33,725 nucleotides of DNA from Rhodocyclaceae bacterium. Lineage in GTDB: Bacteria > Pseudomonadota > Gammaproteobacteria > Burkholderiales > Rhodocyclaceae. The stretch covers positions 1-33,725 of the forward strand of contig JAGRFY010000093.1 in assembly GCA_020445765.1 (NCBI GenBank), given 5' to 3'. The position numbers were made by a program, and so were the translations under genes. Below are positions 1 to 33,725 of this stretch, one piece after another (position 1 is the stretch's first letter; every line of letters starts with the position of its first letter). The notes under the pieces are model-generated. The model saw nothing but the letters and a program-made list of their open reading frames with translations. It was not told the origin of the DNA and ran no database searches.

Positions 1-55
1 TGGCGGTGGGGGCGGTGGCGGTGGGGGAGGCGGTGGCGGCACCACCACCACGACC
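1..55 (+). repeat. Low-complexity Gly/Thr tract inside the receptor gene
   Basis: Imperfect GGTGGCGGTGGGGGC-like units, in frame, encode 13 Gly and then ACC/ACG codons encode five Thr. The tract probably continues upstream of the window. It is G-rich enough to slip during replication, although 3-base and 6-base unit changes would keep the frame. Confidence 0.8.
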
Positions 56-904
56 TATGCGATCCGCAACGTCGATCTGAGCGACAGCGCCAGTGTGGAC
101 AGCCTCGCCTTCCGTGTCGGGCTGCGGCCCACCGCGACCAGCGGCATCGAGCTGGGTGCGGGCGTGGTGCGACAGCGGCGCGACGGTGGCGAAGACGAGT
201 CGGCGCCGATCGCGTCGATCCACGCCTTCGAGGACGTGACTGAATCGCTCACCTTGCGGGCCGCGGGTTTTCGTCGGGTGCGGGCGCCGAGCGTGTCGCA
301 GCTCTACGATGCGGCGCAGGGCAACCCCGATCTGGCGATGGAACGGGCGACGACGATCGAGGTCGGCGCGGATTTGCGCCTCGGCGCCCGCAACCGCCTG
401 GCGGTCACGCTGTTCGACACCACGGTCAATGACTTCATCCAGCGGGACGACGACTCCGGCATTTCGATCAATCACGACCGCTACCATTTCATCGGCCTGG
501 AACTGCTGGCGGATCTCCAGCCTTTGCCGAACCTGAGGCTGGTGCCGACCTACACCTACCTGCACAGCGAGGACCAGTCGCCGGGGGCCACATCCGACGA
601 ATTGCAGTACCGTCCGAAGCATAAGTTCGGCCTCGATGCGCATTGGCAGGCATTGCCGCAATTGTCGGTCAACGGTCGAGTAGTGCATGTGCGCGAGCAG
701 GTGTTCTTTGCGCGCAGCGGTGCGACCCGCAGTGGCGAACTCGATCCCTACACCGTCGTCGATCTGCGTGTCGCCTATCGCTTGGGCAGCAACGTCTCGC
801 TCCAGGCGGGCGTCGAGAACCTGTTCGACGAGAACTACGAGACCAGCTACGGGTTTCCACGCGCCGGCCGCAGCGCCCAGATTGGTGCGAGTATCGATTT
901 CTAG
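2..904 (+). CDS. TonB-dependent outer-membrane receptor, C-terminal part (5' end outside window)
   Basis: The frame is open from base 2 and ends at TAG 902-904, giving about 300 residues of the beta-barrel of a TonB-dependent receptor. Family features seen are the alternating barrel strands, the near-terminal motif VENLFDENYETSYGFP, and the final residue Phe (ASIDF), the usual BAM recognition signal of outer-membrane barrels. Such receptors import siderophores, cobalamin or other scarce ligands across the outer membrane using TonB energy; the plug and TonB box lie outside, so the ligand cannot be named. The visible part opens with an unusual run of 13 Gly followed by five Thr, which should sit in an extracellular loop or a periplasmic turn. 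The stop codon overlaps the stop of the convergent TIR gene. Confidence 0.88.
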   Translation, partial: GGGGGGGGGGGGGTTTTTYAIRNVDLSDSASVDSLAFRVGLRPTATSGIELGAGVVRQRRDGGEDESAPIASIHAFEDVTESLTLRAAGFRRVRAPSVSQLYDAAQGNPDLAMERATTIEVGADLRLGARNRLAVTLFDTTVNDFIQRDDDSGISINHDRYHFIGLELLADLQPLPNLRLVPTYTYLHSEDQSPGATSDELQYRPKHKFGLDAHWQALPQLSVNGRVVHVREQVFFARSGATRSGELDPYTVVDLRVAYRLGSNVSLQAGVENLFDENYETSYGFPRAGRSAQIGASIDF

Positions 905-2016
905 CAGCGTGAATGACGACCGCCGCGATCGCTGTGATTGCCTCGCGGCAATCGCGTTGCCAGCGACCGGGTAACGCGCGCCAGGCCGTCGTCGAACACC
1001 GCCGGACGTCGCTGCCAGCCCCGAAAGTCGGCGGCCACCCGGTTGCGGAGTTCGGCGCTGCGGCTGTCCCGCCAGCCGTCGAACAGGTAGCCGTCGAGAT
1101 CGAGCGGCAGGATGCACGCCGCCCGGCGTCTTTCCGCTTGCCACAGGCGCTGCTCCTTGGCCAGTGCCCGTTCAATCTCCTTGTCCACCCAGTAGCTCTC
1201 GAGCGAATGTCGGGAGCAACACAGCAGCACACGGTCGTTGTCGTCGATGGCACTGTCGATCTCGTCGCGGATGTCGGCGCCGATCGCCATCTCGTGGTCG
1301 TCGAGCCAGCAGCGGATACCCTGTTTTCGCAGGCCGTCGAACAGTTTGCGAGCAAATCGCCGGTCGCGATGGTTGTAGCTGATGAAGGCTGAGAAATGGC
1401 GGTGCGGGGCGGGCTGCCGCGTCGCCTCGACGAAGCCTTCGGTGACGCCGCAGCCGACCAGGAAATCGTCGGGCAGTGCCCCGGCCGACCGTTCGAGGAC
1501 GTCGGTCGCGAGCGCGCTCGGTCGCAGGTGCACCAGGCGGCTCAGGTTCTTTGCGTGCGACAGGTCGCAGCCGCTGATCGTGGTGCCGCCGAGCCGCGCC
1601 CCACGCAGGTCCGTCCCTGCCAGCGTGCAGCGCGACAGCGTCGCGAATTGCAGGTCGGCGTGCTGCAGGCAGGCGCCGTCGAGGGTCGCGCAATGGAGAT
1701 GGCACTGGGTCAGGTCTGCGTCGCTGAGGTCGGCCCGGTAGAGCACGGTCTTGCGCAGATTGGCGCCGTGCAGCGACGCGCGGCGCAGGCTCGCCGAACC
1801 GAGCCGCGTCGCCACCAGGTCGCAATGCTGCAGCCGGGCATCGTCGAGCACCGCGGCGCTCAGGTTGGCGCCGTGCAGATTGCAGCGCGACAGATCGAAA
1901 CCACTGAGATCGAGGCGCTGCAGATCGGCGCCGCGCAGGTCAGGCAGGCCGGCGTGCTCCGCGCGCCAACGCGTCCAGACGCGGCTGCCGGCGCCCAATG
2001 CGTCTTCGGGGGTCAT
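901..2016 (-). CDS. Pentapeptide-repeat protein with C-terminal TIR domain
   Basis: 371 aa from ATG at 2014-2016. Residues about 24-155 are A(D/N)LxxxxL-type pentapeptide repeats (for example LRGADLQRLDLSGFDL), which fold as a right-handed four-sided helix. Residues about 207-340 are a TIR domain starting FSAFISYNHRD. The segment SLESYWVDKEIE carries the Glu (E280) expected as catalytic in NAD-cleaving TIR domains. No signal peptide or membrane segment is seen. Family knowledge: bacterial TIR domains hydrolyse or cyclise NAD in anti-phage defence or as effectors; pentapeptide repeats may sense or bind a partner. A longer reading from 2109 adds a low-complexity Arg-rich leader and is less likely. 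The ATG overlaps the stop of a possible 54-codon ORF (ATGA). Which NAD reaction, and in answer to what, is unknown. Confidence 0.85.
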   Translation of the reverse strand: MTPEDALGAGSRVWTRWRAEHAGLPDLRGADLQRLDLSGFDLSRCNLHGANLSAAVLDDARLQHCDLVATRLGSASLRRASLHGANLRKTVLYRADLSDADLTQCHLHCATLDGACLQHADLQFATLSRCTLAGTDLRGARLGGTTISGCDLSHAKNLSRLVHLRPSALATDVLERSAGALPDDFLVGCGVTEGFVEATRQPAPHRHFSAFISYNHRDRRFARKLFDGLRKQGIRCWLDDHEMAIGADIRDEIDSAIDDNDRVLLCCSRHSLESYWVDKEIERALAKEQRLWQAERRRAACILPLDLDGYLFDGWRDSRSAELRNRVAADFRGWQRRPAVFDDGLARVTRSLATRLPRGNHSDRGGRHSRC

Positions 2017-2177
2017 CGGCGCCTTCCGCGCAGGTGCCGGCCCGATCGCCGGCGCGCGATGGCGGCGTCGCTCGATGCCGATGGCAGTGCGGCGACGGGA
2101 CGGGCCCACATGGCGCAGGGCCCCGCGGCATCGATGTCGACGATGCGTTCGACGAATGCGATCCGGTCCGCCTGCAT
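2013..2177 (-). CDS. Possible small protein translationally coupled to the TIR gene
   Basis: 54 codons from ATG 2175-2177, beginning MQADRIAFVERIVDIDAAG. GGAGG sits 6 bases upstream, and the TGA stop overlaps the ATG of the pentapeptide-TIR gene as ATGA. The first half looks like an ordinary protein; the end is Arg-rich (RRRSGRHLRGRRR). I recognise no family. It may be a genuine small gene, a coupling leader peptide, or the relic of a longer gene. Low confidence because of its length and the high GC. Confidence 0.35.
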   Translation of the reverse strand: MQADRIAFVERIVDIDAAGPCAMWARPVAALPSASSDAAIARRRSGRHLRGRRR

Positions 2178-2382
2178 CTGCATCCTCCAGCCGGCGCCGA
2201 CGGCAACAGGGCGCGAGGGCGACGGTTCGCGGGCTTACGTGCTTCCCCGGGCACAGACACCTCGCCTACCCCGATCCGGCCGGCCAGCCGCCATCTGGTT
2301 CAAGCTAGACCGGCATATGTCGCGAGGTCAAGCGCCCACGCCGCGTGCCGCCGGTGACGGCACCGGGCGCGGGGCTGTGCGC

Positions 2383-3360
2383 TCAGGCCGGGACGGTGAC
2401 CGAAGTCGCCTTCATGTCGCGGCCGGTCGCCAGCGACCAGTGAGTGATCAGGTCCTGCACGTCGTAGGTGATCGGGTCGGACTCGTCGTATAGCAGGTGG
2501 GCGTCGGCCGAGTCGTCGAACTCGCCGGCCTCGATGCGCAGCAACAGCCGCGAGGCCGGTTGCGACAGCTCGAAGAAATGCTCCGACTTGCTGTGGGCCG
2601 GCAGGCCGACCTTCTCGCCGAGCAGGCGCAGCCGCTCGTGGGCGCTCGAACTGGCGGCATTGGCCGAAACCACGATCGGCGAGTTGAAATCGACCGTCAG
2701 GTGGAACCACGACAGCATCGCCACCGCGAAGAACTCCTCGCGCGCGAGATTGTTGCCCTGGCGCCGTGCCGCCATCATCTGGCGCAGCTTGGTGCACAGG
2801 AAGGCGATCGCCGAATCGTCGGTGGGATTGGTGCCGGTGGCATTGGCCCGGTTGCGGTAGCCGGTCCACACTTCCTGCAACAGCCGCTCGAAGCTCTGCA
2901 CGAAGGCATCGTTGTGTTCCTGGCTCTTGACGTAGGTCTCGTCCGGCGCCGGCGCATGGTTGAGGTCGATGCCGAACATCCGGTAGTAGGCATTGCGGCG
3001 GATCGCCCCGATGTTGGGGCGGATGTGGTTGTCGAGCGACCAGGGGGTGAGCGGCGGCGTGTCCTTGTAGAACAGATCGGTGGTGGTCTGCAGCCACTGC
3101 TGGGCCTCCTCGGACGGGGAGCCGAGCTTCTCGCCGTGAAGGAACTCCGCGATCACCCGGCGGAAGACCTCGTAGACGCGCGAGTTCTCGACCGCATAGG
3201 CATAGATCAGATGAGGCCATACGTAGTCCTGCGGCGGGTCGTTCCACAGGGCATTGAGGCCGACCGCCAGTTGATCGGGCCGCAGCACGATCAAGGCGTT
3301 GCGGGCGACGTCGGGGTCGCCGCCGCCGTCTTCCCAGAGTCGTACGAAATCCATGAACAT
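2383..3360 (-). CDS. Uncharacterised 325-aa protein, last gene of the 7376-2383 cassette
   Basis: Soluble, mostly helical protein with no signal peptide and no membrane segment. Start ATG 3358-3360 follows AGGAG by 7 bases. Distinctive stretches are VYEVFRRVIAEFLHGEKLG (about residues 62-80), IRPNIGAIRRNAYYRMFGIDLNH and EEFFAVAMLSWFHLTVDFNSPIVV. I do not know a function. From memory, these stretches resemble an unnamed family found near contractile injection system loci; this cannot be verified here. The ribosome-binding region (AGGAGAATCATC) is almost the same as that of the 65-aa gene upstream, pointing to shared origin or tuned expression of the cassette. Confidence 0.8.
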   Translation of the reverse strand: MFMDFVRLWEDGGGDPDVARNALIVLRPDQLAVGLNALWNDPPQDYVWPHLIYAYAVENSRVYEVFRRVIAEFLHGEKLGSPSEEAQQWLQTTTDLFYKDTPPLTPWSLDNHIRPNIGAIRRNAYYRMFGIDLNHAPAPDETYVKSQEHNDAFVQSFERLLQEVWTGYRNRANATGTNPTDDSAIAFLCTKLRQMMAARRQGNNLAREEFFAVAMLSWFHLTVDFNSPIVVSANAASSSAHERLRLLGEKVGLPAHSKSEHFFELSQPASRLLLRIEAGEFDDSADAHLLYDESDPITYDVQDLITHWSLATGRDMKATSVTVPA

Positions 3361-3426
3361 GATGATTCTCCTGCCGGAATGATGGGGCGCGTGCTCAATC
3401 GAGCGCGGCGCAGGGTGGTCGGTCGC

Positions 3427-3624
3427 TCACTTGCTCGGGGCCGGCTTGCGCGGTGGATAGTGCTCGGCGATCTCCATGCGGAAGGCATGGAACACCGAGG
3501 CCGGTGGCGCACTGTCGCCGTCCTTCTGTCGCAGGTGCCGGGTGCGCACCGATCGGTGCCATGCGGCGACCCTGGCGGTGGTCTGGAAGCGCTCGTTGCG
3601 ACTGGCTTTGCGGGGTGTGGCCAT
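3427..3624 (-). CDS. Small basic protein, 65 aa
   Basis: ATG 3622-3624 follows AGGAG with a 7-base spacer (AGGAGAACGATC), nearly the same as the start region of the next gene. The product is rich in Arg, Lys and His (begins MATPRKASRNERFQTTARV, ends YPPRKPAPSK) and has no hydrophobic segment. It lies 25 bases after the zincin-like gene and 66 bases before the 325-aa gene, so it belongs to the same transcription unit. No family recognised. The strong ribosome-binding site and tight context support it being real; an adaptor or nucleic-acid-binding role would be a guess. Confidence 0.65.
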   Translation of the reverse strand: MATPRKASRNERFQTTARVAAWHRSVRTRHLRQKDGDSAPPASVFHAFRMEIAEHYPPRKPAPSK

Positions 3625-3649
3625 GATCGTTCTCCTGTGGGTCGAGGTC

Positions 3650-4906
3650 TCAGGCAGCGGCCGGCAGCGTTTCGAGCCGCTGCAGCCATTGCTGTTGGGT
3701 TTCGGCGATGGCGGTGGCGCGAGCCGGCTGCGTGACCATCTGCAGGCCGGACAGCGCCAGGATGCGAAGTGGTTCGGCCGCGGACCAGTACGGCGAGCGG
3801 GACAACGCGCCGCCGCCGGCCAGGGCGAGCCGCTGCAGCACCGGCGGTGCGACCTCGCCGGGATCGATCCAGTGCGACAGCCCGCGTGCGCCGAGGGCGG
3901 GTAGCGGCACATCGAGGCACAGCCGGGCGAGCCGCGGCAGCATCGGCAAGGACGCGCGCGCCAGCGCAGCCACTTCCGGGTCTGCGCCAACCAGTGGATA
4001 ACGCATGATCAAGGCCCGGGCCAGTCCCTGCCACGGACCGTCGCCGAAGACCGCATTGCACATCTCGACGCCCAGCAGCACGCGCACGTAGGAGACCGGA
4101 TGCGGGTCGCCGGCAACGTAGCGCAGGACGTAGTCGGCACCGCCGGCCAGCACGTCGTGCAGGTTGGCGACGGCGGCATAGCCGGTCTGGACGAAGGCGT
4201 AGCTGTCGGCGGCGATCTCCGACGACCAGCCCGCCCACACCCGCGCCAGTTCCGATGATTCGCCAGACAGCGCGTCCTCGAGCGCGTCAGCCAGGGCCTC
4301 GTTCCAGCCCAGGATGTGGGCGACCTGATGACCCGTCTCGTGGATCAGCGCGGTCGGTCGCATCAGGTTGTGGCGGGCAATCTTGATCGTCGCCGCAGGG
4401 CTCAGCACGGTGGGGTCCCACAGCCGCAGGCCGGCCTTCAGGATGGCCGCGCCGAGGCCTCGATCGACGTAGCACAGCACCGGCGGCACCGGATGGCCGA
4501 GCGGCGCCAGCAGCCGTTGCATCGACAGCCCCGCGAGGCGGTCGAGGCCGGCCAGCGTGCGCTGCATCACCGGGTTGCTGCGGCTGTTGATGGCATCGCC
4601 GTAGAAATCGACCGTGGTCTCGAGCAGGCTGTAGCGCTGACGCAGGGCCACCAGACGCGCCTCGATGGCCGCGTCGTCGCCACCGTCGGCACCGGTCGCA
4701 CGCCGCTCGAGGCTCGCCAGCTCGGCCATCTGGCGGCTGGCGGCGTGGCTGAAGCTGTCGCGGATGGTGCGCACCAGGGCCGGCTCGAGGCTCGCCCAGG
4801 CATCCGGCGCCGCGATCTCGTCGAAGCGCAGCAGCGCCGCCAGCGCGCGCTGCCAGTGGCCGAGCTGGCGCCGCAGCGCGTCGCGGCGTGGGCTGGCGTC
4901 ATTCAC
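3650..4906 (-). CDS. Zincin-like protein (HETGH motif), 418 aa
   Basis: GTG start 4904-4906, overlapping the end of the 825-aa gene by 8 bases, so the two are probably translationally coupled. Residues 189-193 read HETGH in the context ALIHETGHQVAHILGW, the HExxH zinc motif. About 36 residues later comes SSEIAADSYAF, where E230 with D234 would suit the third ligand pattern ExxxD of gluzincins. The N-terminal 130 residues are helical; the remainder has no membrane segment or signal peptide. Seen: motif and spacing. Inferred: a metallopeptidase that may process or accompany the 825-aa protein. It could also be a catalytically dead or structural homologue. Unnamed family. Confidence 0.78.
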   Translation of the reverse strand: MNDASPRRDALRRQLGHWQRALAALLRFDEIAAPDAWASLEPALVRTIRDSFSHAASRQMAELASLERRATGADGGDDAAIEARLVALRQRYSLLETTVDFYGDAINSRSNPVMQRTLAGLDRLAGLSMQRLLAPLGHPVPPVLCYVDRGLGAAILKAGLRLWDPTVLSPAATIKIARHNLMRPTALIHETGHQVAHILGWNEALADALEDALSGESSELARVWAGWSSEIAADSYAFVQTGYAAVANLHDVLAGGADYVLRYVAGDPHPVSYVRVLLGVEMCNAVFGDGPWQGLARALIMRYPLVGADPEVAALARASLPMLPRLARLCLDVPLPALGARGLSHWIDPGEVAPPVLQRLALAGGGALSRSPYWSAAEPLRILALSGLQMVTQPARATAIAETQQQWLQRLETLPAAA

Positions 4907-7376
4907 GATGGAACCCCGCCTCGATGCTCGGCCGCGGCATGTTGCCGATCATGTTGGTGAACAAGTCCTTCAGCGCCTTCAGGACGTCGGCCGGCCGGAT
5001 CGACTTGCCATTCAGCAGTCGGCACAGCAGTTCCATGCCGGCCGGGTTGGACCACACCAGCCGGATCGTCACGCCGTCGGCCGGGTCGTCGGCGATGCGC
5101 GTGAATTGCTGGGCGATCAGCTTGTCGAACAGCGCTTCCGCGGCCCACTTCATCAGCATGCCGAGCAGGCTCATCAGGGCCTTGCGCAGCAAGGGCACCA
5201 GCACCGCCGCCGGCGCCAGGTTGTCGAACTCGATGGCTTCCTTGCGGATGTCGACGCTGCGGCCGAGATCGTTGGAGATCGCCGTCCTGCCGACGTTGTA
5301 GAGCAGCGTCGCCAGCGCCTTGCCGGCGGCGGTCGGATCCTGCTTGCGCAGCGACGCGGCCACCGACTGGGCGTCCGCCTCGCTCAGGAACAGGGTCATC
5401 GTGACCGTCTTCTGCGGGCAGTCGAAAATGTAATAGAAGGCACTGTCCAGCGCCGTCACCGGTCCGTCGCGGGGCGCCAGGCCGGGCACCTCGATATAGA
5501 AGAAGCGCTGGCCAATGTCGATCGTGTGCGGCGAGCGCAGGAACCTGGGATCGAGCCTGCCGTCGTTGGCCATGCCCGCATCCTTGATCAGCAGCGCGGC
5601 GTTGGCCGAGGTCAGCGGATGGATCGAGCGCCACTTGATCTCGTCGACCCCGCCGAGGCCGCTGACGTCGGTCTCGTCGCGACTGATCTTGCTCAGCCAG
5701 GTGCCGGAGACCGCCTCGTAGAGCCGTACCTGGGCATTTCGGCCGACCAGGCTGGCGAGGCTGTGGCCGAGCACCGTGACCGCGCCGCCGCCGAAGGTGG
5801 TCAGGCCGTTGGCCATCTGCTGGCTGATCGTGATCGCCTTCGGCGGTTCGAAGCGCTTGTACTGGTTGCGCGGCAGCCACGAGCCGGGCAATTCGCGGCT
5901 CACCAGCTCCGGGCGGCGCGGCATCGGCGGCAGGTTGCCGGCGAGCGCGCGCTCGAAGGCGTGCTCGACCATCGCCTCGAGCAGGATCTCGTCCTCGAAC
6001 ACTTCGGCGGGCAGCTCGACCAGTTCGCGCACGGTATCCTCGACCACCGCCGCGGTCGCACCGGCGGCGGCCGCGGCCTTGCCGTCTTCGGAGAGTTCGA
6101 GGCCGACCAGCTTGAGGCCGGTGCCGACGATCGCATTCGCCAGTGGCGTCGACATCTTGGGCCCGACGAAGGGGCGCAGCAGGCCGCCGATGAGCCCGGC
6201 GATGGTCGATACCACGCGCTTGCGGCCGATCAGCTTGAGCCCCAGCTTCAGCACCGGCAGCAGGGCGGGGATGAACTGCTCGACCGCCGGCGTGGCGTCG
6301 TCGTCGTCACCGAGCTTGCCCAGATCCTTGGCCAGCTTGCGCCGCGCACAGTGCAGTCGCCGCCGACGGCCGGGACCGGTACGCCGCGCCCGCCGCTCGA
6401 ACTCCGCGATGCCCAGGTCCTGGGTGGTTTCGTCGTCCGCCAACACCAGATTGGCAATCTGCAGGTCGAATTCGGCCTGCAGGAAGGCGATTTCCTCGTC
6501 CGCGGCGGCATCGCCGGCGGATGCGGCCGCCGTCTCGCCGTCCACGAGTTCGAACGCCAACTCGCTCGTTGGCGCCACCTTGGCGCGCTCGCCGAAGAGC
6601 TTGGCGGCGGCCTGCCGGGCCGCGTCCTGGAGAGGTTCGGGCAGCTTGTCGATGGCCGACTTCAACACCTTCGAGAGCAGCGGGCGAACCAGCGACTTGA
6701 GCTTCTTGAGGACGATCGCGATCGGCGCCGAGGCCACCTTGGCGACGGTCTTGACTGCCTTCGTGACGCCCTTCTTGACCGCGCCGGCGACCTTCTTGAC
6801 CGCCTTCTTGGCCTTCTTGAAGAGCTTTTTCAGAAAGCCTTCGAAGCTCGGCGACAGGCCGCTGTCGACCGGCTCGAAGCGGTCGAGCAGGCGATCGATC
6901 TCGGGTTCGGAGAGGGTGCCGATGTCGTGGCGCTCCATCTCCCCGGCCATCTGGTCGAGCATGGCATCGGATTCCCGCGCCAACGGCGCGAAGTGCCGCT
7001 CGAAGAACTGTTCCATCTCGAACTCGCCGGGCTCGTCCTCGCCTTCGATCCGCGGCGCAAGCAGGTCGTAGGCCTCGCTCTGCAACTGGTAGACCACATC
7101 GTCGAATTCGCGGTCGCGCAGCTCGGCGAGAATTGCATAGAGTTCCGCGCTTTGCGGGCTGGTCCCGGCAGCGGGGTCGGCAGCGTCGTATTCGGTCAGG
7201 AACGGGCTTTCGGTGACCATTGCCGGGCCGCCTTGCGACGCGTGTCGCGGCCTCGCGCCGGCGTCGTCGTGGGGATCGAGGCGGTCGACGAAGGGCGAGC
7301 TCGGCTGCCAGTCGGCGTTTGCGCCGGCTGCGGGCGCATCGGCCGCAGGGCGACGGGTGGTGACGGTATCGGACAT
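4899..7376 (-). CDS. Large 825-aa protein with cationic amphipathic segment and SPF motifs
   Basis: ATG 7374-7376, preceded by AAGGAG with a 7-base spacer; first gene of the cassette. The N terminus has two SPF motifs (residues 27-29 and 57-59, SSPFVDRLDP and ESPFLTEYD). An acidic region (about 75-175) is followed at 181-240 by a striking Lys-rich amphipathic stretch (FLKKLFKKAKKAVKKVAGAV and onward), a second basic patch at 328-350, and a conserved-looking helix region VVEDTVRELVELPAEVFEDE (about 444-463). The C-terminal 340 residues look globular and mixed alpha/beta. No signal peptide. I cannot assign a function. Acidic-then-cationic architecture with SPF tags reminds me of large unnamed proteins beside contractile injection systems; membrane insertion by the cationic part is plausible but unproven. 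Confidence 0.82.
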   Translation of the reverse strand: MSDTVTTRRPAADAPAAGANADWQPSSPFVDRLDPHDDAGARPRHASQGGPAMVTESPFLTEYDAADPAAGTSPQSAELYAILAELRDREFDDVVYQLQSEAYDLLAPRIEGEDEPGEFEMEQFFERHFAPLARESDAMLDQMAGEMERHDIGTLSEPEIDRLLDRFEPVDSGLSPSFEGFLKKLFKKAKKAVKKVAGAVKKGVTKAVKTVAKVASAPIAIVLKKLKSLVRPLLSKVLKSAIDKLPEPLQDAARQAAAKLFGERAKVAPTSELAFELVDGETAAASAGDAAADEEIAFLQAEFDLQIANLVLADDETTQDLGIAEFERRARRTGPGRRRRLHCARRKLAKDLGKLGDDDDATPAVEQFIPALLPVLKLGLKLIGRKRVVSTIAGLIGGLLRPFVGPKMSTPLANAIVGTGLKLVGLELSEDGKAAAAAGATAAVVEDTVRELVELPAEVFEDEILLEAMVEHAFERALAGNLPPMPRRPELVSRELPGSWLPRNQYKRFEPPKAITISQQMANGLTTFGGGAVTVLGHSLASLVGRNAQVRLYEAVSGTWLSKISRDETDVSGLGGVDEIKWRSIHPLTSANAALLIKDAGMANDGRLDPRFLRSPHTIDIGQRFFYIEVPGLAPRDGPVTALDSAFYYIFDCPQKTVTMTLFLSEADAQSVAASLRKQDPTAAGKALATLLYNVGRTAISNDLGRSVDIRKEAIEFDNLAPAAVLVPLLRKALMSLLGMLMKWAAEALFDKLIAQQFTRIADDPADGVTIRLVWSNPAGMELLCRLLNGKSIRPADVLKALKDLFTNMIGNMPRPSIEAGFHRE

Positions 7377-8305
<929 letters not shown>

Positions 8306-8318
8306 ATCGGCACGGCCG

Positions 8319-8801
8319 ATGCACATCGTGGTCGACCTCGCGCGACAGACGCTGACCCTGATCGACGAGGCCGACGAGCCGATCAGGCGCTACCCGGTGT
8401 CGACCGCCCTGGCCGGTGCCGGCGAACGGCGGGATTCCGGCTGCACGCCGCGCGGCCTGCACGTCGTGCGCGCCCGCATCGGCGACGGTCTTGATCCCTA
8501 CACCGTGTTCCGCGGTCGTCGTCCGACCGGCGAACTATGGACGCCGGCGCTCGCCGCCGACAATCCGCAGCGCGACTGGATTCTCGGCCGCATCCTGTGG
8601 CTCTCCGGCCGCCAGCCCGGTTTCAACCGGCTTGGCGACTGCGACTCCATGCGTCGCTACATCTACATTCACGGCACCGGCGACGATCAGCCAATGGGCG
8701 TGCCGCGATCGCACGGCTGCGTGCGGATGCGGGTGGCCGACGTGGTCGAACTGTTCGACCGGGTACCGGCGGGGACGACGGTGGAGATCGGCCAGGCGTA
8801 A
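8319..8801 (+). CDS. L,D-transpeptidase (YkuD domain), 160 aa
   Basis: A single YkuD catalytic domain. H118 in IYIHGTGDD and the segment SHGCVRM (S131-H132-G133-C134) give the family motif HX(14-17)SHGC with nucleophile Cys134. The family forms 3-3 cross-links in peptidoglycan or attaches lipoproteins. Odd point: no signal peptide is visible with ATG 8319, nor with the alternative GTG 8283 that would overlap tadA, so how it reaches the periplasm is unclear; short leaderless YkuD proteins of this kind are known in proteobacteria. It is transcribed with tadA. A 34-bp perfect palindrome lies 29 bases past its stop. Confidence 0.9.
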   Translation: MHIVVDLARQTLTLIDEADEPIRRYPVSTALAGAGERRDSGCTPRGLHVVRARIGDGLDPYTVFRGRRPTGELWTPALAADNPQRDWILGRILWLSGRQPGFNRLGDCDSMRRYIYIHGTGDDQPMGVPRSHGCVRMRVADVVELFDRVPAGTTVEIGQA

Positions 8802-8830
8802 TCCGCCAAGTTCGGCATTTGCCAGGTGGC

Positions 8831-8864
8831 CGCAATCGCCCGGCGACGTCGCCGGGCGATTGCG
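8831..8864. terminator. 34-bp perfect palindrome between convergent genes (candidate bidirectional terminator)
   Basis: CGCAATCGCCCGGCGAC is followed immediately by its exact 17-base reverse complement, with no spacer. It sits between the ends of the L,D-transpeptidase gene (+) and the TIR-WD40 gene (-). In RNA it would form a hairpin of about 15 bp on either strand, but no U-run follows, so it would not be a classical intrinsic terminator. It could also be a protein-binding or cruciform site. The rest of 8802-9099 holds only a short hairpin (GTCCG/CGGAC, 9016-9032). Confidence 0.5.
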
Positions 8865-9099
8865 ATCGGCGAGCACGAGCCATTGCCGAATCATCCGCAA
8901 GCCACGGCGACAGGGACCTTTCGCCACGCTCGATCGGCGCAACACGGGCGATGGCGACCAAAGACGCCGTGGAAACCGTCTGGCGGTCGCACCGCCAACC
9001 CCATGTCGGTCTGTCCGTCATGGTCGGACGGCGCATGGCCTCAGCTTGGCGGCGATGACGACACCCCAAACCGGCGGACGCGGTCGCCGGGTGCCGTGG

Positions 9100-12000
9100 C
9101 TAGCCGTCGCGTGCCGCGCCGCCAGCTGGATGCCCAACGGCCGAGCTGCCCGCGGCGCCCGGTGACGGGTTGCAGGCGCGCGGCACCCGATTGGAATCGA
9201 GCGTGCGCTGCGACGTGCCCAGATAGCGCTGCCACTCCGCTTCCGACAACGGGCGGTTGGCGATCGAACAGGCGCGTCGTCGCAAACCAGCGAGATCGAT
9301 CGCCCACTCGATGATGCGGACGCGTCCGTCTTTCCAGCCGAGCGAGATCAGGGCCCCATCGGTGGGCCGGAATGCCACCTTGCCGATCCGCGTGTCGGGC
9401 ACGCGCAGCGCCGACGCGAACAGCCGCCGGGAAACGAGATCCCACAGCCAGACATCGCCGTCACCGCTGACCGCGGCGACCAGATCGCCGCCGGGGGCGA
9501 TGGCCACGTCCTGCAGGAGTTCGCTCGGCCCGGTCATCACCTCCGGCGCCGCGAGACCGGGGTCATCGGCCAGGCGCCATAGATGGACCCGCTGATCGTA
9601 GCCGCTTGAAACCAGCAGCGGGCGCTCGCGATGGAACGCCAACCCGGCCACGGCGTTGGCATGGGCGCGAGGATTGCTCGCCGTGATCCGCGGCGCTGCC
9701 GGTGCCGTCAGATCCAGCAGGAACAGACCGCCGCGGGCGTCGCCAATCGCTGCCCGTCGCCCGGATGGCTCGAAGGCAATGCTGAGAATACTGACCTCAT
9801 CCGGCAGCGGCACCGGGACCGATGCCGGGGCTGCCGGGTCGATGAGATCCCAGAGTCGCAGCTCGCGGTCGGTAAAGACGGTGAGCAACAGACGGCCGTC
9901 CGGGCTCAGGGCCATCAGCGACAGCTGTCGACCCTCGGCCAGTTCGATCGTCGCAATGGTGCGCGTGCTCGCGAGTTCGCCCAGCGAGATCGACTGCCGC
10001 CGGCAGTTGCCGGCGTCCCAATCCAGGCAGTGGCTGTAGGCCAGCAGTTCCTTGTCGGGCGCAAATGCGAGCTGGCCCGAGAATCCGCCGGCAGCGACGC
10101 CGCCGTGCCCACCACCGGCCGCGAACCAGCGAGCGCCGTCGCGGACCAACGGCGACGGTGCGCCTCCGCCGAGGGCTTCCAGCAATCGATCGAAGGCGAC
10201 CACGCTCGCCTGCCATGGCCCGGGTGCCACGTCGCGGGCCAGTCGGTGCTCGCTGGCCAGATCCCAAAGCAGGATCTCGTTGCGCGCCGGATCGAAGGCG
10301 CGGCTGTGGATCCAGGCAGCGTGGCTAAGGGCCGTGCTGAGCATTCGTCGTTCGGAAGGGGCCAGTCCGATGTCCCGGACCGCTCCGCGATGCACCCACA
10401 GCAGATCGAGGTCGGCGGCTGCCAGGTCGGTAGCCAGATATCCGATCCGGCCGGCGCGGTCGCCCGCGATGAAGCGCTGACCCACGGCATCGAAGGCGAG
10501 GGTCTGTACGCCGCGAAGCAAGCTCCGCTGGTGCGTGGGAACTATGGTGGCGACGCCTGTCGCCGTTACGTGCCAAAGGTGCATCGGCCGGTCTGCGAAC
10601 TCGCCGGCTGTCGCCAGCAGGCCTCCGTCGCTGCTGAACGCGACGGCGCGCGCGGAGCCGTAGGTCACGGGCAGCGTGACCGGGCCGGCCTCGCCTGGGG
10701 GCCGGGTCTGCCACAGCCTGATGCGGCCGTCGCCGCCCGCCGACGCCAGGGTCGAACCGGCGCCGAAGGCAATGTCCATCAACTCGGCGCCGCCATGGGC
10801 GTCGGCAATCCGCGACGGCGGGGACGAGCCGTCCAGCGGCCACAACCGGATCTCGCCCCGATCGTTCTGAATAGTTGCGATCGTCCTGCCGTCGCGGGCG
10901 AATTCGATATCGACGATCCGGTCTTCGGCGGCGCCTGTCGGCGGTTCGAAGACCCGCCAGTCGGGTTCGGCGAGCATCCCGGCAACGTGCACGGCACCGC
11001 GATCGTCACCGAGCGCGAGCTGGCGACCGTCGGGCGAAAAGGCCAGCGCCTCGATCCGGCGCACGCCATCGGGCGACAGGTGCCGCAGCGTGCGTCGCTG
11101 GGCGATGTCGTAGAGGCCGACACGGGCGCCGTCGGCGACATAGGCCATCACGTCGCCGTTCGGGCCGAGTGCGCATGGGGCGGTCGCACCGGGCTCCGGG
11201 CGTAGGTAGGCGACCAACGAGGGGTGGCTTTCGAGCACGTCGAGCAGACGGCTGGTGGCTTCGACGGCGGCCGATTCGGCCTCGCTTCCGATCCGTTCGG
11301 CAATCCATGTCGCCTGGACTGCGAGCAACAACGCCAGGTCGAACTCGGTGTCGCGGATCGCGACGGCCTCGGCGCTGAGCTGGCGTGCCAGGGCCAGCAG
11401 GAGATTCCTTTCCGCCTCGGCACGTCGCTGCTCGGCCACCACGGCCATCCACGCCGCGATGCCCGCGGCGATAGTGATCGCACCAGCCGCCGACCAGGCC
11501 AGCGCAAGTGCGTTGCGGTGGGCCTTCTTTTCGGCGCTTTGCAGGGTCGACTTGGGCACGCCGTGCAGCGCGGCAGCCAGGGTCAGCACGGCATCCGAAA
11601 AGTCGGCGTCATGACGCAGCCCGTGCGGGGCGCTGGCGGCCGCCGGGCGAAGATCGACGTAGAGCGGCTCCTGGTCGAAGGCCCCGACCAGCGCCGGCGG
11701 CAGGGCGCTGCTCGCAGCGTGGCCGAAACCGGCCTTCGCGTCGTCCCATTCGAGGGCGCCGTCGGTCAATGCGATCAGCAGCGTGTCGGCGTGGCGGTGC
11801 GACAGCCACCAGCGGATCTCGCGATCGACCCAACCGGAGGCGGCCGACGCGCGCGAGGCCAGCAGGATGAAGAAATCGGATTGCTCGAGCGCCGCCTGAA
11901 CGCTGGTCCACAGGTGGGGGCTGGCCGACAGGTCGGTCTGGTCGCGGAACACCAGAAAATTGCGAAGCCGGTACCAGGGCTTGGCGGCACGCATCAAGCG

Positions 12001-12102
12001 GGACTGCAGAATCGGCGCGAGCTGCCGGTCTGCGCTGTGGCTGTAGGAGATGAAGGCGCGATAGCGGCGGGTCGGTTCGAACGGGCTTGGACTTCGGGTC
12101 AT
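9100..12102 (-). CDS. TIR domain - transmembrane - WD40 repeat protein, 1000 aa
   Basis: N-terminal TIR domain (about 14-160) begins YRAFISYSHSADRQLA, and SAASGWVDREIRWW carries candidate catalytic E95. A helical linker precedes one transmembrane segment (about 198-222, LALAWSAAGAITIAAGIAAW), then an Arg/Glu-rich helix and the LARQLSAEA motif that often links effector modules to beta-propellers. From about 290 there are at least ten WD40-like blades (for example ALAFSPDGRQLALGDDRG, VHLWRLAD). It closes with RRACSIANRPLSEAEWQRYLG, a tail common in WD40 STAND-like sensors. No NTPase module is seen. Likely anchored in the inner membrane with the TIR domain cytoplasmic. Start ATG 12100-12102 lies 6 bases after the beta-helix gene stop, so co-translation is likely. 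Role: sensor with NAD-directed TIR output, by inference. Confidence 0.85.
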   Translation of the reverse strand: MTRSPSPFEPTRRYRAFISYSHSADRQLAPILQSRLMRAAKPWYRLRNFLVFRDQTDLSASPHLWTSVQAALEQSDFFILLASRASAASGWVDREIRWWLSHRHADTLLIALTDGALEWDDAKAGFGHAASSALPPALVGAFDQEPLYVDLRPAAASAPHGLRHDADFSDAVLTLAAALHGVPKSTLQSAEKKAHRNALALAWSAAGAITIAAGIAAWMAVVAEQRRAEAERNLLLALARQLSAEAVAIRDTEFDLALLLAVQATWIAERIGSEAESAAVEATSRLLDVLESHPSLVAYLRPEPGATAPCALGPNGDVMAYVADGARVGLYDIAQRRTLRHLSPDGVRRIEALAFSPDGRQLALGDDRGAVHVAGMLAEPDWRVFEPPTGAAEDRIVDIEFARDGRTIATIQNDRGEIRLWPLDGSSPPSRIADAHGGAELMDIAFGAGSTLASAGGDGRIRLWQTRPPGEAGPVTLPVTYGSARAVAFSSDGGLLATAGEFADRPMHLWHVTATGVATIVPTHQRSLLRGVQTLAFDAVGQRFIAGDRAGRIGYLATDLAAADLDLLWVHRGAVRDIGLAPSERRMLSTALSHAAWIHSRAFDPARNEILLWDLASEHRLARDVAPGPWQASVVAFDRLLEALGGGAPSPLVRDGARWFAAGGGHGGVAAGGFSGQLAFAPDKELLAYSHCLDWDAGNCRRQSISLGELASTRTIATIELAEGRQLSLMALSPDGRLLLTVFTDRELRLWDLIDPAAPASVPVPLPDEVSILSIAFEPSGRRAAIGDARGGLFLLDLTAPAAPRITASNPRAHANAVAGLAFHRERPLLVSSGYDQRVHLWRLADDPGLAAPEVMTGPSELLQDVAIAPGGDLVAAVSGDGDVWLWDLVSRRLFASALRVPDTRIGKVAFRPTDGALISLGWKDGRVRIIEWAIDLAGLRRRACSIANRPLSEAEWQRYLGTSQRTLDSNRVPRACNPSPGAAGSSAVGHPAGGAARDG

Positions 12103-12108
12103 CGCGGA

Positions 12109-13290
12109 TCAGCGCTGCCACAGTACCTTGCCGAGCGACGGGTCGTCGCTGCGGTCGCGGATCGAGCGCTCCGGATCGCCGGTCCATACATTGTCGTAGG
12201 CCGGCACGTCCGCATTCGACGAGCTGTCGAGGTGCACCGCGACGCCGGCCATGGCGCCAAACACGTTGAGGCCCGCGCTGCCGAAGCGACCGCCACCAAG
12301 ATCGACACCGGAGTAGCGCAGACTCCGGATCAGCACCGCACCGCGGTCGTGGCCCTCGAACAGGCTTCGCTCGACCGACAGCGTGTTGCGCTGACCGATG
12401 TCGCCAAAGAAGCTGATGCCGACCGGCACATCGCGGAACTTGCATCGGCTGATCCTCACGTCGACCTGAGGCCCGTTCACCGAAACCGCCGTGTGATTGT
12501 CGTATTGGGGCGCCTCGCCGCCCGGGCGACGCGTGCAGGAGACGCCATCCAGGCTCAGCGAGACGTCCGAGAAGGCGCGGAAGCAGTGCCCCCACGAGAG
12601 CGCGGAACTGACCACGGTTGACTGCATGACTTCGACATCTGAATGTCCCCAGGCGGGCGCTGCTTCGTCGCGCTCCGGTTGATTGATGTCGACCGTATGA
12701 TCGACGGTGGAAGACATCTGGCGGAGTCCGCGCAGCCGGGCGGTCGAGCCTCGGATTCTGATGCCGACGTCGGCCTGGCTGTAGTCGGCGCGCCCGGACT
12801 TCAGCCGCAGATCGTCTGCCTCCAGACGACCGTTGGTGATCGTCACGAGATGATTGACGACATGGTTCACCATCACCCCTCTCAGCTTCAGCCGCGCCGC
12901 CGTCGCGTCGATTCCCCTCGACGATTCCCCGGCATAGATGCCGGGAAGCTCGCTGCCGGGCGCGAAGCTGCCGGGCGAGACCAGGCGTCCGCCGATGATT
13001 TCGATGTTCACTAGGGCGACCGTTGCGCGATCGATAGCCATCACCGCACCGTCTCCGACATGCGCGTAGATCGTGCTGACCGGGCGGCCGTCGCCGATCA
13101 GATTCAGATCCTTGTCGATCCGCACCGGACCTGGATGCGCACCGCCGGCGAGGCGGATCGTGTCGCCCGGTGAGGCGGCGTTCACCGCGGCCTGGACCGT
13201 CGGGTAGATGGCCGGCACGCGCAGCACCGCCGCCTGCGCGCTCGGGAGCCAGGCAAGCTGGGCGGCGCCGAGCGCCAGCGCCCTTGCCAT
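12109..13290 (-). CDS. Secreted parallel beta-helix (pectin-lyase-fold) protein
   Basis: 393 aa from ATG 13288-13290. That start gives a signal peptide MARALALGAAQLAWLPSAQA with an AQA-A cleavage site; a longer reading from 13362 places the signal behind 24 extra residues. The mature protein opens with VLRVPAIYPTVQAAVNAASP and GDTIRLAGGAH, the classic entry of NosD/PbH1 right-handed beta-helix proteins, with further turns such as VALVNIEIIGG and VDVRISRCKFRDVPVGISFF. No catalytic residues are recognised. It lies directly upstream of the TIR-WD40 gene (6 bases), an unusual pairing of an exported protein with a cytoplasmic effector. Function unknown: polysaccharide binding, a surface role or enzyme. 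Confidence 0.75.
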   Translation of the reverse strand: MARALALGAAQLAWLPSAQAAVLRVPAIYPTVQAAVNAASPGDTIRLAGGAHPGPVRIDKDLNLIGDGRPVSTIYAHVGDGAVMAIDRATVALVNIEIIGGRLVSPGSFAPGSELPGIYAGESSRGIDATAARLKLRGVMVNHVVNHLVTITNGRLEADDLRLKSGRADYSQADVGIRIRGSTARLRGLRQMSSTVDHTVDINQPERDEAAPAWGHSDVEVMQSTVVSSALSWGHCFRAFSDVSLSLDGVSCTRRPGGEAPQYDNHTAVSVNGPQVDVRISRCKFRDVPVGISFFGDIGQRNTLSVERSLFEGHDRGAVLIRSLRYSGVDLGGGRFGSAGLNVFGAMAGVAVHLDSSSNADVPAYDNVWTGDPERSIRDRSDDPSLGKVLWQR

Positions 13291-13395
13291 GCGCACCACG
13301 CTGATCGTCGGTCGTGCGGCACCGGGGCAGGCGCGAGTGGGGGGGGCGGTCGAGTACGTCATGCCGGTATCGAAGGACCCGGCGACGCCGAGCTT

Positions 13396-14898
13396 TCAAG
13401 GCTGTTCAAAGGTAGATCCGGGAAGGTGTTGGCCGAACGGTCGCGGGCTCGCTGGGGCGGCGCCGTTGGTCGCGGGCGGACTGTCGAGACGATGGTCGGA
13501 TGCATCAAGCGTATCGAGCAAGCCGAGCAGTGATGCGGCCTCGATCTTCAGGCGGCTCGGATCGGCCTGCTGGTCTTCCTTTTCTCGCGCCGAGGCCAGC
13601 ATCACGATTTCTCCCAGTAGCGTTCTTGCATCGGCGAGGGCATCGGTCAGCAATCGATCGAGCTTGTTCGGGCTGTCCCCGCCGATCGTCTCGAGAGTCT
13701 TCTTCAGCGGCCCAAGGCAATAGTACAAGGGCATGTGGCTCGCCTTGCTTGAAGCACGAGCCCGTTCGAATTCCATGCGCAACCAGCCGACGGCCTCGTT
13801 GAGCGTCGGCGGCGCGTCGTCGAGGACCGTCCGCGCAAGATAGTGAGCGATGCGATCCAATTCCCATCGACTGTTCGCCGCTTGCGGCTTGAGTGCCTCC
13901 GCCATTCGCCAGTCCCGGGCGCCCCCGTGCTCGTATTGCCCGAGCCAGTACTCGAACTGGTGCACCAGCGCCTTTCTCTCGGCGAAGCTTTCCATCGCAT
14001 GGAAGCGCGGTGCGTTCTCGAGCACCGGCTGCATTGTCGGGTCTGCAAGGCCACTGACCAGTTGCTTGACCTTGACGCGTCGCCCCTCGCAGGCGGTCAG
14101 CAGGCCCGCAGGCACCGAGCGCTTGCCGTCGTCCTGGAGGTCGAAATGCATGGGCGAAAGCAACAGTTCGAGCGCCATGGCATAGGAATCGACCGCCTCG
14201 CGGAGTTGCTCCAGAAGTTCGCCCACGTAGGGTCGGCACTGAGGTGCAAGTTCCTGCAATGCCGACTTCAGTTGCTGGTGAGTGTCCTGTGCGCCGCGCA
14301 GACGGGCGAACCAGGACTGGTTGACACATTCGTCGAGCGGTTCATTGAAGGTCTTGCGGCCGAACAGCACCTCGATCTTGGGGAGGATTTCCCCGAGTGG
14401 TCGGTCCTCGGCCGCCTGCAACGTCTTCTCCAGCTCGGCCCACCATAGTCGCCGCGCCTCCGGCGGCCAGTCCTGCCATTGGTCATCGGTCAGCAGATCG
14501 CGGACCAGGCGCAAGGTGTCCTCGCTCGTGGCATGCGTGGTCTGGTACTGGGACATCGGGCCCTCGAGCTTGTACTCGCCCATCCTGAACAGGTATGGGA
14601 ACACCCGACCATCGGGATCCTGAGCGAGTCTGGCTGCGACGGCGCCGGCCTCGAAGTGCATCCAGGGATTGTCGACGTTCTCGGGGGTCAGGCAGACGAT
14701 GGCGGCATTGGCACGGCCTAGATTCACGAGGATCTGTTCGAACCAGATGCTGCCCTTGGCGATCTGTGGGGAATATTCCACATCCCAATCCAGGCCCAGG
14801 CTCGCCCACAGGGTTGCCAATGCAGCGCCCAGCCCGTCCGCGACGCGCTTGCTTCGCGTGCCCGACCAGCAAAGGAATATCGTCTTGTGGCTTGCCAT
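13396..14898 (-). CDS. TIR-domain protein of the FEAGA type, 500 aa
   Basis: Residues 5-135 form a TIR-like domain of a distinct bacterial family: KTIFLCWSGTRSKRVADGL, then IVCLTPENVDNPWMHFEAGAVA with candidate catalytic E83, then VFPYLFRM and MSQYQTTHATSEDTLRLV. The remaining 365 residues are helical and unrecognised, probably a sensor or oligomerisation part. No signal peptide or membrane segment. ATG 14896-14898 gives the expected N terminus of the family; no good ribosome-binding site precedes it, and the frame is open to 14988, so the start is uncertain. It is separated by 105 bases from the beta-helix gene downstream and 211 bases from the DUF3592 gene upstream, same strand. Family knowledge suggests an NAD-degrading defence effector. 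Confidence 0.8.
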   Translation of the reverse strand: MASHKTIFLCWSGTRSKRVADGLGAALATLWASLGLDWDVEYSPQIAKGSIWFEQILVNLGRANAAIVCLTPENVDNPWMHFEAGAVAARLAQDPDGRVFPYLFRMGEYKLEGPMSQYQTTHATSEDTLRLVRDLLTDDQWQDWPPEARRLWWAELEKTLQAAEDRPLGEILPKIEVLFGRKTFNEPLDECVNQSWFARLRGAQDTHQQLKSALQELAPQCRPYVGELLEQLREAVDSYAMALELLLSPMHFDLQDDGKRSVPAGLLTACEGRRVKVKQLVSGLADPTMQPVLENAPRFHAMESFAERKALVHQFEYWLGQYEHGGARDWRMAEALKPQAANSRWELDRIAHYLARTVLDDAPPTLNEAVGWLRMEFERARASSKASHMPLYYCLGPLKKTLETIGGDSPNKLDRLLTDALADARTLLGEIVMLASAREKEDQQADPSRLKIEAASLLGLLDTLDASDHRLDSPPATNGAAPASPRPFGQHLPGSTFEQP

Positions 14899-15109
14899 GT
14901 GCGCCCATGGAATCCGTTCGAAGTCCGAGCGTGTGCCGATTGCAGCGGCCCTGCCTTTCGGGTTAGTCGCGCGACACTTGAAATGCAAGCGGTATGGCTA
15001 TGCCGCAACCTGACGAAGCCGGCACGACCAGTGGGCGCAAGAAGTGCCAATGGCGAGGCGCTGCGCGCATGTTCAACGCAGGCCAGGGCCAGGCTCATTC
15101 GCCCCGTGG

Positions 15110-16228
15110 CTATGTCGTCCTTTGCTTTCGCCGCCGCAGGCCGAGCCACCCGAGCAGCACACCGACAGCGGCGAACAGCAGCGAGAAGACGATCGTGGTC
15201 ACCGTGACGTCGCGCGTGACGACGACCCAGCCCGGGTCGTCCGGGTCGTAGAAGCAGTCGGTCGTCGTGCCTGCCCGGAAGTTGGCCAGCAGTGCCATGT
15301 CGCCGGTGGAGGACGACTGGTTGCGAAACCCGGTCGACACGATCGATCGCTCCGGGGTCCGGAAGCGCAGCGTCAGCAGCGGGATCTCGAGGCGCGTGGT
15401 GGTGCTTCGGCTGGCTTGCGAGCGCGAACCACTGGAACCCGAACTCGACTCGTGAGTGTCGACGGCGTAGCGGACGTCGAGCACCTCGCAGGTCGCGGCC
15501 TGCCACTCGAACCAGGGCTCAAAGGCGTTGCGCAGGCCGGTGGCGGCAAAGAACAGCAGCAGCAGGGCTCCGACCAGCGACAGCGCTTTCAGAAGCCCTC
15601 CGCGTTTGCGGCGGGTATAGCGGTACAACGCGACCTGCAGCGCGACGAACAGCAGGAAGAAGACCAGCACGGCACCGTATTGCGCGAGAAAACCGCGCTC
15701 GCCGTCCGGCAGTTGCGGCGTCTCCCGCAGGTGGGCGACAGCCAGCGGCAGTTCCTCGCCGACGGCTTCCGCATCCACCTGCAGATAGGCATCGCCGGTG
15801 ACGTCCCAGGAAACGAGAAAACGGAAACCGACCTCGGCGCTCGCGTCCGCCGGCAGCGCGATCGACGGCCACGCCAGCAGGCGCTCCTGCTCCGGCGCGT
15901 CCGGGTGCACGAAGCGGACACCCTGCGCGCCGTCGACGAAGTGCACCACCTCGCCGAGCAGGGCAGTGATCCTGACCTGCCGAGCGGTCGCCGATCCGTT
16001 CGAGACGCGAATGGTGGCGTCGTGCACGGTGCCATAGACCAGCGGACGCGGCGAGACGTCGAGCGTCAGGCGAAGGTCGTCGTCCCGCTGCGCCTTCGAT
16101 TGCGCGTGTGCGACGTTGTCGGCGTCGTCGGTTTGGGCGATGCACGGCAGCGCCATCGCGAACGACAGCAGCAGGGCCAGTGCGATGGCGAGGGCGGGGC
16201 GGACCAGCCCCGGATGTAGGATCTTCAT
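15110..16228 (-). CDS. DUF3592-type membrane protein, 372 aa
   Basis: ATG 16226-16228 follows a strong GGAGGAG site by 4 bases. N-terminal signal peptide/anchor (ALAIALALLLSFAMALPCIA), a periplasmic beta-rich domain (about 45-190) resembling a COG1361/CARDB-like beta-sandwich, then transmembrane segments near VLVFFLLFVALQVALYRY, ALSLVGALLLLFFAATGL and IVFSLLFAAVGVLLGWLGL. Between the last two lies a DUF3592-like domain ending CFYDPDDPGWVVV. A Ser-rich patch (ESSSGSSGSRSQ) is probably a flexible loop. Function unknown. It heads the minus-strand run that continues to the TIR and beta-helix genes, and is 101 bases from the NRDE gene. Confidence 0.72.
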   Translation of the reverse strand: MKILHPGLVRPALAIALALLLSFAMALPCIAQTDDADNVAHAQSKAQRDDDLRLTLDVSPRPLVYGTVHDATIRVSNGSATARQVRITALLGEVVHFVDGAQGVRFVHPDAPEQERLLAWPSIALPADASAEVGFRFLVSWDVTGDAYLQVDAEAVGEELPLAVAHLRETPQLPDGERGFLAQYGAVLVFFLLFVALQVALYRYTRRKRGGLLKALSLVGALLLLFFAATGLRNAFEPWFEWQAATCEVLDVRYAVDTHESSSGSSGSRSQASRSTTTRLEIPLLTLRFRTPERSIVSTGFRNQSSSTGDMALLANFRAGTTTDCFYDPDDPGWVVVTRDVTVTTIVFSLLFAAVGVLLGWLGLRRRKQRTT

Positions 16229-16329
16229 CGGTCTCCTCCGAACGGGCGGCGCCGGTGTCCGGAATGGGGCGGTCCGGCGATCGCCGCGGCGCCCCGCGAA
16301 CCCGACGCCGGCCGGTCGATGGCCGTTCG

Positions 16330-17109
16330 CTACGCCGGTGCCCGCCCGACGGCGGCAAGTTCGGTCTGCGTGCTTCCTGCGAGTCGACCGGCCGCGTCCC
16401 AACTGCGCTCCTCGAATCGCACGCCGCCGTCCCGCTCGAACACCAGCGTCGTCGTACACCGTGTACCGTAGCCCGGCGCGCGGATGAACAGGCTGGAAAG
16501 TGCGCGCTCCCATTCGCGCGGCACGCCGGTGGCCGGGAGCGCCGCGTCCGGTGCAGGGCGATCGTCGCGCATCAGGCGGAACAGGGCTTCGGTCGCCGGC
16601 AGGGTGTCGAGGGCCCGAGTCAGGCTCGCGCTGGCGCGTCGCTGCTTGGGCCAGGGGGCTTCGAGGTCGGCGTTGGACAGTGCATAGACCCCTGGCGCGA
16701 GGACACGCCCGTGCGCGTTCGGGCTCTCATAGACGCCCAGGTTGGCGCCGTCGAACAGCAGCAGGTTGAAACCGTTGTATCGCCCGGAACTGCCGGCGAG
16801 CGCTTCCAGCGCGTCGGCAACGCCGGCCTCGCCGGCGATGAAGTCCGGCACCAGGCCGCCGCGGGACGGGGCGTCGGACATCATGGCGGACGGATTGCGC
16901 ACGTTGGTCAGCGCGGCGAAGCGGCGGTTGGCGCCGACGCCGAGCCAGGTGCCGCCGGCCTTGAGGTCGCGGCCGGCGAAGAGATCCTGCTGACGATGCT
17001 GCCACCAGCGGGCGGACTGTGCCGGCCGGTCGAAGAACTCGTCACGGTTAGCGGCGATCACCAGCGGAAATTCCGGATGGCACCGCCAGGCAAAGGCGAT
17101 CAGACACAT
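16330..17109 (-). CDS. NRDE (TANGO2) family protein
   Basis: 259 aa. It begins MCLIAFAWRCHPEFPLVIAA followed by NRDEFFDRP, the defining Cys2 and NRDE motif of the TANGO2/DUF833 family, then NVRNP, and RTRCTTTLVFERDG-like text near the C terminus (YGTRCTTTLVFERDGGVRFEERSW). Cys2 suggests an N-terminal nucleophile-type fold; the biochemical role is unsettled, and TANGO2 has been linked to haem and lipid handling. It overlaps the DUF4936 gene by 10 bases, so the two are coupled. Together with ygfZ this triplet is conserved in betaproteobacteria. Confidence 0.9.
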   Translation of the reverse strand: MCLIAFAWRCHPEFPLVIAANRDEFFDRPAQSARWWQHRQQDLFAGRDLKAGGTWLGVGANRRFAALTNVRNPSAMMSDAPSRGGLVPDFIAGEAGVADALEALAGSSGRYNGFNLLLFDGANLGVYESPNAHGRVLAPGVYALSNADLEAPWPKQRRASASLTRALDTLPATEALFRLMRDDRPAPDAALPATGVPREWERALSSLFIRAPGYGTRCTTTLVFERDGGVRFEERSWDAAGRLAGSTQTELAAVGRAPA

Positions 17110-17390
17110 TCGAAACGCTCCACGTGGCGGCCCGAATCGGCAGCGAGGTGGCGGGAGAAACCGATGCGGTCGAGCCGCGCGTCGAGATCGACGAGCAGCG
17201 CGGTCGGGTCGGCGAGGCCGCTGTAGATCTCCATCACGGTGTCGTCATCGCGCCTGCGCCGCAGCGCCGCCCGGCAGCCGTGGTCGGCAGCCAGCGCTGC
17301 CTGGATCTCGCGCAGCGCCGGCAGCAGCGCCTGCAGCGCATCCGGCTGCAGGCGGTAGTAGATGTAGAGTTCGGATCCGTTCCCGGGCAT
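17100..17390 (-). CDS. DUF4936 family protein, 96 aa
   Basis: Begins MPGNGSELYIYYRLQPDALQ and has RRRRDDDTVMEIYSGL in the middle, matching the small DUF4936 family (ferredoxin-like fold expected, role unknown). ATG 17388-17390 overlaps the ygfZ stop in the sequence TGATG, and its own stop overlaps the start of the NRDE gene, so ygfZ, DUF4936 and NRDE form a tightly coupled operon. The association with YgfZ suggests a link to Fe-S cluster or folate-related maintenance, by context only. Confidence 0.85.
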   Translation of the reverse strand: MPGNGSELYIYYRLQPDALQALLPALREIQAALAADHGCRAALRRRRDDDTVMEIYSGLADPTALLVDLDARLDRIGFSRHLAADSGRHVERFECV

Positions 17391-18418
17391 CAGCCGAGGG
17401 AATAGGGCAACGGCAGCACCTGTACCAGCGGGCCATCCGGAGCGCCGAAATGCACGCCACCGTGCTCCGCGCTGGCGGTCTGCATCACGGCCAGGCATTC
17501 CCAGCCGCCTTCGGGCAGTGGCGCGGCCAGCACGATCTTGCCGATCGACTGTTCGCCGAATTCGTCGGCAAACAGGTCGTCGCCGGCGCGGGCTTCGCCG
17601 GCCGCATCGACCCGGATGCGGTACATGCGCTTCTTCAGCTTGCCGAGGTACTGGGTGCGGGCGACGATTTCCTGGCCGGGGTAACAGCCCTTGTTGAAGC
17701 TGACGCCGCCGATCAGTTCGAAATTGACCATCTGCGCGACGAATTCCTCCTGCACCGGCTGGGAGATCCGGGGCAGGCCGGCTCGGATCTGCGACAGGTC
17801 CCATGCAGCGGTGCCCGCGGCACGGGCGCCGCTGGCCAGCAGGCGCTGCCAGCAGGCCGAGGCCTCGGCGGCCGGGGCCAGCACGATGAACATGTCGGGT
17901 GTGATCTCGAGGGTCGACGGCGCCAGCGACGGCGCACCGCTCATCGGCGCAGCAGGCCGATCGAGACCGGCGCGGGTCAGTACGTCGTCGGCGCCGTCGC
18001 CGGCCACGCCAATCACCGAGAAGGCCTCGCTGGCATCCTCGACCCGGACCTTGCTGCGCAACACGTACATGCCGAGCTTCTTCAGCACCTGGCCATGGAC
18101 GTCGGCCGACAGCGCCAGCATCGTCGCGTCGTCATGCTGCCACAGCAGCATGTTCGCGATCATCCGGCCCTTCGGGCTGTTGAGGCTGTTCCACTGCAGC
18201 GCGCCGAGTGCCAGCTTCTTGACGTCGTTGGACATCAGGTTGTGGAGGAACTCCTTGCGCTCTTCGCCGCTGACCCGGATCAGCTTCACGTGGATCAGCG
18301 GTACGGCGACCACACCGTCGGACAGCAGGCTGGTCGAGTCGGTTGCGGTGGTGAATTCGAAACCGTTTTGCGGTTCGCTGCTGTCGTCGATCTCTAGGAA
18401 CGGATAGGGATTCATCAT
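17390..18418 (-). CDS. ygfZ: YgfZ, folate-binding Fe-S cluster maintenance protein
   Basis: 342 aa from ATG 18416-18418 (an adjacent ATG at 18413-18415 is equally possible; the frame stays open to 18568). The hallmark is VSFNKGCYPGQEIVARTQYL followed by GKLKKRMYRI, containing the YgfZ/GcvT-like KGCYxGQE motif with its essential Cys. Earlier blocks (FLHNLMSNDV, LNSPKGRMIANML) are also typical of the GcvT-fold family. YgfZ needs tetrahydrofolate and supports repair or assembly of certain Fe-S enzymes such as MiaB. No strong ribosome-binding site is seen. Divergent from mltG. Confidence 0.93.
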   Translation of the reverse strand: MMNPYPFLEIDDSSEPQNGFEFTTATDSTSLLSDGVVAVPLIHVKLIRVSGEERKEFLHNLMSNDVKKLALGALQWNSLNSPKGRMIANMLLWQHDDATMLALSADVHGQVLKKLGMYVLRSKVRVEDASEAFSVIGVAGDGADDVLTRAGLDRPAAPMSGAPSLAPSTLEITPDMFIVLAPAAEASACWQRLLASGARAAGTAAWDLSQIRAGLPRISQPVQEEFVAQMVNFELIGGVSFNKGCYPGQEIVARTQYLGKLKKRMYRIRVDAAGEARAGDDLFADEFGEQSIGKIVLAAPLPEGGWECLAVMQTASAEHGGVHFGAPDGPLVQVLPLPYSLG

Positions 18419-18959
18419 GTGATTCGAATGGGTGTTGGCGGGGGACGGAGCAGAATCCTGCTCGAATAGTTGCGGCTTCCGGGCACTGGGCGCTGCATTG
18501 CGATCGTCCCGGATCGCCGATGTCATGCCCTCTTCGGCGACATTCGGCAGCATACTCGCTGCGGGCACGGATGGGGAGCACCGCCTGAACGGTCGCCGAT
18601 CGCTGGCGATGCGCGGTTTTCCGAAGTGCCTTGCGTATTATCCTAGAATTCACGGCTGTGCGCTCGAATTCGTCGATAAGGCCATGAATGCACGCGTATT
18701 GTTGCATCGTTCGAGGTCTCCCCGAGGGCTGTCGCGACGCTCCCAGTCGGCACCCCGGACCGGCTTCGCGCGGCGGTCGCGGCGCCACCGGCGGCACTAC
18801 CGCATGCAAGCCGGGCGGCGACGGGCGACACACCCGCGATGCGTCCTGCGCCGGTTTCCAGGATCATATGGGGGCCGGCGGCGGGGTGAGGCCCCGCCGA
18901 TGCCGGTGCGTCGCCGCTCGCGGGGGGCGGACGCTTCCGAAACTTCCGCCTGACCCTCG
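18419..18959. other. Divergent intergenic region ygfZ / mltG
   Basis: 541 bases. No convincing gene, RNA gene or strong promoter. A single AT-richer patch (18634-18655, GCGTATTATCCTAGAATTC) could hold -10 elements (TATTAT on +, GATAAT on -), but neither has a good -35 at 16-18 bases. The rest is high-GC with Arg-rich spurious frames on both strands. Confidence 0.4.
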
Positions 18960-19961
18960 ATGAGTCGAACGATCTTCAAGCTCCTGCTGGTCGCCGCGCT
19001 GGGCTGTGCGATCGCCGCCGGCGGTGCCTACTGGCTCGCCCACAAGCCGCTCGCGATGGCGGACCGACCGGTGGATTTCACGATCGAGCGTGGCAGCGGC
19101 GCACGTGCCGCGGCCAACGCCATCCGCGCGGCCGGCATCGAACTCGACCCGCGCCTGTTCTCGTGGATCGCGCGCCTGAGCGGCAAGGCCCGCCAGCTCA
19201 AGGCCGGCAGCTACGAGATCGTCGAGCCGCTGAGCACGATGCAACTGCTGGCCAAACTCACCGCCGGCGATGTCTCGCTGCGCGAACTGCGCCTGATCGA
19301 GGGCTGGACCTTCGCCCAGGTCCGTGCCGCGATCGATGCCCATCCCGATCTCGCCCACGATTCCACGCACATGAATGGCACCGAGATCCTGGCGGCGATC
19401 GGCGCCGCCGAAGCCGATCCCGAAGGCTTGTTCTTCCCCGACACCTATCTCTTCGACCTGCGCTCGAGCGATCTCGACCTCTACCGGCGCGCCTACCGAG
19501 AGATGCAGCAGCGGCTGGCCGCGGCCTGGCAACAGCGGGCGGACGGCCTGCCGCTGGAGACGCCCTATCAGGCATTGATCCTGGCGTCGATCGTCGAGAA
19601 GGAGACCGGTCGCGCCGAGGAGCGTGAGATGATCGCCGCGGTGTTCGTCAATCGCCTCAAACGCGGCATGCGGCTGCAGACCGATCCGACCGTGATCTAC
19701 GGCCTCGGCGAAGCCTTCGACGGCAACCTGCGGCGCCGCGACCTGGCACGCGACACGCCTTACAACAGCTACACCCGGGCCGGACTGCCGCCAACGCCGA
19801 TCGCGATGCCGGGGGCGGCATCGCTGGCCGCCGCGTTGAGACCCGCCGACACCCGTCACCTCTATTTCGTCGCTCGCGGCGATGGCAGCAGCGAGTTTTC
19901 GCATACCCTGCGGGAGCACAATCGGGCCGTGGCCCGCTATCAACTGGGCAGGAGAAACTAG
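18960..19961 (+). CDS. mltG: Endolytic murein transglycosylase MltG (YceG)
   Basis: 333 aa. Cleaves nascent glycan strands at the inner membrane to end their polymerisation. N-terminal membrane anchor ([20 protein letters not shown]), a LysM-like domain (about 35-105), then the YceG catalytic domain. [10 protein letters not shown] contains the catalytic Glu (E213) equivalent to E218 of E. coli; [20 protein letters not shown] and [14 protein letters not shown] are family signatures. The start lacks a good ribosome-binding site but gives the proper anchor. Its TAG shares one base with the GTG start of tmk, so the pair is coupled. Confidence 0.96.
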
Positions 19962-20575
19962 TGGGCGGACGGGGCCGCTTCATCACCTTCGAAGGCATCG
20001 ACGGCGCCGGCAAGAGCAGCCAGATCGAGGCGGCGGCGAGCCATTTGCGGCGTCGAGGCCACCAGGTGCTGCAGACCCGGGAGCCGGGCGGTACGCCGAT
20101 CGGCGAACGGCTGCGCGAACTGCTGCTGAACCAGCCGATGCATCTCGAGACCGAGGCCATGCTGATGTTCGCGGCGCGCCGCGAGCATCTCGAGAAGCTG
20201 GTGCTGCCGGCCCTGGCGCGCGGCGAATGGGTGGTCTGCGATCGCTTTACCGATGCCACCTATGCCTACCAGGTCGGCGGTCGGGGACTCGACCGCAGCC
20301 GCTTCGAGGTGCTCGAACGCTGGGTCCATGCCGGCTTCGAGCCGAATCTGACCCTGCTGTTCGATCTCGATCCTGCGATCGCCGCCCAGCGGGTCGCCGC
20401 CACCGGTCACGCGCCGGATCGCTTCGAACGCGAACAACTCGATTTCTTCGAGCGCGTGCGCAAGGCCTATCTCGAGCGTGCCACGGCGGCGGCGGGTCGC
20501 TTTTGCATCATCGATGCCAGCGCACCGATCGAAGCCATCCGCGAACGGGTGCTGGACGCGGTGGCAAGGCTGTGA
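19961..20575 (+). CDS. tmk: Thymidylate kinase
   Basis: 204 aa, normal length. Phosphorylates dTMP to dTDP with ATP, an essential dTTP step. P-loop at 11-20 ([12 protein letters not shown]), the DR motif and substrate-binding segment [19 protein letters not shown], and a RxxxR-type LID near the C terminus. GTG start 19961-19963 overlaps the mltG stop by one base and has GGAG about 7 bases upstream. The order mltG-tmk-holB is widely conserved in proteobacteria. Confidence 0.97.
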
Positions 20576-20594
20576 GCAGACAGCGGAGGCGTGC

Positions 20595-21644
20595 GTGAGC
20601 GACATCGACTGGCCCGAGTGGCTGCAGGCACCGTGGACCCGCCTTTGTCGCGGCATCGAGCGCCTGCCCCATGCGTTGCTGGTGTCGGGCCCGCCCGGTG
20701 TCGGCAAGCGGCTCCTGGCCGATGCGCTGGCCGCCCGCCTGTTGTGTGCCCGCGCGCGTCGGGACGAGCCCGCCTGCGGCGAATGCGAAGCCTGCCGGCT
20801 GCGGCGCGCGGGCAACCATCCGGACCTGTTCGCACTCGAGCCGGAAGCTGCCCGCGAGGACGGCGCAGCCGGCGAGCGCAGGAAGGCGTCGACCCAGATC
20901 GTCATAGATAACCTGCGGGCCGTGCAGGCCGCCCTGGAGGTCACCGCCCACCAGGGCGGACGACGCGTCGTGATCGTCGATCCGGCCGAGGCGATGAACC
21001 CGTTTACCGCCAATGCGCTGCTCAAGCTGCTCGAGGAGCCGCCGCGAGACGCCCACCTGATCCTGGTGTCCGCCGATCCGCGACGCCTGCTGCCGACCCT
21101 GGTCAGTCGCTGCCAGCAACTGGTCGTCGCCAATCCGGCGCAGGCGCAGGCGTCGGCGTGGCTGGCGCAGCAGGGCGTGGCCGATGCCGACGGGATGCTC
21201 GCGTTGCTGGCCGGCTCCCCGCTCACCGTGGCGAGCCTGATGGCGCAGGGCGCGAACCAGGCGCTGGCGCGTTTCGTCGCCGATCTGACGTCGATTTCCT
21301 CCGATTGCGACGCGATCGAGCTGGCCGGGCAGTGGGAGGCCTGGAACCGCAGCCGCGAGGGCCAGGCGCTCGGTGTGGACATGGCACTGCTCGCGGACTG
21401 GTTGCTGCGCTGGTGCTGGGACCTGGTCGCCTCAAAGTCGGGCCTGTCGAACCGTTATTTCCCGGCACAGGCGGGCCTGATGGCCGGCCTCGTCGCGCCG
21501 CTGCCCTTGCCGCAACTGCTCGACTGTTACAATGAAGTCGGTCAGGCGAGGCGCAGTGCGCAGCACCCGCTGAACCTCAGGCTGGCCCTCGAGGACATGC
21601 TGCTGAGCTATCAGCGCGCCGTATCCACCGGGAAACGATCATGA
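20595..21644 (+). CDS. holB: DNA polymerase III subunit delta'
   Basis: 349 aa. Part of the clamp loader that opens the beta clamp on DNA. Walker-A-like GPPGVGKR at 32-39; zinc module C51, C61, C64, C67 (CGECEAC); FTANALLKLLEEPP and LVSRCQ, the SRC arginine-finger motif of delta'. GTG 20595-20597 with GGAGG 5 bases upstream gives the normal N terminus (WPEWLQAPWTRL); the frame is open further upstream within tmk but without resemblance. It ends in the ATGA that starts pilZ. Confidence 0.95.
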   Translation: MSDIDWPEWLQAPWTRLCRGIERLPHALLVSGPPGVGKRLLADALAARLLCARARRDEPACGECEACRLRRAGNHPDLFALEPEAAREDGAAGERRKASTQIVIDNLRAVQAALEVTAHQGGRRVVIVDPAEAMNPFTANALLKLLEEPPRDAHLILVSADPRRLLPTLVSRCQQLVVANPAQAQASAWLAQQGVADADGMLALLAGSPLTVASLMAQGANQALARFVADLTSISSDCDAIELAGQWEAWNRSREGQALGVDMALLADWLLRWCWDLVASKSGLSNRYFPAQAGLMAGLVAPLPLPQLLDCYNEVGQARRSAQHPLNLRLALEDMLLSYQRAVSTGKRS

Positions 21645-22006
21645 ACAAGCCTGCCAGAGCCCCGGGCGCACGCCCGGCCGTGGTATCGCTCAACATCAAC
21701 TCGAAATCTGCGCTGTACGCAGCCTATATGCCCTTCCTGAAGAACGGGGGGATCTTCGTGCCGACCTCCAAGAAGTACCAGCTCGGCGACGAGATCTTCA
21801 TGCTGCTGCAACTGATGGACGACCCCGCCAAGCATCCGGTGGCAGGCACCGTGGTCTGGATCACGCCGCAGGATGCCCAAGCCAACCGCACGGTCGGCGT
21901 CGGCGTGCATTTCAACGACGACGACACCGGCAAGGTGGTCCGCGGAAGCATCGAAAAGATCCTTGCCGGGCACCTCGGCTCGAATCGTCCGACCCATACC
22001 CTCTGA
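21641..22006 (+). CDS. pilZ: PilZ domain protein, type IV pilus biogenesis type
   Basis: 121 aa, one PilZ domain (SLNINSKSALYAAYMPFLKN, GGIFVPTS, VVWITP, VGVGVHF). The N-terminal RxxxR c-di-GMP-binding motif is absent, as in the founding PilZ of Pseudomonas, which acts in type IV pilus assembly with PilB/FimX rather than as a classical c-di-GMP receptor. The ATG overlaps the holB stop by 4 bases and its stop overlaps the tatD ATG (TGATG), so all three are translationally coupled. Confidence 0.93.
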   Translation: MNKPARAPGARPAVVSLNINSKSALYAAYMPFLKNGGIFVPTSKKYQLGDEIFMLLQLMDDPAKHPVAGTVVWITPQDAQANRTVGVGVHFNDDDTGKVVRGSIEKILAGHLGSNRPTHTL

Positions 22007-22773
22007 TGTTCGTCGATTCGCACTGCCACCTGGACTTTCCGGGCCTGCTCGAACGCGAGGACGAAGTCCTGACCGCAATGGCTGCGGCCGATGTCGGCCG
22101 GGCGATGTGCATCGGCGTCAAGCTGGAAGCCATCGACCGGGTGATCGGTCTCGCCGAGCGCCACGACAATCTGTTCGCGACGGTCGGTGTGCACCCGGAC
22201 AACGCCGACGTCGAGGAGCCGGACGAGGCGCGCCTGCTGGCGCTGGCCGACCATCCGAAGGTGCTCGGCATCGGCGAGACCGGGCTCGACTACTACTGGC
22301 ACAAGGACGCGCCGGAATGGCAGCGGGCGCGCTTCCGCACCCACATTCGGGCGGCCAGGGCCTGTGCCAAGCCGCTGGTGATCCATACCCGCAATGCGGC
22401 GGAGGACACCCTGCGGCTGATGCGGGAAGAGGGCGCCGGCGAAGCCGGTGGCGTCATGCACTGCTTCACCGAGACCCTCGAAGTGGCCGAGGCTGCCCTC
22501 GAACTGGGCTTCTACATCTCGTTTTCCGGCATCGTCACCTTCCGCAACGCCAAGGCCCTGAAGGAAGTCGCGTGCGCGGTGCCGCTCGAACGCATGCTGA
22601 TCGAGACCGACTCGCCCTATCTGGCGCCCGTACCCTACCGGGGCAAGACCAACCAGCCAGCCTATGTGGTGCATGTCGCCGAGGAGATCGCCCGGCTCAA
22701 GGGCCTTGCCGTCGATCAGGTCGCCGCAGCGACCACCCGCAATTTCAATCGCTTGTTCTTGAAGGAAGACTGA
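22006..22773 (+). CDS. tatD: TatD family metal-dependent hydrolase (3'-5' DNase)
   Basis: 255 aa TIM-barrel hydrolase. The N-terminal metal site H6-x-H8 (VDSHCHLDF), the GIGETGLDYYW segment with metal-ligand Glu, PLVIHTRNA, VMHCFTE, and METDSPYL-like LIETDSPYLAPVPYRG near the C terminus are all present. Family members are Mg-dependent 3'-5' exonucleases in DNA repair or quality control. Standard partner of pilZ and holB in this operon. Confidence 0.95.
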   Translation: MFVDSHCHLDFPGLLEREDEVLTAMAAADVGRAMCIGVKLEAIDRVIGLAERHDNLFATVGVHPDNADVEEPDEARLLALADHPKVLGIGETGLDYYWHKDAPEWQRARFRTHIRAARACAKPLVIHTRNAAEDTLRLMREEGAGEAGGVMHCFTETLEVAEAALELGFYISFSGIVTFRNAKALKEVACAVPLERMLIETDSPYLAPVPYRGKTNQPAYVVHVAEEIARLKGLAVDQVAAATTRNFNRLFLKED

Positions 22774-22774
22774 C

Positions 22775-23410
22775 GTGGGCTGGATCAAGACCCTGGTGGC
22801 AACGATGGCGCTGGCTGTCGCCGGCGTGGCACTGGCCGGCAGCTACGACGACGCGCTCGACGCCGCCAGCAACGGCCGCACATCTGCCCTGGCCGGTTTG
22901 TTGTCCCGTGGCATCGATCCCGACACCACCGACAGCAACGGCAACAATCTGCTGATGCTGGCGGCCCGCGACGGCCACGCCGATACCGTCGCGCTGCTGC
23001 TGAAGTTCCGGGCGAGCCCGCTGCAGCGCAATCTGATGGGCGATTCCGCGCCGATGCTGGCCGCGCTGCGGGGCCACCGCGAGGTCGTGCGCGCATTCAT
23101 CGCGTCCGGCCGGCCGCTCGAGGCCGACGGCTGGACGCCGCTGATGTATGCGGCGTTCGAGGGTCACGACGACATCGTCGCCGACCTGCTGGCGGCCGGC
23201 GCCACGATCGATGCGCGCGCGCCCAACCAGGCCACGCCGTTGATGCTGGCGGCGCGCAACGGCCATGCCAGGGCGGTCGAGCTGCTGCTCGCGGCCGGCG
23301 CCGATCCGAGGCTGACCAACGACCGCGGCCAGTCCGCCGCAGAATGGGCGCTCGAGAACGGCAACGACCAGATCGCCACACGGATCCAGTCGGCCGCCGG
23401 CAAGCGTTGA
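22775..23410 (+). CDS. Exported ankyrin-repeat protein, 211 aa
   Basis: GTG start two bases after tatD, with GGAAG about 8 bases upstream. N-terminal signal peptide (WIKTLVATMALAVAGVALA) cut before GSYDD. The remainder is about five ankyrin repeats (NLLMLAARDGHADTVALLL, TPLMYAAFEGHDDIVADLL, TPLMLAARNGHARAVELLL), a protein-binding scaffold expected in the periplasm. Last gene of the mltG operon; only 9 bases separate it from the end of the convergent kinase gene. Confidence 0.9.
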   Translation: MGWIKTLVATMALAVAGVALAGSYDDALDAASNGRTSALAGLLSRGIDPDTTDSNGNNLLMLAARDGHADTVALLLKFRASPLQRNLMGDSAPMLAALRGHREVVRAFIASGRPLEADGWTPLMYAAFEGHDDIVADLLAAGATIDARAPNQATPLMLAARNGHARAVELLLAAGADPRLTNDRGQSAAEWALENGNDQIATRIQSAAGKR

Positions 23411-23419
23411 GCGGCGCCG

Positions 23420-25147
23420 TCAGCGGTTGGCCAGCAGCACCAGCACGGCCACGCCGAGAATCAGGCTCAGCACCTGCCAGAACGCCTGCGGGTGGCGCTC
23501 GATCAGCGGCTGACGGCGAAGACGCATGTAGTCGGCGCCGGGCCGGCTGAGGTCCGCGACGAACTCGGACAATTCCGGCTGGCGCTTCAGCGGCGACGGA
23601 TCCAGCGCCTTGCGCAGCGCGTCGTCGACCCAGCCCGGGATTTCGCGCGCGTCGTCCAGCACTGGCCGATAGCGCAGCTTGCGCTGCGCCGCCCGGGTGC
23701 TCGTGCGCGCCACTTCGGCACCATAGGGCAGGGCGCCACCGGAGAGCATCTGGTAGGTGATGACCGCCAGCGAGAACAGGTCCGACAGCGCTGTCGCCGG
23801 CTCGCCGAGAAAGCACTCGGGCGCGGTGTATTGGTGGGTGCCCATGATCCTGACGGCTTCGTCGCCGTCGCCGCCGCCGTGCACGCCGGCCACCAGGGTC
23901 GAACCGAAGTCGATGATCTTGACGGTGCCCGAGGCGTCGATCAGGACGTTTTCCGGGCGCAGGTCGCGGTGCAGCATCTCGCGCCGATGGAAGGCCTGCA
24001 GGCCCCGGGCGATCTGCTCGACGATGGCGCGGACGGCGGTCAGGGACGGGCGCGGGTGGTCGGTCATCCACTGGGTGAGCGACTGGCCTTCGAGGTATTC
24101 CATCGCGACGTAGAGGTAGCGCTGCGGGCGGCTGCGGGCATGGGGCTTGAGCACGTGGGCGCTGTCGATGCGCCGTGCGATCCACTCCTCGAGCAGGAAG
24201 CGCTCGAGATAATCCGCGTCTTCGCGCAGGTCGAACGACGGGGTCTTCAGGGCCACCAGGGTACCGCATGCCTGGTCCCGTGCGAGATGGATGTGGCTGC
24301 GGCTGCTGCCGTGGATCGTGCGCAGGATCTCGAAGCCGTCGAAGGCCATGCGCGGCTGCAGCATCGGCGGCAGCGGCAGCTCCGCGGCGTGGCGATGGAT
24401 CTCGACCGCCTGGGGGTCCGGCAGGGCATCGATGCGCACCAGTTGCAGCGTCAGGTTGTCGTCGCTGCCGGCCTCGAAGGCGGCATCGACGATGGTCGCG
24501 GCCAGTCGGTTCAGATCCGGTTCGTTGCGGCGAAGCAACTCGGCGAACTGCTGCGGTTCGAAGGCCTCGTGCACCCCGTCGGTGGCCAGCACGAAGAGGT
24601 CGCTCACCTTGACCGGCAGCACGTGGTAGTCGAGATCCAGGTGACGATCGATGCCGAGCGCGCGCGACAGGTAGGTCTGCTCGCCGGCGACGACGATGCG
24701 ATGGTCGTCGGTGAGCAGTTCGAACTGATCGCCACGCAGGCGGTAGATGCGCGCGTCACCGACGTGGAACAGATGGGCCGACGTGGACTTGAGCACCAGC
24801 GCACTGAAGGTGCAGACGTAGCCGCGGTCGCGCTCGTACTGGTAAGGGCTGCGGCGAGTCTGGGCATGAAGCCAGGAATTGACCGCGGTCAGCACCCGCT
24901 GGGCGGAGGTCTTGACCGACCAGGCCTCCGAGGTGCAGTAATAGTCCAGCAGGAAGCTCTTGACCGCGGACTCGCTGGCGACATGGCCGACCGCGCTGGA
25001 ACTGATGCCGTCGGCCAGGGCGACGCTGATGCCCTTGGTGCCGAGCAAGGGCTCGTCGGGCACGAAGGCGCCGTGGAAATCCTGGTTTTCGGCCTTGCGT
25101 CCGGCACTCGAGCACTGGCCGAGAGTGACTTCGAGACGTCCTCGCAT
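23420..25147 (-). CDS. Bifunctional PP2C phosphatase / Ser-Thr kinase, membrane-tethered
   Basis: 575 aa. Residues 1-240 are a PP2C-type phosphatase (AENQDFHG, LADGISSSAVG, VGDARIYRL, LATDGVHE, GSDDNLT, with metal-binding Asp at 46, 190 and 229-230). Residues about 270-530 are a Hanks-type kinase: K301 in VALKTPS, catalytic D395 in LHRDLRPEN, D413 in IIDFGST, and APECFLGE. The Gly-rich loop is degenerate (TIHGSSRSHIHLA). One C-terminal transmembrane helix (FWQVLSLILGVAVLVLLANR) anchors it with the catalytic parts in the cytoplasm. The same fusion beside FNT or nitrate transporters is known in nitrate assimilation loci; the substrate is not known. Lies 150 bases after the FNT gene with two hairpins between, so read-through control is possible. 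Confidence 0.92.
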   Translation of the reverse strand: MRGRLEVTLGQCSSAGRKAENQDFHGAFVPDEPLLGTKGISVALADGISSSAVGHVASESAVKSFLLDYYCTSEAWSVKTSAQRVLTAVNSWLHAQTRRSPYQYERDRGYVCTFSALVLKSTSAHLFHVGDARIYRLRGDQFELLTDDHRIVVAGEQTYLSRALGIDRHLDLDYHVLPVKVSDLFVLATDGVHEAFEPQQFAELLRRNEPDLNRLAATIVDAAFEAGSDDNLTLQLVRIDALPDPQAVEIHRHAAELPLPPMLQPRMAFDGFEILRTIHGSSRSHIHLARDQACGTLVALKTPSFDLREDADYLERFLLEEWIARRIDSAHVLKPHARSRPQRYLYVAMEYLEGQSLTQWMTDHPRPSLTAVRAIVEQIARGLQAFHRREMLHRDLRPENVLIDASGTVKIIDFGSTLVAGVHGGGDGDEAVRIMGTHQYTAPECFLGEPATALSDLFSLAVITYQMLSGGALPYGAEVARTSTRAAQRKLRYRPVLDDAREIPGWVDDALRKALDPSPLKRQPELSEFVADLSRPGADYMRLRRQPLIERHPQAFWQVLSLILGVAVLVLLANR

Positions 25148-25168
25148 GGCGCTCCCTAGTCAGATGAA

Positions 25169-25198
25169 GGCCCCGCTCCCGCTGGACGGGGCGGGGCC
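25169..25198 (-). terminator. GC-rich hairpin just upstream of the kinase gene
   Basis: GGCCCCGCTCC pairs with the facing GGGGCGGGGCC (11 bp with one G-U pair) around an 8-base loop. In the minus direction it is followed by TTCATCT rather than a U-run. It could attenuate transcription entering the kinase gene from the FNT gene, or protect the mRNA end. Confidence 0.4.
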
Positions 25199-25260
25199 TC
25201 GATCGGTCGTGCGACGACCGGACTACCCTCCGTTCGCCACACGACCAGGCCGAAGCGGCA

Positions 25261-25289
25261 GCCCGGCCATTGCCTTCGGCTGGCCGGGC
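25261..25289 (-). terminator. Hairpin 9 bases past the FNT stop
   Basis: A perfect 9-bp stem (GCCCGGCCA / TGGCCGGGC) with an 11-base loop sits directly after the FNT stop codon in the direction of transcription. No U-run follows, so it may be a partial terminator or an mRNA-stabilising 3' structure that makes FNT mRNA more abundant than kinase mRNA. Confidence 0.45.
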
Positions 25290-25297
25290 AGGCGTGC

Positions 25298-26110
25298 TCA
25301 GGCAACGACCCGCTTCGGTGCGGTGCGGGCGTGGGTCGAGTACAGGGTCAGGCCGACAAAGGTCAGACCACCGACCAGGTTGCCGACGACGGTCGGGATC
25401 TCGTTCCACACCAGGTAGTCGTAGATCGAGAAGTTGCCGCCCAGCATCAGGCCCGACGGGAACAGGAACATGTTCACGATCGAGTGCTCGAAGCCCATGT
25501 AGAAGAACAGCATGATCGGCATCCACATGCCGATCACCTTGCCGGACACGCTGGTCGACATCATCGCGGCGACGACGCCGGTGGACACCATCCAGTTACA
25601 CAGCACGCCGCGGATGAACAGGGTCAGCATGCCGGCCGCACCATGGGCAGCGTAGCCGACCGTCCGGCCTTCGCCGATGTGACCGATCTTGACGCCGACC
25701 GCATTGGGCTCGGTCGAGAAGCCGAAGGTGAAGATGATCGCCATGAACAGGGCGACGGTCAGGGCACCGGCGAAGTTGCCGAAGAACACCAGCGTCCAGT
25801 TGCGCAGCACGCCGCCGAGGGTGACGCCTGGACGCTTGTCGATCAGGGCCAGCGGGGCCAGCGTGAATACGCCGGTCAGGAGGTCGAAGCCCATCAGGTA
25901 GAGCAGGCAGAAGCCCACCGGAAACAGGATTGCGCCCGCCAGCGGCTGGCCGGTCTGGACGGTGATGGTGATGGCGAAGGCTGCGGCCAGCGCCAGGATG
26001 GCACCGGCCATGTAGGCGCGAATCAGCGTATCGCGGGTGGACATGAAGACTTTGGATTCACCGGCATCGATCATCTTGGTGACGAATTCGGTCGGCATTA
26101 CGTAGGCCAT
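25298..26110 (-). CDS. Formate/nitrite transporter (FNT) family channel, likely nitrite (NirC-like)
   Basis: 270 aa from ATG 26108-26110, with GAGG 7 bases upstream; the open frame to 26308 lies within the untranslated leader. Six hydrophobic segments are visible, with the FNT hallmark regions LYLMGFDLLTGVFTLAPLAL, GNFAGALTVALFMAI, IRGVLCNWMV and FFYMGFEHSIVNMF carrying the pore His. FNT channels pass formate, nitrite or related anions across the inner membrane. The flanking nitrate/nitrite-responsive ANTAR regulator and the sigma-54 promoter argue for nitrite in nitrogen assimilation. Confidence 0.93.
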   Translation of the reverse strand: MAYVMPTEFVTKMIDAGESKVFMSTRDTLIRAYMAGAILALAAAFAITITVQTGQPLAGAILFPVGFCLLYLMGFDLLTGVFTLAPLALIDKRPGVTLGGVLRNWTLVFFGNFAGALTVALFMAIIFTFGFSTEPNAVGVKIGHIGEGRTVGYAAHGAAGMLTLFIRGVLCNWMVSTGVVAAMMSTSVSGKVIGMWMPIMLFFYMGFEHSIVNMFLFPSGLMLGGNFSIYDYLVWNEIPTVVGNLVGGLTFVGLTLYSTHARTAPKRVVA

Positions 26111-26130
26111 GGCGTTACCTCGAGAAGTAC

Positions 26131-26187
26131 AAAAAAACAAAAGGCGCCCATGCCGTACCTGCCACGAGCAGATGCGGAATGGACGCC
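26131..26187 (-). terminator. Intrinsic terminator in the FNT leader (attenuator)
   Basis: On the minus strand GGCGTCCATTCC (26187-26176) pairs with GGCATGGGCGCC (26154-26143): 12 positions with one G-U and one mismatch, followed at once by TTTTGTTTTTTT (26142-26131). This is a strong Rho-independent terminator, ending about 20 bases before the FNT ATG. Its left arm overlaps the second ANTAR hairpin, so the two structures exclude each other. Confidence 0.88.
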
Positions 26188-26253
26188 GTTGTCCTTGGAG
26201 CTCAGCGCCTGGGCGCTGCCCGATACCCCATTCCAGGCCGCCGTTGGCCATGG
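26181..26253 (-). promoter_or_regulatory. Two-hairpin ANTAR antiterminator RNA (P1 and P2)
   Basis: P1 (26253-26233): CCATGGCC - loop AACGGC - GGCCTGG, with one bulged base. P2 (26194-26181): GGAC - loop AACGGC - GTCC. Both hexaloops are identical and have A at position 1 and G at position 4, the recognised ANTAR-binding signature. Between them a further hairpin (CAGCGC/GCGCTG) can form. P2 uses the bases that form the left arm of the terminator. Established model: the nitrate-activated ANTAR protein binds P1-P2, which holds the terminator open and lets transcription reach the channel gene. The fit here is inferred from sequence. Confidence 0.85.
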
Positions 26254-26268
26254 ATTCGATCAGATAAA

Positions 26269-26284
26269 AGCAATCGCCGTGCCA
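26269..26284 (-). promoter_or_regulatory. Sigma-54 promoter of the FNT-kinase operon
   Basis: TGGCACG-N4-TTGCT on the minus strand is essentially the full -24/-12 consensus, with the GG and GC doublets correctly spaced by 10 bases. The predicted start site is near 26258, 5 bases before P1, so the transcript would begin almost directly with the antiterminator. Sigma-54 promoters need an enhancer-binding activator; NtrC is the natural candidate in this context. Confidence 0.85.
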
Positions 26285-26292
26285 GTGCCCCA

Positions 26293-26321
26293 TGCTGCCC
26301 CGCAGCAAGGTGTTTCACCTT
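26293..26321. promoter_or_regulatory. Two abutting 15-bp inverted repeats upstream of the sigma-54 promoter
   Basis: TGCTGC-CCC-GCAGCA (26293-26307) and AAGGTG-TTT-CACCTT (26307-26321) are both perfect 6-3-6 dyads and share one base. They lie at about -36 to -63. A third dyad, GTGCA-TGC-TGCAC (26371-26383), is near -113 to -125, a usual distance for a sigma-54 enhancer. None matches the NtrC consensus orientation exactly. They may be operators or the 3'-end hairpins of the nasR-like mRNA. Confidence 0.4.
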
Positions 26322-26461
26322 AATCCATGATCGGTTTGCGGTCGAAGGCCCTCGAATTCGCCCCATTCGCGTGCATGCTGCACTCTTGTGGAGCGCCGAC
26401 AGGGCCGGTTCGAGTGTGGCCCGGCGCGTGAAGCGGTCCGTCGTCTTGGGGGGGCTGGGCG

Positions 26462-27748
26462 TCAGTCGGCGCCCGAGGGGGCAGGGGCGATCGCGGCCAG
26501 CACCGACATCGTGGCCTCGGCGACATCGGCAATCCGCCGATTCTGTTCCATCGAAGTACGACGCAGGGTCTTGTAGGCTTCTTCCTCGGACATCCCGAAG
26601 CGGGCCATCAGCATGCCCTTGGCGCGCTCGATGGTCTTACGCTCCTGCAGCGCACGGCGCGCGGCGCCGAGTTCGCGCTCGGTGCTGGCGAGCCGCTCGC
26701 TCTGGGCGCGCAGGACCTGCACCAGCGCGCTTTCGCTGCTGCCGGTATGGGTGGTCGGCACGCCGGCCGGATCGAGCGTGCTGTCGCCACCGAGGAAGCG
26801 GTCGACCAGTTCTGCACTTTCCGGCGGAAAACGGCTGACGCCGTCTAGCAGGCCAGCGGAATCGGCGAGATCACGTTCGGCTTCGGCGATCAGCTCACCG
26901 CAGCGTTGCTGCAGCGCTGCCATCAGCAGGTCCTGCAGCCTGTCCATGTCCGTCAACCGCTCCGAACAGCAGCCGAACCATTCGTCGCTGGCGTCGGCAT
27001 CCAGTGCGGCGCCCGCGCTGGCCGAACACAACACGCGCCGCAGGCGCTCCAGCCGCGCCATGCAGGGGGCGGTCTGCAGCGCCTGCCAGCGCTCGACCAC
27101 GGCCGCGCCTGCAAATTCGGCAAACACCTGCATGTTGCGCTCCTGGCCTTCGATCAGGTGCAGGATGCGCTGCTGGTGCTGGCGTGTGGCCCGGCCGGAG
27201 GCGAACAGGGCGGCGCCGACCGCACGCTCCTGGCCAGCCAGTTCCTTGCCCTGCACGAGGTTGAACAGTGCCACCAGCAGCCGCGAGATGCTCGGATCGA
27301 CCGCGGAATCGGCGACGTCGAAAATCAGCGATACGAGTCCGGCAATCAGTCGGCTGTAGCTGATCACGGCCTCGTCCGCATTCATCTCGCGGGCAGCAAT
27401 CCGTTGGCGCATCGGGGGCAGGGCGTCCATGCCGAGCACCACCCAGGCCATCAGCGAGCACAGCGTGGCGCTGCCGAAGCCGGGTTCGTCGAGCTGGACC
27501 CGGAAGCATTCCCGCAGGTGGCTCTCGGCCGCCTCGCTGTCGGCGATCATCTGTCCCCGCTGGGCTTCGAAGCGGCTGCCACCCGAGGCCAGATACAGGC
27601 TCGAGGCGCCACGTTCCGCCTGCAGTGCGTGAACGAATGCGCCGATGGCGCCGACCAGTTCGGCGCGAGACGCGAGGTGTCGCAACTCCTCGATCTGCCG
27701 ATGCTTCGCGGTCAAGACGATGTTGGAGACTGAGAGCTCCATCAGCAT
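26462..27748 (-). CDS. nasR: NIT-ANTAR nitrate/nitrite-responsive antiterminator, NasR-like
   Basis: 428 aa. The N-terminal NIT (nitrate/nitrite-sensing) domain covers about 30-300, with HALQAERGASSLYLASGG matching the domain's ERGxS signature, all helical. The last 65 residues form the ANTAR RNA-binding domain (ALQERKTIERAKGMLMARFG, then MSEEEAYKTLRRTSMEQNRR), the same architecture as Klebsiella NasR. Nitrate or nitrite binding by NIT frees ANTAR to bind twin hexaloop hairpins in a leader RNA and stop termination. Exactly such a leader lies just downstream, ahead of the FNT gene, so it is the likely target. Start ATG 27746-27748, or the in-frame ATG two codons later; ribosome-binding site weak. 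Confidence 0.92.
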   Translation of the reverse strand: MLMELSVSNIVLTAKHRQIEELRHLASRAELVGAIGAFVHALQAERGASSLYLASGGSRFEAQRGQMIADSEAAESHLRECFRVQLDEPGFGSATLCSLMAWVVLGMDALPPMRQRIAAREMNADEAVISYSRLIAGLVSLIFDVADSAVDPSISRLLVALFNLVQGKELAGQERAVGAALFASGRATRQHQQRILHLIEGQERNMQVFAEFAGAAVVERWQALQTAPCMARLERLRRVLCSASAGAALDADASDEWFGCCSERLTDMDRLQDLLMAALQQRCGELIAEAERDLADSAGLLDGVSRFPPESAELVDRFLGGDSTLDPAGVPTTHTGSSESALVQVLRAQSERLASTERELGAARRALQERKTIERAKGMLMARFGMSEEEAYKTLRRTSMEQNRRIADVAEATMSVLAAIAPAPSGAD

Positions 27749-28049
27749 TGTTCCGTGCGGTCCATTCAGGAAATTGATACAGCAAGAAGCATGCTACCTT
27801 AAGAATGCTGCATTGCACCAACTTCGGGTCGCGCGGCGATCTGCCCCGCTAGCCAAGAAACGCCACTGAAATCGCGGCGGTAGGCGGCGCGGCAGGCCTC
27901 GCGCCAGGCGATCGGCTTGCTATGGCTTTTGGCGTAGCGGCGGGCTGCGGATGCCGCAATGCACCAACATAAGGCGGCTGGCCGCGCGTTGCACGCACTG
28001 GCGGTCGAATGCAGTGCGACTTCGCTCGCATGTGGAACAAGCGGGACAC

Positions 28050-28345
28050 AGCGGCCAGGGTCAGGCAGCCTCGATGCCGCGGCACCTCGCGGCCTTCGTC
28101 CGGCGCGTCTGATGTCCGACGTAGCGACGCCTCTGACGCGCTGGCGTAGGCCGCTGGCCTAGGTTGGTACGCCATCGCGGCCGAGCACGGAGTTCGGCCA
28201 GCGGTGTCGACGGCGCAGCCCCATGTCCGCCGGCAACTGCGGCCGGAGCATCGCGCGGTAGCAGCCGAAGGCGTCCGATGCAAGAACACCGGGACGGTGC
28301 ATCGACGTCGCAGGCATGCGCACGCATCGACGTCGCACCGTCCGT
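28050..28345 (-). pseudogene. Possible decayed IS1595/ISXO2-like transposase fragment
   Basis: In different minus-strand frames short stretches resemble the C-terminal half of IS1595-family transposases: VLASDAFGCYRAM (compare the V(x)SDGLACFRAV block), RWPNSVLG (compare RWVNTVLGN), and LTLAAVSRLFHMRA (compare the LAAMxPRLL block), in the right order but broken by frameshifts and a stop. No terminal repeats were identified. This is weak pattern matching by eye and could be chance in GC-rich DNA. Confidence 0.27.
28292..28343. repeat. Short direct and inverted repeat cluster
   Basis: GCATCGACGTCGCA occurs twice in direct orientation (28299-28312 and 28324-28337), and the block is flanked by the inverted arms GGACGGTGC and GCACCGTCC. 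The centre contains GGCATGCGC. It may be a binding site, a recombination remnant or part of a decayed element. Confidence 0.55.
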
Positions 28346-28638
28346 TCCTGGGTCGGATGCACAGGACGCGGCAGAGATTGCCTGCACGCGGCGCTGTGGC
28401 TGCAGTCACTTTGAAATGTTGGCGGTCTGCTGCGAGCGTTGGCGGCAACTGGTTCAGGCTCGGTTGATCAAGTACCGGAGTCGGCCTGATGATCAGGATG
28501 CGGCACGCAGCGTGATCGCAGTCGGCAAATTGGAATGAGAAACGCGTGTCATCCGGTCAGATGCGTACCCAGGCGTAACGGGGGCGAAGTATGGTGGCGA
28601 CGGGACGCCGAACTGAAGGCCTCCGCTACCGCCATACA

Positions 28639-28666
28639 ACTGCGTATAATGTGTATTATGTAAACT
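28639..28666 (+). other. dif: dif-like XerCD recombination site
   Basis: 11-6-11 layout: left arm ACTGCGTATAA, centre TGTGTA, right arm TTATGTAAACT. It matches the E. coli dif at 22 of 28 positions, with the central TATAATGTxTATTATGT core intact except one base. It lies in the only clearly AT-rich intergenic patch of the window, between divergent accessory and nitrogen genes. In bacteria dif marks the replication terminus and resolves chromosome dimers; phages and mobile elements also use such sites. No second copy was seen in the window. Confidence 0.75.
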
Positions 28667-28726
28667 TCAACGTAGATATCGGAACGTGTTGCAGCCGGAT
28701 TCGTGCCAAGTCCATCGCGCACCCCA

Positions 28727-29050
28727 TCACTGCACCTCGATCGCTATCGAGAACGCATCCTGGGCAGTCCCGGCACCTTCCCAGTCTCGCCGCAGGCTCA
28801 GAATCAATTCCCCTGAACCTGGCGACGATGCCGTGAAGCGGAGAACCCGTTGGCCCCCCGCTCCCGAAAGCGCAGACGTGACCGAGTATTCGTCCCCCAG
28901 GGTGGCCAGCACGTCGGGCCTCACGAATTGCCAGCGATACCCGGTCGTCGGGTTCTCATCGAGCCGAACGACCAGAATGTCGCCGACGCGCACACGAACC
29001 CGACTGTCTGCCGAAGCCCTGGTGAGATTGATCTCAGTCACCTCGTCCAT
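28727..29050 (-). CDS. Chagasin-like cysteine peptidase inhibitor (family I42)
   Basis: 107 aa from ATG 29048-29050, overlapping the upstream stop as TGATG (GTG one codon earlier is possible). All three inhibitory loops of chagasin are recognisable: NPTTGYRW (33-40), GAGGQRVLRF (63-72) and LRRDWEG (86-92, in place of the usual RPW). Chagasins block papain-family peptidases by inserting these loops into the active-site cleft. No signal peptide, so it should be cytoplasmic. Its place in one operon with a papain-like peptidase suggests it protects the producer from that enzyme. Confidence 0.88.
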   Translation of the reverse strand: MDEVTEINLTRASADSRVRVRVGDILVVRLDENPTTGYRWQFVRPDVLATLGDEYSVTSALSGAGGQRVLRFTASSPGSGELILSLRRDWEGAGTAQDAFSIAIEVQ

Positions 29051-29535
29051 CACCAGACATACATCTCGTGAATCATGCCGTCGGATTCCTCACGATAGTT
29101 GACGCTGGTCTGGCTCTGCTTTGCATTCGCACCCAGCATCGTCAGCGTGATGGTCACGCTGTCCGAGTTGTTTGCCAGCTTGCGCCATCCGACGCCTGCA
29201 ATATGAACCCAGGAGTTCCGATTCTGGTTGATGGCCCACAGCGCCGAAACCCGCTTGCCGTTGACCCAGGCACCGACTGCCCCGGAGGACGCGCTCTGTC
29301 CCGCACTTTCGGGATCCAGGGTCGGTATCGAATCGCCTCCGCCGGCGCTGGCATCGGACTGGTCGACTTGCGGGGGTTGCTGGTTCGGCATCTGTTCGCT
29401 CATGACGTGGTCTCCTTGATCGGTAAGGCTGCTGGCCGGCGGTGCCGCCGAAGGGACGGCACTTCCCCCCATCGACTGTCCGTCCGACGCGCCGCGCTGC
29501 ACGCGGCTGCAATCACATTCCTGGTTCTGGTTCAT
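29050..29535 (-). CDS. 161-aa protein sharing the peptidase's C-terminal domain
   Basis: The last 74 residues (AWVNGKRVSALWAINQNRNS, ending MIHEMYVW) align along their whole length with the C-terminal domain of the papain-like peptidase upstream (W-NG--V--LW---Q-RN-W--I, GWR, AK, VN, YV[FW]). The N-terminal half is Gln/Ser/Pro-rich and disordered. Two in-frame starts each have a good ribosome-binding site: ATG 29533-29535 behind AGGAGG (overlapping the peptidase stop) and ATG 29401-29403 behind AAGGAG, so two forms may be made. No signal peptide. Family unknown; the shared domain may be a docking or lectin-like module. Confidence 0.78.
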   Translation of the reverse strand: MNQNQECDCSRVQRGASDGQSMGGSAVPSAAPPASSLTDQGDHVMSEQMPNQQPPQVDQSDASAGGGDSIPTLDPESAGQSASSGAVGAWVNGKRVSALWAINQNRNSWVHIAGVGWRKLANNSDSVTITLTMLGANAKQSQTSVNYREESDGMIHEMYVW

Positions 29536-29548
29536 GATTCCCGCCCTC

Positions 29549-30649
29549 CTAGAAGACGTAGACTTGCTTGATGATGCCGCCTTCCTGGTAGATGTTCACC
29601 GGGCTCTTCGTCAGCTTCGCGCTCGACAGGTCCGTCAGCAGGCACGCGAGTATCGTGTCGTTGTCGAACGCGATCCGACGCCAGCCGATGCCGCCGTCGA
29701 TGTACGCCCATGCATTACGATCTTGGTCATTGCCCCACAGACCCAGCACCTTGCGCCCGTTCAGCCAGCCGGTTTCGACGATGCCGTCGACCGCCCACAT
29801 CTCGGCGTCGATGCCGCACTGGCCGTAGGCAATGTTGAAGAAGCCTTCGTCGCCCCAGCCACGTCCCCAGCTGTTCTTGCAGATCCAATAGCCGCCTGCG
29901 TCGTTGTAGCCGACACAGCTGACGCAGTGCCCGCCGGCTACAGCGCCACTGACGTGCCGGTAGACCCCGCTCCTGTAGGAGAAGAAATCGTTGTAGACAG
30001 TGAACGCGCAGGAAAGCGGTCCCCGCGTCGAGATCCATTCCTTCATCGCCTGGACGGAATTGATGCTGTGCCAGTTCGAGATCCGTGTCAGCCGGCTCTG
30101 CCAATTCGAACATCGATTGCTGCAGTTCTGGTCACCGGCCGTGTAGGGATAACAGGCCTCGTCGACGACACCGTCGGTCTTGAACGCGTCGAGACCCTTG
30201 TCGCACCACCAGCCATTCGAGCAATTCCTGCCTTGCGCACGCGCGATGCAGTAGAACAGGTGCGCCTCCGAAAAATCGACTGCCAGATTCGCATCATTGC
30301 GCTGCCGACGAAAGGTGCCCTCGACCGTCGCGGCACTGCCGAAGGCGACACACGAACCGCATCCGCCCTGATCGACAACCGGCGAAACGAAGTTCCGTCC
30401 CCCCACATCGCGCAGGTCGTAGCTTGCGGGCGCCGTTGCGGCGGTGACGGCAGCGGATTCCCGGTTGGCCGCTGCCGTCGCTTCCCGTTCCTCGAGGGTC
30501 GGTGCGCCCGCGGGCGGGACCGCCCCCAAGCGCAGGCGCTTTTCGCTGTCCGACAGCTCGGATACGCTCGTCGTCCCGGGGACCCAGGATTCGCCCGCCT
30601 CCGTGACCGCACTTTGCAGTGCTGCGGGATTCATTCGTTCTAGCATCAT
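29549..30649 (-). CDS. Papain-like (C1A) cysteine peptidase with extra C-terminal domain
   Basis: 366 aa from ATG 30647-30649 (GGAG 8 bases upstream). A short N-terminal segment with SWVPGTTSVSELSDSEKRLR precedes the peptidase domain (about 76-290). The full catalytic set is present: Q94 and C100 in VVDQGGCGSCVAFG, H241 in AGGHCVSCVGYN, N259 in CKNSWGRGWGDEG, plus many Cys for disulfides. Residues 294-366 are an added domain found again in the next protein. No signal peptide is visible, which is odd for a disulfide-rich peptidase and suggests release by another route, such as the neighbouring injection system. Followed 13 bases later by the 161-aa gene and then by a chagasin-like inhibitor. 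Confidence 0.9.
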   Translation of the reverse strand: MMLERMNPAALQSAVTEAGESWVPGTTSVSELSDSEKRLRLGAVPPAGAPTLEEREATAAANRESAAVTAATAPASYDLRDVGGRNFVSPVVDQGGCGSCVAFGSAATVEGTFRRQRNDANLAVDFSEAHLFYCIARAQGRNCSNGWWCDKGLDAFKTDGVVDEACYPYTAGDQNCSNRCSNWQSRLTRISNWHSINSVQAMKEWISTRGPLSCAFTVYNDFFSYRSGVYRHVSGAVAGGHCVSCVGYNDAGGYWICKNSWGRGWGDEGFFNIAYGQCGIDAEMWAVDGIVETGWLNGRKVLGLWGNDQDRNAWAYIDGGIGWRRIAFDNDTILACLLTDLSSAKLTKSPVNIYQEGGIIKQVYVF

Positions 30650-31342
30650 GATGTATGTCTCCAATGACAGCGCAGCGCGCGACCGGATCCGTGAATTCGG
30701 ATCGCGCCGATGGCATGCTCCTGCTACCTTGCACGTACATGACAAAGGCATTTCCTGAGTACGTGATTGCCTGCAGCACGTGCTTGCGCCGATTGCGCGT
30801 GGCAGGATTCACGATGGCTCGTCACGTCCGGCGGTGCCGCGATTTGGTCCAGAGGCCGGAGTGCCGGCCCGCTCCGATGGAGATGCCAGCCAGGGAATCA
30901 GATGAGTCCTGTCATCCCTGGGTGAAGCGTGCGCCGCAGATTCAGGATTCCCAATTGCCCAGGTCACACGAACGATGTGCATCCGTTCACTTGCATGCCA
31001 AACGGATGACTCAGGCAACCATCGGGATCGCAAGGACCGGCTCGAGCCGGGATTCGTATCGGAACGGGGAGGCGGCGACTCGTCCCGTTGGTCAGCGCTG
31101 CTCTGGCGTCGCGATTGCGGCGACCAAGTCGATTTCGGCCATCGCAATAGCGAACGACACTGCGCCATGCTTTGACGGGCGATGCCGTGTACGAATCACG
31201 AACTTGCGGCTTGGCACAGAAAACCCACCAATTATCAGGATGTTGAGGCACATCGTCAGGCGCTAGGCGCGTCGCGGCTGTCATTCCGGCGCCGGTTTCG
31301 ACCAGCCGAACAGCATCCGTGACATATGCCGCACGGCCTCGG
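30650..31342. other. Divergent region between the peptidase and sheath operons
   Basis: About 690 bases without a convincing gene. A 14-bp perfect palindrome CCGGCTCGAGCCGG is at 31037-31050. Frames on both strands are short and not protein-like. The minus-strand promoter for the peptidase operon should lie at about 30660-30800, but I see no clear -35/-10 pair. Confidence 0.45.
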
Positions 31343-31370
31343 TTGAAATGCCGGGGTCACCATCTATAGT
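31343..31370 (+). promoter_or_regulatory. Sigma-70 promoter of the sheath operon
   Basis: TTGAAA (31343-31348), a 16-base spacer and TATAGT (31365-31370); each hexamer matches consensus at 5 of 6 positions. The start site would be near 31377, leaving a 5' untranslated region of about 150 bases before the sheath ATG. Confidence 0.65.
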
Positions 31371-31524
31371 CCGAGCATGGCATGCGAAACGGTTCGACCG
31401 GCGCGCGCAGGACAGAAGCGTTTCCAGGTGGTCGAAGGCGTGCCCGGAGGTCTGCAACCGAGGGGGTGGCGCGGCGCCCGGCGTAGGCGCAGGGCCGGCC
31501 CCTCATGGACGAGGAAGGATCATC

Positions 31525-33111
31525 ATGCCTGCAGCATTGAGCTATCCCGGCGTCTACATCGAGGAAATTCCCAGCGGCGTCAGAACGATCACCGGCGTCG
31601 CGACATCCATCACCGCCTTCGTCGGCCGCGCCCTGCGCGGGCCGGTGGACCAGCCGGTCAGGGTCCAGAGCTTTGCCGATTTCACGCGGCTCTTCGGCGG
31701 GCTGTGGCAGCCGGCGACGCTCGGCTATGCCGTCAACCAGTTCTTCCAGCACGGCGGCAGCGATGCGCTGATCGTTCGGGTGTTCAACGGCGCGGCGACC
31801 GACACCGCGACGCTGACCCTGCCGACCGCCAGCGGCAGCCTGGTGCTGGAGGCCGCTAGCCCCGGCGAATGGGGCAGCACGCTGCGGGTGGTCGTCGATC
31901 ACGCGACCCGCGACACCACCGACGCCCTGCTCTTCAACCTGCGCATCGAGGAACTCGACCGACCGGGCGGCAGCAGGGTGATCGCGTCCGAACAGCATCG
32001 CAACGTCTCGGTCGATCCGGCCAGCCAGCGCTTCGTCGATACGGTGCTGAACGAGCAGTCGGCGCTGGTCAACGTGCGCACTTCGGCGCCGGTCGACGAG
32101 AGCCCGAGCGACGGTACCGTGGCGATCGCCGCCGGCGACGGCTCGGCGATCGCGCCGAATACCCTCGGCGGCAACGGCAGCGCGATCGCCAACACCCAGA
32201 TCGACGGTGACCGGGCGGCACGAACCGGCATCTACGCACTCGAGCACGCGGATCTCTTCAATCTGCTGTGCGTTCCGCCGCTCGAGCGCGAGGTCGATGT
32301 CGCCGACGCCAGCTGGGCGATCGCTGCCGCCTACTGTCAGGAACGGCGCGCATTGCTGATCGTCGATCCGCCGGCGACCTGGACGGCCAGCGCCAGCACC
32401 GCGATCGCGACCGCAGAGGCGGGCGTCAACAGCCTGCGCGGCACGATCGGCAACGATGACGCGATCAACGTCGCCGCCTACTTCCCGCGCCTGCGCATGG
32501 CCGACCCGCTGTCGGAGAACCGGCTGGCCGAGTTCGCGCCCTGCGGCGCCGTCGCCGGCATCTTCGCCCGCACCGACGTCCAGCGCGGGGTGTGGAAGGC
32601 GCCCGCGGGCCTGGCGGCATCGTTCTCCGGCGTCCAGGGGCTCACCTACACGATGACCGATGCCCAGAACGGCGTGCTCAACCCGGTCGGGCTCAACTGC
32701 CTGCGCAGCTTCCCGGTGGCCGGCCATCTGGTGTGGGGCGCGCGTACGCTGGCCGGCGCCGACCTGCTGGCGTCTGAATGGAAATACGTGCCGGTGCGCC
32801 GCTTCGCGCTGTTCCTCGAGGAAAGCCTCTACCGCGGCACCCAGTGGGTGGTGTTCGAGCCCAACGACGAGCCGCTGTGGGCGCAGATCCGGCTCAACAT
32901 CGGCGCCTTCCTTCAGACCTTGTTCCGCCAGGGCGCGTTCCAGGGCGCCAGTCCGCGCGAGGCCTACTTCGTCAAGTGCGACCGCGAGACCACGACCCAG
33001 AACGACATCGATCGCGGCGTCGTGAACATCGTCGTCGGCTTCGCGCCGCTCAAGCCGGCCGAATTCGTCGTCATCAAGATCCAGCAGATGGCCGGTCAGG
33101 TCGAGCTCTGA
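31525..33111 (+). CDS. Contractile injection system sheath protein (phage tail sheath family)
   Basis: 528 aa. Begins ALSYPGVYIEEIPSGVRTIT and GVATSITAFVGRA, the standard opening of tail-sheath proteins. The C-terminal sheath domain shows GLNCLRSFPVAGHLVWGART, RRFALFLEESLYRGTQWVVF and the ending VVGFAPLKPAEFVVIKIQQM, the form seen in extracellular (Afp/PVC-type) injection systems. Sheath subunits form the helical contractile sleeve around the tube. ATG 31525 has GAGG/AAGGA upstream; the frame extends to 31348 but without family resemblance. The tube gene follows 14 bases later. Confidence 0.95.
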   Translation: MPAALSYPGVYIEEIPSGVRTITGVATSITAFVGRALRGPVDQPVRVQSFADFTRLFGGLWQPATLGYAVNQFFQHGGSDALIVRVFNGAATDTATLTLPTASGSLVLEAASPGEWGSTLRVVVDHATRDTTDALLFNLRIEELDRPGGSRVIASEQHRNVSVDPASQRFVDTVLNEQSALVNVRTSAPVDESPSDGTVAIAAGDGSAIAPNTLGGNGSAIANTQIDGDRAARTGIYALEHADLFNLLCVPPLEREVDVADASWAIAAAYCQERRALLIVDPPATWTASASTAIATAEAGVNSLRGTIGNDDAINVAAYFPRLRMADPLSENRLAEFAPCGAVAGIFARTDVQRGVWKAPAGLAASFSGVQGLTYTMTDAQNGVLNPVGLNCLRSFPVAGHLVWGARTLAGADLLASEWKYVPVRRFALFLEESLYRGTQWVVFEPNDEPLWAQIRLNIGAFLQTLFRQGAFQGASPREAYFVKCDRETTTQNDIDRGVVNIVVGFAPLKPAEFVVIKIQQMAGQVEL

Positions 33112-33125
33112 ACAAGGGGGAGCAA

Positions 33126-33650
33126 ATGGCACAGTTCAGCGTCAATGCCCAGCGCTTCGATCCGTACAAGAACTTCAAATTCCGGGTCAAGTGGGACGGT
33201 CGTTACGTCGCCGGCGTCAGCAAGGTCGGCGCCCTCAAGCGCAGCACCGAACTGGTCGAGCACCGCGAGGGCGGCGACCCGTCCACCTCGCGCAAGTCGC
33301 CCGGTCGCACCAAGTTCGAGGCGATCACGCTCGAGCGCGGCGTCACCCACGACATCGAATTCGAACAGTGGGCCAACAAGGTCTGGAACTTCGGCTCCGG
33401 CCTCGGTGCCGAGGTCTCGCTGCAGGATTTCCGCAAGGACATCATCGTCGAGGTCTACAACGAGGCGGGTCAGTTGGCCCTGGCCTTCAAGGTCTATCGC
33501 TGCTGGGTGTCGGAGTATCAGGCGATCGCCGATCTGGACGCCAACGCCAATGCGGTGCTGATCCAGACGATCAAGCTCGAGAACGAGGGCTGGGAGCGGG
33601 ACTACGACGTCACCGAGCCCACCGAGCCGAGCTTCACCGAACCGGCCTGA
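33126..33650 (+). CDS. Contractile injection system tube protein (T4 gp19-like)
   Basis: 174 aa. ATG 33126-33128 behind GGGGGAG. The pattern DPYKNFKFRVKWDGRYVAGV with GRTKFEAITLERGVTHDIEF and YNEAGQLALAFKVYRCWVSE is that of inner-tube proteins of contractile tails. They form the rigid hollow tube pushed through the target membrane. It directly follows the sheath gene, as in eCIS and phage tail operons. The acidic tail (EPTEPSFTEPA) extends past the usual fold. Confidence 0.93.
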   Translation: MAQFSVNAQRFDPYKNFKFRVKWDGRYVAGVSKVGALKRSTELVEHREGGDPSTSRKSPGRTKFEAITLERGVTHDIEFEQWANKVWNFGSGLGAEVSLQDFRKDIIVEVYNEAGQLALAFKVYRCWVSEYQAIADLDANANAVLIQTIKLENEGWERDYDVTEPTEPSFTEPA

Positions 33651-33654
33651 GACC

Positions 33655-33725
33655 ATGGAGACGCCCTCTCCCGACCGCTGGCTGGCGGTGTGGGAGGCGG
33701 GCGCACGGCGGCATCCGCTCGATCG
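33655..33725 (+). CDS. Start of a third tail-operon gene (truncated by window end)
   Basis: ATG 33655-33657, 4 bases after the tube stop, opens METPSPDRWLAVWEAGARRH and runs off the window. The RWLAVWEAG..HPLD pattern fits a small protein family commonly encoded after the first tube gene in such operons, but only 23 residues are visible and identity is tentative. Confidence 0.55.
   Translation, partial: METPSPDRWLAVWEAGARRHPLD

Follow-up and report, generated by a model that had tools for sequence, protein, structure and literature searches.

Among the closest described relatives of the leader analysed here is that of nasF in Klebsiella oxytoca. As the accessible parts of the papers describe it, the NIT-ANTAR regulator NasR acts there by attenuation on two hairpins, P1 and P2, whose A1/G4 hexaloops are closed by a C:G pair (PMC7496416, PMC3369931). 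Another ANTAR system, NasT/NasS, controls the nasABGHC operon of Paracoccus denitrificans, with leader hairpins and Ntr control, and according to the available text this operon contains a NirC-like nitrite transporter, NasH (PMC5424462, PMC5217062). The ANTAR RNA set of Ramesh et al. 2012 follows a dual-hairpin rule with a terminator overlapping P2, and the accessible sections of that paper place such RNAs in front of genes for nitrite reductase and for the transport of nitrate and nitrite (PMC3369931).

We found a leader of this type in the window, by which we mean the whole 33.7-kb stretch of DNA analysed from a Rhodocyclaceae bacterium, between the gene of a NIT-ANTAR regulator and that of an FNT-family channel (Table 1). 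The first-pass annotation had described this interval as a sigma-54 box followed by twin hairpins and an overlapping terminator, and this observation was confirmed as a whole. With the nasF leader it shares the NIT-ANTAR regulator, the P1-P2 arrangement and the C:G-closed A1/G4 hexaloops, and with the set of Ramesh et al. the dual-hairpin rule and the terminator that overlaps P2. Unlike in Klebsiella, its target would be an FNT channel, probably together with a phosphatase-kinase fusion, and two residues of the regulator's off state differ; unlike in Paracoccus, where NasT is the regulator and the nitrite transporter lies inside the operon, the regulator is of NIT-ANTAR type and the channel gene comes first. 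Since ANTAR leaders before nitrite transporters are already in print, the leader type itself is known, and the earlier contrast with a "usual" nitrate-reductase target was too strong. The less usual traits are rather that an FNT gene stands first and that a phosphatase-kinase lies behind it. Altogether, the covariation of the hairpins, the association with ANTAR genes, the kept RNA-binding residues of the regulator and the gene neighbourhoods argue for a NasR/NasT-type attenuation leader, and we consider it very probable that the interval combines a sigma-54 promoter with a NasR-type transcription-attenuation leader.

Table 1. Position of the leader, its elements and the flanking genes in the window.
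Feature	Position	Strand	Basis
NIT-ANTAR regulator, NasR-like, 428 aa	26462..27748	-	PF08376 E 2e-49, PF03861 E 1e-20
Leader, flanked by the genes of the NIT-ANTAR regulator (26462-27748) and the FNT channel (25298-26110)	26284-26111	-	
Sigma-54 -24/-12 element TGGCACGGCGATTGC, TGGCAC-N5-TTGC	26270..26284	-	sequence match
Hairpin P1, core GGCC-AACGGC-GGCC	26249-26236	-	fold, covariation
P1 extended by UCCA/UGGA with one bulge	26254-26232	-	-12.5 kcal/mol
P1-P2 linker, own predicted hairpin	26195..26231	-	fold, -16.0 kcal/mol
Hairpin P2, GGAC-AACGGC-GUCC	26181..26194	-	fold, -5.5 kcal/mol
Intrinsic terminator hairpin GGCGUCCAU...AUGGGCGCC	26143..26187	-	fold, conservation
Terminator arms GGCGUCCAU and AUGGGCGCC	26187-26179 and 26151-26143	-	sequence
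U-rich tract TTTTGTTTTTTT	26131..26142	-	sequence
FNT-family channel, 270 aa	25298..26110	-	PF01226 E 8e-63
PP2C phosphatase - Ser/Thr kinase fusion, 575 aa	23420..25147	-	PF13672 and PF00069

The two hairpins with identical loops that had been announced are seen both in the fold and in the sequence. AACGGC forms the loop of P1 and of P2, with six nucleotides, A1 and G4, on 4-bp cores, and a C:G pair, read from the sequence, closes it in both. The pair follows the ANTAR-target rule (two hairpins, 6-nt loops with A1 and G4, stems of at least three pairs), and the intrinsic terminator overlaps P2, as the definition of ANTAR-target leaders demands. Folded on its own, the terminator is the most stable of these elements (-31.0 kcal/mol, z -5.9, with none of 200 shuffles equally stable). 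Its left arm consists of P2 loop positions 4-6 and the P2 3' arm, so that P2 and the terminator are mutually exclusive; the U-rich terminator borrowing its left arm from P2 was thus correctly recognized. When P1 and P2 are forced, the predicted energy is -47.6 instead of -62.9 kcal/mol. This penalty of about 15 kcal/mol suggests that the terminator is the default and that the RNA would need help to read on. By itself, the P1-P2 stretch shows no unusual stability (z -1.6, 16 of 200 shuffles as stable). A simple promoter and terminator scan, limited to loops of 3-8 nt and sigma-70 type promoters, missed this terminator.

Sigma-54 promoters carry GG at -24 and GC at -12 at a fixed spacing, and the box of the window displays both, correctly spaced. 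It is a perfect element, where "near-perfect" had been claimed, and the sole match without mismatch to TGGCACNNNNNTTGCW in the whole window; at up to two mismatches, matches in the window are at background level (19 found, 14.4 expected). Assuming a start about 12 nt past the GC, transcription is predicted to begin near 26258, about 4-5 nt before P1, which agrees with the five bases proposed earlier. Expression only under nitrogen limitation, also proposed, may follow from the sigma-54 box. In the 186 nt upstream in the window, no NtrC dyad was found, only a half-site, and dyad-like NtrC matches are found upstream of three of the twelve aligned leaders (L012, L024, L025).

In a scan whose rules were written after the window had been seen, 7 dual A1/G4 hairpins were counted in the window, which is a background level (shuffle mean 3.95, largest 13). 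Dual hairpins with identical loops occur once, versus a shuffle mean of 0.017. The combination of dual hairpin, sigma-54 box and overlapping terminator also occurs once and in none of 60 dinucleotide shuffles.

We then turned to the family. Searched with the FNT protein, 42 of 150 family genomes had a match at E<=1e-20, and 30 loci were read (L002-L031), 15 of which were chosen by eye for a terminator scan. An alignable leader precedes FNT in 12 of the 30, the window included; in 11 others the 1 kb upstream of FNT holds a NirB or NirD homologue instead, and neither the sigma-54 box nor the hairpins were seen before FNT in any of them. Neither an aligned leader nor an upstream NirB/NirD was found in the remaining seven (L006, L009, L011, L022, L027, L028, L031). 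Three of the scanned loci were left out of the alignment: in L006, P1 and P2 are about 250 nt apart, and in L009 and L022 the sigma-54 box is present and the hairpin pair is not clear. Across the 12 aligned leaders, TGGC and TGCT of the sigma-54 box are invariant, 97.9% of the P1/P2 cells are paired, and five of the eight pairs have changed on both sides, including three of the four P2 pairs. In a shuffle control that does not correct for relatedness, four of five P1/P2 measures were reached by none of 500 shuffles and the fifth by six. The terminator keeps 89.8% of its pair cells, a value reached by 0/500 shuffles; its covariation is weaker, with three pairs showing two-sided change (reached by 47/500).

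From these 12 leaders, with the window sequence as one training row, we built a covariance model named R1. The covariance search suggested by the first-pass annotation had a mixed outcome. Rfam gives zero matches in the window at the gathering threshold, and its best match to the leader, the narK RNA RF03032, scores 23.3 bits against a gathering value of 43.2, so that the leader is not filed as a member; R1 gives 79.6 bits (E 7e-18) for this same leader, a training row, as its one strong match in the window's genome, the next best being only at E 0.165. The narK RNA alignment spans the sigma-54 box, P1 and the P2 loop, and Pseudomonas P11 (RF00625) aligns to the same leader with 13.7 bits against a cut-off of 70. 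The leader thus resembles both families over the same box and loops but stays below both gathering cut-offs.

R1 has a strong match in all six same-genus genomes (E 2e-16 or better) and, at E<=0.01, in 70 of 150 family genomes. Of these 150, 93 have ANTAR genes. Every one of the 62 genomes with a leader at E<=0.001 has an ANTAR gene, versus 31 of the 88 others, and at E<=0.01 the figure is 66 of 70, counts that come from related and not independent genomes; the four without an ANTAR gene (G015, G053, G068, G090) are weak matches. The proposed ANTAR attenuation is in this way supported comparatively, by hairpin covariation, by ANTAR-gene co-occurrence, by the kept NasR RNA-binding positions discussed below and by the same leader in relatives.

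Away from FNT, 18 family loci with the leader were read for the gene that follows. In 15 of them the next gene encodes a PF13379 (NMT1_2) protein, which we take to be the NrtA/NasF-type nitrate-binding protein of the classical NasR operon, and the other three have a NirB-like N terminus (L062), a tetrapyrrole methylase (L075) and a fragment of a kinase homologue (L073). At L073 (1501-2069) the leader is followed by a phosphatase-kinase homologue fragment 57-62% identical to the window's kinase, with no FNT, perhaps a remnant of a decayed FNT-kinase locus. Named genomes were also searched with the FNT protein; of at least 567 relatives the best 80 were read, which are 78-98% identical and, going by their titles, include Rhizobiales, Burkholderiales, Rhodocyclaceae and Actinobacteria. 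All 80 loci (922 kb) were searched with R1, which at E<=0.01 gave 23 matches in 22 loci, three of them (L107, L133, L141) being training sequences, and no match in the other 58. The leader starts 135-224 nt before FNT in 15 of these best-80 loci and 169-222 nt before NirB in seven; the 23rd match is a second one in L155, 381 nt before FNT. With E up to 0.1 there are 31 matches, one of which is antisense inside FNT (L114). Within this best-80 sample, an ANTAR match is found in the fetched locus of 13 of the 22 leader loci versus 7 of the 58 others. Judged from these arrangements, the leader, where found, sits on whichever gene leads.

The nirB, nirD and NarK-like genes of the window's genome are on another contig (L036), and the genome encodes six PF00384 molybdopterin proteins. 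At 3872-4048 of this 4-kb contig there is a nirB leader, cut before any sigma-54 box. The five same-genus nirB loci (L036, L187-L190) show diverged hairpins with A1/G4-type loops, a GGATC hairpin in four of the five, and a sigma-54 box about 200 nt upstream in L187-L190, which have enough upstream sequence. R1 scores all five at 12.0-18.3 bits, mostly for the sigma-54 part in L188 and L190, and genome-wide none is significant (0.08 for G104). These sequence features suggest nirB as a second ANTAR-leader target in the same genus.

The regulator gene ends about 0.18 kb from the leader and encodes the one ANTAR match of the window's genome. Its NIT and ANTAR domains and the PDB entry that it matches best, NasR of K. 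oxytoca (4akk, E 3e-46), bear out the NasR-like neighbour announced earlier. According to the accessible part of the NasR study, positions R340, K341, K345, K347, W362, R366 and N373 matter for RNA binding (PMC7496416). Five of these seven are identical in the window protein (R340, K341, K347, R366, N373) and two are conservatively changed (K345R, W362Y); the same available text reports that NasR K345R behaves close to wild type and that tyrosine at position 362 is usual among NIT proteins (PMC7496416). We compared 16 NIT-ANTAR proteins chosen from the fetched loci, the window's included. R340, K341 and K347 are invariant and K345 is R in all 16, position 362 is Y in ten, R366, which NasR needs for RNA binding, is Q in six, and N373 is G in two. 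On the evidence of these sequences, the RNA contacts vary in part of the branch, as do the off-state residues considered below.

Upstream of the regulator gene, on the minus strand, we also noticed two copies of TTGGTGCA[AT]TGC[AG]GCA (27821-27806 and 27967-27952), which are the only exact matches in the 4.84-Mb genome; at up to one mismatch there are six genome matches, against two for the reversed control. A sigma-54-like TAGCATGCTTCTTGC with two mismatches follows at 27796. The TTGGTGCA copies could possibly be enhancer sites of the regulator's own promoter, and an exact motif of this type was found upstream of none of the regulators in seven relatives.

One would wonder whether the regulator responds to nitrate as NasR does. 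The ANTAR leader could be real and the NIT-ANTAR protein largely constitutive, or tuned to another signal, in which case the sigma-54 promoter would mainly decide. The NIT domain is strongly matched, however, and R176, a nitrate-pocket residue of NasR, as well as R236, which we take to be another, are kept in the window protein and invariant in all 16 proteins. The argument for a constitutive regulator comes from the NasR off-state residues E191, R193 and Q194, which are not family-defining but bear on nitrate control: they read Q, Q and Q in the window protein, only Q194 being kept, and in the 16 proteins position 193 is Q in 15 and E191 is kept as E in one. It also comes from position 362, which is F in six of the 16 (Y in the window), and in the accessible text K. 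oxytoca NasR W362F retains substantial binding without nitrate (PMC7496416). As the residues considered are those of K. oxytoca and other pairs could serve, the replaced off-state residues rather suggest that the nitrate switch of this branch may use other contacts, and we regard a constitutive regulator as unlikely. Much harder to believe is a coincidence, in which the intrinsic terminator of the NIT-ANTAR gene would happen to adjoin an unrelated FNT promoter and the loops would mean nothing. The leader does lie between two co-directed genes, and dual A1/G4 hairpins are by themselves at background in the window. But the sigma-54 box stands upstream of the hairpins, both hairpins covary, the full combination is absent from the 60 shuffles, and other proteobacteria have the leader at the same place ahead of FNT or NirB, among them 9 of the 22 leader loci (best 80 of at least 567) with no ANTAR match in the locus.

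The attenuation leader being preferred, there is still the nature of the channel, which could carry formate, bicarbonate or hydrosulfide and not nitrite. The FNT protein scores 212.4 bits with PF01226 (gathering 34.6), and among the NCBIfam models FocA (124.0 bits) exceeds NirC (NF008595, 44.3 bits against a curated cut-off of 293), both staying far below cut-off. From these scores, the protein is filed as FNT family and not as a NirC equivalog. Its best PDB match by sequence is LCIA, presumably of algal origin. The neighbourhood tells otherwise, since in 44 of the 80 named loci (best 80 of at least 567 relatives) FNT is preceded, within 1 kb, by a homologue of NirB or NirD, as it is in 11 of 30 family loci. 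The FNT gene is thus found alongside genes of assimilatory nitrite reduction; moreover, the leader is of the nitrate-assimilation type. For Dechloromonas aromatica, the available text describes a NirC-like gene adjoining nirBD as a putative nitrite transporter (PMC2907700). The product is therefore most likely an assimilatory nitrite channel, as far as gene context can tell, and another substrate appears improbable. A phosphatase-kinase homologue is found beside FNT in all 30 family loci read, and among the named loci, again the 80 best from at least 567 relatives, a kinase follows FNT within 500 bp in 48 and overlaps it in three more (L145, L148, L153). The first-pass annotation had counted the phosphatase-kinase among the targets of the leader; co-direction and adjacency speak for this, and the two genes are probably co-transcribed. 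Among the same best 80, seven loci from genomes titled as Actinobacteria (L137, L139, L163, L168, L172, L173, L177) carry an FNT 78-84% identical with no nearby kinase match, and only L177 has a NirB match in the locus; these copies may reflect horizontal transfer or contamination.

We propose the following two-key control. The sequence anatomy, its conservation and covariation, the ANTAR-gene association and the gene neighbourhoods are direct observations; the events themselves are modelled on what is described for Klebsiella and Paracoccus. When nitrogen is short, the locus would be transcribed by sigma-54 RNA polymerase, presumably helped by an activator of NtrC type, from a start about 4-5 nt upstream of P1. 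Unless something intervenes, the terminator would form in the nascent RNA and transcription would stop ahead of the FNT gene. The NIT-ANTAR protein, loaded with what we infer to be nitrate or nitrite, would grip the A1/G4 hexaloops of P1 and P2 and, with P2 held, the terminator would lose its left arm. Transcription could then continue into the channel, which would carry nitrite for assimilation, and into the presumably co-transcribed phosphatase-kinase. A widespread FNT subfamily would in this manner be tied to nitrite assimilation, with a control that is testable.

A parallel can be drawn with narK RNA and P11. When Rfam was run on 20 of the 30 R1 loci, narK RNA matched the leader in 11 and P11 in four, all below cut-off; with the search enlarged in this way, the window's own locus (L037) had no Rfam match at E<=1. 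Conversely, searching 200 genomes of the order with RF03032 gave 23 loci at E<=0.001 (L198-L220), three of them over cut-off. With L217 and L220 counted as misses, both A/G1-G4 hexaloop hairpins are present in 18 of the 23, a U-tailed stem starting in the P2 region in 19, and an ANTAR motif within 1.4 kb upstream in 11. In the 21 loci scanned for it, the next gene encodes a PF13379 binding protein in 15, an MFS transporter in two, and a NirB-like N terminus, a molybdopterin oxidoreductase, a response-regulator C-terminal domain or an EAL domain in one each. These hexaloop pairs, U-tailed stems, ANTAR motifs and next genes suggest reading narK RNA as, for the most part, an ANTAR leader together with its sigma-54 promoter, which offers a ready explanation for this Rfam family; no statement to that effect was found in the open-licence literature. 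P11 of P. aeruginosa is described, in the accessible part of the source, as a small RNA regulating a nitrogen-assimilation operon (PMC12080996). The P11 family could perhaps be a sigma-54 plus ANTAR leader of nitrate-assimilation genes, and the full text of open-licence papers yielded no statement linking P11 with ANTAR or NasT. Taking all this together, we lean slightly towards a joint hypothesis. Sigma-54 box, P1-P2 and terminator would form a portable two-key cassette placed before the first nitrogen-oxide gene (nrtA/nasF type, nirB, FNT or MFS transporter) in beta- and alphaproteobacteria; narK RNA and partly the P11 "sRNA" would be this same leader, P11 being its terminated product; and the off state of betaproteobacterial NasR would use an interface other than that of Klebsiella. 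If P11 is likewise a terminated nas leader, studies treating it as a free-standing small RNA would have to weigh that.

Elsewhere in the window, a papain-family cysteine protease (29549-30751) has a chagasin-type (I42) protease inhibitor nearby (28727-29053). A phage-tail-sheath-like protein is encoded at 31348-33111 and may open a contractile or phage-tail-like cluster that continues beyond the window.
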